Of a stretch of DNA of 64,000 nucleotides, positions 1 to 64,000 are shown piece by piece. The notes beneath the pieces were generated by a model. That model saw nothing but the letters and a program-made list of their open reading frames with translations, ran no database searches and was not told the DNA's origin. Origin of the DNA: Paracoccaceae bacterium (GTDB lineage: Bacteria > Pseudomonadota > Alphaproteobacteria > Rhodobacterales > Rhodobacteraceae); assembly GCA_033344815.1 (NCBI GenBank), contig JAWPMR010000001.1:4760136-4824135 (forward strand), read 5' to 3'. Within the stretch, counting starts at the first letter, position 1; each line of letters opens with the position of its first letter. A program made the position numbers and the translations under genes.

Positions 1-435
1 AGCGACCTTCGCCAGTCGCGTCGAAATTACTGAGTTTTCTTTGATTGCAGCGATCAAGTTATTTCTTGGACTGACAACATCGGCTTTTAGGATTGCCTGC
101 ATTGACCACTTCAAACTCAGCGCGATGGGATTTCAGAAAGATGGGTCTCATTGGCCAGCAGAAAGATTGTTTTACCAATAGGCGACGGTTACATAATTTG
201 CCCGACGTATGACCGGCATGTGGTCGTTTAACCCTGCAACAAATCTGTGCGTTTGAAGAAACCGATCACAGTTTTTGGCGGGCTGTTTGCTTTATGAGCA
301 AAAGGTTTCCAGGGAGTTTTCGTGTGTGCTCCAAATCAAAGTGCCAGTGGGTGGGAATACTAGTCCTCGAGCATATCCCTCGCCGTGGCGCATCTTTTGA
401 AATTGGAGTTAGAAGGTCGGCGAAACCGGCTGGAT
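1..435. other. No gene recognised
   Basis: I see no reading frame here with recognisable protein character, no RNA gene and no clear terminator. The stretch ends where a TGAACCGC sequence at 436 looks like the terminal repeat of the decayed insertion sequence that follows. Confidence 0.5.
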
Positions 436-1446
436 TGAACCGCCCCGCATTTGTCGCACTACCGGAGGTTTGTCTCTTTTTCCGCGGCGTTATCGAGAGC
501 GTTTGTTTTTGCAGGGGATGCCGCCTCAGCCGGTTTCATCTGTGCGATGGGGTCAGGTCGGCGACAGGTGTTGAATCAGGCCCCTTTCAAGGCTTGCCCT
601 GCACTGCGATGGGGTGAGGTCCGTGCGTGCCGTCTGCCGTGAGGAAGCCGGGCAGCGTCCCCGACGGTGCCGAGGCCGGGGTGCAACCGGGCATCCGCGC
701 ATCCTGCGCCCTGTTTGATCGATATATTGGCTTGAAGGGTCGCCGGGAAGGATCAGGCCCTCGTTCGTAGAGCGTCTCCAGGACGCGCGAGTGTTGCGGT
801 CCTGATGCGCGGCAACTGACGATCTTGTTGGCGAAGGTATCCCGCACAACGGCGACGCGGGCGCCCGCCTGCGAGGTCGGGACATAGGTGACGCTCACCG
901 GTTCCCCGTGGGGCGATTTGCATCGCCGTAACCGCCCGGAATGGCCGGTTCACACGCGCCGCCGGGCGAACTCCGGCTATGTCCATTGCCCGGCAGACCG
1001 GCCCGACCCCACAGAGCTCTCGATGTTCTTTGATAAAGTCGATCCTTTCCGAAACCGACGGTCGCGCTCTGCCGCGCGGCGCGGCAGTCCCCGCCTGCGG
1101 TGATGAGAGCGGGAGCAAAATATGCCTTTGCCACAGGCACTTGGGCCATTGGTGTTCCCTTGTTCAGGACCTCACTGGCCTGCCGGAACTGGCGGTTCTC
1201 GCGCTTAAACGCCCCGATCCGATCCCCCTCAGCGGCCCTCATACCATCTCGCTGTCCGCTGTCCGTTTCAGCCCGCCGACCCCACGCCGACAGCATATCC
1301 GGCCGACAAACACCCTTCAGGGCAATCGGTTTGATCACAGCAGACTGGCTGTCACACGCGCCCGGATGTTCAGACAGCAGCCACCCAGCACGCGCACGTT
1401 GCAGGTGAAGACCCGTTTCCACATTTGACCCTCTCCAAAACCCCAA
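436..1446 (-). pseudogene. Decayed IS3-family element, orfA and orfB remnants
   Basis: Read on the minus strand, fragments of a two-gene IS3 transposase appear in the right order. About 1120-1440 gives orfA-like sequence (a WAAI-type helix region, DSGQR, then a heptad region close to RENRQFRQASEVL). About 975-1110 gives the start of orfB (FIKEHRELCGVGPVCRAM, compare the usual hydrophilic FIDEHR..YGVEPIC). About 740-900 gives VTYVPT...VAVVRDTFANKIV, the region of the first catalytic Asp of the integrase core. The pieces lie in different frames with stops between them, so nothing intact can be made. The far end at 436 begins TGAACCGCCCCG, similar to the start at 31059 of another IS3 remnant in this window. 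This is an old, inactive copy. Confidence 0.7.
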
Positions 1447-1664
1447 ACCCCTACGTCCAAGGCTCCGCTAAACAAACGCCGGGGCAAAGCGCCCAAAGAC
1501 GGAAGTCTGCATCAAGTTCAACTAAAGTTTGAGCTTTGAAAATGGTTGTCACCACGGGATGCGTTAAGTGCTCCGAAAGGACTCCGATATAAACAATTCT
1601 GTAATTTTTGTGACCTGATGCGTTCTGTATCCTCCCCAAGACCACCAAATCAAAGGACTCCGCA

Positions 1665-4253
1665 ATGCCGCCTGTGAAAAAATCCAAATTGCAGACCAAC
1701 CCGCTCAACAGCCTACTTGTGAAATGCACATTTATGGTTGTGGTTTGTATTTTTGCTGTGGTTCTCAGCGTGGCCTATATGAGCAACCAGATGAAAGCCG
1801 AGCTGTCTAATGGTGCTTTGAGCGACCGCGCTGCGGAAGTCACTGGACTGCTTGCGATGCAGATGGGTGGCTCCATCAAATTCGGCAATACGGCGGCTGT
1901 CGGTGAACTTGTTGTTGGCGTCATGGAGGCGGCGGAACCGGATGCAACTGGCGCCGTCGTGATGAATTCGAATGGCGTCGTCTTGTATGAAGGCGGGAGC
2001 GAGGTCTTCAGTTCAGAAGAAGCGCAAGCTCTCGGCCAAACCGCTCTGGAAACGGGTCTACCTGCACTATCCGAAGATGGCTTGAGCAGTGCGCACCTCG
2101 CCGTATTTGGGGACGATAATGCGATAGCAGGCGTGGTGGTAACGAGTTGGAGTTCCGCGAGCCAACTGGCTCGGTTGGGAGAGCTTCAAAACCGCGCACT
2201 GATTGTGGGGATGGTCGTCATGGTCGTGGCCGTCGGATTCGCAGGATTTCTACTGCGCACTCAGATGTCGCAACCATTGGTTCGGCTGACAAACGCGATG
2301 GGATTCGTCGCAGAGGGCGACTATGCCACAACGATTCCCTATACCGGACGCGGCGACGAAGTGGGTCAGATGGCCCGCCGGCTGGACATTTTTCGGGACG
2401 CGCTCTCTGTGGCGAAAGAGGCGGAGCGCGAAAGCGCATTCAAGAGCGCAGCATTTGAAGGGTCGACGGCCCCTATGATGCTGGTAGACGAAGACATGGC
2501 GGTGATTTTCGTGAACCCCACCTGCGCCAATCTTCTCAACAAGTTGCAAGGGTGTTTGAAGGACGGATGGCCTGATCTCGAAAATGGGGACGTGCTGACC
2601 GCGAACCTTTCAAACTTTGGCGCGCTGAACCAACAGGTCGAGGACATTCGCAAACGAGGCGCCGCGGCGCTGCCAATATCGCACAAGGTCAAAATCGGCG
2701 AGTCTCTCGTAGAAATAAACGTGAATGCTGCACTGGACGATTCCGGGGAAATGATTGGTGCGGTCATTGAGTGGGCAGATAAAACAGAGGCTGCGCGGAA
2801 CGCAGCGGTATTGCAGTCAATTGATGATGCACAGCTTAGGGTGGAATTCGATCCGACCGGTCATGTCATCGACACAAACCCAAACACGCGCGACATCCTG
2901 GTAGGGGACGAAAACGCCGTGTCAGACAGAACTCTCGCCGATCTCTTTGAAGGTATGGCGGACGGGTCTGTTTCGAGCGAGAAAACGCGCGCACAAATTC
3001 TTGACGGAGACCCTGTTTTTGGCCGCTTTTTGGTGAATCGCGGGGATGCAACCGAACCATTGATTTGGGAAGGAAATTTCGCGGCTGTCAGGTCCCCGGA
3101 TGGGAGCTTGGACCGTACGATTTTCTTGGGCACGGACGTGAGCGAAAGCGCAAAAGCAGTCATTCTTTCAGAAAAGGAGCGTGCCCGCGTCTCTGAAGAG
3201 CAGCAGACCGTCGTCGAAGCTTTGGGTGTTGGACTGCAAGGTCTTTCAGAAGGGGACTTGTCATTCGAAATCTCTACTGATTTCTCTCCTGATTATGAAA
3301 AATTGCGGAAGGACTTCAACGCAGCAGTCCGCGCCTTGAAGGAAACTGTCGGGGCAGTCGTACATAACGCAGAATCCATTCGAAATGAAACTGGAGAGAT
3401 TACTACCGCCGCCGATGATCTTTCGCGGCGCACCGAACAACAGGCTGCGACGCTTGAGGAGACCGCCGCTGCATTAGATGAACTTACCAGTTCAGTACGT
3501 TCAGCTGCGGAGGGCGCAGACGAAGCTTCTAGTATGTCGGCCGATGCGCAGGCGAATGCGGAGAAAGGTGGCGAGATTGCACGACAGGCTGTTCAGGCAA
3601 TGGATGGGATCAAAACATCGTCCCAAGAAATATCCAAAATAACATCTGTTATTGACGACATCGCCTTCCAAACCAACCTTTTGGCTTTGAATGCCGGTGT
3701 TGAAGCGGCGCGTGCAGGCGAAGCTGGTCGTGGGTTCGCAGTAGTCGCGACTGAAGTGCGCGCGTTGGCACAACGTTCATCGGATGCTGCCAGAGAAATT
3801 AACACCTTGATTTCGAGTTCTGGTGAGCAAGTTGAGCAAGGCGTGGACTTGGTGGACAAAACCGGCGAGGCGTTGGCCGCGATCGTGGCTTCAGTTTCGG
3901 AAATTTCGAAACGTGTTTCAACGATTGCGACGTCTTCCCGTGAGCAGTCCTCCGGCCTGAACGAAATAAATACTGCGGTAAACGAACTCGATCACGTCAC
4001 CCAACAAAATGCGGCCATGTTCGAAGAAACAACTGCGGCAAGTCACTCTCTGACGTCCGAAGCAGATTCGCTTTCTTCTGCTGTATCGCGGTTCAAGCTG
4101 GGTGATGACAAAGCGCCAAAACAGCCGAAGCCGGTTGCGACTGAAGGGAAAAAAGTTGTCACTAAGCCTGCTGCGCAAAAGACGGTGCACGGCAACACGG
4201 CCCTAGATGTCTCAGAAGATACCGGCACCGATCCCGGTTGGGAGGAGTTTTGA
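1665..4253 (+). CDS. Methyl-accepting chemotaxis protein with two PAS domains
   Basis: A transmembrane chemoreceptor of 862 residues that would signal to CheA/CheW and so bias flagellar rotation. Membrane segments lie at about 20-40 and 178-198 with a short periplasmic domain between them. A HAMP domain follows (about 198-250), then two PAS-like domains (about 262-375 and 380-495), a second HAMP-like segment near 510-565 and the long coiled-coil signalling domain (about 590-800). The conserved hairpin tip reads [20 protein letters not shown]. The protein ends in GWEEF after a flexible Lys/Pro-rich linker, which resembles the xWxxF pentapeptide that tethers CheR and CheB. An AAAGGA precedes the ATG at 1665. 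Its signalling domain is nearly the same as that of the receptor at 28699. The ligand cannot be read from sequence; the two cytoplasmic PAS domains suggest internal (redox or small-molecule) sensing. Confidence 0.93.
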
Positions 4254-4335
4254 ATGCCGACAGTTCCCAGATCGCAAAGGACTGACCTTAGTCACAAAAA
4301 CGTGTGATGCGAAAGACTGCCATCCTGCAGAGCAA

Positions 4336-6057
4336 TCAACTGCTGCGTAAACCCGAAAAGCGACTTTGCCACTCGTCGCGGTCCTCATCCGTTACTTTGG
4401 CAAAGAGTACTTCCGGAACAGAGAATCTGTGTCCGGATTGCAATCCGGACATGAACGTTTCGACATCGTCCGGCCAAATGGCATCTTTGATGTTCAGGCT
4501 TTTTAAAATTGACATGCTCGCGTCAGGTAAGAAAGGCTGCGATAGAACTGCAAACAAATGTGCAAAATTCAAACCAAGCTGCGTTTGCATGGCCGCTTTT
4601 TCGGGATCCTGTTTAAAAGTACTCCAAGGCGCCGCATGTTGCAGATACTCGTTGCCAATCACCCAAATTGCACGCAGTTCTTGCGCAGATTTTCTGACTT
4701 CCATTGCCTCCATAAGCGCTTCGTATTTTGCACAGCGTTCGGAAACTTCGCGGATGATTGAAATTTCATCGTCGCCATAAGGCACTCCAACAGGAACAGT
4801 TTCGCCAAATTTGGACCGGCAGAATTTCGTAATTCGACTTATGAAATTGCCCAGAACATCCGCCAAATCCTTATTTACAGAAATTTGGAAATTGTCCCAG
4901 GTAAACTCTGAATCGCTGCTTTCCGGCGCGTGGCTCAATAACCACCAGCGCCAATAATCTGCCGGCAGCAACTCAAGAGCCTGATCCATAAAGATACCGC
5001 GCCCTTGCGACGTGGAAAATTGACCACCATCATAATTGAGGTAGTTAAACGATTTCAAATGATCGACCATTTTCCATGGCTCTCCGGAACCGATCAAGGT
5101 GGTCGGGAAACTCAATGTGTGAAATGGCACATTATCCTTTCCCATAAATTGCGTGTAACGCACATCCTGAGCGCCCTTGTCGGTCCGCCACCATCTTTGC
5201 CACGCAGCGTCGTCAAGTGCATTTGCTTCGGCCCATTCCGCAGCGCATGCAATGTATTCGATTGGGGCGTCAAACCAGACATAAAACACCTTTCCTTCCA
5301 TGCCCGGCCAGTCTTGATCGCCCCTGCGCACGGGAATACCCCAATCCAGATCCCGCGTGATGCCACGGTCTCGCAGCCCCTCGCCATCATGCAGCCACTT
5401 CTTGGCAATGGACGTCGTGAGCACGGGCCAATCCGATTTGGAATCGATCCAACGGTCTAGTTCTTCTTTCAAAGATGATTGGCGCAGGTACAAGTGTTTC
5501 GTTTTGCGCACTTCCAAATCTGTTGATCCGGAAATGGCGGAACGCGCATCGATCAAATCGGTGGGGTCCAATTGTTTGGTGCAGTTCTCACACTGGTCGC
5601 CACGCGCCTTGTCATAGCCGCAGTTCGGGCAGGTGCCTTCAATATAGCGATCCGGTAGAAACCGTTTGTCTTCAATTGAATATATCTGTTTCTCATCCAC
5701 TTCATCAATCAGGCCCGCATCTGCCAGACGCCCTGCGAAATGTTGTGTGAGGGCATGATTCTGTGGGCTGGAAGACCGGCCGAAATGGTCGAAAGACAAA
5801 CGAAAACCACGTGCAATTTCTGCCTGAACTGCGTGCATTTCGGCACAGTACTTGGCAACTGGTTTGCCCGCCTTGGCAGCAGCCAGTTCAGCGGGAGTAC
5901 CGTGTTCGTCAGTAGCGCAAAGAAAAAGAACTTCATGCCCGCGCGCGCGCATGTAGCGGGCAAATAAATCCGCCGGCAATTGGCTGCCAATCAGATTGCC
6001 GAGGTGTTTAATCCCATTGATATAGGGAATGGCGGAGGTGATCAGGTGGCGCGCCAT
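4336..6057 (-). CDS. metG: Methionyl-tRNA synthetase
   Basis: Charges tRNA-Met with methionine using ATP in the cytoplasm. The class I Rossmann fold starts at once with [11 protein letters not shown], whose HLGN is the HIGH signature. A zinc knuckle [17 protein letters not shown] lies near residues 140-160. The KMSKS loop has the form FSTSQGRG, a variant seen in MetG proteins with KFSTSRG-type loops. The anticodon-binding helical domain follows. I start at 6057 ([12 protein letters not shown], 573 residues). An upstream in-frame ATG at 6138 would add 27 residues with no family resemblance. The gene converges with the chemoreceptor on its downstream side and follows the MFS gene at 7395 by 93 bases on the same strand. 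No C-terminal EMAP-like tRNA-binding domain is present. Confidence 0.95.
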
Positions 6058-6150
6058 GGCAAAGCCTCTCGAAATTCTGCAACGACCCCCATGTAGCTTA
6101 GCTTTGGCGTGAGAGCCACGGTGAATCCTATGAACCAAACGGATATCTGC

Positions 6151-7395
6151 TTACTTGCGCGATTTTGCCCTGCTGCGTCGTGTCAAACGCCCGATTATAA
6201 AGGAAGTGCGTGGGGCATAAGTGTAGCGGGTGCGATCAGCGGGCGTCGGTCGTATGCGCATACGGGTCAGACCGAAGACAACCAATAATACATGGCCCGC
6301 TGCAAGCATCAGAAACAGAGCCTTTGGCCCGTAGCTTTCGATCAGAAGGGATGCAGCATAGGGCGCAGCAATTGCACCAACAGCAAAATAAAACATGAGC
6401 GCGGCTGACAGTTCGACGCGTTCGTCATCACTGGCAAAGTCATGCGCATGGGCTGCGGCGACTGAATAGATCGGGAAGGTTGTCAGGCCAAAAAGACCTG
6501 ACGTCAACATGATGCCCAGAGTGCCGAAACCAGCGGCGTAAATGGTGATGAACGAACTGATGACGGCCGCAACCGAAAGCCAGATCAGCACCCATCTCCG
6601 GTCGTATTTGTCGGCAAGCCAACCGACGGGCAATTGCGCCAATGCACCGCCAAACACGAAGGCTGTGAGAAAATAAGCGATTTGATCGTTGCTTAAACCA
6701 ACTTCAGAACCGTAGACCGGCCCGACCATACGAAATGATGCACTGGATAGAGCGGCCACCAGCACAGCTGCGGCGGCCAGAGGGGATCGCGCATGGGCGA
6801 GGCTGGGCCTGAGACGTGGAGATGCGGGCGTTTCCGGCTGACGAACTGTGGTGAGGGTCAGCGGCAAAAGTGCCGCGCAACACACAATCGCCAAAAGATT
6901 GTAGGATATGTAGGACGCGGGCTCCAGGATGCCGATGATCATTTGTGCGGCCATTGACCCCGTCATATCGACAACCCGGTATACGCCCATGGCGCGACCA
7001 CGTGTTTGATTTGTGACTTTTGCCTGAAGCCAGGCTTCAATTATTGTGTAACAACCTGCCACGCACATGCCGGACGCTACGCGCATCAGAGCCCAGGCAT
7101 AAGCGTCGATGACCAGCATGTGGCTCATCAAACCAATCGCCCCTGCGGCGGCAAAGGCGGCAAAGGCGCGCGAATGCCCGACGCTGCCCATCAGGCGCGG
7201 CGCCCACCAACACCCGAAAAAGAATCCCAGAAAATGCGCTGAGCCCAGCAGACCGATCTCCTGTTTGGTGAAACCGAGCACGAGGCCGGACAACGCATCC
7301 AGCGGGCCGACACCCCCGGAGGACAGTTGCAACAGGATCACGGACAAAAAGAGGGCGGCAAATGAAATCAGGAGGCGCATGACAGCATCACGCAT
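6151..7395 (-). CDS. MFS transporter, YcaD-like
   Basis: A 12-segment major facilitator carrier of 414 residues in the inner membrane. The N-terminal half has the glycine-rich helices typical of the YcaD/MFS_1 group (LLGSAHFLGFFFGCW, GMCVAGCYTIIEAWL) and an RGRAMGVYRVVD loop between helices. The two halves are separated by a short Pro/Arg-rich cytoplasmic loop around residue 190-205, and the tail is basic. The substrate is unknown; relatives are usually called sugar or drug-type carriers without evidence. Start choice is open: ATG at 7395 has AAGG almost against it, and a second ATG at 7380 is also possible. It lies 50 bases downstream of the YceI gene on the same strand and could be cotranscribed. 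Confidence 0.85.
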   Translation of the reverse strand: MRDAVMRLLISFAALFLSVILLQLSSGGVGPLDALSGLVLGFTKQEIGLLGSAHFLGFFFGCWWAPRLMGSVGHSRAFAAFAAAGAIGLMSHMLVIDAYAWALMRVASGMCVAGCYTIIEAWLQAKVTNQTRGRAMGVYRVVDMTGSMAAQMIIGILEPASYISYNLLAIVCCAALLPLTLTTVRQPETPASPRLRPSLAHARSPLAAAAVLVAALSSASFRMVGPVYGSEVGLSNDQIAYFLTAFVFGGALAQLPVGWLADKYDRRWVLIWLSVAAVISSFITIYAAGFGTLGIMLTSGLFGLTTFPIYSVAAAHAHDFASDDERVELSAALMFYFAVGAIAAPYAASLLIESYGPKALFLMLAAGHVLLVVFGLTRMRIRPTPADRTRYTYAPRTSFIIGRLTRRSRAKSRK

Positions 7396-7445
7396 ACCTT
7401 GTTCAATTTGCAGGCCTATCGGATATTCGACAAAAGGCGTCGTTT

Positions 7446-8042
7446 TTAGCTGCGCGCGCGAATTTCTGCAAAAATGTCGAGATCGACAGGGTCATCGACA
7501 AGTTTTGGGTATCCTGTTGCGCCAAACCGGGCACGGCTCAGGGTGCCTTTTAGGCTGATGTTCAGAACGGAGAGGTCGTTGGCGGCGGTCCCTGCCGGGC
7601 GGGTGAGTTGGGCGGCCAGTCGCAATGGATTTGTGACCCCGCGCAATGTGAGATTTCCTTCAATCTGGGCTCCGTCGGAAATGCGGTTGCTTGCACCTAA
7701 AATGATTCTTGTTGATTTAAATCGCACAATTGGGTGGTTTTGCGCGTCAAGGACCGAAGGGCTGAGCAGGGCTTGTGTGACAAATACCAATCCAGCCTTG
7801 GCTTGCCGGATGTCTGTGGTGACATCTGCGCTGGAGGCCGCGAGGTTGCGCGTGTCGACTCGAATGTCTGCTGTTCGGACGGGTACGGTCCCTGTTTGTG
7901 TATTCCCGCTCAGTTTGAAGCTGAAGGCTACTCGCGAATTATTTGTGACGAGATCATAAGGCGTGGCCGCGGCCAGCCCTCTTGTCGCCCAACTGGCGAT
8001 GCCGGCGGAAATCAACAAGCGGCGAGAAATGAGAAGTGGCAT
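7446..8042 (-). CDS. YceI-family exported protein
   Basis: Small lipocalin-like beta-barrel protein of the YceI family, which bind isoprenoid-type lipids such as polyprenyl chains. I start at 8042 (MPLLISRRLLISAGIAS, 198 residues), where an AGGGA sits 11 bases upstream; the ATG at 8075 has no such site. The N terminus looks like an export signal (twin Arg followed by a hydrophobic stretch ending GLAAA). The mature part has the family pattern: YDLVTNNSRVAFSFKLSG at the start, then repeated beta strands with DVRTADIRVDTRNL and a closing FGATGYPKLVDDPVDLDIFAEI. It lies between the ImuA-like gene and the MFS gene, same strand, small gaps. Its role here is unknown. Confidence 0.85.
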   Translation of the reverse strand: MPLLISRRLLISAGIASWATRGLAAATPYDLVTNNSRVAFSFKLSGNTQTGTVPVRTADIRVDTRNLAASSADVTTDIRQAKAGLVFVTQALLSPSVLDAQNHPIVRFKSTRIILGASNRISDGAQIEGNLTLRGVTNPLRLAAQLTRPAGTAANDLSVLNISLKGTLSRARFGATGYPKLVDDPVDLDIFAEIRARS

Positions 8043-8103
8043 AACAGCAATATTCCCTGGGATAACGTTACACATAGGCGATTAAATCAGTTTGCCAATC
8101 CGG

Positions 8104-8721
8104 TCACGCGGGTTTGATCTCGGGCGAGGCGTTTGCATGCGGGCGGTGAATGTCCCAACCCTGCCGGGGTGCGGTGCGAGCGCGTAATCTCTCCAGCCGC
8201 CATGCTTCGGGGCCTCTGGCATGTGACGGGCAGAGTTGCCAGCGAGTCTCAACCCCCGCAGCGCCGCCGGCACCCGGGGTCAGCAGCAGCCCCAAAGGCG
8301 CATATCGCCCCTCAACCATACCGGTTTCCGCAGCCAGATGCATTCGACGCACCTGTGTCAAACCCGGCAGACCGGGCAAATCCGCCACCGCCAGAGCCAC
8401 CGCACCTGCCCGCAGGATCTCTTCCATTGTCCACAGGACGTCTTCGGGGCGACGGGGATAGACAAAGATCAGCCGTGCAGGATCAATCCAGCTGGCAACC
8501 CCATCACAATGTAATTGCTCCTGCACCCACGGTGGGGTCACCCAGATCACCGGACCTTGGGTCCGGGCCGCAACCCAAAGCGCCAGCGTGCGCCGTGCAG
8601 TGCCGCAGGCTTCATGAACACGCGACTGTGCCAGTTTCAATTGTGGTGCTGAAGGCAGCAACGCAAGGGCAGGGCCGGTGGGTTCAGGGCGGCGCGTCAG
8701 AAGCGGGGTAAGTGCAGACAT
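8104..8721 (-). CDS. ImuA/SulA-like RecA-fold protein
   Basis: A 205-residue protein resembling ImuA (RecA/SulA-like), which works in SOS-induced error-prone synthesis beside ImuB and DnaE2. Seen here: a hydrophobic beta strand GPVIWVTPPWV, then LIFVYPRRPEDVLWTMEEILRAGAVALAVADLPGL, the region where ImuA proteins have an ERALRSGALAAVV..V-type strand and helix, then LTQVRRMHLAAETG. No Walker A motif of the RecA kind is visible, in keeping with ImuA. Usual partners imuB and dnaE2 are not next to it in this window, so either they are elsewhere or the protein has another job. The assignment rests on fold-level resemblance and could be wrong. Confidence 0.55.
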   Translation of the reverse strand: MSALTPLLTRRPEPTGPALALLPSAPQLKLAQSRVHEACGTARRTLALWVAARTQGPVIWVTPPWVQEQLHCDGVASWIDPARLIFVYPRRPEDVLWTMEEILRAGAVALAVADLPGLPGLTQVRRMHLAAETGMVEGRYAPLGLLLTPGAGGAAGVETRWQLCPSHARGPEAWRLERLRARTAPRQGWDIHRPHANASPEIKPA

Positions 8722-8857
8722 TTAAAAACTGTATAGAGTTCTTGCTTTGTTCTCAATCGTGAGTTTTATGTTTCTATACCTTTTTTGCGATAAAGCGGCT
8801 TGCAGACACGACGGGTCAAGGTAGTGTGCCCTGAATGCGCGAAAGGAATATTCAGAA

Positions 8858-9901
8858 ATGAAGATGAACAAGCTCGGACGCACGACGATTGAAGTATCAG
8901 AGTTCTGTCTGGGCTCGATGACATGGGGCACACAGAACACCGCTGATGATGCACATGAACAGATAGATCGCGCGCTGGATGCGGGCATCAATTTCATTGA
9001 CACCGCCGAGATGTATCCGGTCAATCCGATCAGTGAAGAAACCGTAGGGCGCACCGAGCGGATCATCGGATTGTGGTTCGAACGTGATATGCGACGCGAT
9101 GACGTCGTTCTGGCCACGAAACATTCCGGCGAAGGGCTGGCTATTGTGCGCGATGGCGCGCCCATTTCATCCAAGACAATTGCCGAAACGGTTGAGGGGT
9201 CCTTGCGCCGCCTCAAGACTGATTACATCGATCTGTATCAGTTTCACTGGCCGAACCGTGGCAGCTATATGTTCCGCAAGAACTGGACATACGACCCGTC
9301 CGGGCAGTTGATGCTCGACACCCAGAGTCATATGGAAGATGCGCTTGGGGCGCTTCAGGACGAGGTAAAACGCGGCACCATCCGCTCCTTTGGTCTCAGT
9401 AACGAAAGCGCCTGGGGCACGGTCAAATGGCTGGAGGCGGCAAAGCGTGTGGGAGGGCCCCGTGTCGCTTCGGTACAGAATGAGTATTCTTTGATGTGCA
9501 GGTTGTACGATACCGACATGGCGGAGATGAGCCTTCAGGAAGATGTGCCGCTACTGGCGTTTTCGCCCCTTGCTGCCGGGTTGCTGACCGGCAAATATCA
9601 GGGCGGTAAGGTTCCGGGAGGCTCTCGCATGTCGCTGAGTCCAGAAATAGGTGGACGCAAGACAGATCGCGCCTTTGAGGCCGTGGACGCTTATCTGGAT
9701 ATCGCAAAACGTCATCGGCTTGATCCGACGCAAATGGCTCTGGCCTGGTGCAAGACACGGCCTTTCATGGGCTCCATCATTTTTGGTGCAACAACCATGG
9801 AACAATTGGAAACCAGTCTTGGTGCGATTGACCTTGATCTCAGTGATGAGGTGTTGGCCGAGATCGACGCGGCACATCGCCAACACCCGATGCCTTACTG
9901 A
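8858..9901 (+). CDS. Aldo/keto reductase, Tas-like
   Basis: NADPH-dependent oxidoreductase with a TIM-barrel fold, 347 residues, close in length to E. coli Tas. The start KLGRTTIEVSEFCLGSMTWG is characteristic. The catalytic tetrad can be placed: Asp in FIDTAEMYP with its Tyr, Lys in LATKHSG, and His in YQFHWPNR. The C-terminal region has the nucleotide-binding MGSIIFGATTMEQLETS. A Met-rich insertion around PNRGSYMFRKNWTY is shared by the Tas branch. The start at 8858 has GAAAGGAAT upstream. It is divergent from the ImuA-like gene with a 136-base gap holding both promoters. Substrate unknown. Confidence 0.92.
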   Translation: MKMNKLGRTTIEVSEFCLGSMTWGTQNTADDAHEQIDRALDAGINFIDTAEMYPVNPISEETVGRTERIIGLWFERDMRRDDVVLATKHSGEGLAIVRDGAPISSKTIAETVEGSLRRLKTDYIDLYQFHWPNRGSYMFRKNWTYDPSGQLMLDTQSHMEDALGALQDEVKRGTIRSFGLSNESAWGTVKWLEAAKRVGGPRVASVQNEYSLMCRLYDTDMAEMSLQEDVPLLAFSPLAAGLLTGKYQGGKVPGGSRMSLSPEIGGRKTDRAFEAVDAYLDIAKRHRLDPTQMALAWCKTRPFMGSIIFGATTMEQLETSLGAIDLDLSDEVLAEIDAAHRQHPMPY

Positions 9902-10250
9902 ACGTCAACAGTCAGATACACCACGTCGATGAAAGCCCGGTTTTCTTGACACATGGTGCTCACGCCAGATGCGCCGGTCTGTGCCGGGCTGCTTTTGAGC
10001 GGCCATCTTGATCGTTACCACATCCGCATGACGTCCAGACGCCCAAGAGGCACTATGACGCCATTGTCCTGGATGTTGGGACTGTATCTGGAGACTGCGT
10101 GCCAATTCATCTGCGTGCCCGCGCTCTTGATTGAGCGCTGAACAAACAAAGGCTTGAACAATCCCGGTGTTTTCCCTCCATTGGGCTTTACATTAGCGCG
10201 ATTCAAGCAAGCGCCGTTCAAGTGTTGCGGCGACCCGCAAGGAGGAAAAC
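9902..10250. promoter_or_regulatory. Leader of carnitine operon with inverted repeat
   Basis: No gene is seen in these 349 bases. An exact inverted repeat GCGCTC-TTGATT-GAGCGC lies at 10121-10138, about 110 bases before the operon start, and could be an operator or a small RNA hairpin. A GCAAGGAGGAAAAC ribosome-binding site lies just before the ATG at 10251. The link between the repeat and carnitine control is inference. Confidence 0.4.
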
Positions 10251-11165
10251 ATGCCACTGACCATGAGCAATGAGGTTTTTATCACCTGTGCCGTGACCGG
10301 ATCGGGGAGTACCCAGGACCGCAGCCTGCATGTGCCCCGTTCACCGCAACAGATCGCCGAAAGTGCCGTCGCCGCTGCCAAGGCAGGCGCCGCCATCGTC
10401 CACTGTCACGTGCGCGATCCGGACACCGGCACGCCGAGCCGTGACCTCGCGCACTACCGTGAAGTGACCGACCGCATCCGCGAAGCAGATGTCGATGTGG
10501 TGTTGAACCTTACAGCGGGCATGGGGGGGGATATGGTTTTTGGCGACACTGAAAATCCATTGCCGTTGAAGACCGAGGGCACGGATATGATCGGTGCCAA
10601 AGAGCGTGTTGCGCATTTGGCGGAATGCCTGCCTGAAATTTGTACCCTGGATTGCGGCACGATGAATTTTGCCGAGGCAGATTACGTGATGACCAACACT
10701 CCGGGCATGTTGACTGCGATGGGGAGTATGATCACGGATCTTGGCGTTAAGCCCGAGATCGAGGCGTTTGACACCGGGCATCTCTGGTATGCAAAACACC
10801 TTGTTGCGGAGGGGGTTTTAGAGGCTCCCGCCTTGGTGCAATTGTGCATGGGCGTGCCGTGGGGGGCACCGAATGACCTCAACACATTTATGGCAATGGT
10901 GAACAATGTTCCGCCAGACTGGACGTTTTCCGCCTTTTCGCTCGGACGCCATCAAATGGCATATGTGGCCGCCGCTGTTCTGGCAGGCGGTCATGTGCGT
11001 GTTGGTCTAGAAGACAATCTTTGGCTTGATAAAGGTGTTCTGGCTGAAAACTGGCAATTGGTGGAACGCGCGGGAACCATAATTGAAAACATGGGCGCGC
11101 GTGTCGTTGGGGCGAAAGAGGTCAGAAAGAAACTGGGGCTTACCAAGCGCGCCCGCAAGCCATGA
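10251..11165 (+). CDS. cdhC: Dehydrocarnitine cleavage enzyme (BKACE family)
   Basis: Zinc-dependent beta-keto acid cleavage enzyme of 304 residues. In this context it most likely joins acetyl-CoA to 3-dehydrocarnitine and splits it to betainyl-CoA and acetoacetate. Family marks: ITCAVTGSG at the start, the metal-binding HCHVRDPDTG, then a TIM barrel with NLTAGMGGDM, DCGTMNF and EAFDTGHL, and near the end GGHVRVGLEDNLWLDKG. The specific substrate is inferred from the neighbour at 11695, a carnitine dehydrogenase fused to a thioesterase; in Pseudomonas the genes cdhC, cdhA and cdhB stand together in that order. The gene overlaps the next by four bases (ATGA). A strong GGAGGAAAA precedes the start. 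Confidence 0.88.
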   Translation: MPLTMSNEVFITCAVTGSGSTQDRSLHVPRSPQQIAESAVAAAKAGAAIVHCHVRDPDTGTPSRDLAHYREVTDRIREADVDVVLNLTAGMGGDMVFGDTENPLPLKTEGTDMIGAKERVAHLAECLPEICTLDCGTMNFAEADYVMTNTPGMLTAMGSMITDLGVKPEIEAFDTGHLWYAKHLVAEGVLEAPALVQLCMGVPWGAPNDLNTFMAMVNNVPPDWTFSAFSLGRHQMAYVAAAVLAGGHVRVGLEDNLWLDKGVLAENWQLVERAGTIIENMGARVVGAKEVRKKLGLTKRARKP

Positions 11166-11698
11166 CCCGCCTTTGGCGCGTTGCAACTCCACCGGAAAAA
11201 GGCCTGCGCGTGGCACGCGTGCTTGCCTGTTTCTGTATCCTGAGTGCCTGCGCCCCTTTCCCGGGATCAGAACAGGGGGCGTACCGTGATTTGGACGCGC
11301 CCATTGGTGCCACCACGCGATTTGATCCGGTCCGATTTGCCGGGGATTGGGTTTTGGTCTCCCGCTTCGGCTCAGCTGTGGAAGGGCGCGTGGGTTTCAC
11401 ACATGACGCTCAGCAAAACACGATGACGCTCTCCAGCAACGTCATTCCTGAACATACAGGCACCTATGACATCGCAGGCGTTGGCATTTTGCAAAGCCAG
11501 CGCGGCGGGGATGACCCGCTGATTGTCATGTGGGTTGACGAAGGCTTTCGCACTGCGGTCATCGGAACAGAAAACGGTGATTTTGGCGCAATACTGAACA
11601 GAAAGAGAGACATACCGGCGGATCGTGCGGTAGCAGCGCGTGAGGTGTTGGGTTTTTACGGCTGGGACATCAGCAAATTGCAGAGGACAAAGCCATGA
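11162..11698 (+). CDS. Lipocalin-like lipoprotein in the carnitine operon
   Basis: A 178-residue protein with a lipoprotein signal: a hydrophobic stretch ending ILSAC, where Cys would be lipidated (about residue 30). The mature part begins with an RFAGDWVLVSRFG strand, like the GxW motif that opens lipocalins, and alternating beta strands follow (RVGFTHDAQQNTMTLSSN, IVMWVDEGFRTAVIGT, GAILNRKRDIP). Both ends overlap neighbours by ATGA, so translation is coupled to the cleavage enzyme before it and the dehydrogenase after it. The ordering suggests an envelope-side role linked to carnitine or acyl-carnitine, but no ligand can be read from sequence. Basic residues before the signal (RRVATPPEK) make the exact start uncertain. 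Confidence 0.75.
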   Translation: MTRLWRVATPPEKGLRVARVLACFCILSACAPFPGSEQGAYRDLDAPIGATTRFDPVRFAGDWVLVSRFGSAVEGRVGFTHDAQQNTMTLSSNVIPEHTGTYDIAGVGILQSQRGGDDPLIVMWVDEGFRTAVIGTENGDFGAILNRKRDIPADRAVAAREVLGFYGWDISKLQRTKP

Positions 11699-13170
11699 CA
11701 AAGACGGCGGCGATGATAGGCGGTGGTGTGATTGGCGGCGGGTGGGCCGCGCGGTTTTTGCTGAACGGCTGGAATGTTCAGATCTTTGATCCTGACCCAC
11801 AGGCCGCCCGCAAAATCGATGAGGTTCTGGCGAATGCCCGCAAGTCTTTGCCGGGTCTTTTGGATGTGGCGTTACCTTCCGAGGGCGCGATGAGTTTTCA
11901 CGATACAATTGCTGAGGCCGTGATGGGCGCGTCGTGGATCCAGGAAAGCGTGCCGGAAAGGCTAGAGATCAAGCATGCAGCTTTCGCGGAGGTTCAATCC
12001 TATTGTGATGCAGGCGCAGTCATTGGATCATCCACCTCTGGTTTCAAACCGTCTGAGTTGCAGCAAAACGCAAAACATCCCGCACAGATCATGGTCTGTC
12101 ATCCGTTCAATCCGGTGTATCTGCTGCCTCTTGTCGAGGTGGTGACAACGTCAGAAACCGATCCGAACATGATCCAGACGGCGAAATCCATTTTGACAAG
12201 CATTGGCATGCATCCGCTGCATCTGAAAAAGGAAATCGACGCCCATGTGGCGGACCGGTTTCTGGAGGCTGTCTGGCGCGAAGCGCTTTGGCTGGTCAAG
12301 GACGGGATTGCCACGACCGAGGAGATTGACGACGCCATCCGGTATGGGTTTGGCATCCGCTGGGCACAAATGGGCTTGTTTGAAACTTACCGGGTCGCGG
12401 GAGGGGAAGCCGGCATGAAACACTTCATGGCGCAGTTCGGCCCTGCCTTGAAGTGGCCATGGACCAAGCTGATGGACGTGCCCGAATTCACCGATGAACT
12501 GGTCGATTTGATCGCAGGGCAGTCTGATGCGCAATCAGGGCATCATTCGATCCGGGAGTTGGAACGGATCCGGGACAATAATCTGGTTGCAATGATGCGC
12601 GCGCTCAAAGCTCAGGATTGGGGGGCAGGGGCATTGCTGGCGGCTCAGGAAAGGTCGATCCGGGCGGGGTCTGCATTAGGTCAAAGCGCTGCTGACGTGA
12701 CCGACCCTGCGGCACCTGTGTTGACGATTCACCGGGCCATACCACTGGATTGGACAGATTATAACGGTCACATGAACGAGGCGAAGTATCTTCAGGCTTT
12801 CGGGGACGCCACAGATCGCTTCATGGAGCTGATCGGGTGTGACGCCGCTTATATTGCATCGGGCGGCAGCTATTTTACGGCGGAAACACACATCCGGCAC
12901 ATAGACGAGGTCCACGCCGGCGCGATTATTGAGATACGCACGCGTGTTCTGGGAGGCGGCGGCAAAAAAATGCACCTGTGGCACGAGATGTATGAGGGAG
13001 ACCGTCTACTGGCCACGGGCGAGCATTTCCTGCTTCATGTCAGCCTCCAGACCCGGCGCCCCTCCGATGCAAGCCCCGCGATTGATTCCGCATTGCGCAG
13101 GTTTATCGATGCGCAGTCCGATTTGCCGCGCCCAGAGGGGGCAGGGCGCAGCGTTGGCGCGCCGCGATAA
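11695..13170 (+). CDS. cdhA: L-carnitine dehydrogenase fused to thioesterase
   Basis: Bifunctional enzyme of 491 residues. Residues 1 to about 320 form an NAD-dependent 3-hydroxyacyl dehydrogenase of the carnitine type: GGGVIGGGWAARF binds NAD, STSGF and CHPFNPVYLLPLVE are the family's active-site stretches. Residues about 345 to 480 form a hot-dog thioesterase (4HBT type) with DWTDYNGHMNEAKYL, where Asp and Asn-Gly-His are typical, and a glycine-rich GGGGKKMHLWHEM strand. Known fused enzymes oxidise L-carnitine to 3-dehydrocarnitine and hydrolyse betainyl-CoA to glycine betaine, thus flanking the cleavage step of the gene at 10251. Translation is coupled to the lipocalin-like gene by ATGA. 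No carnitine transporter or regulator is adjacent. Confidence 0.92.
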   Translation: MTKTAAMIGGGVIGGGWAARFLLNGWNVQIFDPDPQAARKIDEVLANARKSLPGLLDVALPSEGAMSFHDTIAEAVMGASWIQESVPERLEIKHAAFAEVQSYCDAGAVIGSSTSGFKPSELQQNAKHPAQIMVCHPFNPVYLLPLVEVVTTSETDPNMIQTAKSILTSIGMHPLHLKKEIDAHVADRFLEAVWREALWLVKDGIATTEEIDDAIRYGFGIRWAQMGLFETYRVAGGEAGMKHFMAQFGPALKWPWTKLMDVPEFTDELVDLIAGQSDAQSGHHSIRELERIRDNNLVAMMRALKAQDWGAGALLAAQERSIRAGSALGQSAADVTDPAAPVLTIHRAIPLDWTDYNGHMNEAKYLQAFGDATDRFMELIGCDAAYIASGGSYFTAETHIRHIDEVHAGAIIEIRTRVLGGGGKKMHLWHEMYEGDRLLATGEHFLLHVSLQTRRPSDASPAIDSALRRFIDAQSDLPRPEGAGRSVGAPR

Positions 13171-13599
13171 GGAATGGCCTGATCATTGCGCTTGCCGCGT
13201 AAGCATTACCGATCAGGAGATTTGGCTTTTGTCCAATAGTCAAAGACGGGATTGCGCGCGACGCTAATTCTCGCGAAAGCTCGCCCCAGACACTGTCGCA
13301 GAAAGCTGTGAGCCAGGTCGTGCCCAACATCTCTCTGGTCTTGGGAGCGCGGCGGGTCAGGTCAAGCTATCGCGGTGAGATCACGCACATGCTGTCGGCG
13401 TTCCGACAACCCTGCCAGATGCCAAAGGGATACCCTGGAAAACCGCGTTTTTATCATGTCAAAAGGCCCTTGGCGCCCGGAAGTATCGCAAGAATGACCG
13501 CTCCCCGGATATCGGCTCACATATTCACGGGAGATGGTCATAATACCGGACCTGAGTTTTCCCTCTGGTGGTGGCCCGGTATTTTCGGCAAGAGAACGC
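13171..13599. other. No gene recognised
   Basis: This stretch holds no frame that looks like a protein. The frame opening at 13534 continues into the transporter, but its first 22 residues have no membrane character and I leave them out. I see no strong terminator for the carnitine operon here. Confidence 0.45.
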
Positions 13600-14517
13600 A
13601 TGGACTTTCCAATGATTGATCTGTGGGTATTTGTAAGCTTCGCCGCAGCAGCGTTTCAAACGCTTCGTTTTATGCTGCAAAAAATGTTGGCGCGCGCGAC
13701 GTTATCGCCAACAGGCGCCACCTTTGCTCGTTTTTTTTACTCTGCGCCTTTGGTTGCCCTGATCGTTGCGATCTACATGGCGCAGACCGATCAGGCCCTG
13801 CCATCCCTGTCCCTTGGTTTCTGGGCGTATGGTCTGAGTGGCGGTCTGGCGCAGATTATCGCAACGATATGTGTGGTTACCCTGTTTAACTCCCGCAATT
13901 TCATCGTCGGCGTGGCGTTGATGAAAACCGAAGTGATTCTTTCTGTCGTCATTGGCTTGATCCTTCTGGGGGAAGGCGTCAGTTGGCCTGCCTTCGGTGC
14001 GATCGCGCTCGGCTTGGTGGGCGTCTTACTGTTGTCGACCCCGCCTGAGATCGCAGGGTGGCGCTGGCAGGACATGTGGAATCGCGGCGTCGGACTTGGC
14101 CTCGCGTCGGGCACGCTTTTTGCCGTGTCCGCCGTATCTTACCGTGGCGCGTCTTTGGAACTTGCGGTGCAGGACCCCGTATTGCGGGCCGGTGTCACGC
14201 TGTCTGCGGTGACGGCGTCGCAGATGATTGGCATGGGGCTGTGGTTGTTGTGGCGGGACGCGCCGCAAATCTCGGCCGTCTGGCGCGCGAGACGTGTTGC
14301 GGGTTGGATCGGTTTGTTGTCGATGGGAGGGTCCTATGGCTGGTTTTTGGCCTTTACCCTGCAAACCGCCGCCTATGTGAAGGCAGTGGGGCAGGTGGAG
14401 CTGGTCTTGAGTTTACTCGCGTCCGTACTGTTTTTTCGCGAAACACCCAGTCGACGTGAACTTGCGGGAATGGTGGTGCTGTGCATCTCGATTATGGCCC
14501 TCATTTTGCTGATTTAG
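13600..14517 (+). CDS. EamA/DMT-family transporter
   Basis: Inner membrane carrier with ten predicted helices in two repeated EamA halves, 305 residues from the ATG at 13600 (MDFPMIDLWVFVSFAAAAF). AAGAGA precedes this start; an in-frame ATG 66 bases upstream would add a polar stretch unlike the family. Features: FARFFYSAPLVALIVA in helix 2, NSRNFIVGVALMKTEVILSVVIGLILLGE ending the first half, and QVELVLSLLASVLFFRE at the matching place of the second half, the typical position of the conserved Glu. Substrate unknown; relatives export amino acids or metabolites. The gene converges with the NUDIX gene. Confidence 0.85.
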   Translation: MDFPMIDLWVFVSFAAAAFQTLRFMLQKMLARATLSPTGATFARFFYSAPLVALIVAIYMAQTDQALPSLSLGFWAYGLSGGLAQIIATICVVTLFNSRNFIVGVALMKTEVILSVVIGLILLGEGVSWPAFGAIALGLVGVLLLSTPPEIAGWRWQDMWNRGVGLGLASGTLFAVSAVSYRGASLELAVQDPVLRAGVTLSAVTASQMIGMGLWLLWRDAPQISAVWRARRVAGWIGLLSMGGSYGWFLAFTLQTAAYVKAVGQVELVLSLLASVLFFRETPSRRELAGMVVLCISIMALILLI

Positions 14518-14569
14518 TACTTCTTCAAACCATAAATTCAAAAGAATTGATTGCCTTTCGCGACCGCGA

Positions 14570-15274
14570 TCACATCGGCATTTCGTGCCCGCGCAAGCGC
14601 AAGAACAAGTTTTCTTCGTCGTTGTTCTTGAAAAATGGAACACTGCCCGGCGCGCTTGGGTCGCCGAGCCGTCCTTCGACTTCTGCCAGAACGACTTCGG
14701 TGATAAACGGCATATCAAAAGCCCGCGCGTCTCTGAGGGGAACCCATTGCAGGTGGGAAAGCTCATCGGATGCGGCTGAAAAGTCATCCAGATCTGACGC
14801 AACCATTTCACCGTCCACCAAAAAGAACCTTGCATCAAAACGACGCGGACGCCCTGGCGGCGTCAGGGCGCGAAATACGAACTGCAGGTCGGACGCATCG
14901 GGAATATGGCCGGTCTTGGCAAAACTTGTCCAGTCGGGCGGCGGTGTATCCCAACTGCCCGGTTTACCAAGCACGAGACCGGTTTCTTCCCATAGTTCGC
15001 GAACCGCAGCGACGCTTAAAGCGTGGGACATATCGGATGTGGAATCCTCGAGCAGACGGCTCGCGCAGGGTTCACTTACCTTTCCCGCAACGGGCACCCG
15101 TGCATCACCTGCATCCACCGCGCCGCCGGGAAACACGAATTTATTGGGCATAAAGGCCGCTTTTGCGCCGCGTTGACCCATCAAAATGCTCGGATTGCTT
15201 GAGCGATCGCGCAAAACGATCACCGTTGCCGCATTCCGTATCGCGGTTTTGTCAACCGCACCAGTATCCGTCAT
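14570..15274 (-). CDS. NUDIX hydrolase
   Basis: Cytoplasmic hydrolase of nucleoside diphosphate-linked compounds, 234 residues. The NUDIX box is split by an insertion as in the COG0494 relatives of Rhodobacteraceae: FPGGAVDAGD supplies the first part and AVRELWEETGLVLG supplies the REUXEEXGU helix that binds Mg2+. The opening AATVIVLRDRSSNPSILMGQ is the usual first strand. The C-terminal FRALTPPGRPRRFDARFFLV matches NUDIX proteins similar to mammalian NUDT19 (CoA diphosphatase). The substrate is not certain. It follows the DUF983 gene by 36 bases on the same strand. Confidence 0.87.
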   Translation of the reverse strand: MTDTGAVDKTAIRNAATVIVLRDRSSNPSILMGQRGAKAAFMPNKFVFPGGAVDAGDARVPVAGKVSEPCASRLLEDSTSDMSHALSVAAVRELWEETGLVLGKPGSWDTPPPDWTSFAKTGHIPDASDLQFVFRALTPPGRPRRFDARFFLVDGEMVASDLDDFSAASDELSHLQWVPLRDARAFDMPFITEVVLAEVEGRLGDPSAPGSVPFFKNNDEENLFLRLRGHEMPM

Positions 15275-15310
15275 GTGGCAGCCCTTTGTATCACGGGGCC
15301 TTGGGTTCGG

Positions 15311-15742
15311 TCAGGTTTCTGTGCCAAAACCACCCATGCGGCGCGCCCATTGATATCCCACAATAGCCCCTTTCAGTCTTGGCAAGAGATAAAGCGATAG
15401 ACCGACGCAGCCAACCGAAAAAATGGTAAACAACGTGAGCGGTTCGGGGCGCCAGGTCACAAAGGCGAAATGCAACAGCGGCGCCATCAGATGTCCGACA
15501 ATCAATATCGTCAAATAGGCCGGGCCGTCATCAGCCCGGTGATGCTTAAGATCCTGGCGACACACGGAACAGGTGTCATTCACCTTCAGATAGGACTTCA
15601 GCAACGGCCCACTGCCGCATTTGGGACATTTGCGCCGCCACCCGCGTAACATTGCGCTTTTGGTGTTGCGCGCAACGGGTTGGTCCGCGCTCGTCGCGGG
15701 TGCGTGGATCATTCCTGTGTCTTGTTGCATCGCATCATTCAT
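15311..15742 (-). CDS. DUF983 zinc-ribbon membrane protein
   Basis: A 143-residue protein of the DUF983 family. After a polar head, residues about 38-68 hold a zinc ribbon (CPKCGSGPLL...CSVC) with conserved RRRCPxCG-type context. Two membrane helices follow (about 78-95 and 100-120). Function is not established for the family. It lies just upstream of the NUDIX gene in a probable two-gene unit and is divergent from the EF-hand gene with a 193-base gap. Confidence 0.85.
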   Translation of the reverse strand: MNDAMQQDTGMIHAPATSADQPVARNTKSAMLRGWRRKCPKCGSGPLLKSYLKVNDTCSVCRQDLKHHRADDGPAYLTILIVGHLMAPLLHFAFVTWRPEPLTLFTIFSVGCVGLSLYLLPRLKGAIVGYQWARRMGGFGTET

Positions 15743-15935
15743 GGCGCGGTCCTTCCGTTCAGCGCTTACTTGCGCCTTTCTTCAACCAATTGAAAGCTTG
15801 CCGTTTGCCGCTGCGGCGGGATGTCGCGAAATACCGCTTGAAATATTTTCGACGGAAAGTGGAAGGGCCTGCGTTAAACAGATGTCCAACCCGAAAAGGG
15901 GAAACTAAGTGGGCAAGGTTTTAAGGAGTAGAATG

Positions 15936-16388
15936 ATGAAGAATACAGTGTTTATTGGTCTGGTCGCAGCGACAGCAATTGCGATTGCCGGAAGTGCAGC
16001 AATGGCCCGGGGTGACCGCCATGGCGCACCTGTCGCGTTCGAAACACTTGATGCCAATGCGGACGGCGCGATCACGCCGGAAGAAATGCAGGCTGCACGC
16101 GCGCTGAGAATGTCGACAGTTGATACCAATGGTGACGGCTTTTTAACTCTTGAAGAACTTGAGGCTGGCGCGGCGGAGCGGGCAAAATCCCGCGCAGGCA
16201 AAATCATGGAACGGCTTGACACGAATGAAGATGCAAAGCTTTCAGCTGAGGAGTTGGAAAAGCCGGAAAGGGCTGACCGTCGCTTCAATCGTGTTGATGC
16301 GGATGGGGATGGTGAGATTACAAAGGCAGAGTATGACTCTGCCATGAGCAAAATGAAAAAGCGTCACGGCCATCGGGATGCGGATTGA
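15936..16388 (+). CDS. Exported EF-hand calcium-binding protein
   Basis: A 150-residue secreted or periplasmic protein with four EF-hand loops. An AAGGAG at 15923-15928 puts the start at the ATG of 15936 (a second ATG at 15933 is equally in frame). A signal peptide ending SAAMA is followed by loops DANADGAITPEE, DTNGDGFLTLEE, DTNEDAKLSAEE and DADGDGEITKAE. In the third loop an Ala sits where Gly is usual at position 6, so it may bind weakly. It lies directly before an ECF sigma operon, and such EF-hand proteins often accompany envelope-stress or metal-responsive sigma factors. A perfect hairpin follows the stop codon. Confidence 0.88.
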   Translation: MKNTVFIGLVAATAIAIAGSAAMARGDRHGAPVAFETLDANADGAITPEEMQAARALRMSTVDTNGDGFLTLEELEAGAAERAKSRAGKIMERLDTNEDAKLSAEELEKPERADRRFNRVDADGDGEITKAEYDSAMSKMKKRHGHRDAD

Positions 16389-16410
16389 TATCCTAATAAC
16401 AATAACGTTG

Positions 16411-16434
16411 AGGCGCACCTTGTCTGGTGCGCCT
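16411..16434 (+). terminator. Perfect 9-bp hairpin between EF-hand and sigma genes
   Basis: AGGCGCACC (16411-16419) and GGTGCGCCT (16426-16434) pair perfectly around a six-base loop, 23 bases after the EF-hand stop. Only a weak T-rich tail follows, so it may be a terminator or a processing element. Its position argues against a sigma factor start at the GTG of 16427. Confidence 0.55.
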
Positions 16435-16447
16435 TGGCATATTAGCG

Positions 16448-17047
16448 ATGTTCGGGATGGAAATGCCGTCACAGGACCTTTCACAGCTCAGCGACGACGC
16501 TCTTTTGGTCTTGTATGCCAATGGAGATCGCTCTGCCGCGCCGCTTCTGACGTCACGCCTTTTGACGCGGGTTCTGGCGCAGGCGCGTTATATGCTGAGT
16601 GATGCCGCTGAGGCCGAAGATGTGGCGCAAGAAGCCATGTTGCGTTTGTGGCGTATCGCGCCGGACTGGAGGCAAGGCGAAGCACAGGTGACGACCTGGC
16701 TCTACCGGGTGGTTGCCAATCTTTGCTTGGACCGGTTGCGTAAAAAACGCTCAAAGGGCTTGGATGAGATAGCGGAACCCGCAGATCCAGCACCGAGTGT
16801 CGCCCAGAATATGCAGGAGCGCGCACGCGGTGACGCGTTGCAAAATGCGCTGGACCAATTGCCGGATCGCCAGAAGCAAGCGATTATTTTACGGCATATT
16901 GAAGGGTTACCAAATCCGCAGATTGCCAAAGTTATGGATATTTCGCCGCGCGCAGTTGAAAGCCTGACAGCGCGAGGCAAGCGCGCGCTTGCTGCTATAT
17001 TGGCAGGGCGGCGGGCAGAATTGGGGTATGAAGATGAAGCAGAATGA
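16448..17047 (+). CDS. ECF-family RNA polymerase sigma factor
   Basis: Sigma-70 family regulator of about 199 residues with only regions 2 and 4. Region 2 is seen in YANGDRSAAPLL...DAEDVAQEAMLRLWR and TWLYRVVANLCLDRLRKK (-10 recognition). Region 4 is seen in LPDRQKQAIILRHIEGLPNPQIAKVMDISPRAVESLTARGKRAL, the -35-binding helix-turn-helix. I use the ATG at 16448; ATGs at 16457 and 16463 are also possible and none has a strong ribosome-binding site. The stop overlaps the next gene by 20 bases. The two genes that follow encode small membrane proteins, the usual arrangement for an ECF factor and its anti-sigma partners. Confidence 0.9.
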   Translation: MFGMEMPSQDLSQLSDDALLVLYANGDRSAAPLLTSRLLTRVLAQARYMLSDAAEAEDVAQEAMLRLWRIAPDWRQGEAQVTTWLYRVVANLCLDRLRKKRSKGLDEIAEPADPAPSVAQNMQERARGDALQNALDQLPDRQKQAIILRHIEGLPNPQIAKVMDISPRAVESLTARGKRALAAILAGRRAELGYEDEAE

Positions 17048-17402
17048 AAAATCGGAGATGGCTGCTGTTGAAGCCTTGCTGGCCGTGGCGCGCGATGACC
17101 CTGCGAAGGTGCCGGATGCGTTAGTCACGAGAGTTCTGGCGGATTCTGAAAAAGTGCAACCTGCGCCACGGGCTCATGGCCAAAAAAAGTCGCATCTTAT
17201 GACGCGATTAAAAAATCTCGTTGGGGGTTGGCAAGGGTTGGGCGGATTGGCTGCAGCCACGTGCGCGGGCGTCTGGATCGGTTTGAGTCCGCCGGAAGCC
17301 ATGCCAGACGCGGGCGCGCTTCTGTTGGGCTATGAAGTTGCCGAATTTACATCAACGACGGCCGAATTGACCAGCTTTGGCTGGGATGCGGAAGAGGGTT
17401 AG
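17028..17402 (+). CDS. Single-pass membrane protein, likely anti-sigma partner
   Basis: A 124-residue protein I do not recognise as a named family. The ATG at 17028 follows TTGGGG, and the gene begins inside the 3' end of the sigma gene, so translation is coupled. Residues 1 to about 65 are soluble and charged. A hydrophobic segment LGGLAAATCAGVWIGL lies near 75-92, and a short acidic tail follows (ELTSFGWDAEEG). The topology (cytoplasmic head, one helix, short outer tail) and position right after the sigma factor suggest an anti-sigma factor. No zinc-binding HxxxCxxC motif of the ZAS type is present. Confidence 0.6.
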   Translation: MKMKQNEKSEMAAVEALLAVARDDPAKVPDALVTRVLADSEKVQPAPRAHGQKKSHLMTRLKNLVGGWQGLGGLAAATCAGVWIGLSPPEAMPDAGALLLGYEVAEFTSTTAELTSFGWDAEEG

Positions 17403-17406
17403 AGAC

Positions 17407-17901
17407 ATGACTGAAAAACCGGAGTCCAATCAAAAACTGCCTCGTCTCTATAAGATTGCGCTTGGGGTTTCGCTGGCCCTCAATCTGGCTGTTGCGGGAT
17501 TGATAGGCGGCGCGGCGCTGCGCTTTGGTGAAGACGCGCGGGGCGGTTTGCGGTCTGCGGGTCTGGGCGCTTATGGGTTGCCTTATATGTTGGCCTTGCC
17601 CAAAGAAGAACGACGACAGGTGATGAAAGCCGTTCGCTCCGATCACAAAGGCCCTGTGCCAGATCGCGCGGCACGGCGCGCGCTTTACGCGGCAGTTTTG
17701 TCGGATTTGCGCGCTGAGCCCTTCGACATTGAAGCCCTCTCCGGAGCTCTGAACACGCAGGCTGAGACAACGATTGCGGTCCAGAAATCTGCGCAAACGG
17801 CATGGTTGGCCGTGGTTGCACAAATGAGTGATTCTGAGCGCGCGGCATATGCCGATGACATAGAAGACGTGTTGCGGCGTGGTCCGCGTCGTAAGAAATA
17901 G
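17407..17901 (+). CDS. Periplasmic heavy-metal sensor-like protein
   Basis: A 164-residue protein with a membrane anchor near the N terminus (ALGVSLALNLAVAGLIGGAAL) and a helical periplasmic part resembling the CnrX/heavy-metal resistance family: LPKEERRQVMKAVRSD, then a long helix, then VVAQMSDSERAAYADDIEDVLRRG. I start at ATG 17407, just after the stop of the previous gene (17402). In CnrX-type systems such proteins hold an anti-sigma and sigma pair inactive until metal binds. The Cys, His and Met ligands expected for a metal site are few here, so the signal may not be a metal. Confidence 0.7.
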   Translation: MTEKPESNQKLPRLYKIALGVSLALNLAVAGLIGGAALRFGEDARGGLRSAGLGAYGLPYMLALPKEERRQVMKAVRSDHKGPVPDRAARRALYAAVLSDLRAEPFDIEALSGALNTQAETTIAVQKSAQTAWLAVVAQMSDSERAAYADDIEDVLRRGPRRKK

Positions 17902-17933
17902 CCAAACGGTCGCTCTGCGCGATTACAATGGGG

Positions 17934-19337
17934 TCAAGCCGCCGGCCGGTTGAGGTTGACCTGATTGCGTCCCTGCATTTTTGCCGCGTAAAGCGCCTTG
18001 TCTGCTGCATCCAGAAGGATGTTGGCATCCTGCTGTGGCGCGGGTTGTTGGGCGGTGCGCAGGCCCCCCAAAGTGACGCCGATGGATATGGTCACTTTTA
18101 TCAACTCACTGCTGCCGGGAATATGGAAACCGCGTCCGCCGATTTTGCGACACAGCCGACTGGCCGCGGCGCGCGCCTCTGTCATCGGGGTCGCGGGCAT
18201 CACGATCAAAAATTCCTCACCACCGATTCTGGCAATGAGATCAACGCCCCGCAGATTATCGCGCAGTCGCTTTGCGGTTTCGATCAGAACGGCGTCTCCT
18301 GAGGCATGGCCATAGTGGTCATTGATCTGTTTGAAGTGATCCAGATCGGCCACCATCACCGCAAAACTACGTCCGGTTGCGGCGGAATGTTCAGCGACGC
18401 GCGCCAGATGCGGCATTGCGTAGCGTCGGTTGTGCAGCCCGGTAAGTGGGTCAGAAACCGCGGCCTTTAGGCCTGTACGCACCGTCGCGCGCAACTGATC
18501 CGCGATGCGTTTACGACGCAGCATTGCTTTGACACGCAGGGTGAGTTCCAAAGGTTCAAAACCATCCGTCATCAAGTCATCTGCCCCAAGATCAAGCGCA
18601 TAGGCGCCAAGCCCAGGGTCGGGGCGCGCTTGCAGGACGAGAATGCCCGCGTGACGCGTGATGGCTGTCGCGCGGATTGCCGCCAGCAACCGCAGCACGT
18701 CGCTGGTGGACGTGTCATCCTCCGAAAGAGCGAGAATGAAAACGTCGGGAACCTTATCTGGCGACAGATCCCGCAAAGCCGTTTCAGGTGCAGCAAAATC
18801 CAGGGTCGTGCGCAACTTCGGGCGCAGGGTATTCACCCAGTTGTGTGCAAGCTGCGCGTCGGTTCCAACCAGCACGGCACGGCCAGCAGGGCCAAATTCA
18901 AGCGGTTCTTCTGCAAAACCGAGGGCTCTTGAGGTATCGTCGCGCATTTGCCATTCCGCCGCTGTGTTGTGGGCGCGGATCAGACTGCGAACGCGCGCCA
19001 AAAGAAGGGTGTCATCAATTGGTTTCAGCATGACATCCTGAACACCGGCCTCGAGCGCCTTGAGGCGCGTGTTAGAATCGGGCCTGCACCCGACGACCAT
19101 CATCGGGATTGCGCGGGTTTGCGGGCTGCGCTTGAGGCGACGGCACAACTCGGCCGCATCGCAATCCGGAAGCGCCATTGCCGATATGACGAGGTCAGGA
19201 TCATGTCTCAAAGCTGCAACGCAGGCCTCATCCGCCGTCGCCGCATGAACAACTTCATAGAAAGCTGACGCCAGTTTGACCTTGAGAACGATGCGATTTG
19301 TTGAGATCGCGTCTACTATGAGAATTTTGCCCTGCAC
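17934..19337 (-). CDS. PleD-like diguanylate cyclase with degenerate receivers
   Basis: A 467-residue protein of the PleD layout: receiver 1 (about 1-120), receiver 2 (about 150-275) and a GGDEF domain (about 290-460). The catalytic loop is GGEEF, and an inhibitory RxxD site (RGVD) lies five residues before it, so c-di-GMP synthesis and feedback control look intact. Receiver 1 is unusual: the phosphate-accepting Asp of PleD (D53) is Ala53 here, one of the two acidic pocket residues (position 10) is Ala, while Lys105 is kept. Receiver 2 also lacks the Asp. Control by phosphorylation is thus unlikely. The gene converges with the sigma operon and is divergent from the DUF3572 gene. Confidence 0.9.
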   Translation of the reverse strand: MQGKILIVDAISTNRIVLKVKLASAFYEVVHAATADEACVAALRHDPDLVISAMALPDCDAAELCRRLKRSPQTRAIPMMVVGCRPDSNTRLKALEAGVQDVMLKPIDDTLLLARVRSLIRAHNTAAEWQMRDDTSRALGFAEEPLEFGPAGRAVLVGTDAQLAHNWVNTLRPKLRTTLDFAAPETALRDLSPDKVPDVFILALSEDDTSTSDVLRLLAAIRATAITRHAGILVLQARPDPGLGAYALDLGADDLMTDGFEPLELTLRVKAMLRRKRIADQLRATVRTGLKAAVSDPLTGLHNRRYAMPHLARVAEHSAATGRSFAVMVADLDHFKQINDHYGHASGDAVLIETAKRLRDNLRGVDLIARIGGEEFLIVMPATPMTEARAAASRLCRKIGGRGFHIPGSSELIKVTISIGVTLGGLRTAQQPAPQQDANILLDAADKALYAAKMQGRNQVNLNRPAA

Positions 19338-19440
19338 GCTTTTTGCGTCCTTTTCTGGGGATGTTTACCGCTGATCGACATTGCGCCGAATTTGGTTAAC
19401 AAAGGGTTTCGAGTTTGCGGCAAATTATGGACAGATTATC

Positions 19441-19722
19441 ATGATCACGCGGGAGTCCGCCGAGGTGCTGGCATTGCAGGTGTTGGGTTGGTTGGCGGGC
19501 AACGAAGAGTTGCTCCCAGTGTTCCTGGGGGCGAGCGGCGCTTCCCAACAAGATGTGCGCAATGGTGCGCAAGACCCTGTTTTTCTGGGCTCTGTACTTG
19601 ATTTTGTCCTGATGGATGACGCGTGGGTTGTGGAAGCCTGTGACGCGATTGGAGCGCCGTATGGCGCGCTTTTTGAGGCGCGACAGACCTTGCCCGGCGG
19701 AGAACAGGTCAACTGGACATGA
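19441..19722 (+). CDS. DUF3572 family protein
   Basis: A 93-residue protein with the opening SAEVLALQVLGWLAGNEELLPVFL that marks the DUF3572 family of Alphaproteobacteria, followed by LGASGASQQDVR and FLGSVLDFVLMDDAWV. Function unknown. The start at 19441 is the one that matches the family; the weak GGACAG before it is the only candidate ribosome-binding site. Its stop overlaps the HAD phosphatase start (ATGA), so the two are translated together. Confidence 0.8.
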   Translation: MITRESAEVLALQVLGWLAGNEELLPVFLGASGASQQDVRNGAQDPVFLGSVLDFVLMDDAWVVEACDAIGAPYGALFEARQTLPGGEQVNWT

Positions 19723-20417
19723 GTGAAATCAAGGGTGTTCTTTTTGACAAGGACGGCACTCTATTTGATTTTGCGACCACATGGGAATCCTGGGCTGCGG
19801 CGTTTTTGGATCGCTTGACGGAAGATCGCGCCTCGGCTGTGCGACTGGGGGCACAGATTGGATTTGATTATGGCGCCCGCCGTTTTGAAAAAGACAGCAT
19901 TGTCATTGCCGGAACCCCAGGCGAAGTAGCGCAAGCGCTTTTGCCGGCTATGGCAGGATATTCACATGCGCAAGTTGTGGATCTTTTAAATGAAGAAGCC
20001 GCCAAAGCACCACAGGCCGAAGCGGTTCCGCTGGCACCGTTTTTGTCGGGTCTCATCGACAGCGGCTTGCGGCTCGGTGTGGCAACCAACGACGCCGAAG
20101 CGCCTGCACGCGCTCATCTGGAATCGGCTCAAATTATTGACAAATTTGACTTCATCGCCGGGTTTGACAGTGGTTACGGTGCCAAACCCGGCACCGGGCA
20201 AATGCTCGGCTTTGCAAAAGCAATAAACACGGATCCACGGGCGATTGTTATGGTAGGTGACAGCCGTCACGATTTGATAGCGGGACGCGCGGCCGGGATG
20301 CGCTGCGTCGGGGTCTTGACCGGTTTGGCAGAGCGTGACGTCTTGGCGCCGCTTGCCGACGCCGTTTTTGACGATATTGGCTTTTTGCCGGAGTGGCTCG
20401 CGGCGCTGAGAGTTTGA
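19719..20417 (+). CDS. HAD-family phosphatase, Gph-like
   Basis: Haloacid dehalogenase-fold hydrolase of 232 residues, similar to phosphoglycolate phosphatases. Motif I is FDKDGTLFDF (nucleophile Asp, acid-base Asp), motif II is GVATNDAEA (Asn-Asp in place of Thr/Ser-Asn is a small oddity), a Lys in GYGAKPGTG acts as motif III, and VMVGDSRHDLIAGRAAGM is motif IV. A helical cap of the C1 type sits between motifs I and II. The likely substrate is a small sugar or organic phosphate. It is coupled to the DUF3572 gene. Confidence 0.88.
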   Translation: MSEIKGVLFDKDGTLFDFATTWESWAAAFLDRLTEDRASAVRLGAQIGFDYGARRFEKDSIVIAGTPGEVAQALLPAMAGYSHAQVVDLLNEEAAKAPQAEAVPLAPFLSGLIDSGLRLGVATNDAEAPARAHLESAQIIDKFDFIAGFDSGYGAKPGTGQMLGFAKAINTDPRAIVMVGDSRHDLIAGRAAGMRCVGVLTGLAERDVLAPLADAVFDDIGFLPEWLAALRV

Positions 20418-20539
20418 CGCTTTGGTGCCACTGCACACTCCCTTCGTGTAAAAGCGACTGAATTCGTCGCGAATGAGACGGCCATAGGTTTCAACCTCTG
20501 CACTTTATGGATCAATCGACGCAGAGAAGGGTTGAATTA

Positions 20540-22102
20540 ATGGCCGAAGTGAAAAGCAAACGCAGAACCCGGAGCGGCGGTCGTGCGGGAGCCGCCACCC
20601 GGCGCGGTAGTGCTGTCATCGAACAAATGCCGTGGAAACCGCCTGTAAACATTGACCGTCCCACGGAGCCGCTGTCGCCCGAAGGCGTTGAGGCGATACA
20701 CGATGGTGCGATGCGTATCCTCGAAGAGGTCGGTGTCGAGTTCCTCAATCACGAAGCCCTCGAAGTCCTGCGCAAAGCAGGGTGTTTAGTGGACGGTGAA
20801 AACGTGCGCATGGGGCGTGACTTTGTGATGGAGTGGATTGCGCACGCGCCCTCTCAATTCACCCTGACACCGCGAAATCCTGACCGGGCGATTACCATCG
20901 GTGGTAAGAATCTGGTGTTTGGCAATGTGTCATCACCGCCCAACTATTGGGATATGGAGCGCGGCACGAAAGTTCCTGGCACCCGCGAAATGTGTCGTAA
21001 TCTGCTCAAGCTGACACAATACTTCAATTGTATCCATTTTGCGGGCGGATATCCGGTGGAGCCCGTGGATTTGCATGCCTCCGTGCGCCATCTGGATGTT
21101 CTGTATGACAAGTTGACCCTGACCGACAAAGTCATGCATGCTTATTCGCTTGGCAAAGAGCGGGTCGAGGATGTGATGGAAATGGTGCGTATTTCGCAAG
21201 GCCTGTCACATGAGGAATTTGACGCAAGCCCCAGATTATACACGAATATAAATTCGACCTCGCCGTTAAAGCATGACATCCCGATGCTGGACGGATGGAT
21301 GCGCATGGCGCGCCGCGGGCAGGGGCTGGTCGTCACGCCGTTTACTTTGGCGGGCGCGATGGCACCGGTCACAATGGCTGGTGCCGTGGCGCAATCACTG
21401 GCCGAATCCCTCTGTGCGGTCGTTTTGGCGCAAATCATCAACCCCGGATGCCCCGTTGCCATTGGGACGTTTACGTCCAACGTCGATATGAAATCCGGCG
21501 CGCCTGCTTTTGGCACGCCAGAATACATGCGCGCCACGCAGATGACCGGGCAACTGTGTCGATTCTATGGCTTACCGATGCGTTCAAGTGGCGTTTGCGC
21601 CGCCAATGTGCCGGACGGACAGGCAATGTGGGAGACGTCCAACAGTTTATGGGCGGCGGTGCAGTCTGGCACGAATATGGTGTATCACGCGGCAGGCTGG
21701 TTGGAAGGCGGGCTTATCGCGAGCCCGGAGAAATTTATTATGGATTGCGAAATACTTCAGCAAATCCAGAGGTATATGGATCCTGGCATCACGGCGACAG
21801 GGCCGGACGAAATTGCTTTGGATGCGATTAAATCCGTCGGCAATGCGGGTCATTTCTTTGGTATTCAACACACGCAAGATCGTTACACGACCGCGTTTTA
21901 CCAGCCGTTCCTGAGTGATTGGAAAAACTATGAGGGTTGGGAAGTTGCTGGAGCGGTTTGGACACCGGAGCGCGCGCATCTGATGTTCAAGGATATTATC
22001 GGCAGTTTTGAAGCGCCCAAAATGGACGAGGCAATCCGCGAAGAACTGGCAGATTTTGTCGCGCGGCGTAAAGCCGAAGGAGGCGCGCCGACGGATTTCT
22101 AG
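20540..22102 (+). CDS. MttB-family methyltransferase (non-pyrrolysine)
   Basis: Trimethylamine methyltransferase-family protein of 520 residues, a TIM barrel that moves a methyl group from a methylated amine to a corrinoid protein or other acceptor. I start at 20540 because GAAGGG lies eight bases before it; the ATG at 20507 has none. The head is basic (RRTRSGGRAGAATRRGS), as is usual in marine alphaproteobacterial members. There is no in-frame TAG, so pyrrolysine is absent, as in MtgB-like glycine betaine methyltransferases. The central GVCAANVPDGQAMWE and HAAGWLEGGLIASPEKF are well conserved. No corrinoid protein or reductive activator is adjacent. Substrate unknown; glycine betaine or proline betaine are candidates by family. 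Confidence 0.88.
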   Translation: MAEVKSKRRTRSGGRAGAATRRGSAVIEQMPWKPPVNIDRPTEPLSPEGVEAIHDGAMRILEEVGVEFLNHEALEVLRKAGCLVDGENVRMGRDFVMEWIAHAPSQFTLTPRNPDRAITIGGKNLVFGNVSSPPNYWDMERGTKVPGTREMCRNLLKLTQYFNCIHFAGGYPVEPVDLHASVRHLDVLYDKLTLTDKVMHAYSLGKERVEDVMEMVRISQGLSHEEFDASPRLYTNINSTSPLKHDIPMLDGWMRMARRGQGLVVTPFTLAGAMAPVTMAGAVAQSLAESLCAVVLAQIINPGCPVAIGTFTSNVDMKSGAPAFGTPEYMRATQMTGQLCRFYGLPMRSSGVCAANVPDGQAMWETSNSLWAAVQSGTNMVYHAAGWLEGGLIASPEKFIMDCEILQQIQRYMDPGITATGPDEIALDAIKSVGNAGHFFGIQHTQDRYTTAFYQPFLSDWKNYEGWEVAGAVWTPERAHLMFKDIIGSFEAPKMDEAIREELADFVARRKAEGGAPTDF

Positions 22103-22201
22103 CCCGCACCAGAAGCTTTCATAATCATTACAATTGAAAGTATTGGATATATCTTAACAGATTACGTGCATTCCTTAGGGACGTATGCGAGCGAGGCGTT
22201 C

Positions 22202-22789
22202 ATGCACGGGCTGGTTAATCGAGCAATACAGGGTTTTGTCATCGACTGCTATGGTACTGCGCAGTGGAATGCCGCGACGCGCCGTGCAAAAATCGGCGTC
22301 ACACATTTTGAAGCCATGTGGGTCTATGATGACGCGCTAACGCCAAGTATTCTGGCAGCAATTTGTGACGTGCTGGACCGGCCGTATGATGAATTGATGG
22401 AAGATATTGGTAGCTATCTGGTGTCTCATCCAAATTTGAAAGCGCTCCGGCGTCTTCTTCGTTTCAGTGGTGTAAATTACGTTGAATTCCTGCATTCCTT
22501 GGATGATTTACCCGACCGGGCGCGATTGGCTGTGCCCGAACTTGAGTTACCGCGGCTGGAATTGCGCGAACACAGCCCAAGCCGGTACAGTTTGCAATGT
22601 GCCGGCGATATTGAGGGATGCGGACATCTATTCAGCGGTATCTTGCGGGCGATGGCCGATGATTTCGGCGCATTGGTGTTTTTGGAACACGAAGGATCGC
22701 AAAATGGCGTGGAGACAATCTCAATTGCTTTGCTGGAGGCCGATTTTGCGACAGATCGCGGCTTTGAACTCTCTGCAGGCGCGCAATGA
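22202..22789 (+). CDS. H-NOX-fold protein lacking the heme-binding histidine
   Basis: A 195-residue protein of the heme NO/oxygen-binding (HNOB) family, start chosen at MHGLVNRAIQGFV with GAGG upstream, as H-NOX proteins open MxGxxN. The fold is clear: WVYDDALTP, LMEDIGSYLV, and FLHSLDDLPDRARLAVPEL. The last lines up without gaps with the region of soluble guanylate cyclase that carries His105, and the His is Pro104 here. The heme-propionate YxSxR motif reads HSPSR, so Tyr and Ser are also lost and only Arg stays. Heme binding in the usual way is thus unlikely. The stop overlaps the start of the HNOBA-GGDEF gene (ATGA), so this is the cyclase's partner protein. Confidence 0.85.
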   Translation: MHGLVNRAIQGFVIDCYGTAQWNAATRRAKIGVTHFEAMWVYDDALTPSILAAICDVLDRPYDELMEDIGSYLVSHPNLKALRRLLRFSGVNYVEFLHSLDDLPDRARLAVPELELPRLELREHSPSRYSLQCAGDIEGCGHLFSGILRAMADDFGALVFLEHEGSQNGVETISIALLEADFATDRGFELSAGAQ

Positions 22790-23817
22790 GCGAACCCTCT
22801 CTTTGCCATAAAATGCTGAGTGTAATCTGCCCCATGCATGTGGTTCTGGACGAGACCGGTTGCATTCATGCTGCCGGACCCACGGCGGAAAAACTGTTGT
22901 TGGGCAAACCTCTTATCGGCAAATCGTTTCTCGAAATCTTCGAGGTGAAACGCCCTCACGCGATAGACACGCTCGAAAAACTACGCGGCACAGAAGGCGC
23001 GAAATTGCATCTTCAGTTGCGTGTCCCGCCGCATCGCGAGTTGAAAGGCGTATTGATGGAAGGCCCGCAGGCAGGGCATTTGGTGGTCAACTTGTCCTTC
23101 GGTATCTCGGTCGTTGATGCGGTCCAGTATTACAGGCTGTCGGCCACCGACTTCGCGCCGACGGATCCAACGATTGAAATGCTTTACCTTGTCGAAGCGA
23201 AATCTCTGGCGATGGACGCCTCGCGTCACCTTAACCATCGTTTGCAGGGCGCGCGTGTGGCGGCGGAAAAACAGGCGATGACCGATACATTGACCGGTTT
23301 GAAAAATCGTCGCGCGATGGATCGGGAATTGGCGAATATGATCGCAAATGATGAAAATTTTGCGCTCATGCACCTTGATCTTGATTTTTTCAAGGCGGTG
23401 AATGACGATATGGGCCATGCTGCGGGTGACCATGTGTTGCAGGTTGTGTCTTCCATCATGCTGAATGAAACGCGTAAGCGTGACTGTGTCGCTCGCGTCG
23501 GAGGAGACGAGTTTGTCATACTTCTCAGAGAGTTGAACGACGTGAGCACGATCAATCAGATCGCGAAACGCATCATAAACAAACTGAGTGAACCCATCCT
23601 TTATGCCGGTGAACTTTGCGAAGTATCGGCAAGTGCAGGCACAACCCTGTCGAGCCTGTACGAGTTTCCCGATGCAGATAAGTTGCTGGATGACGCAGAT
23701 GCCGCACTCTATCGTTCAAAGCATTTAGGGCGCGGGCGGCACACTTTCTACTCAGACACGCTCACCAGAAAATTGACAGATTTAGACGAAGCCCGCACCC
23801 CGGACGCCATGAATTGA
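22786..23817 (+). CDS. Diguanylate cyclase with HNOBA sensor domain
   Basis: A 343-residue soluble signalling enzyme. Residues about 10-160 form an HNOBA domain, the partner domain of H-NOX found in soluble guanylate cyclases: MHVVLDETGCIHAAGPTAEKLL, FLEIFEVKRP, LKGVLMEGPQAGHLVVNLSFGISVVDAV. A helical coil (about 145-175) leads to a GGDEF domain with MTDTLTGLKNRRAMD, VGGDEFVILL and DADAALYRSKHLGRGR. The inhibitory RxxD (RKRD) lies five residues before GGDEF. It should make c-di-GMP under control of the H-NOX-like protein before it, with which translation is coupled. Confidence 0.9.
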   Translation: MSEPSLCHKMLSVICPMHVVLDETGCIHAAGPTAEKLLLGKPLIGKSFLEIFEVKRPHAIDTLEKLRGTEGAKLHLQLRVPPHRELKGVLMEGPQAGHLVVNLSFGISVVDAVQYYRLSATDFAPTDPTIEMLYLVEAKSLAMDASRHLNHRLQGARVAAEKQAMTDTLTGLKNRRAMDRELANMIANDENFALMHLDLDFFKAVNDDMGHAAGDHVLQVVSSIMLNETRKRDCVARVGGDEFVILLRELNDVSTINQIAKRIINKLSEPILYAGELCEVSASAGTTLSSLYEFPDADKLLDDADAALYRSKHLGRGRHTFYSDTLTRKLTDLDEARTPDAMN

Positions 23818-23853
23818 CAGGTGCCTGATCGCGCAATTTTATGAGGCATTTTA

Positions 23854-23874
23854 GGTATTCCCGCCGGGATAACC
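23854..23874. promoter_or_regulatory. 21-bp palindrome after the cyclase gene
   Basis: GGTATTCCCG and CGGGATAACC face each other about a central C (outer GGT/ACC and inner TCCCG/CGGGA pair). It may be a regulator site for the signalling genes downstream or a transcript-end hairpin without a T tract. Confidence 0.35.
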
Positions 23875-24006
23875 CAAGAAAATCACGTCTAAAGACCTGT
23901 ATTACATGCCTAAACGTCGCCGCACACCAGAGGTAGCATAACGTGTCCGTGAATCTACGTGGGTAGTTATGCGGATACCGCCGACCGCACAATTTGCATA
24001 TTTTAG

Positions 24007-24039
24007 GCTGGGCGTGCTCGCTCAGCTGAATTCTTTTTT
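24007..24039 (+). terminator. Hairpin with T tract
   Basis: GCTGGGCG (24007-24014) pairs with CGCTCAGC (24019-24026) with one G-T pair, around TGCT, and TTCTTTTTT follows at 24031-24039. It would end transcripts from the H-NOX and cyclase pair. The 301 bases between 23818 and 24118 hold this hairpin, the 21-bp palindrome and a GGTAGTT box at 23961, but no gene. Confidence 0.45.
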
Positions 24040-24118
24040 GTGTTGGTTCTGCAGGACGGTGTTCACCGAATTGAACAAAGCGGCGCGCGGAGAATTGTTA
24101 TGATTAGGAAGTGTTAAC

Positions 24119-24556
24119 TTGACGAAACTATTTGCTCCAGACGTGCAAGACCTTGAACGCATAACTCTCAAGTTGAGGACGGCGAGGACTTATTTTTTTA
24201 GGTGGGAAGGCGATAGTGAGCCGAACCATTTGCTGCAGGCTGATGGGGTTTTCAATCCTGAATTTGTCATGTGCCAGCAAGCTCGCGTCCTTGCCGATCA
24301 CGTTAAAGCGGTTGGAAAACCTCTATTCATTGATGACATTTATGCGCACCCTCTCATTTCTAGAAAAGACATCGTTTTCGGGCATTGTATCCGTGCTTTC
24401 GCAGGCACGCCCGTATTTGAAGATTCGAGCGTGGTACGTGGGGTGTTGTGCACCGTGGATAATAGCAAACGCGATTGGAGTGGCGAGGACATGACCGTTT
24501 TGCGAGCGGCATCGCGATGTCTTGCGGCAGATCTTGAATACATAGAATGTGCATGA
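24119..24556 (+). CDS. Stand-alone GAF-domain protein
   Basis: A 145-residue protein made of one GAF-like domain: FRWEGDSEPNHLLQADGVFNPEFVMCQQA, then KPLFIDDIYAHPLISRKDIV, AFAGTPVFEDSSVVRGVLCTVDNSKRDWSGEDMTVLRAASRCLA, the standard closing strands and helix. It has no output domain. The start is a TTG at 24119 with AGGAAG upstream, and no better ATG exists in frame. A tiny frame (ATG at 24099 to a stop at 24116) overlaps the ribosome-binding site. It stands 185 bases before the histidine kinase on the same strand and could feed a signal to it. Two Cys (in VMCQQA and VLCTVD) might serve as ligands or redox sites; this is speculative. Confidence 0.75.
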   Translation: MTKLFAPDVQDLERITLKLRTARTYFFRWEGDSEPNHLLQADGVFNPEFVMCQQARVLADHVKAVGKPLFIDDIYAHPLISRKDIVFGHCIRAFAGTPVFEDSSVVRGVLCTVDNSKRDWSGEDMTVLRAASRCLAADLEYIECA

Positions 24557-24576
24557 TATGCGTATCTGATCATTTT

Positions 24577-24593
24577 CCTAGGTAGTTTTTCCC
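24577..24593 (+). promoter_or_regulatory. GGTAGTT box before the kinase gene
   Basis: CCTAGGTAGTTTTTCCC shares TAGGTAGTTTT-N-CC with a site just after the regulator gene (27724-27745). It lies about 150 bases before the kinase start. A role as the binding site of the FixJ-type regulator is inference. Confidence 0.35.
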
Positions 24594-24740
24594 TGTTTTT
24601 ATGGCGTATTCCGGCATCAAGCGAACAGGCGGTCAGTCGCGCAGTCGGCAAATCACAAAACGGCACTTATTTGATCAATCTGGCTCAAGACCGATGGCTC
24701 CGTGCAGGCCAACCATTGAGCAGTGCAAAGTGGCTGCTGC

Positions 24741-27086
24741 ATGAAATTTTCGTTGGGCATGATATTGGCGCTTTGTCTGGCGGGATTACAGTTTGTTGCC
24801 GTGACCATTGTCGTATTTTCGTCTTTTCTGACGTCAGAGCGCGTACTGCTTGAGCATGCGCGCGATCTGCTCAGTGATGTCGGTAACAATACGATTGAAC
24901 ACTCCAAGGGTTTTTTGAAACCCGCGAAAGGGGCGGCAGAACTGGCCACCCGGTTGGCCGAAAATAGGGTGATTTCGAGTGATGATCGCATGCAGCTCGA
25001 CAAACTTCTTTTTCAGCAATTGCAGATATCACCTCAGTTTTCTGGCGTGTTTTACGGCGATGAGAAGGGCAACTTTGTTTATGTGATGCGCAGTGACGGT
25101 CCAGGGCCTTTCCGCTCCAAACTCATCTCGCAAGACAATAGTGCACGTTCGGTCGAGCTCACTTGGCGCCAGAATGACTATGAGGTTGTTCAAACAGCCA
25201 CAGATCCGACTGACACCTATGATCCACGGAACAGGCTTTGGTACATCAATGCACGTGAAGAGCGAGAGAGCATTTGGACAGACCCCTATATTTTCTTCAC
25301 TTCCCAGCAACCGGGTATCACTGCGGCGTCACCGGTTTTTGACGCGACAGGCCAAATTCGGGGTGTTGTCGGTGTAGATATCGGGATTCATGCCATTTCT
25401 GACTTCCTGTCTCATTTGAATATTGGGAAAAGTGGTAAGGCTTTGATCTTGAACAAGAATGGAGACGTCATTGCGCATCCTGATCAAAACCTTATCCGAC
25501 AGAAAAACCCTGATGGAACCTTCAGCTTTGTAAATATTGGCGAGATTGATGACCCTGTCGCGCGCGCGGCTTTTGGAGATCTGATGCAAAAGCCGGAAAT
25601 TTCCGTTGAAACCGAGATTTCCTCACGGTTTAATTACGGAGGCTCAACCTATGTCTCCATGGTGATGCCCATCATCAGTGATGAACTGCCCTGGACCATT
25701 GCGGTCTATGCGCCGGAAAATGACTTCACCGGCGAGATCAAGGCCAACCGAACGATGAACGTCTGGATAGCCGCATTCATTGCTTTGATTACCGGCGTTT
25801 TCGGGCTCGTTCTGGCCAACTACATTCACAAACCAGTGCGTGCTTTTGCGGTGCGGGCGTCGCTGGTCTCTCAGGGTGAAGTATCTGCTTCCGAACCCTT
25901 GCCAAAGACTTACCGGGAACTGGAACGCGCAAACGAAACTCTCGTTCAGGCAATCGCAGAGAGAAAGATCTCTGAAGCCGAATTCGGTCGCACTTTTGAC
26001 CTAGCCTCGCGCGGTATGGCGCAGATTCAGGCACGAACCGGGAAATTCATCAGGGTCAATTCAAAATTTGCCGACATGTTGGGGTATACCGAAGCAGAAA
26101 TTCTGCAATTGAACGTGCATGATATTTCTCATCCGGATGATCCGGTATCTTCATTTTTCTTCGAGAATGGGATGCATGAAAGATCAGGTTATCTGCATGA
26201 AAAACGGCTTTTGCGTAAAGATGGCAGCATCATTTGGGTCAGCGAAAACGTCATCGTGATCAGAGATGACAGCGGTAAATCCCTGCACGCAGTGGTCACG
26301 GTTGACGATATCACAGAGCGCAAAGCGGCCGAACGCGAAATCCAACAACTTCAATGGGATTTGTCCCACTCTTCTCGCGTTAACGTGATGGGACAGATGG
26401 CCAGCAGTTTAGCACATGAGTTGAACCAACCTCTTCTGGCAATTACGCAGAATATGGACACGGCGCTCTATGCATTGGAGAAAAAAACCGAGACCCCGCA
26501 GGATCTGAAGACCCTTCTCGAGGAAACGGATCGCAACGCGCATCGCGCCGGCGACATCATCAAGGCCTTGCGCGGTTTCGTCAAAAAAGAAGGTGTAGAA
26601 AAGGCGGAGTTTGATTTTGAAGAACTGTTGGAACAAACGCTCCACCTGATGCGCTCTGAGGCCAAGGACAAAGGGATCAAAATTGGCGTAAATGCGCCTG
26701 CGTTGGAGCGTGTATACGGATCCCGTGTGCAAATTGCGCAAGTGCTGGTAAATCTCTTGCGCAACGCGATCGAGTCAATTTCGGACAGTGAAGAGGCCAC
26801 TGGAGAAATAGTATTGAAAGCGGAGAACACTGATTTTGGCACGTTGATTTCGGTGACGGATTCCGGACCCGGTTTCGATGAAGGCGCGAATTTGTTTGAG
26901 CAGTTTGAAACAACCAAGGATGACGGCATGGGACTCGGACTGTCCATCTGTCGCACAATTGTCCAGTCACACGGTGGTAAACTTTGGTATCAACCGGATG
27001 CGCAGGGGAAAGCGCGCTTCCTTTTCTCCCTTCCATCTCTTGCGCCGAAATCCCAAAATATGAAGCATGATGACGTCAGCGCCTGA
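24741..27086 (+). CDS. Cache-PAS sensor histidine kinase
   Basis: Membrane kinase of about 781 residues, from ATG 24741 (MKFSLGMILALCLAGLQF). A first membrane helix (about 5-27), a long periplasmic double Cache domain (about 30-330, with DPRNRLWYINAREERESIWTDPYIFF typical of dCache), a second helix (about 340-360), then a PAS domain with PAC tail (about 410-530: RTGKFIRVNSKFADMLGYTEAEI). The kinase core has the phosphoacceptor His in SLAHELNQPL (FixL/DctB type), an N box in VLVNLLRNAIES, G boxes DSGPGF and GMGLGLSICRTIVQSHGG. It should phosphorylate the regulator that overlaps it by 20 bases. Cache domains bind small ligands such as organic acids or amines outside the membrane; the ligand is unknown. 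Confidence 0.92.
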   Translation: MKFSLGMILALCLAGLQFVAVTIVVFSSFLTSERVLLEHARDLLSDVGNNTIEHSKGFLKPAKGAAELATRLAENRVISSDDRMQLDKLLFQQLQISPQFSGVFYGDEKGNFVYVMRSDGPGPFRSKLISQDNSARSVELTWRQNDYEVVQTATDPTDTYDPRNRLWYINAREERESIWTDPYIFFTSQQPGITAASPVFDATGQIRGVVGVDIGIHAISDFLSHLNIGKSGKALILNKNGDVIAHPDQNLIRQKNPDGTFSFVNIGEIDDPVARAAFGDLMQKPEISVETEISSRFNYGGSTYVSMVMPIISDELPWTIAVYAPENDFTGEIKANRTMNVWIAAFIALITGVFGLVLANYIHKPVRAFAVRASLVSQGEVSASEPLPKTYRELERANETLVQAIAERKISEAEFGRTFDLASRGMAQIQARTGKFIRVNSKFADMLGYTEAEILQLNVHDISHPDDPVSSFFFENGMHERSGYLHEKRLLRKDGSIIWVSENVIVIRDDSGKSLHAVVTVDDITERKAAEREIQQLQWDLSHSSRVNVMGQMASSLAHELNQPLLAITQNMDTALYALEKKTETPQDLKTLLEETDRNAHRAGDIIKALRGFVKKEGVEKAEFDFEELLEQTLHLMRSEAKDKGIKIGVNAPALERVYGSRVQIAQVLVNLLRNAIESISDSEEATGEIVLKAENTDFGTLISVTDSGPGFDEGANLFEQFETTKDDGMGLGLSICRTIVQSHGGKLWYQPDAQGKARFLFSLPSLAPKSQNMKHDDVSA

Positions 27087-27711
27087 ACCAGAACAGACCG
27101 TTTTTATCGTTGATGATGATGAAGACATCCGGACGTCATTGTCGCGCGCGCTCAACACACGTGGGTATGCCACCCGCGTATTCCCCTCTGCTCAAACCTT
27201 TCTGGATGCCTATGATGCGGATTTGTCGGGATGTTTGATTCTGGATTACGGGATGCCGCAGATGTCCGGTCTCGATCTTCAACGCGCCTTGGTGGGGCGG
27301 GGGGCGTCGTTACCAATTATTTTCATTACAGGTCACGGTGGTGTGCCCGAATCCGTTCAGGCGATGAAACTTGGTGCGGTTGATTTTCTGGAAAAGCCAT
27401 TCCGGCAGGAAGTCCTCATAAAGCAGATTGACGCGGCGTTGAAGCTGGATGCACAAAGCCGTCGTGGCCGCGCCAGAGCGAGAGATGCGAGGAGGCGTTT
27501 TGAAAACTTGACGGAGCGGGAGCGCGAAATTGCGCGGTTACTCGTATCTCAACCGTCCAGTTCGTCTAGTAAGGATCTGGCCCGCCAACTCGATATCAGC
27601 CCGCGCACAGTTGATCATCATCGGGCGCGGGTATTGGAAAAAATGCGGGTAAACTCCGTCGCTGAGCTGGTGGATTTGTGTATCTCAACCAGCCTTTTTG
27701 ACCATGCCTGA
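27067..27711 (+). CDS. FixJ/NarL-type response regulator
   Basis: A 214-residue transcription factor: receiver domain with acidic VDDDED, phosphate-accepting Asp in LILDYGMP, ITGHGGVPESVQAMKLGAVDFLEKPF (FixJ-like), then a basic linker and a LuxR-type helix-turn-helix LTEREREIARLL...KDLARQLDISPRTVDHHRARVLEKM. The turn before the first binding helix, normally VxxGxSNKEIA, is VSQPSSSSSKDLA: three residues longer and Ser-rich. ATG at 27067 or 27070. Translation is coupled to the kinase. GGTAGTT-type boxes before and after the pair may be its targets. Confidence 0.92.
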   Translation: MMTSAPEPEQTVFIVDDDEDIRTSLSRALNTRGYATRVFPSAQTFLDAYDADLSGCLILDYGMPQMSGLDLQRALVGRGASLPIIFITGHGGVPESVQAMKLGAVDFLEKPFRQEVLIKQIDAALKLDAQSRRGRARARDARRRFENLTEREREIARLLVSQPSSSSSKDLARQLDISPRTVDHHRARVLEKMRVNSVAELVDLCISTSLFDHA

Positions 27712-28698
27712 GTTCGGTTTGGCATAGGTAGTTTTACCTAGGTAACCACGCCAATTTACCAAAATCGATGGATGCTGCACTGTCTAAGCACAGTGTGGGT
27801 GTTGGGTTTTCTGTGCGATTTTTTGCGCAATTAATTGGTAGCTGAGATGCGGGTGTAAAGTCATCTCAGGGTTGTATACCCTAATTTGTACCAGCGGTTT
27901 GCGAGTATAAATAGGAAGCGCGTCGCGGTTTGCATTGCACTGTCAAGCTGCGGCGCGTCTTCTATTTTGGGAAATGCTTGCTGGTTTTTACCCGATGCCG
28001 ATTTTGCGGTTTCCGATCCTGGCGGGAAACTGGCTGCAAAGTACTGTACAAAATCAATTCAATGTCCGACCTTCACGGCAGACCGATGAAATCCCATTTT
28101 CGAAAGCGTGATCTTGTGAAAACGCCCGAGAAGACGATTTGGTGCCAAGACTGATCATACCGCGGTCACCATGACAGGTGCATTTTCGCTTTTTTTGTTG
28201 AAAGTCGCCCTGAGACACTCCCGTTGACAGTTGTCGTCGCAATTTGGCCACGAATTCAAGTGTCGTTGCGAAAAATATCGTAAGGCCTTTCGGGCGCTCC
28301 CAGTGAAAAAAACGAGGTGCCTATTCGGCACTTTTTCACCTATTTCATAGACCAATGCATTGCTGGGGAAGGTGCGCATTACCAGCGATTGAAGAGATTG
28401 AGCCATAACATTATGCGTTTTGCGCATTTGCGCCGAAGTCGGGCGCAATCGCTTTGGCATTCGACACTGTTTGTGGTCGTTGGGCCAGTGGTGCGCGAAG
28501 ATCGTCGCCAGCAAAACACAGAACATAAGGCGGTAGGTTGAATAATTGCACGGCGCTTAAAAAACGGTGCTTGCAGGGCATACCAATCGGCTGGTCTGGT
28601 ACGCTCAAAAAGAGAGGGAACTAGGTAAGCGCATGTTCGTGAATTATTAAGCCGGACGGCGTAGGGAATTGCATCGGCATTCACTAAGGGTTCTCAAA
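27712..28698. other. Long region without a recognised gene
   Basis: Almost 1 kb on which I find no frame with protein character on either strand. It holds the double GGTA box at its left end, a short hairpin GTGCC-TATTC-GGCAC followed by TTTTT near 28317-28336, and ACTAGGTAAG near 28618, another GGTA-like site 80 bases before the chemoreceptor. A small RNA or a decayed gene is possible. Confidence 0.4.
27724..27745. promoter_or_regulatory. Double GGTA box after the regulator gene
   Basis: ATAGGTAGTTTTACC is followed at once by TAGGTAACC. GGTA and TACC face each other across GTTT, and CCTAGG is itself a palindrome. It begins 13 bases after the regulator's stop codon, so it may sit in the promoter region of something transcribed from 27750-28698, such as the chemoreceptor. 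Confidence 0.35.
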
Positions 28699-30783
28699 AT
28701 GACTATTTTTCGCAATATCGGCGTTGGTATTAGGCTTTGCGCGCTCGTGGTGATTTCTATTGCCGGGCTTTTCGCAATGCAAAAAGTATCGATAATAACC
28801 TTCGCGGAAGCCAAGCGAGATCTCAAGGAAACTGAGCTTACCCATTTGACGGAAGTGGCGCTTTCCATTGTCGAGAGTTATTATCTTCTGTCTGAAACAG
28901 GCGAACTCTCGGTGGAGGAGGCGCAAGAACGCGCGCTAAAAGTTCTCGAGGAGTTACGGTATGAAGGTGAAAACTATTATTGGGTGAATGACCGCAATCC
29001 GGTTATGTTGATGCATGGTGCCAATTCAGGTCTGGTTGGCAGGGACTTCGGTGAATTTACCGATCCTAACGGTGTATATCTATTCAACGAGATGGTTGAG
29101 GGCACGCAGGATGGGACGCCTGCCACTGTCGCATACCAATGGGCGGCCCCCGGTGCGGAAGAAGGTGATCCACCCGTCGACAAGCTGTCAGTTGTTCAAC
29201 CCTTTGAACCTTGGGGATGGATCATTGGGACGGGCGCCTATCTTATAAACATCGAAGCAGTTCAGGCGGAGATCACCGGTGATCTTAACTGGATGCTTGC
29301 CGGCATCGGCGCTGCGCTTCTTATCGCTGCTGCCCTAATTACGTACACGGTGACGTCCCCAATCCGCCGCTTGACGACACGTATGTCGGATCTCTCTGAG
29401 GGAGATACGCAAAGCACCATACCCTACAGTCATGACAGAACCGTATTTGGCGACATCTCGCGGGCAGTGGAGATATTCCGTACTGGCCTCATGGAGCGCG
29501 CGGACATGCAGGAAAAAGAAATGCAGCGTGCCGAAGAAGAGCGCGAACGCGAAAAGCTGGCTGCCGAAACTGCGCGTCAGCAAGAGGCCGACAAGAGGGC
29601 AAACGAGCAAAAAGCCGAAGAAGAAAAAAGACGACTTGAAACAGAGGCTCAAAACGAACGCGAGCTACGTCAAAAAGCTGAAATGGAAGAAAAAGAAGCG
29701 CGGTCCGCGGAGCAGAACAAAGTTGTCGAGGCGTTGGGTGTTGGCCTTCAAAACCTAGCAAACGGCAAATTGACTGACGACATTCCGGACCCATTTCCAG
29801 CTGAATATGAAAAGCTACGAGAAGACTTTAACTTGGCAATGAGTTCGCTGCGGGATGCCATTGGAGCCGTGATGCATAACGCTGAGTCAATCCGCAATGA
29901 GACCAGTGAGATCACAACATCCGCCGATGATTTGTCGAAAAGGACGGAAAAACAAGCGGCAACGCTTGAAGAGACAGCGGCAGCGCTTGAAGAACTGACC
30001 AGTTCGGTGCGCTCTGCGTCCGAAGGCGCGGATGTGGCCGCCTCAATGTCTGCAGAGGCAAAGAAAAATGCCGAAAACGGAGGCGAGGTCGCGCTGAAAG
30101 CGGTTCAGGCAATGGAGGGCATCAAGTCTTCATCCCTGGAGATTTCAACAATTACAAAAGTGATCGAAGATATTGCCTTTCAAACCAACCTTTTGGCATT
30201 GAATGCGGGCGTTGAGGCGGCGAGAGCCGGTGAGGCCGGGAGAGGCTTTGCGGTTGTTGCGACAGAAGTGCGGGGCTTGGCTCAGAGATCCTCGGAAGCG
30301 GCGCAAGAGATTACCACCTTGATATCCAATTCCAGTGACAAGGTAATGCAAGGTGTTGAGTTGGTGGGAAATACCGGGACGTCTCTTGCTGCAATTCTAA
30401 CGTCGGTGACAGAGATATCTGAACGTATGACAACAATTGCGTCATCAGCGCGCGAGCAATCCGTAGGCATTAACGAAATAAACACAGCCGTCAATGAGCT
30501 GGACAGTGTGACTCAGCAAAACGCAGCCATGTTCGAAGAAACTACTGCGGCAAGTCATGCGTTGACAAATGAAGCGAACTCATTGGTTGCTACGGTGGCA
30601 CGTTTTAGTTTGGACCGTTCAGACTCGGGAGTTTCGAAGATAGGACATTCGAAATCTAAGAGTTCACAAAAACCGGTTCTTGCGCCGGGTGCCATACCTG
30701 CAAGCAGTTCTGCTTCCGTTGGAAATGCGGCCTTGAAAGCCGATCATGATGTGGAAACTGACCGTGGCTGGGAAGAGTTTTGA
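28699..30783 (+). CDS. Methyl-accepting chemotaxis protein with sCache domain
   Basis: Chemoreceptor of 694 residues, started at ATG 28699 after AAGGG. Membrane helix 1 lies at about 5-25. A periplasmic single Cache domain follows ([31 protein letters not shown] and [11 protein letters not shown] are typical sCache_2 marks), then helix 2 (about 198-218), HAMP, an unusually long charged coil rich in Glu, Lys and Arg (about 265-345), a second HAMP-like segment and the signalling domain with [20 protein letters not shown]. It ends GWEEF, the same pentapeptide as the receptor at 1665, likely a CheR/CheB tether. sCache_2 receptors sense small organic acids in several bacteria; the ligand here is unknown. 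Confidence 0.93.
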
Positions 30784-31058
30784 GAAACAATGAACATCCT
30801 TGGAACTGCTTCTTCGCAAAACAATTACTAGTTGCTTTCTTGGCTTTAAATGCACCTGGACTCAAGGTTGGTATACGCCAGGTCGGGTTATCCTGTGTAG
30901 GTTTAAGCCCTTTTTAGTGGTCCGGCTTGTTTTGGTGGAGTTAGAAGCGCAGATTTTCGCTTCGTGTGGTCAATACATTTTAGCGCGACCTGATTGCAGG
31001 TATGGCGCGCGGTGTCGCACGGTTGCTTCTTTGAACACTCATCCTTCATCTTACTGCG

Positions 31059-31395
31059 TGAACCGCGCTGGATTTGCTGGGGGCTCTGCCTCATGAGTAG
31101 GGTGGAGAATCCTGAACGAGACACCGAACAAATATACACCGAAAGTGCGCGAAGGTGCTGTGCGGATAGTTTTGAATTGCGAAGGGCAGCATGAGAGCCG
31201 TTGGGCTGCGATTATATCCCTATCGTCGAAGATTGGCTTTGCGCCACAAACGCTGAACGACTGGGTCAAGAAAGTTGCGGTTGATACTGGCCAGCGCGGC
31301 CGGATCACACCCGAACAATCTGAAAAGATGAAGGCTTTGGAACGCAAAGTCCGTGACCTCAAGCAAGCCAGCGAGATCCTTCACAAAGCATCCAC
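31059..31395 (+). pseudogene. IS3-family orfA, cut by another insertion sequence
   Basis: Starts with TGAACCGCGCTGG at 31059, like an IS3 terminal repeat. From about 31106 the frame reads ETPNKYTPKVREGAVRIVL, then SRWAAIISLSSKIGFAPQTLNDWVKK, VDTGQRG and KMKALERKVRDLKQASEILHKAS, the usual orfA with helix-turn-helix and leucine-zipper region. It breaks off at KAS, where the terminal repeat of another element begins (31396). After that element ends (34167), a short stretch reading FYAAPER (34172-34192) may be the continuation (KASAYFAAAE in intact relatives). No orfB is found, so the element is dead. Confidence 0.75.
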
Positions 31396-31667
31396 TGACC
31401 CAGCCCTCTGATCCGGGCCGTTTAGGTTTGGAATCCGTTCCTGTTTTTTTCCGTTGATTGGGTTGCAGTCAAGGCCTGCTGAGTGGAGCCCTTGCGGAGC
31501 TCAAGCGAGGCAGGCCGGGTGGCACGGTTGAGATTGGCGAAGACGGCCGGTGACAGTCCGCCAAGCGATGTGTGTGGTCGTTCTGTGTTGTAATCGATCC
31601 TCCAGTTTTCGATGATCTTCCGCGCCTCAGCGAGGTTGCCGAAGATGTGCTCGTTGAGGCATTCGTC

Positions 31668-31706
31668 CATTGCCCGGCAGGCGATTGCACAGCAATCTGC
31701 CGAGAG
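31668..31706 (-). repeat. Palindromic mini-element, copy 1
   Basis: A 39-base core (about 41 bases inserted) separates FVESFNG-W-L and DECLNEH of the transposase, which adjoin in relatives. The core folds on itself: CGGCAG-ATTGC and GCAAT-CGC-CTGCCG with a three-base loop. A second copy at 32355-32393 is 37/39 identical in the opposite orientation. Both cause frameshifts. Confidence 0.7.
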
Positions 31707-32354
31707 AGGCACAGCCAACCATTGAAGCTTTCCACGAAGGCGTTCTGCATGGGTTTGCCTGGTGCGATGTAATGCCAGTCAACCTTGCGGTCCTCCTGCC
31801 ATTTCAACATCGCGTTCGACGCCAGTTCGGTTCCATTGTCGCTGACCACAAGGCAGGGGTAGCCGCGCAGTTGGGCGATCCGATCCAGTTGGCGGGTCAT
31901 GTGTCGGCCTGACAGTGAACGATCCACCACAGTTGCCAAAGCTTCGCGGGTGCAATCATCCACGATGCATAGCACGCGGAACCGCTGCCCGTCTGCGAAG
32001 GTATCGGACAGGAAGTCCAACGACCAGCGCTGGTTGGCCCGATCCGGCACAGGAATAGGCCTGCGCGTGCCCAAAGCCCGCTTGCGCGAACGCCTGCGGC
32101 GTACAGCCAGCCCTTCTTCGCGATGAATCCGGAACAGCTTCTTGTACCCTCTCATCGTTTCCTTCAGAAACGACTGCCGGGTGAGAGTTCACTTCAAACC
32201 CCTCTCTGGCCAGCAGGATACCAAGCCGCCGATACCCGAACCGACGACGCTCATTCGCCAGTTCGCAGAGCCGCTTTCGCAAAGCATCATCGCCCTGATC
32301 CTGCTTCCGATACTGAAAGATTGACCGATGCAGATCAGCCAGTTCGCACGCCCC

Positions 32355-32393
32355 CTCTCGGCAGATTGCTGCGCAATCGCCTGCCGGGCAGTG
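32355..32393 (+). repeat. Palindromic mini-element, copy 2
   Basis: Same 39-base core as at 31668-31706, in the opposite orientation relative to the chromosome strand. It separates HGLSER from ACELADLHRS in the transposase gene, which are continuous in intact IS3 relatives, and shifts the frame. Confidence 0.7.
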
Positions 32394-32650
32394 GACGCTC
32401 GGACAAGCCGTGCCAATCCATCACGTCCGACACAGCCCGTCTTTTGACATGCTCGACCATTGTCCTGGGACCAATAGCGGACAAGATCTCGCCGCCCGTC
32501 GTTTTTTGTTTCGAGGTCTTTCAGCGCAGCGTTGTCCAGCATGGCATCTGCCAGCATCCGCTTCAGACGGTTGTTCTCATCTTCAAGCGCGCGCGGCTTC
32601 TTCGCATCCGACACATTCATGCCACCGAACCTGGCCTTGTATTTAATGGG

Positions 32651-32664
32651 ATGGATGTCTCTCC
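32651..32664 (+). repeat. Left inverted repeat of IS1111-type element
   Basis: ATGGATGTCTCTCC, the exact reverse complement of 33945-33958. Confidence 0.85.
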
Positions 32665-32724
32665 CTCAAACCGCGACGCTGTGAGAATATCACAGCACAC
32701 AGGAGGAAGAGATGGATAGTATTC

Positions 32725-33726
32725 ATGGGGACCGACTTGGCCAAGAATGTGTTTCAGCTTCACGGCGTTGATGACGATGGCCGTTCCGTGTTCAAGAAGC
32801 GGGTTCGACGCGAGGGATTGCTTGCCGAGCTGGCAGATATACCCCCCTGCAAGATTGGTATCGAAGCCTGTACTGGCGCGTTCTGGTGGCAGCGCCAATT
32901 TGAAGCTCTGGATCACACGGTCAAGGTGATCGCACCGCAGTATGTTAAACCATTCCTCAAGCACCAGAAGAATGACCGCAACGACGCGGAAGCCATTTGC
33001 ACCGCACTCTTGCAACCGAACGTGAAGTTCGTCCCACCCAAAAACGAAGAGCAACAGGACATTCAGGCTCTGCACCGGGCGCGTCGGCGTCTTGTGAACC
33101 ACCGCATGGCCTTGGCCTGCCAGATGCGGGGCCTCTTACTCGACAGGGGTGTCACGATCCCATTGACCTTGAGCCGAGCACGGCAGCGGATCCCGGAGAT
33201 CCTTGAAGATCATTCGAACGGGCTGACGGAGATGACCCGCGAGATTATCGCTGATCTATTCGAGTTTATGTTGCAACTTGATATGCGGATCAAAGTTTTC
33301 GACCGTCGTATCGATCAGGTTTTTCGCGCAAACCCACATTGCCAACGTATCGCGCAAATTTGTGGCGTTGGTTCGAAGACAGCTACAGCAGTCGTTGCTG
33401 CTGTCGGTGATGGAAAAGAGTTCAAGAACGGTCGCCATATGGCCGCATGGATGGGGTTGGTACCACGCCAGCATTCCAGCGGCGACAAACACCTCCTGAT
33501 GGGGATAAGCAAACGGGGCGACAAGCATCTCCGGACGCTGTTGATCCACGGAGCCAGGTCGGTAGCCCGCGTTTCACAGGGCAGAACAGACGCATTCAGC
33601 AAATGGGTCAACGCGATCCGGGAGCGCCGAGGCATGAATCGTGCCATCGTCGCTGTTGCCAACAAGAACGCGCACATCATCTGGGCGATGCTGCACAGAA
33701 ACGAAGAGTTCCGCGCTCAAGCCTGA
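32725..33726 (+). CDS. IS110/IS1111 transposase (DEDD recombinase)
   Basis: RNA-guided DEDD-type recombinase of 333 residues. The RuvC-like N-terminal part has Asp4 (GTDLAKNVF), Glu47 (IGIEACTG), Asp84 and Asp87 (NDRNDAEA). The C-terminal Transposase_20 part has an HhH-like ICGVGSKTATAVVA, then MGLVPRQHSSGDK with the expected Ser nucleophile (251 or 252), and ISKRGDKHLRTLLIHGAR. The frame is open to the end. Relatives begin with about five more residues before the GxD. An ATG at 32713 in another frame (MDSI) would supply them after a one-base shift, so the start may be damaged or I may have the wrong start. Confidence 0.92.
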   Translation: MGTDLAKNVFQLHGVDDDGRSVFKKRVRREGLLAELADIPPCKIGIEACTGAFWWQRQFEALDHTVKVIAPQYVKPFLKHQKNDRNDAEAICTALLQPNVKFVPPKNEEQQDIQALHRARRRLVNHRMALACQMRGLLLDRGVTIPLTLSRARQRIPEILEDHSNGLTEMTREIIADLFEFMLQLDMRIKVFDRRIDQVFRANPHCQRIAQICGVGSKTATAVVAAVGDGKEFKNGRHMAAWMGLVPRQHSSGDKHLLMGISKRGDKHLRTLLIHGARSVARVSQGRTDAFSKWVNAIRERRGMNRAIVAVANKNAHIIWAMLHRNEEFRAQA

Positions 33727-33944
33727 GCAAAGAAGAGGATTGCAAGACGACCAAGGACATGAACCGACCGGCAAACTCCGGTGTGTGAGGAACCTGGCTT
33801 TTACAATGGCCCTATGAGGCCGACCACTTGTTGAGGCTTACCACGCGGAATTCCCATTTGGGCGCGCCATCCTACCGGCGACGCCGGATAGATGTTTGCA
33901 ACCAGGCAACGCCGTCAGATCAGGACCGAAAAAACCTTGCAACC
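33727..33944 (+). ncRNA. Candidate guide RNA region of the IS1111-type element
   Basis: These 218 bases lie between the transposase stop and the right inverted repeat. In IS1111 elements this is where the guide RNA (seekRNA, the counterpart of the IS110 bridge RNA) is encoded. I see one compact hairpin, CCGGC-GAC-GCCGG at 33875-33887. The RNA's limits and guide loops cannot be set by eye. Confidence 0.45.
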
Positions 33945-33958
33945 GGAGAGACATCCAT
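33945..33958 (+). repeat. Right inverted repeat of IS1111-type element
   Basis: GGAGAGACATCCAT, exact reverse complement of 32651-32664. Confidence 0.85.
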
Positions 33959-33961
33959 AGA

Positions 33962-34113
33962 TGTAGAAGATGCCCTGCGATAGCCCCTCACCCCTCTCAT
34001 CGACACGGCGTTTCGACTGCCGGCAGTGGGACGGCACAGCTCCCGCGCCTTACGCCAGCCTCGTATTCCTTGATCATTCCAATGATCTGTTCTTCGCTAG
34101 ATCTGAGTTTCAT
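33962..34113 (-). pseudogene. 5' part of IS3 orfA, split by the IS1111-type element
   Basis: On the minus strand from 34113: MKLRSSEEQIIGMIKEYEAGV, the usual beginning of an IS3 orfA (compare TEEQIIGILREQEAG). A frameshift follows, and GLSQGIFY can be read just before the right end of the inserted element. The rest of the gene lies beyond that element, ending near 32600. Confidence 0.75.
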
Positions 34114-34327
34114 AGTCGATCCTCTCTTGAGACGGATCTCGTGGCCTGATTTCAGGGGGCAGGGTCAAAACTTTTACGCCGCTCCGGAAAGATCAGACAT
34201 GGCAACGCAACTCAGACAAATCAAACTCCGCCAGGCAAACACGGCGCGGGTCCAGATGTACTTAGAGTCTCACTAGATTAAAGGCGATTATATTGAGAAC
34301 AAGGGACAACAGCGCGTAAGATGCAAT

Positions 34328-34402
34328 TGGTAGCCCGTAGGGGAATCGAACCCCTCTTTCCAGGTTGAAAACCTGGCGTCCTAACCGATAGACGAACGGG
34401 CC
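34328..34402 (-). tRNA. tRNA-Glu (anticodon TTC)
   Basis: Read on the minus strand from 34402. Acceptor stem GGCCCGT pairs with ACGGGCT (first pair G-T), D arm GTC...GAC, anticodon stem CCAGG/CCTGG around TTTTCAA with anticodon TTC, T arm AGGGG-TTCGATT-CCCCT, discriminator A, and an encoded CCA at 34328-34330. It stands between the IS nest and recJ, about 160 bases from the nearest IS end. Confidence 0.96.
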
Positions 34403-34493
34403 ACTAAGCTGTGAGCGGTTGATTAGGCAATCTGTGTCCGGCGTGCAAGCAGAATTTTCACCCAAAGCAAATAATTTTTATGAAGCTTCGCAG

Positions 34494-36233
34494 TCAGATC
34501 AGCGCAGCGTCTTCCAGACGCAGCTGAACATTTTGTCGTCCGCGCCACGTATTGATGTCCAACCGCCCTGCGAGGTGAAAGTGCTTGCCACCATGGTTTT
34601 CCAGCGCGGACCCCAAAGGACCGTCATAGGCACCAAAGCTGATGCATTCCATCGTCTTACTGTCTTTGCCTCCAAAGGTGAGTTTAAGGTGGTTCTCGCC
34701 GACCCGCTTTGCAAAGTTAACAGCCATATCGGCAAAGACAAAACGTGGGGCGGGGGCGCTGGCTCCAAAAGGTCCGGCTTTGTCGATCATTTCAGCCAGA
34801 TCCACTGTTGCCGCTGAAGGCATTAAGATGCCGTCGACTCTGAGATCAGCTGCCCCTGCCAGATGCGCGCCTTGCTTTTCCAGCAATTCGTTCAGACGCG
34901 CCATCGCCGCATCCAACTGATCTTCGCTTACCGTCAATCCGGCTGCCATCTTATGGCCGCCACCCTTGATCAAAAGACCTTCGGCGGCCAGACGATGTAT
35001 CGGTTGACCAAGATCAATCCCCGAAATGGAACGTCCTGACCCCTTGCCAATACCGTTCTCAAGCCCAATGACAATGCTCGGGCGCCCCGAGGCTTCTTTC
35101 AATCGAGAGGCCACGATTCCAACAACGCCGGGATGCCATCCCGGCCCGGCCGCCCAAACCAATGCGCGATCCATACCGCGCGTTTCGGCCTGTTCAAGGG
35201 CTGCCGCGCGCACACTGGCTTCTATTTCACGCCGCTCGGTGTTCAATGCATCAAGCCGTTCGGCCAGAGCGGCCGCTTCATGCGGGTCCTGCGTTGCCAA
35301 AAGGCGCGCACCCAGATCTGCCGCTCCGATCCGTCCCCCAGCATTGACGCGCGGACCTAGAAGATAACCGAGATGATAAGATGTGGGTGCGGTGTCCATT
35401 CGGGCGACATCTGCCAGAGCCGCCAATCCAGGGCGCGCGCGTCGCGACATGACACGCAATCCCTGACGTACGAAGGCACGGTTTACACCAATCAGAGGGG
35501 CAACGTCGGCCACGGTGGCCAGTCCGACCAGATCGAGGAAACCCATCAAATCCGGGCCGGACTTGCCGAGGCTACGCAATTGCCGCCCCAGTTCCACCAG
35601 CAATAAAAAGACAACGCCCGCCGCACATAAATGCGCCAATTCACCGGACTCATCCTGCCTGTTCGGGTTCACCACTGCCAAGGCATCCGGCAGCGTTTCC
35701 TCGCCAAGGTGGTGATCCAACACCAAAACGTCAGCGCCCGTTGCTGCCGCAATCGGACCGTGCGAAAGAGTGCCGCAATCCACGCAGATGATCAGCTCAT
35801 GTGCCTGTGCCAGCTGCGCCATGGCTTCTTCGTTTGGTCCGTAACCTTCATCAATCCGATCTGGCACGTAGAGTGTGGCGCGATGCCCCATATCGCGTAA
35901 CCAGACCAGCAACAGAGCGGCAGAAGCCCCGCCATCCACATCATAATCGGCAAAGATCGCGATCCGCTGCCGCGAATCCAATGCGCTCAAAACACGCCGG
36001 GCTGCTTTTTCCATGTCCTTGAGCGCATGAGGGTCAGGCAAGAGGTCGCGCAATGAGGGCGCCAGAAACTCTGCCGCCTCCTGCGGCGCCACCTGACGGC
36101 GGGCCAGTATTTGCGCGACGGCGGGGGGTAAACCCGTGTGTTGAAGAATGGCTTCGGCTGCGCGCTCGATTTCAAGGGGCGGGCCAACCCAACGCCTTCC
36201 GCTCAGGCTCTGTTCAACGCCGAGAAAACTCAT
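34494..36233 (-). CDS. recJ: Single-strand DNA exonuclease RecJ
   Basis: 5'-3' exonuclease for single-stranded DNA, used in recombinational repair and mismatch repair. 579 residues, the usual length for this clade. DHH-family motifs: DYDVDGGASAALLL (motif I), CVDCGT (motif II), VLDHH (motif III), NPNR with CAAGVVF, and the DHHA1 domain with GGHKMAAGLTV. The C-terminal OB-like part is present (FHLAGRLDINTWRGR). It ends the run hom-glpX-recJ, 27 bases after glpX, and is likely cotranscribed with them. Confidence 0.96.
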   Translation of the reverse strand: MSFLGVEQSLSGRRWVGPPLEIERAAEAILQHTGLPPAVAQILARRQVAPQEAAEFLAPSLRDLLPDPHALKDMEKAARRVLSALDSRQRIAIFADYDVDGGASAALLLVWLRDMGHRATLYVPDRIDEGYGPNEEAMAQLAQAHELIICVDCGTLSHGPIAAATGADVLVLDHHLGEETLPDALAVVNPNRQDESGELAHLCAAGVVFLLLVELGRQLRSLGKSGPDLMGFLDLVGLATVADVAPLIGVNRAFVRQGLRVMSRRARPGLAALADVARMDTAPTSYHLGYLLGPRVNAGGRIGAADLGARLLATQDPHEAAALAERLDALNTERREIEASVRAAALEQAETRGMDRALVWAAGPGWHPGVVGIVASRLKEASGRPSIVIGLENGIGKGSGRSISGIDLGQPIHRLAAEGLLIKGGGHKMAAGLTVSEDQLDAAMARLNELLEKQGAHLAGAADLRVDGILMPSAATVDLAEMIDKAGPFGASAPAPRFVFADMAVNFAKRVGENHLKLTFGGKDSKTMECISFGAYDGPLGSALENHGGKHFHLAGRLDINTWRGRQNVQLRLEDAALI

Positions 36234-36260
36234 CCCGATCCCCGCAAGTCGCGCCTGTCG

Positions 36261-37223
36261 TTACTCGACAGGTGTGCGATAATTGATCCGCCTTACCGAT
36301 CCAGTCTTGGACCGCATGATCAAGGTTTCGGTTGTCATCCAACCGGGCTCGCGTTTGACAGCGGGAAGGATGTTCCCGTCCGTGACGCCAGTGGCAGCGA
36401 AAATCACATCTTCCGTGACCATTTCGTCACGATGATAAATCCGGTCAAAATCCGTGATGCCTGCTTTGCTGGCACGCCCGCGTTCATCGTCATTGCGAAA
36501 CAGCAAACGGCCAAACATCTGACCCCCCATGCACTTTAGCGCGGCGGCAGCCAGAACGCCTTCGGGGGCGCCGCCCGCGCCCATGTACATGTCGATGCCT
36601 GTGTTGGGTTCGGCGCAGTGCATCACGCCCGCCACATCGCCATCCGTGATCAATCGTATGGACGCACCCGTGGCCCGTACCTCCGCAATCATGGGCTCGT
36701 GACGGGGACGTTCCAGAATGCATACGGTAATGTCGGAGGCCGCGCAGCCTTTGGCCTTTGCCAACGCCTTGACCCGCTCTCCCGGGGTCATGTCCAGTGT
36801 CACGACGTCCGTTTCAAAGCCGGGTCCGATGGCCAGCTTGTCCATATAGACGTCTGGCGCATGCAGCATTGATCCGCGGGGTCCCATGGCAATGACGGTC
36901 AAGGCATTGGGCATGTCCTTGGCGGTCAGGGTCGTGCCTTCAAGAGGGTCCAGTGCAATGTCCACGCCGGGCCCTTTGCCGGTGCCGACTTCTTCGCCGA
37001 TGTAGAGCATTGGGGCTTCGTCCCGCTCCCCTTCGCCAATCACCACAACGCCTGCGATATCGAGCATGTTGAGCTGTTCGCGCATGGCATTGACAGCCGC
37101 CTGATCCGCCGCCTTTTCATCGCCGTGGCCGACCAGCCGCGCCGAGGCCAAGGCCGCAGCCTCTGATACGCGGGCAAGACCCAGAGAAAGCATACGATCT
37201 TGAAATTCGGCATGGGCTGGCAT
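36261..37223 (-). CDS. glpX: Fructose-1,6-bisphosphatase class II
   Basis: Hydrolyses fructose-1,6-bisphosphate to fructose-6-phosphate in gluconeogenesis. 320 residues, typical for GlpX. Metal- and substrate-binding stretches: VVIGEGERDEAPMLYIGEEVG, DIALDPLEGTT, LITDGDVAGVM and GAGGAPEGVLAAAALK. It lies between hom and recJ on the same strand (gaps of 85 and 27 bases). It is the only fructose bisphosphatase in the window. Confidence 0.96.
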   Translation of the reverse strand: MPAHAEFQDRMLSLGLARVSEAAALASARLVGHGDEKAADQAAVNAMREQLNMLDIAGVVVIGEGERDEAPMLYIGEEVGTGKGPGVDIALDPLEGTTLTAKDMPNALTVIAMGPRGSMLHAPDVYMDKLAIGPGFETDVVTLDMTPGERVKALAKAKGCAASDITVCILERPRHEPMIAEVRATGASIRLITDGDVAGVMHCAEPNTGIDMYMGAGGAPEGVLAAAALKCMGGQMFGRLLFRNDDERGRASKAGITDFDRIYHRDEMVTEDVIFAATGVTDGNILPAVKREPGWMTTETLIMRSKTGSVRRINYRTPVE

Positions 37224-37308
37224 GAAACTGTCCTTCTTTGCAATTCAATGTGCAATTATCTCTATCGTTGCGTCGTGGCCTGCACAACTGCGCACAACGT
37301 TTCGCGTC

Positions 37309-38595
37309 TCAGACGTGCTCGATGCGCAAGGCAACCGGGTCTGAGGACAACACGCCGGTATCTTCCATAGCGGCCAGAGCGGATTGCAGTGCATCCGGTG
37401 TTGTCTTGTGTGTGACAATTAAAACAGGGGCTGTCGTATCATCATGCCCATACTGGCGCATGCGGTCGATAGAAACGCCCGCCTCTCCCAGAACCGAGGC
37501 TATTTTCGCCAGTGCGCCGGGTTTGTCTTCAAGCGACATACGCAGATAATAGGGCGCGGGGGTTTCTGCGTGAGCGGGCGTGGACGTCTTGAGCGTCGCT
37601 GCCGCGATGCCAAAGACCGGACCGCGCATGCCTTTGGCAATGTCACAGACATCCGCCATAACCGCACTGGCAGTGGGGCCTTCGCCCGCGCCCGGACCGC
37701 GCAGCACGATTTGGCTGACAGCATCGCCTTCGAGCACGACCATATTGGTTCCACCGTCCAACTGACCCAAGGGCGACGTGTCGGGGACAAGACAGGGTTG
37801 CATGCGCTGTTCCAGCCCGCGCCCTGTCATCTGCGCAATCCCTAGAAGTTTGATCTTGTAGCCCATGTCGGCGGCGGCGCGGATGTCATCAATACTGACG
37901 CGGTCGATGCCTTCCAGGGTAATGCCGTCAAAATCGACCTTGGTGCCAAAGGCGAGGGAGGACAGGATTGCCAGCTTATGGGCCGCATCAATACCACCAA
38001 CGTCCAGTTGCGGGTCCGCTTCCAGATACCCCAGCCCATCTGCTTCGGCAAAGACCTCTGCATAGCTGAGGCCGGCGGTCTCCATGCGTGTCAGGATGTA
38101 GTTGCATGATCCATTCATTACGCCCATCACGCGGGTCACATCATTTCCGGCCAACCCTTCCATAAGTGCCTTGATCACCGGGATGCCGCCCGCGACAGCC
38201 GCCTCATAGCGCAACACCGTTTGCGTGGCTTCGGCCGCCTCGGCCAGCGCTTGGCCATGGATGGCCAGCAGAGCTTTGTTTGCGCTTACCACGTCTTTGC
38301 CCGCGGCCAACGCGGCCTCAACGGCGGTTTTGGCGGCTCCTTCATGCCCGCCGATCAATTCGACAAACACATCGACATCATCGCGGATTGCCAGGGCGAC
38401 CGGGTCGTCCTCCCATGCGTAGCGTTCCAGAGAAATTCCGCGGTCCTTGGATTTGTCGCGCGCACACACAGCCGAGATGACAATCTGGCGTCCCGTCCGG
38501 GCCGTGAGCAAGTCGCCATGTTTGCGAATGATGCGCAGCACACCAATGCCGACTGTGCCCAAACCTGCGATCCCAAGGCGAAGCGGCTCAGACAT
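37309..38595 (-). CDS. hom: Homoserine dehydrogenase
   Basis: Reduces aspartate semialdehyde to homoserine for threonine and methionine synthesis. 428 residues with three parts: NAD(P)-binding GIAGLGTVGIGVLRI, the catalytic domain with NKALLAIHG, GIPVIKALMEGLAGNDV, MNGSCNYILTRME and DPQLDVGGIDAAHKLAIL, and a C-terminal ACT domain (YYLRMSLEDKPGALAKIASVL) for feedback by threonine. AAAGGAT precedes the ATG. First gene of the hom-glpX-recJ run. Confidence 0.96.
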   Translation of the reverse strand: MSEPLRLGIAGLGTVGIGVLRIIRKHGDLLTARTGRQIVISAVCARDKSKDRGISLERYAWEDDPVALAIRDDVDVFVELIGGHEGAAKTAVEAALAAGKDVVSANKALLAIHGQALAEAAEATQTVLRYEAAVAGGIPVIKALMEGLAGNDVTRVMGVMNGSCNYILTRMETAGLSYAEVFAEADGLGYLEADPQLDVGGIDAAHKLAILSSLAFGTKVDFDGITLEGIDRVSIDDIRAAADMGYKIKLLGIAQMTGRGLEQRMQPCLVPDTSPLGQLDGGTNMVVLEGDAVSQIVLRGPGAGEGPTASAVMADVCDIAKGMRGPVFGIAAATLKTSTPAHAETPAPYYLRMSLEDKPGALAKIASVLGEAGVSIDRMRQYGHDDTTAPVLIVTHKTTPDALQSALAAMEDTGVLSSDPVALRIEHV

Positions 38596-38679
38596 GACGG
38601 TAGATCCTTTGATACATGAACAGGGGCGTTCTTTTGCGCCGTGTAGCGGGTTCGAAGCCTGCGCGCAACGCGCTTGGTG

Positions 38680-38964
38680 CTACTGCGGCGTTTGGGAAAG
38701 ACGCGCGCGGTCATCTGCATCCAAAACCGGCGTTCGCAGGCTGTCTGCACGCGACTGCAGGTTGCTGACGCGCGCCTCGAGCTTGTCATCTGTTTCAAGT
38801 GTTTCGGGCTCTGGCCCCGCCAAAACATCTGCGATCGGGTCAAGCGGAATCAATTCCGGAAAATCCGCCTGTCGCGCAACTTCCGTGGTCGCGTCTTCGA
38901 TGGCCGGAAATCGCACACACCCTGCCAAGGCAACAAGCAAAACAATAACGGCAAGATTGCGCAT
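38680..38964 (-). CDS. Small lipoprotein
   Basis: A 94-residue protein starting at 38964 after GGAG. The signal ends LLVALAGC, a lipobox with Cys near residue 16. The mature part is acidic with a short coil (DKLEARVSNLQSRADSLR) and no recognised domain. It lies between hom and a divergent TetR gene, and the palindrome at 39032 is in the shared promoter region, so it may be under that regulator. Family unknown. Confidence 0.75.
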   Translation of the reverse strand: MRNLAVIVLLVALAGCVRFPAIEDATTEVARQADFPELIPLDPIADVLAGPEPETLETDDKLEARVSNLQSRADSLRTPVLDADDRARLSQTPQ

Positions 38965-39031
38965 AGGACGAGCTCCAGTTGAAGTCTCCGTTTTGCCCGA
39001 TGGCGGAACCGCTTGCAAGAAAGGTTTGTTT

Positions 39032-39045
39032 TGAACGCTTGTTCA
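39032..39045. promoter_or_regulatory. Palindrome, probable TetR operator
   Basis: TGAAC-GCTT-GTTCA lies 8 bases before the TetR start and about 70 bases before the divergent lipoprotein gene. Palindromes of this kind next to a TetR gene usually serve autoregulation. Confidence 0.55.
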
Positions 39046-39052
39046 GTTAATT

Positions 39053-39676
39053 ATGATGCGCATGGCACGTACAGCAGGTTCACATTCCGACATCACAGGC
39101 CCGCGTGTGCGCGACGCCGCGCTGCAGCTTTTTGCGCAACATGGATTTGCGGCTGTCTCGATGCGCCAGATTGCCAGCGAGGTCGGCGTGCAGGTGGGGG
39201 CTCTTTACAACTATACGCCCGACAAGCAATACCTGCTGTTTGAGCTGATGAAAAGCCATATGGACGCGCTGTTGAATGCGTTTGAAGACGATGTTCATGC
39301 GGATGTGGAAACGCGGCTTCACCATTTCGTACGGTTTCACATCAGGTTTCACCATGACAGACCCGACGCGGTTTTCATTGCCTATATGGAGCTGCGCAAT
39401 CTGACACCTGACAATTTTGCGCAGATTGAACACTTGCGGCGCCAATATGAAGATCGCCTGCAAGCGATTTTACACGCAGGTGTCGCATCCGGTGTCTTTA
39501 GTGTTCCTGATACCAAAATCGCCACTTTGGCCGTGATTGCCATGCTGACAGGTGTGAATACATGGTTTCGTACAGGCGGACGACTGTCGCTTGCGGATGT
39601 TGAAGCGCAGTATTGGCAAATGGTGCGCAAATCGGTCGCGGCGGACGGATCTCAATTCAATGCGCGGGTTGAATAA
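39053..39676 (+). CDS. TetR-family transcription regulator
   Basis: A 207-residue one-component regulator. The N-terminal helix-turn-helix is typical: RDAALQLFAQHGFAAVSMRQIASEVGVQVGALYNYTPDKQYLLFEL. The C-terminal ligand domain (MDALLNAFEDDVHADVETRLHHFVRFHIRFHHDRPDAVFI) resembles the group of TetR proteins with a TetR_C_33/KstR2-like tail, often tied to acyl-CoA metabolism. No ribosome-binding site is visible before the ATG cluster at 39053, so a leaderless transcript or a start at 39062 is possible. It converges with and overlaps the pirin gene by 20 bases. Confidence 0.9.
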   Translation: MMRMARTAGSHSDITGPRVRDAALQLFAQHGFAAVSMRQIASEVGVQVGALYNYTPDKQYLLFELMKSHMDALLNAFEDDVHADVETRLHHFVRFHIRFHHDRPDAVFIAYMELRNLTPDNFAQIEHLRRQYEDRLQAILHAGVASGVFSVPDTKIATLAVIAMLTGVNTWFRTGGRLSLADVEAQYWQMVRKSVAADGSQFNARVE

Positions 39677-40568
39677 AAGTGCCGTTCTTCAGATCCCGCA
39701 TGGCCTGTTGAAGCTCTTCGCTTGTGTTCATTACGATCGGACCATGCCAGGCGACAGGTTCGTTTATCGGGGCACCGGAAATCAACAGGAACCGAAGACC
39801 CTCTGGCCCAGCCTGCACCGTGATTTCATCGCCTGACCCAAAACGGACGAGCGTGCGGTCGCCGGAGAGATCACGAATGTTGACTTCTTGCCCTGCGATT
39901 TCCTTTTCCAGCAGGACACCGCCGGGTTGGCTGGCATCTGCAAAAGCGCCCGCACCCTGGAACACATATGCAAAGGCACGGCGATATGTATCAATAGCAA
40001 AGGTCTTGCGCACACCTGCAGGCACCGTGATATCCAGGTATTGTGGGTCTGCGGCTATTCCGTCGACCGGTCCGGTTTTGCCCCAGAACGTGCCGGTGAT
40101 GACTTTGACGACGGTGCCATCATCATCTGTCACCTGCGGAATATCGGCACCTGTGATATCTTGATAGTGCGGCGCGGTCATCTTCTGGCTCGCAGGCAGA
40201 TTTCCCCAGAGTTGAAACCCGTGCATTTGACCGGTCGCATTTCCGCCGGGCATCTCCTGATGCAGAATCCCCGAACCGGCGGTCATCCATTGCACATCAC
40301 CCGCGCCAAGCGTGCCCTGATTGCCCAGCGAGTCGCCATGCACAACGGTGCCGTCCAGCACATAGGTGATGGTCTCAATGCCACGATGCGGGTGCCAGGG
40401 GAAACCGTTCAGATAGTCTTCGGGCCGCTCATTGCGAAGGTCATCAAACAATAAAAACGGGTCCAGCTCAGAGGGATCCTGAAACCCGAAAGCGCGGTGC
40501 AGCTTTACGCCAGCGCCTTCCATGGTCGGTTGTGCTTTTCGCGTCTCAAGTGTGGGTCTGAGCGACAT
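39657..40568 (-). CDS. Pirin-family protein
   Basis: Bicupin protein of 303 residues, start at 40568 (MSLRPTLETRKAQPTM) after GGGAGA. The metal-binding set is present: FPWHPHRGIETITYVLDG with two His, then GTVVHGDS and AGSGILHQEMP with further His and Glu. The C-terminal cupin half ends with a Pirin_C domain (YAFVFQGAGAF-like, here AYVFQGAGAF). Some pirins oxidise quercetin, others act as redox-dependent regulators; nothing here decides. Overlaps the TetR gene tail to tail. Confidence 0.93.
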   Translation of the reverse strand: MSLRPTLETRKAQPTMEGAGVKLHRAFGFQDPSELDPFLLFDDLRNERPEDYLNGFPWHPHRGIETITYVLDGTVVHGDSLGNQGTLGAGDVQWMTAGSGILHQEMPGGNATGQMHGFQLWGNLPASQKMTAPHYQDITGADIPQVTDDDGTVVKVITGTFWGKTGPVDGIAADPQYLDITVPAGVRKTFAIDTYRRAFAYVFQGAGAFADASQPGGVLLEKEIAGQEVNIRDLSGDRTLVRFGSGDEITVQAGPEGLRFLLISGAPINEPVAWHGPIVMNTSEELQQAMRDLKNGTFIQPAH

Positions 40569-40783
40569 GGCATTTCTCCCGTTTGCAATGCCACGCAGGT
40601 AGCCATTTTTGCGGACGCTGCAATTGCGATCCGGTGAACGCACCCTGTGCAGATATGCGCAGCAGCCTCGTATCATCATGAAACGTGATGCAATACATGA
40701 TATATATTCGTTTTAAGAATTTGTCGTTTGGCGTTATATCAGCCCTATCCCAATGAGGGGCCATAGATTGAAAGGATAGTCTC

Positions 40784-41002
40784 ATGGTTTTTGAAGCAAC
40801 TGTTCAGGAAAGAAATGTCATACAAAACGCGCTGCGCGGACCGTTGAAAGCGCTGCTGGTGCTTAGCGTCGGTTTGTTCATCGGTTTGATGCTGGCGGAG
40901 ATGCCGGAAAGAGGGCCTTCGCAAGGTGATTTTCTGGTCACTGGCGACATCCCTGGCGAAGATTGGCACGGGAATGTGCGCCGGTCGTCACCTGCACATT
41001 GA
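40784..41002 (+). CDS. Small single-pass membrane protein
   Basis: A 72-residue frame with AAAGGA seven bases before its ATG. It has a polar head (about 1-20), one hydrophobic helix (ALLVLSVGLFIGLMLAEM, about 23-40) and a polar tail. I recognise no family. The ribosome-binding site and membrane segment make it a plausible gene, but its shortness leaves doubt. Confidence 0.5.
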   Translation: MVFEATVQERNVIQNALRGPLKALLVLSVGLFIGLMLAEMPERGPSQGDFLVTGDIPGEDWHGNVRRSSPAH

Positions 41003-41213
41003 TAGAGCAGGCCTCCAGTGTTTCGGCGCGCCGTACCCAAGCGTGGCGTGCCGAAGCAAAGTGCGACATTCCCATTGTTCCAAACGGCGTTGATCTGAGC
41101 TTAAACATAACAAAATGATCTTCCATTCATTTTGCCTGTGGGTCGCAAACAGGCGCGACCGGCGTTTTCACAAAGACCAGTTTGCCATCAGTTTTTGGAG
41201 CAAGGAGGCGGCC

Positions 41214-42158
41214 ATGAAGGTTGGATTTATCGGTCTGGGAAATGTTGGCGGCAAGCTTGCAGGATCACTGATACGCAACAAGATCAACGTTGAAGTGTAT
41301 GATTTAAATGCGGATTTAGTGGCCGAGAAGGTCAGGCAGGGTGCCGCTGACGGGTGCGGACCGGATCAAATGATGCAGTCTTGCGACGTCGTCATCACCT
41401 GCTTGCCATCGCCCGCCGCCTGCGCTGCCGTATTAAACGAAATGTTGCCCCATATCACGCCCGGCAAGATCTGGATGGAGATGTCGACGACAGATGCCTC
41501 TGAGGTCAAGCGCCTTGCCGAACGGGTGGCGGAACGTGGTGGCTCGGCTGTCGACTGTCCGGTGTCAGGCGGGTGTCACCGCGCGGATACGGGAAACATA
41601 TCGATTTACGCAGGCTGTAACCGCGTGACATTCGAGCGTGTGCTGCCGATTCTGACCTGCATGGGGCGGCGGGTTCTGCATGTAGGTGACATTGGCCACG
41701 CCAGCACGCTCAAGGTCATGACCAACTATCTTGCGACAGCCAACCTTCTGACGCTCTGTGAGGCGCTTACTGTGATGAAGGCCGCCGGGATGGATCTCGG
41801 CATGACCTATGAGGCAATTGCAATGTCGTCAGGCACGTCGTTTGTTCATGAAACCGAAAGTCAGCTGATCCTGTCCGGCGCGCGCGATGTGAACTTTACA
41901 ATGGACCTTGTGCAAAAAGACATCGGGCTCTTTCAGAAGATCGCGGATGATCATGCGGTCCCGCTGGAAATCTCGCCGCTGATGATTGACATGCTGTCTG
42001 ACGCGCAAAACAGATACGGCATGCGCGCGCAATCAGATCGCATGATCGAACGGCTCGAAGAAGCCACCGGGCTCAGCGTTCTGGCACCTGGGTTCCCGCA
42101 GGAACTGGTGGATGATGAGCCCGAGGCACGTGGCTATGAGGTTGTCCCAAACCGTTAG
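41214..42158 (+). CDS. 3-hydroxyisobutyrate dehydrogenase-family oxidoreductase
   Basis: NAD(P)-dependent beta-hydroxyacid dehydrogenase of 314 residues, start at 41214 after AAGGAGGC. Nucleotide binding: [16 protein letters not shown]; substrate binding: [16 protein letters not shown], where Cys replaces the usual V/A; catalytic Lys in [10 protein letters not shown]. Long C-terminal tail (about 20 residues beyond the fold). Family members act on 3-hydroxyisobutyrate, tartronate semialdehyde, glyoxylate or sulfolactaldehyde; the exact substrate is unknown. It converges with serS and overlaps its end by four bases. Confidence 0.9.
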
Positions 42159-43585
42159 GCAAGCAAACCGTCGGCTGTCAGCGTGGTTTTGCCGCCCAGG
42201 TAGGAGGCAAGCACGTCCGGCAAAGTGACCGAACCATCCGCTTGCTGGCCGTTCTCCAGAACTGCAATCAGGCACCGTCCAACGGCGAGGCCGGACCCGT
42301 TCAGTGTGTGAACGAACTGCGGCTTGCCGCCCTCGGCTGGCTTGAAGCGTGCATTCATGCGCCGGGCCTGAAAATCGCCTGTGGTAGAAACAGAGGAGAT
42401 CTCGCGATACGCATTCTGGCCGGGCAACCATGCCTCGATGTCAAAGGTGCGGCGCGCGCCAAAGCCCATGTCACCGGTGCATAAGATCACCGTGCGATAC
42501 GGAATGCCCAAACGTTCAAGCAGATCTTCGGCGCACCGCAGCATGCGTTTTTGTTCAGTATCCGATTGATCGGGATGGGTGACGGAGACCATTTCCACCT
42601 TTTCAAACTGGTGCTGGCGCAACATGCCGGCCGTATCGCGCCCCGCACTGCCGGCCTCGGAACGGAAACACAACGTGTGCGCGGTCATGCGGCGTGGCAG
42701 GTCACTTTCATCCAGCACGTCGCCGGATACAGAGTAGGTCAACGTGACTTCCGATGTTGGAATAAGCCAAAAGTCCTCGGCTGTGTCGGCGTGTTCATAA
42801 GCCGCAGCCACGACATCCTTGATCGAACGATCCGCCATCTTGTCCATGACATCGCCGTATTGGGATTCATATTGCTGGATTGCGGAATTGCTCAGTTTTT
42901 CTCTTGCAGCCATTGACGCTGCTATAAAGGAATCTGCGCCAAACTTTGGCAGTTTGTCCGTACCATACATTGCGGCATCATTGACCAATACCGGCGTATT
43001 ATATTCGGTAAGGCCGTTTTCATCCACATGTGTGTCGATCATGAATTGCGCCAAAGCGCGGTGGATGCGGGCCACGGCCCCTTTGAGCATGACAAAACGC
43101 GCACCGGATGTTTTGGCGGCTGTTTCAAAATCCATCGAGGCCGCAACGCCACCAATGTCAAAATGTTCTTTGGGCTTGAAATCGAAGCTGGGGACGTCGC
43201 CCCATATATTCACTTCGACGTTGTCGTTTTCATCCGCACCTTCAGGGACATCAGCCGCAGGCAGATTGGCAATCCAGGCAAGCTTTTCTGTCAGCTGCGC
43301 GTCCAGTTCCTTGGCTTCCGCCTGCATGGTTGCAACTTCTGCCTTCTTCTCTCCGACAAGAGCGCGCAGCCGGTCAAATTCGGCATCATTGCCGGAGGCT
43401 TTGGCCGCGCCCACCTGCTTTGACACTTTGTTCTGATCGGCCTGTGCAATCTCTGCGGCATTGATTTTGGCGCGGCGCGCTTCGTCCAGAGCCAAAATTT
43501 CCTTCGACACAGGCGTGTCGCCGCGCCGCGCCATGGCGGCATCAAAAGCATCCGGGTTTTCACGAATGGCACGAATATCATGCAT
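42155..43585 (-). CDS. serS: Seryl-tRNA synthetase with internal insertion
   Basis: Charges tRNA-Ser and tRNA-Sec-type species with serine. An N-terminal coiled-coil arm (about 1-110) reaches the tRNA, and a class II core follows. Motif 2 is [29 protein letters not shown], motif 3 is [18 protein letters not shown]. At 476 residues it is about 45 longer than usual. The extra sequence is at about 221-271 (from [13 protein letters not shown] to YEHADTAED), between GADSF and FWLIPTSEV, where relatives have only a few residues. It looks helical and charged. Start at 43585. All catalytic motifs are intact, so it should work. Confidence 0.95.
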
Positions 43586-43673
43586 AGCATTTGTCCTTGG
43601 AACTGAGTCGGCTTTGGAAGAGGTTATGACCGATCTTTTGACAACACGTAACCGTCAGATTTCGCGTTGCCGT

Positions 43674-44429
43674 TCACCCCTCATGACCCTCCGGGTCAGC
43701 GCGCATCAGGGCGTCCCGCCAATGCGCCATTACCCAGTCGCCCAACGGGACAGCCAAAGTGCGCGGAGAGGGTCCGCCAACGCGACCGGCAATTACGGCG
43801 ACAACTTTCCACCCGTCACCCACGGCAGCCAGGACCGGCCCCCCGGAATTGCCCGAAATCACTTCGCAATCCAGCAACACAACCGAGGGGGCCGACCCGG
43901 ATATTGTACTGCAATCAAAACGTCCATTGATCACGTTCGGGCGCTTTCTGTGATACCCCAGAACGGCCAGCTCACCCAGACGCAATGCCGCTACGTCGCT
44001 CAAGAGCAAGGGCATTACTGCGGTCGTCTTGATGGGCTCTTCCAGTTGCATGACGGCGATGTCGTATTTGAAACGCTCAGAGCCTTTTGCGTCGAAGTAT
44101 TCAGGATGAACAAAGACCTGTGCTGACACTCTATGCGCCGCAAAAGTTCCACGATCCCACCCCGCCACAAAATGCCGCGTTCTTTTGATCCCGTTTTTTG
44201 TTTCCAGACAATGTGCTGCGGTTAACACGAGATCAGGTGCGACAAGCGTTCCGGTACAGGATGATTTGTCACGAAACCCTGCCATATTCACCAGACCGAT
44301 GGCTTTCCAGTTCTGACGTTCCTGATGCGACAGGGCGGGCAGGGGGTCGGTCTGCGCGACACGCGCTGTGGCAAATACCATGACGACGGCGGCAAAAAGA
44401 AGCACGTGTATTGCGGGGGACCGTCGCAT
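43674..44429 (-). CDS. Exported trypsin-like serine protease
   Basis: A 251-residue chymotrypsin-fold (S1) protease with a signal peptide (LLFAAVVMVFATARVA). Catalytic His in LTAAHCLE, Asp in YDIAVMQL and Ser in GNSGGPVL. A Cys pair brackets the His as in trypsins (SSCTGTLV and AAHC). It lies 88 bases before serS on the same strand and is divergent from yajC. Substrates unknown; it probably acts in the periplasm or outside the cell. Confidence 0.9.
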   Translation of the reverse strand: MRRSPAIHVLLFAAVVMVFATARVAQTDPLPALSHQERQNWKAIGLVNMAGFRDKSSCTGTLVAPDLVLTAAHCLETKNGIKRTRHFVAGWDRGTFAAHRVSAQVFVHPEYFDAKGSERFKYDIAVMQLEEPIKTTAVMPLLLSDVAALRLGELAVLGYHRKRPNVINGRFDCSTISGSAPSVVLLDCEVISGNSGGPVLAAVGDGWKVVAVIAGRVGGPSPRTLAVPLGDWVMAHWRDALMRADPEGHEG

Positions 44430-44638
44430 TCAAACCCTTTCTGAGGCGTTGTTTTGCAGAAGGATGCAACGAATTGATACATAGTCCAAGAGGCATACCC
44501 CAGATGATTTTTGCCGCAGCACAACCAGAGGTAAATCCTGCACGCGGACTCTTGCAAACCCGTGCCTCAGATCATAGGTTCCGCCCAAATTCGCGCCGTT
44601 TGATAAAAATGGCGCGCCCCACCCAGAAGGACCGTTTA

Positions 44639-44917
44639 ATGGAAGCTTTTGCGCAATTTGTGCCCCTCATTCTGATCTTTGCGATCATGTATTTCCTGCT
44701 CATTCGTCCGCAGCAAAAGAAAGTGAAAGAGCATCAGGCGATGGTATCTGCGCTGCGCCGTGGCGATCAGGTTGTAACGCAGGGTGGTATTGTAGGTAAA
44801 GTCGCGAAGGTCAAAGATGATGGCGAACTGGAGCTGGAAATTGCAGACGGTGTAAAGGTGCGCGTGATCCAGTCGACCATCGCCACAGTCATGTCAAAGA
44901 CTGAACCAGCGAAGTAA
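44639..44917 (+). CDS. yajC: Sec translocon accessory protein YajC
   Basis: A 92-residue inner-membrane protein that associates with SecDF. Started at 44639 (MEAFAQFVPLILIFAIMYFLLIRPQQKK) after AAGGA; the frame is open upstream but that part has no family resemblance. One membrane helix, then a cytoplasmic domain with RRGDQVVTQGGIVGKVAKV. First gene of the yajC-secD-secF run. Confidence 0.95.
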   Translation: MEAFAQFVPLILIFAIMYFLLIRPQQKKVKEHQAMVSALRRGDQVVTQGGIVGKVAKVKDDGELELEIADGVKVRVIQSTIATVMSKTEPAK

Positions 44918-44950
44918 GTACGCTCTGTAACGCGTTGAAAAGGCGTATCT

Positions 44951-46612
44951 ATGCTGCAAATCGATCTATGGAAACGGATCATGATCTGGTTGACCTGTGC
45001 GGTTGGCCTCTGGCTCGCTTTCCCTAACGCCTTTTACACCAACGTCGAAAAACATAACGATGCCATCGCTGCATTTGAGCTCAGTGGTGGGACAGCCGAT
45101 GTAAGCGCGGATCGCTCGCTTTGGCCGGATTGGTTGCCGTCCGGGTTGGTTAATCTGGGTCTGGATTTGCGGGGTGGTGCGCACCTGCTGGCCGAAGTCA
45201 AGGTCGCCGATGTGTATGCGGCGCGCATGCAGGCCGCTTGGCCGGAAATTCGCGACGCCCTTCGCCCGGAGCGCGCCACCGTGGGGACCATTCGCCTGCA
45301 ACCTTCGCCGGACGATGAGGTGCGCGTACGTATCAGCCAACCCGAGGGGATGGGCCGGGCGATGGACGTCGTACGTGGGTTGGCGCGCCCGGTGCAGACG
45401 ATCACGGGCGTCGGTGCTGATGACATCGAGGTGCGCGCCGAGGACGATCTGCTTATCGTGACCCTTTCTGAGGCGGAAAAACTGGCCACGGATGAACGCA
45501 CTGTCCAGCAAAGCCTTGAAATCATTCGCCGTCGTATCGACGAGGTCGGCACGCGGGAACCTACGATACAACGTCAAGGCGCAGATCGTATCCTTATTCA
45601 GGTGCCTGGTGTCGGGTCCGCTGGTGAGCTGAAGGACATCATCGGGACAACCGCGCAACTGACTTTCAATCCTGTGGTGACACGGGGTACAAACCCGGAT
45701 TCCGCGCCCGGTATCGGCAATCGCGTTGTGCCCTCCTTGGATGAACCCGGCACATTTTATACTATTGAGTCTGCGGCTGTTGTCACGGGCGAGGAACTTG
45801 TCGACGCGCAACCCGCATTTGACCAGAACGGCCGTCCGGCGGTCAACTTTCGGTTTAATTCATCCGGTGCACGCAAATTTGGCGATTACACAGCGGACAA
45901 CATCGGATCGCCCTTCGCTATTATTCTGGACGATGAAGTCGTGAGCGCCCCGACCATCCAGAGCCATATCCCCGGCGGGTCCGGGATCATCACCGGGCGG
46001 TTCAGTATTGAGGAATCGACCAACCTTGCCGTTCTGCTGCGCGCGGGTGCCTTGCCTGCGGGGCTCGAATTCCTGGAAGAGCGCACAATTGGCCCGGAAC
46101 TGGGGCAGGACAGTATCGACGCCGGTAAGGTCGCGACCGTTGTGGCATTTGCCGCCGTGCTTCTCTTTATGGGGTTGAGTTATGGCTTGTTTGGTCTCTT
46201 TGCCAATGTCGCCCTGATCATCAACATTGGCCTGATTTTTGGCCTGCTCAGTCTCGTTGGGGCAACTTTGACCCTGCCGGGCATCGCTGGAATTGTCTTG
46301 ACGGTCGGTATGGCTGTGGATGCCAACGTATTGATTTTCGAGCGGATTCGCGAAGAGTTGAAAACCTCCAAAGGTCCGGCGCGCGCCATCGAACTGGGCT
46401 ATGAAAAAGCGCTCAGCGCCATTCTGGACGCCAACATCACGACCTTTATTACTGCCGTGATCCTGTTTGCGATGGGATCGGGGCCGGTTCGGGGTTTTGC
46501 GATCACGCTGGGTCTGGGTATTCTGACATCAGTCTTCACCGCGATTTTTGTGACGCGCCTCATCATCGTGATGTGGTTCGAACGCCGTCGCCCCAAAACA
46601 ATCGAGCTCTGA
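44951..46612 (+). CDS. secD: Protein translocase subunit SecD
   Basis: RND-family membrane protein that uses the proton gradient to pull exported proteins out of SecYEG. 553 residues: N-terminal helix, the large periplasmic P1 domain (LGLDLRGGAHLLAEV to about residue 370), then five helices with LGQDSIDAGKVA, GIAGIVLTVGMAVDANVLIFERIREEL, the conserved D-x-N of the proton path. The secF start follows one base after the stop. Confidence 0.96.
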   Translation: MLQIDLWKRIMIWLTCAVGLWLAFPNAFYTNVEKHNDAIAAFELSGGTADVSADRSLWPDWLPSGLVNLGLDLRGGAHLLAEVKVADVYAARMQAAWPEIRDALRPERATVGTIRLQPSPDDEVRVRISQPEGMGRAMDVVRGLARPVQTITGVGADDIEVRAEDDLLIVTLSEAEKLATDERTVQQSLEIIRRRIDEVGTREPTIQRQGADRILIQVPGVGSAGELKDIIGTTAQLTFNPVVTRGTNPDSAPGIGNRVVPSLDEPGTFYTIESAAVVTGEELVDAQPAFDQNGRPAVNFRFNSSGARKFGDYTADNIGSPFAIILDDEVVSAPTIQSHIPGGSGIITGRFSIEESTNLAVLLRAGALPAGLEFLEERTIGPELGQDSIDAGKVATVVAFAAVLLFMGLSYGLFGLFANVALIINIGLIFGLLSLVGATLTLPGIAGIVLTVGMAVDANVLIFERIREELKTSKGPARAIELGYEKALSAILDANITTFITAVILFAMGSGPVRGFAITLGLGILTSVFTAIFVTRLIIVMWFERRRPKTIEL

Positions 46613-46613
46613 T

Positions 46614-47588
46614 ATGCGCCTGCGGCTGGTCAAACAAAACACAAATTTCGACTTCTTCAACCGCTGGAAGATGTGGCTGGGGATCTCTGCATTGATGACG
46701 GTTGTGGCCTTTGCGTCCTTCATGATTCAGGGCCTTAATTTCGGTATCGACTTTCGCGGCGGGACAACCATCCGAACCGAAAGCACACAACCTGTCGACA
46801 TTGGTGTTTACCGCGATGCGCTGACGCCGCTGGCTCTGGGCGATATTTCGATTACCGAAGTCTTTGACCCACAGTTCGAGGCTGATCAAAACGTCTCCAT
46901 GATCCGGATCGAGGCTCAGGAGGGCGATGAAGCGGTTCAGGCAGATTTGATAAATCAGATCGGCCAGGCGCTTTTGGCAAGCGATCCGGGTCTCAAATTG
47001 CCTTTTGCGTCGGTGGAGTCCGTCGGGCCAAAAGTGTCTGGTGAATTGATTCAGACCGCCGCCATAGCCGTGGTTTTGGCAATAGGAGCGGTTCTGATTT
47101 ACATCTGGTTGCGCTTTGAATGGCAATTCGCGCTCGGTGCCGTCCTTGCGCTTGTGCATGATGTGATCCTGACAATTGGCATTTTTTCGGAACTGCAAAT
47201 CCGCTTTGATCTGGCCATCATCGCCGCCTTGCTGACCATTGTGGGCTATTCCCTGAATGATACGGTGGTGGTTTTTGACCGGGTGCGGGAAAACCTGCGC
47301 AAATACAAGAAACGACCGTTGAACGAGGTGCTTAACATTTCAATCAACGAAACACTCAGCCGGACATTCATGACCTCGGTGACCACGTTGCTGGCGCTGA
47401 TCGCGTTGTTTGTGCTGGGCGGGGACGTGATCCGCGGGTTCGTTTTTGCGATGATCTGGGGCGTGATCGTCGGGACCTATAGTTCGATCTTTGTGGCCTC
47501 CGCTGCGCTGCTTTATTTGGGCGTCAAGCGTGACTGGTCCAAGCCAGACGCAAATTCCGGCAACCAATACGCCAACATAGATGCCTGA
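46614..47588 (+). CDS. secF: Protein translocase subunit SecF
   Basis: Partner of SecD in the same complex. 324 residues: NFGIDFRGGTTIRTE opens the periplasmic part, then helices with ALVHDVILTIGIFS and IVGYSLNDTVVVFDRVRENLRK, typical of SecF. The stop overlaps the next gene by eight bases. Confidence 0.96.
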   Translation: MRLRLVKQNTNFDFFNRWKMWLGISALMTVVAFASFMIQGLNFGIDFRGGTTIRTESTQPVDIGVYRDALTPLALGDISITEVFDPQFEADQNVSMIRIEAQEGDEAVQADLINQIGQALLASDPGLKLPFASVESVGPKVSGELIQTAAIAVVLAIGAVLIYIWLRFEWQFALGAVLALVHDVILTIGIFSELQIRFDLAIIAALLTIVGYSLNDTVVVFDRVRENLRKYKKRPLNEVLNISINETLSRTFMTSVTTLLALIALFVLGGDVIRGFVFAMIWGVIVGTYSSIFVASAALLYLGVKRDWSKPDANSGNQYANIDA

Positions 47589-48333
47589 CGTATTGGTCCA
47601 GACTTTGGCCCTGCCGGGGCTTGTCTGGATCACGTTGGTTACCTTTGTTGCGGGGGTCGTTTATGGTTTTGCTGGATTCGGTGCTGCTTTGATCTTCATG
47701 CCCGTCGCCGTTGTCTTCTTGCCAATTGAAGTGGCTGTGGCCGCGTTTTCCGTCTCTGCGTTGGCCTCGCTGGTGACCCTCGTGCCGCGCGCATGGCAGC
47801 AGGCAAATCACCGGGATACGCTTATGATGATAGCCTTTGCGTCACTTACGGCCCCCCTGGGGATATGGGTGTTGCGCAGTATGGATATTGGCGTGATGCG
47901 ATTGGCTGTTCTCGCTGTTGTGACCCTCACTCTTCTGGCTTTGATGGGGGGCTGGCGTTACACGACAGTGCCGAGCCAGATGACACGCGCGGCCATCGGC
48001 ATGAGCACTGGATTTTTGGGTGGGGCGACCGGACTGTTGGGGCCAATCGCCGTGCTTTTCCAGCTGAGCGGCGCAGATTCAATTGCACGATCGCGCGCAA
48101 ACACGTTGGTATTCCTGACCATCACAAGCCTGCTGTTGCTGCCGCAAATGGCGCTGCAGGGCATTTTGAGCCCCGCGGCGGTGGCTTTGGGCGTTGTTCT
48201 GTTGCTGCCTTACGGCATCGGCGCACGGGTTGGTCAGTCCTTGTTCGACCCGTCTCGCGAACCGCTGTATCGTTGGCTTGCCTATGGTATTATAGCATTG
48301 GCCATCGTGCTTGGCCTGCCGATCTGGAACTAG
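47581..48333 (+). CDS. TauE/SafE-family (TSUP) membrane transporter
   Basis: Eight-helix inner membrane protein of 250 residues of the sulfite/organosulfonate exporter family. Typical marks: AGVVYGFAGFGAALIFMPVAVVFLP in the first half and STGFLGGATGLLGPIAVLFQLSG in the second, the two inverted halves. Substrate unknown; relatives carry sulfite, sulfoacetate or other anions. Its start overlaps secF, so it belongs to the sec transcript, which is an unexpected partner. Confidence 0.9.
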   Translation: MPDVLVQTLALPGLVWITLVTFVAGVVYGFAGFGAALIFMPVAVVFLPIEVAVAAFSVSALASLVTLVPRAWQQANHRDTLMMIAFASLTAPLGIWVLRSMDIGVMRLAVLAVVTLTLLALMGGWRYTTVPSQMTRAAIGMSTGFLGGATGLLGPIAVLFQLSGADSIARSRANTLVFLTITSLLLLPQMALQGILSPAAVALGVVLLLPYGIGARVGQSLFDPSREPLYRWLAYGIIALAIVLGLPIWN

Positions 48334-48341
48334 GAGGGATC

Positions 48342-48695
48342 ATGCGACTGAATGAGATTTCTTTTACCGATGCCAAACCCGTTGAGGGCTATGGGCCCGG
48401 ATTCTTTCGGATCGGGGGAGAGGTCTTTCACGGGCCAGTCATTGCCGGTCCGGGAGGATCTGCGCCCTGGAAAGGTTATGCGGATATCGACGCCTTGCTG
48501 GCGCTGGCTGGCGAAATCGATGTTCTTTTTGTGGGAACCGGCGCCGAAATCAATTATTTGCCATCTGATCTGCGCGTCGCGCTGGAGGCGAGCGGGATGG
48601 GCGTTGAAATTATGGCCTCTCCGGCAGCATGCCGTACGTATAATGTATTGTTGAGCGAGGGCCGTCGGATTGCCTTGGCGCTCATTCCGGTCTGA
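48342..48695 (+). CDS. Mth938-domain protein
   Basis: A 117-residue protein of the Mth938/DUF498 family (related to the mitochondrial complex I assembly factor NDUFAF3). Start at 48342 with GGAGGG. Typical stretches: YGPGFFRIGGEVFHGPVIAGP and IDVLFVGTGAEINYLPSDLR, then VEIMASPAACRTYNVLLSEGRR. It stands between the sec and ccm genes, a known order in Rhodobacteraceae. Biochemical role unknown. Confidence 0.9.
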   Translation: MRLNEISFTDAKPVEGYGPGFFRIGGEVFHGPVIAGPGGSAPWKGYADIDALLALAGEIDVLFVGTGAEINYLPSDLRVALEASGMGVEIMASPAACRTYNVLLSEGRRIALALIPV

Positions 48696-48737
48696 TCGGG
48701 CTTTTGTGCGCTGCGGCATTCGGTTAACGGTTGCACC

Positions 48738-49355
48738 ATGACATTGACCATCCGTGATCTCTGCGTCGTGCGCGGCGGCGTCCCAGTGCTCGAAGGGCTC
48801 TCTTTCACGCTGAACCCGGGGCAGGCGTTGATCCTGCGGGGACCGAACGGCTCGGGCAAAACGACTCTGCTGCGAACCTTGGCGGCCTTGCAACCCGCCT
48901 TGTCGGGACACATCGAGGGCGCAGAGGACACAATTGCCTACGCCAGCCATTCTGACGGCCTCAAGGCGATGCTGTCGGTCACCGAAAACTTGACCTTCTG
49001 GGCGGATGTTTTTGGCCAACAGGACATCGCGCCTGCGCTTGACGCCTTTTTGCTGCACCCCCTCAAGGACCGCTTGGCCGGAACGTTATCGGCGGGGCAG
49101 AAACGCCGGTTGGGGCTTGCGCGCATGCTGGTCACCGGGCGACCGATCTGGATGATGGACGAACCGACCGTCTCTTTGGATAGGGCGGCCGTTGCTCAAT
49201 TTGCACAGGCCGTGCGCGTGCATTTGGCGGCTGGCGGCTCGGCACTCATTGCCACCCATATAGACCTGGGTCTTGAGGCCGACGTTCTGGACATCAGCCC
49301 CTATCGTGCATCCCTAGATCTGCGCGCCGGGGCCAGTGACGAGGCCTTTTTGTGA
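48738..49355 (+). CDS. ccmA: Heme exporter ATPase CcmA
   Basis: ATP-binding subunit of the CcmABCD machine, which releases holo-CcmE for cytochrome c assembly. 205 residues: Walker [12 protein letters not shown], signature [16 protein letters not shown], Walker [14 protein letters not shown] loop ATHIDL. Overlaps ccmB by four bases. Confidence 0.95.
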
Positions 49356-50008
49356 AAGCGCTGTTGAAACGCGACCTGATGCTGGCCTTCCGCGCAGGAG
49401 GTGGATTTGGTTTGGGACTCGCGTTTTTCCTGATCGTGACTGTCTTGGTGCCCTTTGGAGTTGGCCCGAATTCCGAACTTCTGTCACGCATAGCGCCCGG
49501 CATTCTGTGGCTCGGGGCCTTGCTGGCATGCCTTTTATCGCTGGATCGGTTGCTGGCGCTGGATTGGGAGGATGGCACGCTGGATTTGCTGGCGACCTCC
49601 CCGCTGCCGCTTGAGGCAGGTCTCAGCATCAAGGCGCTGGCCCATTGGATCAGCACCGGGCTTCCCTTGGTTCTCGCTGCGCCCGTCCTTGGCATCTTGC
49701 TGAATCTGCCGACCGCGGGTTATGGCTGGCTGGTGATATCCCTGCTTCTGGGCACGCCTGCGCTTTCCGTCATCGGTACTTTTGGCGCGGCCCTCACGGT
49801 CGGGGTCAAGCGGGGAGGGTTGTTGATGTCGCTTCTTGTTTTACCGCTTTACGTGCCTACGCTGATTTTCGGGGCCGAGGCCGCGCGCCGGGGGGCCAGT
49901 GGCATGGACGCAACAACGCCGCTCCTGATGCTCGCCGGGATTACCGCAGGCGTTATCGCCGTTATGCCCTTTGCTTCGGCCGCTGCTCTCAGAGTGAATT
50001 TGCGGTGA
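49352..50008 (+). CDS. ccmB: Heme exporter membrane protein CcmB
   Basis: Six-helix membrane subunit, 218 residues (here starting with GTG at 49352, coupled to ccmA). Family marks: [53 protein letters not shown] and [20 protein letters not shown]. Works with CcmA and CcmC in heme delivery. Confidence 0.95.
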
Positions 50009-50060
50009 GCGAGACGATTTGCCCATTGAGCCAAGGCGTAGGAAGGCTTAAATCAATCCT

Positions 50061-50828
50061 ATGTCCGTAACCGATCATACCCCAAAGCCAAAACGCCCGT
50101 CGGGTTTCTGGAGCTATGCCAACCCCGTAAAATTCCTGGGGTTCAGCCAACGTATTCTGCCGGCGCTCTGGGGGCTCTCGCTGGTCTGCCTGGTGGTAGG
50201 TCTGATCTGGGGATTCTTTTTCACGCCAGATGATTTCCGGCAGGGGTCTACGGTCAAAATTATCTACCTGCATGTGCCATCTGCGATGATGGCGATCAAT
50301 GTTTGGGTCATGATGCTGGTTGCATCGCTGATCTGGTTGATCCGGCGTCACCACGTCTCCGCGCTGGCGGCCAAGGCCGCAGCCCCTGTGGGCGTGGTGA
50401 TGACGCTGATTGCGCTGTGTACCGGGGCGATCTGGGGACAGCCGATGTGGGGTACATGGTGGGCATGGGACCCGCGTTTGACGTCGTTCCTAATCCTATT
50501 TTTGTTTTATCTCGGCTACATCGCGCTGTGGGAGGCCATTGAGGATCCCGATACGGCCGCAGATCTGACATCCGTTTTGTGCCTTGTCGGTTCCGTGTTC
50601 GCGATCTTGTCGCGCTATGCGGTGAATTTCTGGAACCAGGGCCTGCACCAAGGCGCCTCGCTCAGCCTCGACAAAGAAGAAAACGTGGCGGATGTATTCT
50701 ATTTCCCGCTGCTGGTGTGCATCGCCGGGTTTGTTTTCTTGTTTCTGGCACTTGTCCTCTACCGCACCGGTACTGAAATACGCCTGCGCCGGACCCGCGC
50801 ATTGCGAGCCCGTGAGGCGCGTAGTTGA
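50061..50828 (+). CDS. ccmC: Heme lyase/exporter CcmC
   Basis: Six-helix membrane protein of 255 residues that loads heme on CcmE. The WWD domain is clear: TGAIWGQPMWGTWWAWDPRLTS. Heme-ligand His candidates lie in IYLHVPSAMMA and FWNQGLHQGAS. Its stop TGA overlaps the ccmD start (TGATG). Confidence 0.96.
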   Translation: MSVTDHTPKPKRPSGFWSYANPVKFLGFSQRILPALWGLSLVCLVVGLIWGFFFTPDDFRQGSTVKIIYLHVPSAMMAINVWVMMLVASLIWLIRRHHVSALAAKAAAPVGVVMTLIALCTGAIWGQPMWGTWWAWDPRLTSFLILFLFYLGYIALWEAIEDPDTAADLTSVLCLVGSVFAILSRYAVNFWNQGLHQGASLSLDKEENVADVFYFPLLVCIAGFVFLFLALVLYRTGTEIRLRRTRALRAREARS

Positions 50829-50983
50829 TGCCCGATCTTGGCAAATACGCCGATGCTGTCTTGTCGGCCTATGGTGTTTCAATCCTGCTTCTTCTGGTCT
50901 TGGTGATCTTTACACTGCGCAAAGGTCGTGCCGCGCGCGAAGCGCTGGAGAGCGTTGAGAAGAGGATCAATCCGGATGGCTAA
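50828..50983 (+). CDS. ccmD: Heme exporter accessory protein CcmD
   Basis: A 51-residue membrane protein (MPDLGKYADAVLSAYG, then one helix SILLLLVLVIFTL and a basic tail). Length, helix position and place between ccmC and ccmG identify it as CcmD, which is needed to free CcmE from CcmABC. It starts on the ccmC stop and overlaps ccmG by eight bases. Confidence 0.92.
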   Translation: MPDLGKYADAVLSAYGVSILLLLVLVIFTLRKGRAAREALESVEKRINPDG

Positions 50984-51515
50984 GATCTCGCCCCTTATGA
51001 TCGCGCCACCGCTGATTTTTGCGGCCTTTGTGGTCATGGCCGGTGTCGGCATGTTTCGCGATGATCCAAGCCAATTGCCCTCCACGATGATCGGCAAAAG
51101 CGCGCCGGCAATCACACAGGTTGCCTTGGGAGATTATCCCCCGGTGACACCGGAGGCAATGGCGACAGGAGAAGTGACATTGGTGAATTTTTGGGCCAGT
51201 TGGTGCCCGCCGTGCCGTGCAGAGCATCCCAATTTGCTGAAAATGGCGGCGGAGGGGATGCCGATCGTCGGGGTGAATTTTAAAGACACCGAAGGGCCTG
51301 CGATCTCCTATCTGGACGGGGATGGCAACCCATTTCTGGCGGTTGGATATGACCCCCAGGGGCGTACCGCAATTGACTGGGGTGTGACCGCCCCGCCGGA
51401 AACGTTTATTCTGGATGCCGAGGGAACGGTGCTTTTTCGTTTCGCCGGACCGCTGGTGGGGAGCGATTATGAACAACGTTTTCTGCCCGCGCTTGAGGAC
51501 GCGCTGCAAAACTAA
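50976..51515 (+). CDS. ccmG: Thiol:disulfide reductase CcmG (DsbE)
   Basis: Membrane-anchored thioredoxin of 179 residues that reduces apocytochrome c before heme attachment. Start at 50976 (MAKISPLMIAPPLIF). N-terminal anchor helix, active site WASWCPPCRAEHP, the CcmG-type VNFKDTEG acidic insertion and cis-Pro loop GVTAPPETF. End of the ccmABCDG run; ccmE, ccmF and ccmH are not in the window. Confidence 0.95.
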   Translation: MAKISPLMIAPPLIFAAFVVMAGVGMFRDDPSQLPSTMIGKSAPAITQVALGDYPPVTPEAMATGEVTLVNFWASWCPPCRAEHPNLLKMAAEGMPIVGVNFKDTEGPAISYLDGDGNPFLAVGYDPQGRTAIDWGVTAPPETFILDAEGTVLFRFAGPLVGSDYEQRFLPALEDALQN

Positions 51516-51522
51516 GGCCGCT

Positions 51523-52224
51523 CTAGAGCCTGTAGCCCCCGTCCACATTAAGGATTTCGCCAGTGATAAAACCTGCCGCATCCGAGGCCAGGAAACGCAC
51601 GGCTGCGGCAACATCCTGAGGCTGGGCGATGCGTCCCAAGGCGGTCATCTGCGCAAATTGCGCTATCAGCTCAGCCGAACGTGGGGTCTCAGAGATATTG
51701 ATTGCACCGGGGGCCACCGCATTAACGCGAATACCGCGCGGCCCCAGTTCCTTGGCCATGGCGCGTGTCCATGTATTCAAAGCGGCTTTACTCGCTGAAT
51801 AAGCCGCAGCCCCCATCGCGGGCAACACCGCGTTGACCGACGAGATATTCACCACACTGGCACCGCGTTCCAAATGCGGCAGGGCAGCAGACAAGAGCAT
51901 CATGGGAGCGATTATGTTTACGTCAAAATTCAGCCTGTGATCGCTGAAATCATCGGCTTGCATGTCGGTCGGTTTGATCGCCCCGGCGTTATTCACCAAA
52001 ACATCCAGCCGCCCGAATTTGGCGATGGTTTGGGCGACAACATCCGAAGCTGCGGCAGGATCGGATAGATCCGCATGCAGCGCGAAGATCCCGGGCCGCT
52101 CCAATAAAAGCGGCCCCGGATCGGTGGATCTATAAGTCATGGCAACGTGATAATCACGTGCCAAATCCCGCGCGATTTCTCGCCCGAGACCCCGCGCGGC
52201 ACCGGTGATCAGTGCCACGCGCAT
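51523..52224 (-). CDS. Short-chain dehydrogenase/reductase
   Basis: Classical SDR of 233 residues. Cofactor motif TGAARGLGREIA, NNAGA, catalytic Ser in NISSVNA and YSASK (Tyr and Lys). ALHADLS after strand 3 and an Arg in TYRST suggest NADPH, though this is weak. Its start lies three bases after the acnA stop, so the two are cotranscribed. Substrate unknown. Confidence 0.9.
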   Translation of the reverse strand: MRVALITGAARGLGREIARDLARDYHVAMTYRSTDPGPLLLERPGIFALHADLSDPAAASDVVAQTIAKFGRLDVLVNNAGAIKPTDMQADDFSDHRLNFDVNIIAPMMLLSAALPHLERGASVVNISSVNAVLPAMGAAAYSASKAALNTWTRAMAKELGPRGIRVNAVAPGAINISETPRSAELIAQFAQMTALGRIAQPQDVAAAVRFLASDAAGFITGEILNVDGGYRL

Positions 52225-52227
52225 GTA

Positions 52228-54915
52228 TTATGCCGCCTGTGCGAGATTACGCAGTACGTAGTGCAGCACGCCGCCGTGTTCGATGTATTCGATTTCGATT
52301 GCGGTATCGATCCGGCATTTCAACGCGATCTCTTTGACGCTGCCATCCGCCATCGTGATGGTGCAAGGCACCTCCTGCAGTGGCTCAATCGTATCGAGGC
52401 CCGCGATGGACACGGTTTCATCCCCCGTGAGACCCAAGGATTTGCGCGTGTCACCACCGGTGAATTCAAACGGGATCACGCCCATGCCAACCAGATTAGA
52501 GCGGTGAATGCGCTCAAAACTCTCTGCAATAACCGCCTTTACCCCCAAGAGCGCGGTTCCTTTGGCCGCCCAGTCACGCGAAGATCCGGCGCCGTATTGC
52601 TCGCCCCCAAAGATCACCAGCGGTGTGCCAGCTTCCTGATACGCCATGGCCGCGTCATAGATTGAGGTCTGCGCGCCATCGGGGCCTTTGGTGTAGCCCC
52701 CTTCGACGCCATCCAGCATTTCGTTTTTGATGCGGATGTTGGCAAAGGTCCCACGCATCATCACCTCGTGGTTACCGCGACGCGACCCGTAGGAGTTGAA
52801 TTCGCGCTGTGGCACCTGACGTTCGATCAGATACTGCCCGGCGGGTGTGGTATCCTTGAACGAGCCCGCGGGGGAGATATGATCGGTTGTGATCATGTCG
52901 CCCAGCATCGCCAGAACGGAGGCGTTTTCGATGTTACTGATGGTGCCCGGCTCTTTGCCCATGCCCTGGAAATAGGGCGGGTTCTGGACGTAAGTCGAGG
53001 ATACGGGCCAATCATAAACTTTGCTGTCCGTGGTGCTGACGCCCTGCCATTTTTCATCACCCTTGAAGACATCGGCGTATTTGGTTTGAAAGGCCTCGCG
53101 GGTGACGGTCTGTTCCACCAGTTCTGCGACTTCCTGGCTTGTGGGCCAGAGGTCTTTGAGGAAGACGTCATTGCCGTCTTGGTCCTGCCCGATGGCGTCC
53201 TGTGCCAGATTGATGTCGAGCGTACCCGCCAGCGCATAAGCCACAACCAGTGGGGGAGATGCGAGGTAGTTGGCACGTACGTCCGGGCTGATGCGCCCTT
53301 CAAAATTGCGGTTTCCCGACAAGACTGATGTCGCGACCAAATCGCCCTCGGCAATCGCCTCAGACAGTTCTTTCTGGATCGGACCTGAGTTCCCAATACA
53401 TGTTGTACAGCCGTAACCAACGAGGTTGAACCCGATGGCATCGAGGTCCTCTTGCAGGTTCGCGGCCTCGAGATAGGCTGAAACTACCTGAGATCCCGGC
53501 GCCAGCGACGTTTTCACCCAAGGCTTGCGGTCCATGCCCAAAGCGCGGGCTTTGCGTGCCACCAGCCCGGCACCGATCATCACATAGGGGTTGGACGTGT
53601 TGGTGCAAGAGGTGATCGAGGCGATCACGACCTTGCCGCTTTCCATAGTATAGTCTTCGCCCGCGACGGCGATTTCCTTACCCATCGGACGTTTGAAGGT
53701 TTCTTCCATTTCGCGGCGGAAAGCGATTTGGCCTTGATCCAGCGCCACATAGTCCTGCGGGCGTTTCGGGCCGGAAATCGCGGGCACGATGGTGCCCATG
53801 TCAAGATGCAAGGTGTCGGTATAGATGGGCGCGTAGTCATCGCCACGCCAGAACCCGTTTTCCTTGGCATAGGCCTCAACCAGAGCAATCCGGTCTTCGT
53901 CCCGACCAGTTGTGCGCAGATAACGCAGCGTTTCACTATCAATCGGGAAGAACCCACAAGTGGCACCATACTCCGGTGCCATATTGCCGATTGTTGCGCG
54001 GTCCGCCAATGGCAGGCGGTCCAGTCCTTCACCGTAGAATTCAACGAATTTGCCGACAACGCCTTTGGCGCGCAGCATTTCAACGACCTTCAGAACCAGA
54101 TCGGTACCGGTGGTGCCTTCCATCATGGAACCGGTCAACTCAAACCCAATAACTTCGGGGATCAACATGGAAATTGGTTGCCCGAGCATCGCAGCCTCGG
54201 CTTCAATACCACCAACGCCCCAGCCCAGAACGGCGGCACCATTGACCATCGTTGTGTGGCTGTCCGTGCCCACAAGCGTATCAGGGTAGGCGACTTCTTC
54301 GCCATTCTGATCGGTGTCTGTCCAGACGGTCTGCGCCAGATATTCGAGGTTCACCTGGTGGCAGATCCCGGTTCCGGGAGGTACGACGCGAAAATTGTTA
54401 AACGCCTTCTGACCCCATTTCAGGAACGTATACCGCTCCATGTTGCGCTCATATTCGCGATCGACATTCATCTGGAAAGCCCGGGGGTTGCCGAATTCGT
54501 CGATCATCACCGAGTGGTCAATCACCAGATCTACCGGGTTCAGTGGATTGATTTTTTCCGCGTCGCCGCCAAGGCTGATGATCGCATCGCGCATCGCGGC
54601 CAGATCGACGACCGCGGGCACGCCAGTGAAATCCTGCAACAAAACCCGGGCAGGGCGATACGCAATCTCGCGCGGGTTCTTACCGCCCTGTGTACCCCAT
54701 TGCGCAAAGGCCTTGATATCGTCCGTCGTGACCGTCTTGCCGTCCTCAAAGCGGAGCATGTTTTCCAGCACGACCTTCAGAGCGGCGGGCAATTTTGCAA
54801 AATCACCAAGGCCTGCGGCCGTCGCGGCGGGAATGGAGTAATAGTCAACGCTCTGGGCGCCAACGCTCAGAGTTTTGCGTGTCTTTGACGTATCGTGACC
54901 AACGGTAATGGGCAT
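52228..54915 (-). CDS. acnA: Aconitate hydratase A
   Basis: TCA-cycle enzyme that interconverts citrate and isocitrate with a [4Fe-4S] cluster. 895 residues, AcnA/IRP type. Cluster Cys are in SCTNTSNPYVMIGAG (first) and GYGCTTCIGNSGP (second and third). LVGTDSHTTMVNGAAVLGWGVGG and the swivel domain FGGEQYGAGSSRDWAAKG are typical. It is followed closely by the SDR gene and is divergent from the DUF1223 gene. In such enzymes loss of the cluster can make an RNA-binding form. Confidence 0.97.
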   Translation of the reverse strand: MPITVGHDTSKTRKTLSVGAQSVDYYSIPAATAAGLGDFAKLPAALKVVLENMLRFEDGKTVTTDDIKAFAQWGTQGGKNPREIAYRPARVLLQDFTGVPAVVDLAAMRDAIISLGGDAEKINPLNPVDLVIDHSVMIDEFGNPRAFQMNVDREYERNMERYTFLKWGQKAFNNFRVVPPGTGICHQVNLEYLAQTVWTDTDQNGEEVAYPDTLVGTDSHTTMVNGAAVLGWGVGGIEAEAAMLGQPISMLIPEVIGFELTGSMMEGTTGTDLVLKVVEMLRAKGVVGKFVEFYGEGLDRLPLADRATIGNMAPEYGATCGFFPIDSETLRYLRTTGRDEDRIALVEAYAKENGFWRGDDYAPIYTDTLHLDMGTIVPAISGPKRPQDYVALDQGQIAFRREMEETFKRPMGKEIAVAGEDYTMESGKVVIASITSCTNTSNPYVMIGAGLVARKARALGMDRKPWVKTSLAPGSQVVSAYLEAANLQEDLDAIGFNLVGYGCTTCIGNSGPIQKELSEAIAEGDLVATSVLSGNRNFEGRISPDVRANYLASPPLVVAYALAGTLDINLAQDAIGQDQDGNDVFLKDLWPTSQEVAELVEQTVTREAFQTKYADVFKGDEKWQGVSTTDSKVYDWPVSSTYVQNPPYFQGMGKEPGTISNIENASVLAMLGDMITTDHISPAGSFKDTTPAGQYLIERQVPQREFNSYGSRRGNHEVMMRGTFANIRIKNEMLDGVEGGYTKGPDGAQTSIYDAAMAYQEAGTPLVIFGGEQYGAGSSRDWAAKGTALLGVKAVIAESFERIHRSNLVGMGVIPFEFTGGDTRKSLGLTGDETVSIAGLDTIEPLQEVPCTITMADGSVKEIALKCRIDTAIEIEYIEHGGVLHYVLRNLAQAA

Positions 54916-55141
54916 AAGAGATTTCCTCTGGCTTGAGCTGGATCATTGTTCGGATTGGGTGCTGAATGCCCTAAGGGGATGGGCAGATCAACTCAAATCG
55001 GCGTGCCAGGGCATAAATGTATACCATTGTGTACCGAATAGCCCTGATTTTGCTCTCGATCTCTCAAGAAACCTTGATTGGTCATTACAACGCAGAGCTT
55101 TTAGGGTGCAACATGGCGTTCAAGAACCTGCAAGGAATCAC

Positions 55142-55837
55142 ATGAAAATACTGTCCCCCCTCTTGGCAGCTGTCTGGTTTATGGCAACTCCGGTTTTTGC
55201 ACAAAACGGACCTGTCGTCGTAGAGCTGTTTACATCGCAGGGATGTTCGTCGTGTCCTCCGGCAGATAAATTGCTTCATGCGTTGGCCGAGCGCGACGAT
55301 GTGATCGCTCTCGCGCTGCATGTGGATTATTGGGACTATATCGGGTGGAAGGATGAATTTGCGGATCCGCGCAACGCAGAACGCCAACGTGCCTATGCAA
55401 CAACGGCCGGGCGACGCTCAATCTACACACCGGAAATGATTGTGAACGGTCAGACTGATATTGTCGGGACCAAGCCGATGGAGGTTTCCAAGGCGATCGC
55501 CATTCACAAAGAGCAGCCTGCAAGCGTCCGGATTGACGTCGCCAAAGCCGGGGACGAAGTTCGAATTGATGCGGAGACTTTGCAACCCATGGCTGGCCCA
55601 ATGATCGTGCAGATCCTGCGCTACAAACCGAACCGTGAGGCACGCATCACCCGCGGCGAAAACGCCGGTCACACGATTGCCTATGCAAACGTGACGCAGG
55701 AATGGAAGGTTTTGGCAGAATGGGATGGGCGCACGCCCCTTTCCCTGTCAGCAGTTGTGCCAGGTGATGATCCGGTGGTGGTGCTGATACAGGCTGCCAA
55801 AATGGGACCTATTCTGGCGGCAGCCCGCATCAGATGA
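55142..55837 (+). CDS. DUF1223 thioredoxin-fold exported protein
   Basis: A 231-residue protein started at 55142 after AAGGAATC. Signal peptide ends TPVFA. The mature protein opens VVVELFTSQGCSSCPPADKLL, a thioredoxin-like strand with a CxxC pair, and continues with LALHVDYWDYIGWKDEFADP and YTPEMIVNGQTDIVG, the marks of DUF1223. The family is widespread in Alphaproteobacteria; a redox role in the periplasm is likely but unproven. Divergent from acnA with a 226-base gap. Confidence 0.9.
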   Translation: MKILSPLLAAVWFMATPVFAQNGPVVVELFTSQGCSSCPPADKLLHALAERDDVIALALHVDYWDYIGWKDEFADPRNAERQRAYATTAGRRSIYTPEMIVNGQTDIVGTKPMEVSKAIAIHKEQPASVRIDVAKAGDEVRIDAETLQPMAGPMIVQILRYKPNREARITRGENAGHTIAYANVTQEWKVLAEWDGRTPLSLSAVVPGDDPVVVLIQAAKMGPILAAARIR

Positions 55838-55973
55838 GTGGCGCGCCCTTGCAGGAGGGAAGTTCTTTTCACTCCGTTTGTTAACGCGTCTGCACGAGCG
55901 GGACCACGCGTGCTGAAATGACCTTTACCCAAGACAGCGGCGCCCCAGTTCCATGGAGCACCCTTTCTGTTGG

Positions 55974-57041
55974 TTAGCCCTCATCGCCGTCATCAACCAC
56001 CAAGAGCAGATCGCCTGAAGCCTCCATGTCGCGGGCTATTCCTATTATGCGCGTCATGGCTTCATCGGCCTCTGCGGCTTTGACCGTTCCTCTGTCTTGC
56101 ATGTCTTCTCGCAGTTGGTCCGCCATTCGCGCCGACATATTCTCCAGAATGTAGTCTGCTGACGCTTTCATACCGGCAGCTTCGGCACCTGTCAGGGCGA
56201 TCAACAGGTCTTCCTGCACCAGCTCGCGGATCAATCGCGGAACGTCGCGCGGTGCAATTCGTTTCGGGATATTGGCGAAAGTGAAGATTGCCTTGCGCAC
56301 CTGTTCGGCGAAGCCTGCATCTGTTTCATCAAGTCCTTCCAGGACGTCATCGCGGGTGACGGATTTGGTTGAATTGAGGATCGCCCCCACGCGCTCCACG
56401 GGACCGCTGTCAAACGCTTCGAGTGGTGCGGCGTCGAGCTGGGTTGCCAGCGAAATCCCGATGCGATCCACCGCGTCAGGCGTGACTGCGCTGGTTTGTG
56501 AAACGGCGTAGGTGATGCGTCGTGCCTTTGGCCCCGGCAATTGTCCCAGCAACTCTGCAGCACGTTTTACGTCAATTTTGGATAGCAGGACTGCGGCTAC
56601 TTCGACGCTCTCGTTTTCGAGCACCGGAAGCAGCTTTTCCAGACTCATATCTTTCAAGCGCGCCCAGGGGTCGCCGTATTGGCGCACGCCTGCTTCCTTG
56701 CGTAGGCGGGTCGCCGTTTGCTTGGAAATGCGCCCGTCAAGGGACTCCAGAGCGCCCGCCATGCCACCGGGAAAAGACAGTCCGACGTTTTCCAATTCAT
56801 CCGCAAACTCGGACACGACACTGGCCAGTGTGGCGCGGTCGACCAGACGCATCGAACCCATCTGCTTGGTCAAATGCGCTTGCAGGTCTTCGGGCAGATC
56901 TTCCAGTGGAATATCGGCACCCTCGTTCAGCAGCAAACGCACGACAATCGCTGCTTTTGCGCGACGGCTGAGCGTCGCAGGAGCGCTACCGCCCGTTCCC
57001 GGCAAGGCCGGAAAGGGCGCCATTGGAACCATTTCTGTCAT
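55974..57041 (-). CDS. FliG-like flagellar motor switch protein
   Basis: A 355-residue FliG homologue, the rotor protein that meets both CheY-bound FliM and the stator. The N-terminal helical domain (TLSRRAKAAIVVRLLLNEG), the middle domain (AAVLLSKIDVKRAAELLGQLPGPKARRITYAVS, which differs from the usual HPQ-type turn) and the C-terminal charged torque helix region (DDVLEGLDETDAGFAEQVRKAIFTFANIP, DLLIALTGA, ENMSARMADQLREDMQDRG) are all present. No other flagellar gene is in the window, so this is a lone copy; it may be a second FliG or the only one. Convergent with the DUF1223 gene. Confidence 0.85.
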   Translation of the reverse strand: MTEMVPMAPFPALPGTGGSAPATLSRRAKAAIVVRLLLNEGADIPLEDLPEDLQAHLTKQMGSMRLVDRATLASVVSEFADELENVGLSFPGGMAGALESLDGRISKQTATRLRKEAGVRQYGDPWARLKDMSLEKLLPVLENESVEVAAVLLSKIDVKRAAELLGQLPGPKARRITYAVSQTSAVTPDAVDRIGISLATQLDAAPLEAFDSGPVERVGAILNSTKSVTRDDVLEGLDETDAGFAEQVRKAIFTFANIPKRIAPRDVPRLIRELVQEDLLIALTGAEAAGMKASADYILENMSARMADQLREDMQDRGTVKAAEADEAMTRIIGIARDMEASGDLLLVVDDGDEG

Positions 57042-57104
57042 CTATATCCGCCTCAGTAAAAGTTACTGTGATGCTTGGCAGATAAAGGTAAACATTGGCT
57101 GAAA

Positions 57105-57629
57105 TCAGTAGTTGTAAGTTGTCCCGGTTTCGATGGCTTTGCGCAGGGATGTTTCCGACCAACTGCCCGTGCCGCCATGCTCTTGAATGGCGCGCAATTG
57201 CACCAACGCGGCCACCATATCGCCAGCGGCAACATATCCCTGACCCATGTAGGATCTGGCCAGAATATTGCCGGGATCCTGATCAATCGCGCGCTGGTAG
57301 AAGATGTTCCCAAGTTCAATGTTGCCCAACTTGCGGTGTGTAAAACCCATGTAGGTGAGGCGGCCCGGATCGTCCGCGTCCATCGCACTCAGAACAACCT
57401 GCGCATCATGGTAGCGCCCCGCATAGGCCATGTGGCGTACGGTTTGATACAATTGATCCCGATCAAGACTGCTTTCTTTTGGGTCGACGCATCGCCGTAT
57501 GCGTTCGTCAAACACCTGCGCTCCCTCACAGGCAATCGCCGGTTTGATGGGCGGTTCATCATTGCCGCCGCCGGCCGCCAGTAGTGTTGTTGGAAAAAGC
57601 AGGGCAGCGCCCAAGATAATCCGCATCAT
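57105..57629 (-). CDS. Exported TPR-repeat protein
   Basis: A 174-residue protein with a signal peptide (MMRIILGAALLFPTTLLAAGG) and two to three tetratricopeptide-like helix pairs: LYQTVRHMAYAGRYHDAQVVLSAM, RLTYMGFTHRKLGNIELGNIFYQRAIDQDP, ILARSYMGQGYVAAGDMVAALVQLRAI. Two Cys before the repeats (ACEGAQ and RRCVDP) may form a disulfide. It probably holds together periplasmic proteins. It is 63 bases upstream of the fliG-like gene on the same strand and may share its transcript. Confidence 0.82.
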   Translation of the reverse strand: MMRIILGAALLFPTTLLAAGGGNDEPPIKPAIACEGAQVFDERIRRCVDPKESSLDRDQLYQTVRHMAYAGRYHDAQVVLSAMDADDPGRLTYMGFTHRKLGNIELGNIFYQRAIDQDPGNILARSYMGQGYVAAGDMVAALVQLRAIQEHGGTGSWSETSLRKAIETGTTYNY

Positions 57630-57684
57630 TACAAATATCCTCGTTTAAGAAACCATGTAAGAGAGTAACGGATCAGAGGGGGGG

Positions 57685-57716
57685 TTTATTCAATCACAGA
57701 CGCGTGATTGAATAAA
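57685..57716 (-). terminator. 13-bp perfect hairpin
   Basis: TTTATTCAATCAC (57685-57697) and GTGATTGAATAAA (57704-57716) pair fully around a six-base loop. It lies 12 bases after the stop of the small gene at 57728 (minus strand) and before the TPR gene, so it likely ends that short transcript. An AAAATTTTT tract on the plus strand side would also suit a plus-strand terminator. Confidence 0.65.
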
Positions 57717-57727
57717 ATTTTTATGAT

Positions 57728-57895
57728 TTAGCTGCTGACGCCGGTGACACATGTGCCCGAGGTCGCATCATAAACGGTGCCCGCTGCGCAGGACATCGTG
57801 ATTTCTTCTTTCTTGCCGTAATTGCATCCTTCGGCGAATGCCAAAACGGGCGTCACGGTGAGGGCCACCGCGGCGGCCAAAGTCTTGATCGTCAT
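57728..57895 (-). CDS. Tiny exported Cys-containing protein
   Basis: A 55-residue protein with a strong ribosome-binding site (AGGAGA seven bases before the ATG at 57895). A signal peptide ends VLAFA, leaving a mature peptide of about 34 residues with three Cys: EGCNYGKKEEITMSCAAG and TSGTCVTG. The CxxGTVYDxxTGTC ending resembles the small repeats of chitin-binding or invertebrate-type Cys-rich peptides, and also the tail of the TPR gene's own CVDP region only loosely. I know no function. A hairpin follows, so it is probably its own transcript. Confidence 0.75.
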   Translation of the reverse strand: MTIKTLAAAVALTVTPVLAFAEGCNYGKKEEITMSCAAGTVYDATSGTCVTGVSS

Positions 57896-57989
57896 TGCGG
57901 TTCTCCTGTGTTTGCAACGCTAAGGTAGCAGGAGCACGCAAGCGGTCAACCAAAATAAGGTGTTTCGTGCCCTGGCGCCGCGATCATGC

Positions 57990-59294
57990 CTAGTCTTTGA
58001 ACACCCGTTTGAAAATCGTGTCGACGTGTTTGGTGTGATACCCGATATCGAACTTCTCTTCGATCTCCTCCGCGCTCAGCGCGGCCAGCACGTCAGCATC
58101 CCCCAGAAGCTCGGTTTTAAAGTCCTTGCCTTCTTCCCAGACTTTCATCGCGTTGCGCTGCACCAGTTTATAGGCGTCCTCGCGGCTGACCCCGGCTTGG
58201 GTCAGGGCAAGCAATACACGCTGGCTCATCACCAAACCGCGAAATTTGTTCATATTGGCCAGCATATTGTCGGGGTAGATCACCAATTTATCGACCACTG
58301 ACGTCAACCGTGCCAATGCAAAATCCAGCGTGATCGTGGTGTCGGGACCGATGTTGCGCTCGACTGAGCTGTGGGAAATGTCGCGTTCATGCCAGAGCGC
58401 GACGTTCTCCATCGCTGGTACAACCGCCATGCGCACCAGTCGCGCCAATCCGGTCAGGTTTTCGGTCAACACCGGGTTGCGCTTATGCGGCATCGCGGAG
58501 GATCCTTTTTGACCAGCAGAGAAAAACTCCTCCGCTTCCAAAACCTCGGTGCGCTGCATATGGCGGATTTCGGTGGCGATATTTTCGATGGAACTGCCGA
58601 CAACGCCGAGGGCTGCGAAAAATGCGGCATGACGGTCGCGTGGGATCACCTGCGTGCTGATGGGCTCCGGTTCCAGTCCCAGTTTTGCGCAGACATGTTC
58701 CTCAACGGCAGGGTCGATATTGGCGAATGTGCCAACCGCGCCGGAAATCGCGCCGGTTGCGATCTCATAGCGTGCTTTTTCCAGACGGTTCAGGTTGCGA
58801 TCCATTTCCGCATAAAACCGCGCGAAAGTCAGGCCCATTGTGGTCGGTTCTGCGTGAATGCCGTGGCTGCGCCCGATACGGACGGTATCTTTGTGCTCCA
58901 GCGCGCGCCATTTCAGCGCGGCCAAAAGACCCTTCATATCCTCGATCAAAATGTCAGAGGCCCGCACCAGTTGGACATTGAAACAGGTATCCAGCACATC
59001 CGAGGAAGTCATGCCCTGATGTACAAACCGCGCCTCATCTGAGCCTACGTGTTCGGCCAGATGCGTCAGAAACGCGATCACGTCGTGTTTAGTGACCGCT
59101 TCGATTTCATCAATGCGCGCGACGTCAAATTCAACGTCTTTGGCTTTCCAAACCGCATCGGCGTTTTCGCGCGGGATCACGCCCAGATCGGCCATCGCAT
59201 CACAGGCATGGGCCTCAATCTCGTACCAGATCCGGAATTTTGTGGCCGGTGACCAGATTGCAACCATGTCGGGACGGGAATAGCGAGGGATCAT
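57990..59294 (-). CDS. purB: Adenylosuccinate lyase
   Basis: Two steps of purine synthesis: removes fumarate from SAICAR and from adenylosuccinate. 434 residues from ATG 59294 (MIPRYSRPDMVAIWSP), with AAAAAGGT before it; a frame opening further upstream has no family match. Signature SAGQKGSSAMPHKRNPV (flexible catalytic Ser loop), with HQGMTSSDVLDT and RIGRSHGIHAEP earlier. Confidence 0.96.
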   Translation of the reverse strand: MIPRYSRPDMVAIWSPATKFRIWYEIEAHACDAMADLGVIPRENADAVWKAKDVEFDVARIDEIEAVTKHDVIAFLTHLAEHVGSDEARFVHQGMTSSDVLDTCFNVQLVRASDILIEDMKGLLAALKWRALEHKDTVRIGRSHGIHAEPTTMGLTFARFYAEMDRNLNRLEKARYEIATGAISGAVGTFANIDPAVEEHVCAKLGLEPEPISTQVIPRDRHAAFFAALGVVGSSIENIATEIRHMQRTEVLEAEEFFSAGQKGSSAMPHKRNPVLTENLTGLARLVRMAVVPAMENVALWHERDISHSSVERNIGPDTTITLDFALARLTSVVDKLVIYPDNMLANMNKFRGLVMSQRVLLALTQAGVSREDAYKLVQRNAMKVWEEGKDFKTELLGDADVLAALSAEEIEEKFDIGYHTKHVDTIFKRVFKD

Positions 59295-59377
59295 CAGCTT
59301 ACCTTTTTGGCATTTGTCTTGGGCTTGTCGCGCTCTTAAACTGCACCGGCATGAGCCACAAGGCGGGAGCCGATGAA

Positions 59378-59710
59378 ATGAGAGCATTGAAGGTCGCAGC
59401 GCTGATCTTTTGCCCGGTGATGGCCCAATCGCAGGATTGGACGCCATTGAGCGGGGATGCCATTCGCGCGGCACTGACGGGTCGTACATTGCAATATGAA
59501 AACGCGTGGCAGGATTTTCGCGCCACAGGCCGTACGCTATACAATGCGGGCGCTGACAGCTGGGGGTATTGGCGGGTGCAGGGCGATCAATATTGCAGCC
59601 AATGGCCGCCCTCCGATCTGTGGGCGTGTTATGACATGGCGCGTGCCGGCGAAAAGCTTCGATTCATCGGGCAGGGCGGAGATGTCACGGATGCGTCTTA
59701 TGCCGATTGA
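59378..59710 (+). CDS. Small exported protein
   Basis: A 110-residue protein started at 59378 after GGGAG; a longer start at 59351 is possible. The signal peptide ends VMAQS. The mature part (DAIRAALTGRTLQYENAWQ, then GADSWGYWRVQGDQYCSQWPPSDLWACYDM) has two Cys and a Trp-rich pattern like the secreted DUF995-type single-domain proteins. Its end overlaps the DUF6314 gene by 20 bases. It is divergent from purB. Function unknown. Confidence 0.7.
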   Translation: MRALKVAALIFCPVMAQSQDWTPLSGDAIRAALTGRTLQYENAWQDFRATGRTLYNAGADSWGYWRVQGDQYCSQWPPSDLWACYDMARAGEKLRFIGQGGDVTDASYAD

Positions 59711-60113
59711 GACGAGGCCGCGCGTTCTGGCGGATTTCGCAGGCACATGGCAGCTTGATCGCAAGATTGCGCATGGGGACGGCACGCAGGCCCGTTTTCA
59801 GGGAACCGCCCTGTGGGATGGTGACGATAGAGGGCTGGATTATTTGGAAACAGGGCATCTGCAAATGGGGCAAGGTCCTCAAATGCAGGCAGAGCGGCGG
59901 TATCGCTGGGCTCCCGACTTGGATGTGTATTTTGACGACGGGCGGTTCTTTCACCGCGTTCCGGCATTGGGTGGCCGAGCGTCACATTGGTGCGATCCTG
60001 ATACTTATGATGTGACCTATGATTTTGGGGCGTGGCCCTGCTTTACTGCCGTTTGGCAAGTGCGCGGACCGAAAAAATCCTACAAAATGCACAGTTTTTA
60101 CGAACGCAGTTAG
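59691..60113 (+). CDS. DUF6314 family protein
   Basis: A 140-residue protein (start 59691 or 59682 or 59700, all in frame). It reads as a small beta-barrel: VLADFAGTWQLDRKI, ARFQGTALW, LDYLETGHLQM, AERRYRWAPDLDVYFDDGRFFHRV, and SHWCDPDTYDVTYDF, KSYKMHSFYER at the end. These are the family marks known from Rhodobacteraceae. The opening is like lipocalin/FABP-type proteins. It is cytoplasmic by sequence (no signal). Function unknown. Confidence 0.8.
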   Translation: MRLMPIETRPRVLADFAGTWQLDRKIAHGDGTQARFQGTALWDGDDRGLDYLETGHLQMGQGPQMQAERRYRWAPDLDVYFDDGRFFHRVPALGGRASHWCDPDTYDVTYDFGAWPCFTAVWQVRGPKKSYKMHSFYERS

Positions 60114-60235
60114 CGCACCTTATGCTGTGCTTTTAGCATTTCCAAAATGCGCGGTTTTAGCGCGACAGGCCTTGCACAGATGCTGCTGCTGCGGCATTCA
60201 TGGGCCAACGCATTCTCAACAGGAGACACAATTCC

Positions 60236-60835
60236 ATGCAACTGTCCGCTTCTCATTCCGTCCTGGCAGAGACCTTCGGGCCAAACGCCGGTTCTGCACA
60301 GCGCGCCAAACAAGCCGTACTGGTTGTGGTTGGTATCGCTCTTCTGACGATGGCGGCGCAGATCAAAGTGCCAATGTGGCCGGTGCCGATCACCATGGGG
60401 ACATTTGCGGTTTTAACAATCGGTGCCGCTTATGGAGCGCGCCTCGGGTTGGTGACGATCCTTGGATACATGATCATCGGCGCACTTGGATTTGATGTAT
60501 TTGCGGGATCCACGGCAGAGAAGTTTGGCCTTGAATACATGATGGGCGGCACCGGCGGCTATCTGCTGGGATATGTGCTTGCCACCGTGATGCTCGGCTT
60601 TCTGGCGCAGCGCGGTTGGGATCGCTCCGCGGCTTGGATGGCACTGGCGATGTTGATCGGTAACGTCCTGATTTATATCCCCGGTCTGGCGTGGCTTGGC
60701 ATGCTCTATGGGTGGGACAAGCCGATCCTGGAGTGGGGTCTGACACCCTTCCTGATCGGTGATTTCCTGAAACTCGCGCTGGCCGCAGCCCTACTGCCCG
60801 CCTTGTGGAAGCTGATCGGCAACGCGCGCAGCTAA
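60236..60835 (+). CDS. bioY: Biotin transporter BioY
   Basis: Substrate-binding membrane (S) component for biotin uptake, 199 residues from ATG 60236 after AGGAGA. Six helices with AAQIKVPMWPVPITMGTFAVLTIGAAYG, GYMIIGALGFDVFAG, MGGTGGYLLGYVLATV and PFLIGDFLKLALAAALLP, the BioY pattern. No bioM or bioN (energy subunits) are adjacent, as is common; lone BioY proteins may work alone or with a shared ECF module. A clear terminator follows. Confidence 0.93.
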   Translation: MQLSASHSVLAETFGPNAGSAQRAKQAVLVVVGIALLTMAAQIKVPMWPVPITMGTFAVLTIGAAYGARLGLVTILGYMIIGALGFDVFAGSTAEKFGLEYMMGGTGGYLLGYVLATVMLGFLAQRGWDRSAAWMALAMLIGNVLIYIPGLAWLGMLYGWDKPILEWGLTPFLIGDFLKLALAAALLPALWKLIGNARS

Positions 60836-60860
60836 CTACACATCCCTATAGGATCACAGG

Positions 60861-60889
60861 AAAGCCAGAGCATCGTCTCTGGCTTTTTT
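60861..60889 (+). terminator. Rho-independent terminator after bioY
   Basis: AAAGCCAGAG (60861-60870) pairs with CTCTGGCTTT (60877-60886) around CATCGT, with a T run through 60889. A clean terminator 26 bases after the bioY stop. Confidence 0.9.
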
Positions 60890-60981
60890 CTTGGTTTGAA
60901 ATCTGTCGCTTTGCAAACTGAACTGGACAAAATCATCTGAGTGTCGCTCCTTGGGGTAGCGCCAGAAAAAGGATCGCGCCC

Positions 60982-61548
60982 ATGCGTCTGAAAATGTTGA
61001 ACCTCACAAGAAGCCTTGCCATCGCTGCTGGTTTTCTCGTGGCACCGGTCGCCGGTTTCGCGGGCACGCCCATGACCTATACCGACGGCGAAAGAGCGCT
61101 GTTTCAGATTGAGGTGCCCGACTTCTGGTCTGTCCGAACCGGAGGTCTTCGTGATCTCACGGCGCCAGATGCTGAAAACTTTCGCGATGTCTCACGTATC
61201 TTTGGCCTGACGCCTGAAACCCACGAGGGGATATGGGTCGGGTTTGTATCCCCGCATGGCGTCGCCTCGTTGGCGGATGCGCGCGACTATCTCACGGACA
61301 TTGGGCAGTTTCTGGTCAAGGATGCTCAAGTTGAAACCTCCAGGTCTCGCCGGATCGCCGGATTACCTGCCCAGACGTTTTCAGGCACCGGGCGACGCGG
61401 TGGCAAGCCGCTCGAATTCACCGCCATCACTATTGATATGCCCAACGGGCGGGTGGCTGTTTCTGTTGTTGTGTTCGAGGCGGGATCAGATGTGGATATC
61501 ATAAATGATATCAACGAGATGATGGCGTCTTTTAAGGTCGTAAGGTAG
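60982..61548 (+). CDS. Exported protein of unknown family
   Basis: A 188-residue protein with a signal peptide (SLAIAAGFLVAPVAGFAG). The mature part has alternating strands and helices: ERALFQIEVPDFWSVRTGG, TPETHEGIWVGFVSPHGVASLADARDYL, KPLEFTAITIDMPNGRVAVSVVVF and a closing helix DIINDINEMMASFKVV. This resembles the fold of single-domain proteins that measure small ligands in the periplasm (similar to PsbP/Mog1-like shapes), but I do not recognise a named family. Followed 9 bases later by a lipoprotein gene. Confidence 0.7.
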   Translation: MRLKMLNLTRSLAIAAGFLVAPVAGFAGTPMTYTDGERALFQIEVPDFWSVRTGGLRDLTAPDAENFRDVSRIFGLTPETHEGIWVGFVSPHGVASLADARDYLTDIGQFLVKDAQVETSRSRRIAGLPAQTFSGTGRRGGKPLEFTAITIDMPNGRVAVSVVVFEAGSDVDIINDINEMMASFKVVR

Positions 61549-61557
61549 GGGGAGCAG

Positions 61558-61875
61558 ATGCGTTTGAAACCTAAAAAGCTTGCCCTGGCCGTGGCCCTGG
61601 GCGGGGCCGTCTTGGGCCTCTCCGCCTGTGATCCCGCCGGCGTCAGCACAAGTGGCGCGGTCTATTACGATTCGGTTTTGTGGAACGATTATTACTATGG
61701 GTATGACCGTCCAGCCGCGCCAAGCCGGCCAGATCGCCCGGTGCGACCTGAACGACCTGACCGCCCGGATCGTCCCGTCCGCCCCAGCCGACCTATCGAT
61801 CCGGGTTTTTCACGCCCGCACCGACCCAGTGCACCGATCCACAGACCGGCAGGTGGCATCAGAGGCCGACGCTAA
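61558..61875 (+). CDS. Lipoprotein with Arg-Pro repeats
   Basis: A 105-residue protein with GGAGCAG before the ATG. The signal ends GLSAC, a lipobox. After VYYDSVLWNDYYYGYDRP, the rest is a low-complexity chain of RPxRP units (SRPDRPVRPERP and similar) and ends basic. An extended, positively charged chain at the membrane surface might bind cell wall or nucleic acid; this is a guess. It overlaps the next gene (minus strand) by four bases. The two genes 60982 and 61558 seem to be one unit. Confidence 0.7.
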   Translation: MRLKPKKLALAVALGGAVLGLSACDPAGVSTSGAVYYDSVLWNDYYYGYDRPAAPSRPDRPVRPERPDRPDRPVRPSRPIDPGFSRPHRPSAPIHRPAGGIRGRR

Positions 61876-63092
61876 GCAGGCTGCGCCAACTCGGTAATGA
61901 CAGTTGAACTGCGTTCCAGCGTGCGATGCACCGGGCATTTATCAGCGATTTCAAGCAGGCGTGCGCGCTGTTCATTGCTCAGTTTACCGGTGAGGCTGAT
62001 CCGTCTGCGCCACGTGTCGATCTTTTCACCCACCGTCGTATCCGCATCCTGTGCATGCACCTTGTTGTGGCTGACATCCACGGAAACATGATCCAGCGGC
62101 CAGCCTTTGCGCCGGGCATACATGCGGATGGTCATGGAGGTACAGGCGCCCAGACCCGCAGAGAGAAAACCATAGGGACTTAAACCCTTGTTGGTGCCAC
62201 CATAAGCCTGAGGTTCATCCGCCAACAGATGGTGCCCGTCTGACGAGGTGATATCGGTCAGATACCCGGCCTTGTCTGCCTCGGAGATGCGCAGCACGCC
62301 TTCCGGAGCGCCGGGCGGTGGAGCAGGTGGTGCCAGCTTGATGTAGCGTCGTGCCCAGGTTGCGATCACATCTGCCGCGTATTCAGCGTCTTCCGTGCGC
62401 GTGATCAGATGATCCGCCTTGTCGAGCGTCACAAAGCTCTTGGGATGCTTTGCGGCCAGAAAAATCTGACTTGCATTGTCAATTGAAACGATTTCATCGC
62501 CGGGCGCATGCAGCACCAGGAGGGCGGCGTTCAACTTGGCAATTGCAGGGGCCATCTGCTCCTGTGCCACATCATCAACAAAACTTCTGCCAATTCTGAA
62601 CGGACGCCCGCCAAGAGAGATTTCGGCGACTCCCTCGGCGGCGATCTGCGGCAGGGCCTCTGCAAAATTATGGGTCACATGTTCGGGATCAAAGGGCGCG
62701 CCCAACGTCGCCACGGCCTTGATGGTGTCAAGTGCGGCTGCTGCCTTGAGCACCGCCGCTCCTCCAAGGGAATGTCCGATGATCAGTGAGGGCGTCATGG
62801 ACCGGGTCGACAGGAAGTGGTTGGCCGCGATCAGATCATCCACGTTTGAAGTAAAGGATGTATTGGCGAACTCGCCACCCGAATGGCCCAGCCCGGTAAA
62901 ATCAAAGCGCAACACGGCGATGCCGATGGAAGACAGGCGCGCAGCGATCCGGCGCGCGGCGGGGATGTCTTTGCCACATGTGAAACAATGCGCGAAAATC
63001 GCCGTGGCCAAATGCGGCCCCTCCGGCAAATCCAACCGCGCGGCGAGTTGCGAGCCATCATGGCCTGGAAAAGTGATGCGTTCGGTTGGCAT
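61872..63092 (-). CDS. Alpha/beta hydrolase-OsmC fusion
   Basis: A bifunctional 406-residue protein. Residues 1 to about 255 form an alpha/beta hydrolase with nucleophile GHSLGG, acid in HAPGDEIV and His in DKADHLI. Residues about 270-400 form an OsmC/Ohr-type peroxidase domain with Cys in GLGACTSMT and CPVHRTL, the two redox Cys. The fusion is known from many proteobacteria and has no settled role; it may hydrolyse esters or thioesters and reduce peroxides. Its 3' end overlaps the Arg-Pro lipoprotein gene. Confidence 0.92.
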   Translation of the reverse strand: MPTERITFPGHDGSQLAARLDLPEGPHLATAIFAHCFTCGKDIPAARRIAARLSSIGIAVLRFDFTGLGHSGGEFANTSFTSNVDDLIAANHFLSTRSMTPSLIIGHSLGGAAVLKAAAALDTIKAVATLGAPFDPEHVTHNFAEALPQIAAEGVAEISLGGRPFRIGRSFVDDVAQEQMAPAIAKLNAALLVLHAPGDEIVSIDNASQIFLAAKHPKSFVTLDKADHLITRTEDAEYAADVIATWARRYIKLAPPAPPPGAPEGVLRISEADKAGYLTDITSSDGHHLLADEPQAYGGTNKGLSPYGFLSAGLGACTSMTIRMYARRKGWPLDHVSVDVSHNKVHAQDADTTVGEKIDTWRRRISLTGKLSNEQRARLLEIADKCPVHRTLERSSTVITELAQPA

Positions 63093-63712
63093 GGCAGTGC
63101 TCCTTTGTATGACAGAGTGGGGGGCCGGTCAGCCAGTGGCAAGGTCTGTGTCGGTCTCTTCACGCGGAGGTGACGCGTTTGTCGGATTGAATGGAAAAGT
63201 GCAACCAAGAACACGCCCTGAAGCGCGGGGTATTCCCGGGAGGCTCAAAGTCTTGGTTGCCTTTTGCGTCGTGCCACGTGCTGCAGAATCGAAACCACCC
63301 TTGGCGGTCAGCAGCAGAACCGCAGCGAGGGCTTAGCCATTTACCACCGGTTTGGAAGGAATACCTCTTGGCCGCATCGATTGGATCTCTCGCGTCATCG
63401 GAAAAATTGAGCGGAACGAGGGCAGGTATCGCGCGGATGATCCATGAATTTGACAAGCTGATGCGACTGGTGCCGTTGTTCTGGACCTTGAAGTCCTCTT
63501 CACGGGTACTGTGATGTCGAGTGCCCACGCGAAAACCTCAGTGGAGGCAAACGGGGTGCTGCCGCAACGTATTCCTTGCGCAAGCATACATCGGCCGCGC
63601 CCGCATAAATCCGCCCATAGCAGTGGAAAATTCGCAACCCTGAAAGCCTGAAGACCTTTGCAGATCCCGGCGTCTCGCGCTGGCAATGAAAAAGTTCGGA
63701 TCTGCCTGAGGG
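63093..63712. other. No gene recognised
   Basis: About 620 bases in which I find no frame with protein character on either strand. I see no IS terminal repeat. It may hold a decayed gene; the minus frame at 63333-63716 has stretches of plausible composition but no family resemblance. Confidence 0.4.
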
Positions 63713-64000
63713 TCAAGCCCCCATCAAGGCAGGATCAAAGGGATAGGTTGTCAGATTCTCGAATCCGTCATCTGTGATGAGCACCTGATCTTCGAGCTTT
63801 ATCGAAAAATCCCCACCCTCTGAGGAAATCAAGGCTTCAACGCAGAGCGTCATGCCCGGCTCCAGCGGATAATCGTAGGCGCCTGCTACCGCGTGATCAG
63901 GATAGGCCACCAATGGCCACTCATCACACAACCCTACGCCATGCATCAGACAGCCGTATTTCAGTTTTTGGAACTGCGCGTCCAGAACATGCGTGCCAGC
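63713..64000 (-). CDS. M24-family protein, C-terminal part (cut by window edge)
   Basis: The last 95 residues of a pita-bread (M24) protein; the rest is beyond the window. It reads LKYGCLMHGVGLCDEWPLVAYPD, EPGMTLCVEALISSEGGDFSIKLEDQVLITDDGFENLTTYP. The His in MHGVG, Glu in CVEA and Glu in KLEDQ fit the conserved metal site of the family. The Roseobacter DMSP-cleaving enzyme DddP is an M24 protein with a similar HGVG..DE...I and KLEQQ tail, so it could be that or a Xaa-Pro aminopeptidase. The N-terminal part is needed to decide. Confidence 0.85.
   Translation of the reverse strand, partial: AGTHVLDAQFQKLKYGCLMHGVGLCDEWPLVAYPDHAVAGAYDYPLEPGMTLCVEALISSEGGDFSIKLEDQVLITDDGFENLTTYPFDPALMGA

Follow-up and report, generated by a model that had tools for sequence, protein, structure and literature searches.

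The window (the whole stretch of 64,000 nucleotides that was analysed) encodes an H-NOX protein in which proline replaces the axial heme histidine and all of the classical heme contacts are absent, in one operon with a predicted diguanylate cyclase. We favour, at a probability of about 0.6, the reading that such Pro-type H-NOX proteins would be heme-independent partners that restrain their cyclase. An H-NOX protein lacking the histidine and lying beside a cyclase has already been described in print, and the window adds no new kind: the new kind of input proposed in the initial annotation was preceded by Kumar & Spiro (2017) and Lee-Lopez & Yukl (2022). What is added here is the kinship with the operon of D. 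shibae, whose reportedly NO-responsive H-NOX keeps the histidine, the repeated changes of the axial site, the purifying selection and a conserved promoter element.

The operon and its products

The coordinates of the features are given in Table 1. The hnoX-like gene and the dgc gene overlap by four bases (ATGA at 22786–22789). An in-frame GTG at 22166 upstream of hnoX would add 12 residues; the ATG at 22202 agrees with the aligned relatives. In a profile search the H-NOX protein scored 82 bits against Pfam HNOB (PF07700; cut-off 25.5), with the match beginning at residue 2 of the ATG form, and a scan of the protein against NCBIfam returned no model at E ≤ 0.01. A profile search of the window's genome (one contig of 5.08 Mb) gave this protein as the single HNOB match. 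Its structure as predicted by AlphaFold2 (mean pLDDT 88.2) shows an H-NOX fold, and the best match to it found in the PDB by Foldseek was Nostoc H-NOX (TM-score 0.80–0.82). The nearest named relatives of the protein are from Roseobacter species.

From its domains and motifs, the partner is classed as an HNOBA–GGDEF cyclase with intact catalytic motifs; the GGDEF (residues 239–243) and RxxD (RKRD, residues 230–233) sites were correctly read in the initial annotation. The HNOBA match of the window cyclase scored 21.3 bits (E = 2.1e-4), just below the Pfam cut-off of 23.4; HNOBA was matched at E ≤ 0.001 in 31 of the 34 partner proteins scanned (best 2.7e-9). The predicted structure consists of an N-terminal α/β domain, a long helix and the GGDEF domain, and its top Foldseek match was a PAS-GGDEF-EAL protein. 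The partner test covered the 231 subfamily rows besides the window, except for L212, which has no room downstream. In all 230 testable loci a relative of the window cyclase was found downstream; 228 of these carry the GGDEF motif and 226 the RxxD site, and the partnership holds alike for Pro, His and other residues at site 104. The fold (by prediction) and the coupled cyclase have thus both been kept, as had been claimed.

Table 1. Features of the hnoX–dgc operon in the window
Feature	Position	Strand	Description
TTGG-N7-TTAA element	22143–22157	+	Upstream of the operon; TTAA 48 bases before the ATG
hnoX-like gene	22202–22789	+	195-residue H-NOX (HNOB) protein lacking the axial heme histidine
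Pro104 codon (CCC)	22511–22513	+	Column of Nostoc H-NOX His105
HSPSR	22571–22585	+	Residues 124–128; YxSxR motif as supposed in the initial annotation
C-A-G-D-I	22598–22612	+	Residues 133–137; true counterpart of the YxSxR heme-propionate motif
dgc gene	22786–23817	+	343-residue predicted diguanylate cyclase: PAS-like HNOBA region, signalling helix and GGDEF
HNOBA-like N-terminal region	22801–22983	+	Residues 6–66 matched
GGDEF domain	23275–23736	+	Residues 164–317; 136 bits
RxxD inhibitory-site motif (RKRD)	23473–23484	+	Residues 230–233
GGDEF active-site motif	23500–23514	+	Residues 239–243

The axial site and the heme contacts

Pro104 occupies the column of the axial histidine in three concordant alignments: with the relatives, with Nostoc H-NOX, a protein of known structure whose His105 aligns to position 104 of the subfamily profile, and with ten outgroup H-NOX proteins, of which nine have His and one has Gln at this site. 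As a control, the axial column was found to be His in all of the 30 best HNOB matches of the family search (L002–L031). Misalignment of Pro104 was rejected on these grounds. The initial annotation had asked how many roseobacter homologues share the proline and had allowed that close homologues with His might expose a sequencing error; site 104 is Pro in all 80 of the nearest named loci and in 186 of the 232 distinct subfamily rows, and a sequencing error as the source of Pro104 is ruled out by the former count. The description of an H-NOX fold with proline at the heme-histidine position is therefore upheld by the HNOB score, the three alignments and the predicted fold.

The count of lost contacts had to be revised. 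The YxSxR motif had been read as HSPSR, a comparison that was off by nine residues: YQSTR of Nostoc H-NOX aligns to residues 133–137, where residues 133, 135 and 137 of the window protein are C, G and I. The arginine is thus lost as well, and four of the four classical contacts are absent, not three. Across the 232 rows, Tyr133 occurs in one, Ser135 in 58 and Arg137 in ten, and the three occur together in none. Of the 186 Pro rows, 133 have L, I, V, M, F or A at residue 137 and six have Arg there; at residue 135, S, P, G and A predominate. The tyrosine is commonly, not invariably, replaced by cysteine (Cys133, 154 of 232 rows). Loss of YxSxR is no proof of heme loss when taken alone, because the D. 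shibae protein, reported in two papers to be a heme/NO sensor, has only the arginine of the motif (C-x-W-x-R), though it keeps the axial histidine.

Distribution of the subfamily

An HNOB protein of some kind was found in at least 296 of the 394 sampled genomes of the window's family. The fetched HNOB proteins comprise canonical H-NOX and a distinct subfamily that includes the window protein, separated by a gap in score (at least 140 versus at most 121 bits). A survey of 289 genomes across the class gave three matches of subfamily strength, all in the window's family; three genomes of other families had weaker matches only. The subfamily is widespread in the window's bacterial family.

At site 104, the 232 distinct rows have Pro in 186, His in 16, another residue in 29 and a gap in one (L282). 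These rows are made up of the window, the Paracoccus denitrificans row (L172), 77 sequences of the 80 named loci closest to the window (a set biased towards Pro) and 153 others. The 153 were taken from the HNOB matches listed and from part of the hits in 80 of 130 lower-scoring genomes; they were not picked by closeness to the window, but they are not a random sample: Pro is present in 107, His in 16, another residue in 29 (six Arg, five Gln, four Ala, three each of Ser and Asn, two each of Glu and Thr, and Lys, Asp, Tyr and Gly once each) and a gap in one. Two loci of the window's own genome (L001 and L175) were left out and 19 groups of identical sequences were merged before counting; in 13 of these groups a locus that would have counted with the 153 was merged into a named Pro row, so that the Pro count in that set is low by up to 13. 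All but one of the 232 rows (231) retain Pro117, the conserved proline next to the heme. Gly70 and Gly146 are each present in 231 of the 232 rows and in ten of the ten outgroup proteins; these positions, in our own numbering, are candidate counterparts of the published hinge glycines. A few copies (in G036, G061, G271 and others) were flagged as having an in-frame stop or as being in two pieces, and some of the stop flags may merely reflect a match that runs past the stop codon.

Comparison with known H-NOX systems

Kumar & Spiro (2017) reported that P. denitrificans H-NOX, like that of Rhodobacter sphaeroides, lacks the axial histidine, and cited Iyer et al. (2003) and Plate & Marletta (2013) on its absence (PMC5588039). 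According to the same source, hnoX overlaps a cyclase gene, the hnoX mutant shows a partial defect in biofilm formation and the dgcAB mutant makes biofilm in excess; from these opposite effects the authors suggest that H-NOX inhibits DgcA (PMC5588039). They nevertheless model the protein as NO-responsive, together with an H-NOX-independent NO pathway (PMC5588039), and the 2022 review by Lee-Lopez & Yukl likewise keeps the NO-responsive model (PMC8738867). A 2025 paper states that c-di-GMP could not be measured in P. denitrificans to support inhibition of DgcA (PMC12582929). Lee-Lopez & Yukl (2022) described the cluster, seeded with P. denitrificans Pden_3719/HnoX and its partner DgcA, as Group 5, in which fewer than 10% of members are reported to have the proximal histidine and most have Pro; the group is described as keeping the Gly hinge residues and as lacking a conserved Cys, and is said to beg the question of how NO or anything else is sensed (PMC8738867). 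Cys133 is frequent in our rows, although the group is reported to be without a conserved Cys (PMC8738867).

The window protein is classed as a Pro-type Group 5 H-NOX, a placement made by sequence match and not by rebuilding the published network. It is 35.6% identical to P. denitrificans H-NOX (tblastn, E = 1e-22), which scored 226 bits, lies with the window above the gap in subfamily score and has Pro at the axial site (ELPGRVKL). The axial Pro, the absence of YxSxR and the overlapping GGDEF gene are common to the window and to Group 5 and P. denitrificans. GGDEF, HAD and MTTB, all of which the window has, appear as abbreviations in the legend of a gene-neighbourhood figure that spans all five groups (PMC8738867). 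The window belongs to the roseobacter branch, at about 36% identity to P. denitrificans, and does not differ from it in kind.

D. shibae H-NOX has been reported to bind NO and to inhibit the neighbouring cyclase Dgc1 (PMC7232146; PMC8846402); the primary study is that of Bedrunka et al. (2018), taken here through these two papers. The D. shibae protein belongs to the same subfamily as the window protein (40% identity) and its gene forms the same type of operon together with the gene for a like cyclase, but it keeps the axial histidine (DDLHDRARL) and the arginine of YxSxR (C-x-W-x-R), neither of which is present in the window protein. Locus L152 was identified as D. shibae from a plasmid contig of its genome that is identical over 3000 bases to the DFL 12 plasmid NC_009956.1. 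Its HNOB protein, the genome's one match among those listed, is encoded 2.97 Mb into the chromosome of 3.79 Mb, a position that fits locus number 2815, and is probably the published Dshi_2815 protein.

The canonical NO-sensing H-NOX proteins (Nostoc Alr2278, sGC β1, Shewanella) share the fold and Pro117 with the window protein, which differs from them in lacking the axial histidine and the Tyr, Ser and Arg of YxSxR. The sGC α 'pseudo-H-NOX' has no heme, its pocket being blocked by an N-terminal extension (PMC8196705). Like the window protein, which is presumably heme-less too, it is an H-NOX fold without heme kept together with a nucleotide cyclase; the sGC α domain, however, sits in the cyclase chain, whereas the window H-NOX is a separate protein and has no extension of the sGC α type, as HNOB begins at residue 2 and the GTG at 22166 would supply at most 12 more residues. 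V. cholerae H-NOX has been reported to perform heme-free redox signalling in vitro through a zinc/Cys site, and it keeps the axial histidine, described as absolutely conserved in its groups (PMC7108781); Group 5 is reported to lack a conserved Cys (PMC8738867). In the open-licence papers searched, neither a heme spectrum nor a binding assay was found for any Pro member, and a search there for H-NOX proteins of Rhodobacterales lacking the histidine gave nothing further.

The subfamily offers a natural series of orthologues from a single operon type: the D. shibae protein, reported to respond to NO, has His, and its relatives have Pro, Arg, Gln or something else at the site. Such a series of His and Pro orthologues makes the question of Group 5 sensing, posed in 2022 (PMC8738867), directly testable. 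It also calls for caution, as the annotation 'heme NO-binding' within the subfamily mostly covers proteins without the axial heme ligand.

History and constraint

A tree was built without site 104 and with five outgroup H-NOX proteins, all of which have His. Every member of two early-branching groups of four sequences, to one of which D. shibae belongs, has His, and other His rows are dispersed among Pro rows. The minimum number of changes between His and non-His on the tree is 11 or 12, against a mean of 15.3 and a minimum of 13 when the labels were shuffled (100 shuffles). With 12 changes against a shuffled mean of 15.3, His is nearly scattered and the site is labile; the axial site has changed many times within the subfamily. 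With His in all five outgroup proteins, an ancestral His within the subfamily is plausible, but the deep branches have little or no support (values of 0 in several early ones), so that this polarity is tentative. As many residues are tolerated at site 104, proline itself may have no specific role.

The Pro forms are under purifying selection: in 110 close Pro–Pro pairs, which are not mutually independent, dN/dS had a median of 0.073 and a maximum of 0.224. Asp68, Arg83, Arg149, Asp154 and Leu158 are nearly invariant in the subfamily, occur in none of the ten outgroup proteins and do not differ between His and Pro members, as expected if these residues serve the partner. The pattern of constraint is that expected where contact with the partner matters and heme does not.

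Residue 135 was Trp or His in 11 of the 16 His104 rows and in 12 of the 138 others (Fisher's exact test, 2e-7, for a Trp/His set picked post hoc), and Ser8 was present in 14 of 15 His104 rows and 43 of 138 others. Phylogenetically independent pairs gave a single usable pair for the His104 associations (sign test, p = 1). In view of the post hoc set and the one usable pair, we make no claim of an association at residue 135; Trp or His beside His104 may mark members that still bind heme, as a feature that is not phylogenetically independent.

Proposed mechanism and alternatives

The initial annotation had suggested either a heme-free sensor using another ligand or a constitutive adaptor controlling c-di-GMP. 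With the contacts gone and the predicted fold and the cyclase partner kept, the protein is best read as an adaptor or sensor that works independently of heme, and the mechanism can be outlined conditionally. In canonical H-NOX, NO is reported to break the Fe–His bond and to shift helix F, which bears the histidine (PMC8196705); one group favours heme flattening with the Fe–His bond kept (PMC3765488). As no Fe–His bond is possible without the histidine, the Pro form may rest in a state like the NO-bound one. In D. shibae H-NOX the NO-bound state is the one reported to inhibit the cyclase, and by this analogy restraint is proposed. The Pro form would carry no His-ligated heme and hence would not detect NO as H-NOX proteins usually do; it would dock on the cyclase through a surface common to the His-bearing members and would restrain c-di-GMP synthesis in a state like the NO-bound form with its Fe–His bond broken. 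Regulation would then lie in the expression of the genes or in some signal other than a gas that acts on the H-NOX/cyclase pair. The phenotypes of the P. denitrificans mutants fit restraint of DgcA by H-NOX. A more tentative extension, which we consider doubtful, is that across one large bacterial family an NO sensor has repeatedly been turned into a heme-free regulatory subunit, with the axial histidine exchanged and the operon with its cyclase unchanged; the Pro form would be 'NO-always-on', would keep its cyclase repressed and would be ruled by transcription or by a new ligand.

Heme might instead still be bound through another ligand (for instance His98 or Cys133) or through none, with NO or CO being sensed. 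The Tyr and Ser of YxSxR are missing from the D. shibae H-NOX too, a subfamily member that is nevertheless listed among heme/NO sensors, and the P. denitrificans protein lacking the histidine was modelled as NO-responsive by Kumar & Spiro; His98 is present in 162 of the 232 rows, and Cys133 is nearly as frequent. The D. shibae protein retains its axial histidine, however, and Arg137 is found in only 6 of the 186 Pro rows. We regard continued heme binding as unlikely. His98, named in the initial annotation as a possible ligand, was rejected as a substitute, since it is not invariant and is equally common in His104 members (12 of 16); it also lies six residues from site 104 on the same helix, which is not a whole number of turns.

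BAY 60-2770 is a heme mimic. The best Foldseek match to the window model is a Nostoc H-NOX holding this compound, so that an H-NOX fold can take ligands other than heme, and an emptied pocket that binds a non-gas ligand would make the protein a sensor of a new signal. The purifying selection on the H-NOX domain and the retention of Pro117 are consistent with such a role, but the four former contact positions vary a lot and include no invariant polar residue, and in sGC α, also heme-less, the pocket is reported to be plugged and not reused (PMC8196705); we consider this reading improbable. A functionless, decaying remnant or a sequencing error might be invoked from the 11–12 changes at the axial site and the few copies elsewhere flagged as split or with stops. 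The Pro in every one of the nearest named loci, the low dN/dS and the partner kept in all testable loci speak so strongly against it that we give it almost no weight, and deletion of hnoX in P. denitrificans is reported to have phenotypes (PMC5588039). Decay of hnoX was rejected on the partner count (230 of 230) and the median dN/dS (0.073). The heme-independent partner that restrains its cyclase is the reading retained.

Promoter element and neighbourhood

A TTNG-N7-TTAA element is found upstream in 123 of 230 loci (20 shuffles: mean 1.6, maximum 4), often some 30–38 bases ahead of the start of the matched domain. The CtrA consensus used for D. shibae is TTAA-N7-TTAAC (PMC4046655), and genes reported to be under the control of the CtrA phosphorelay include that for D. 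shibae HNOX (PMC7232146) and the R. capsulatus cyclase gene rcc02629 (PMC9143464), which adjoins the HNOX homologue rcc02630 (PMC7232146). The exact consensus TTAA-N7-TTAA is absent upstream of the window hnoX, even with one mismatch allowed, and upstream sequences gave no clear enrichment of an FNR/Dnr box. From its sequence, the element may be a degenerate CtrA box, or it could be another promoter element.

An mttB-like trimethylamine methyltransferase gene (20507–22102) precedes hnoX on the same strand, and a relative of mttB is found in this arrangement in 135 of the 197 loci with enough upstream sequence. A second diguanylate cyclase, PleD-like with receiver and GGDEF domains, is encoded at 17934–19337 on the minus strand, and a cyclase occupies the same place in Phaeobacter sp. 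G2. In that strain (L173) the operon, with DUF3572, HAD and mttB, is on a 120-kb plasmid (CP104104.1). Downstream in the window are a small GAF-domain protein (24119–24556) and two open reading frames (24723–27711) that by eye resemble a sensor kinase followed by a response regulator. Elsewhere in the window's genome (contig 1, 944971–945546, minus strand; L293) one FIST-domain protein was found (74 bits), FIST being the domain type of the NO sensor NosP (PMC8846402).
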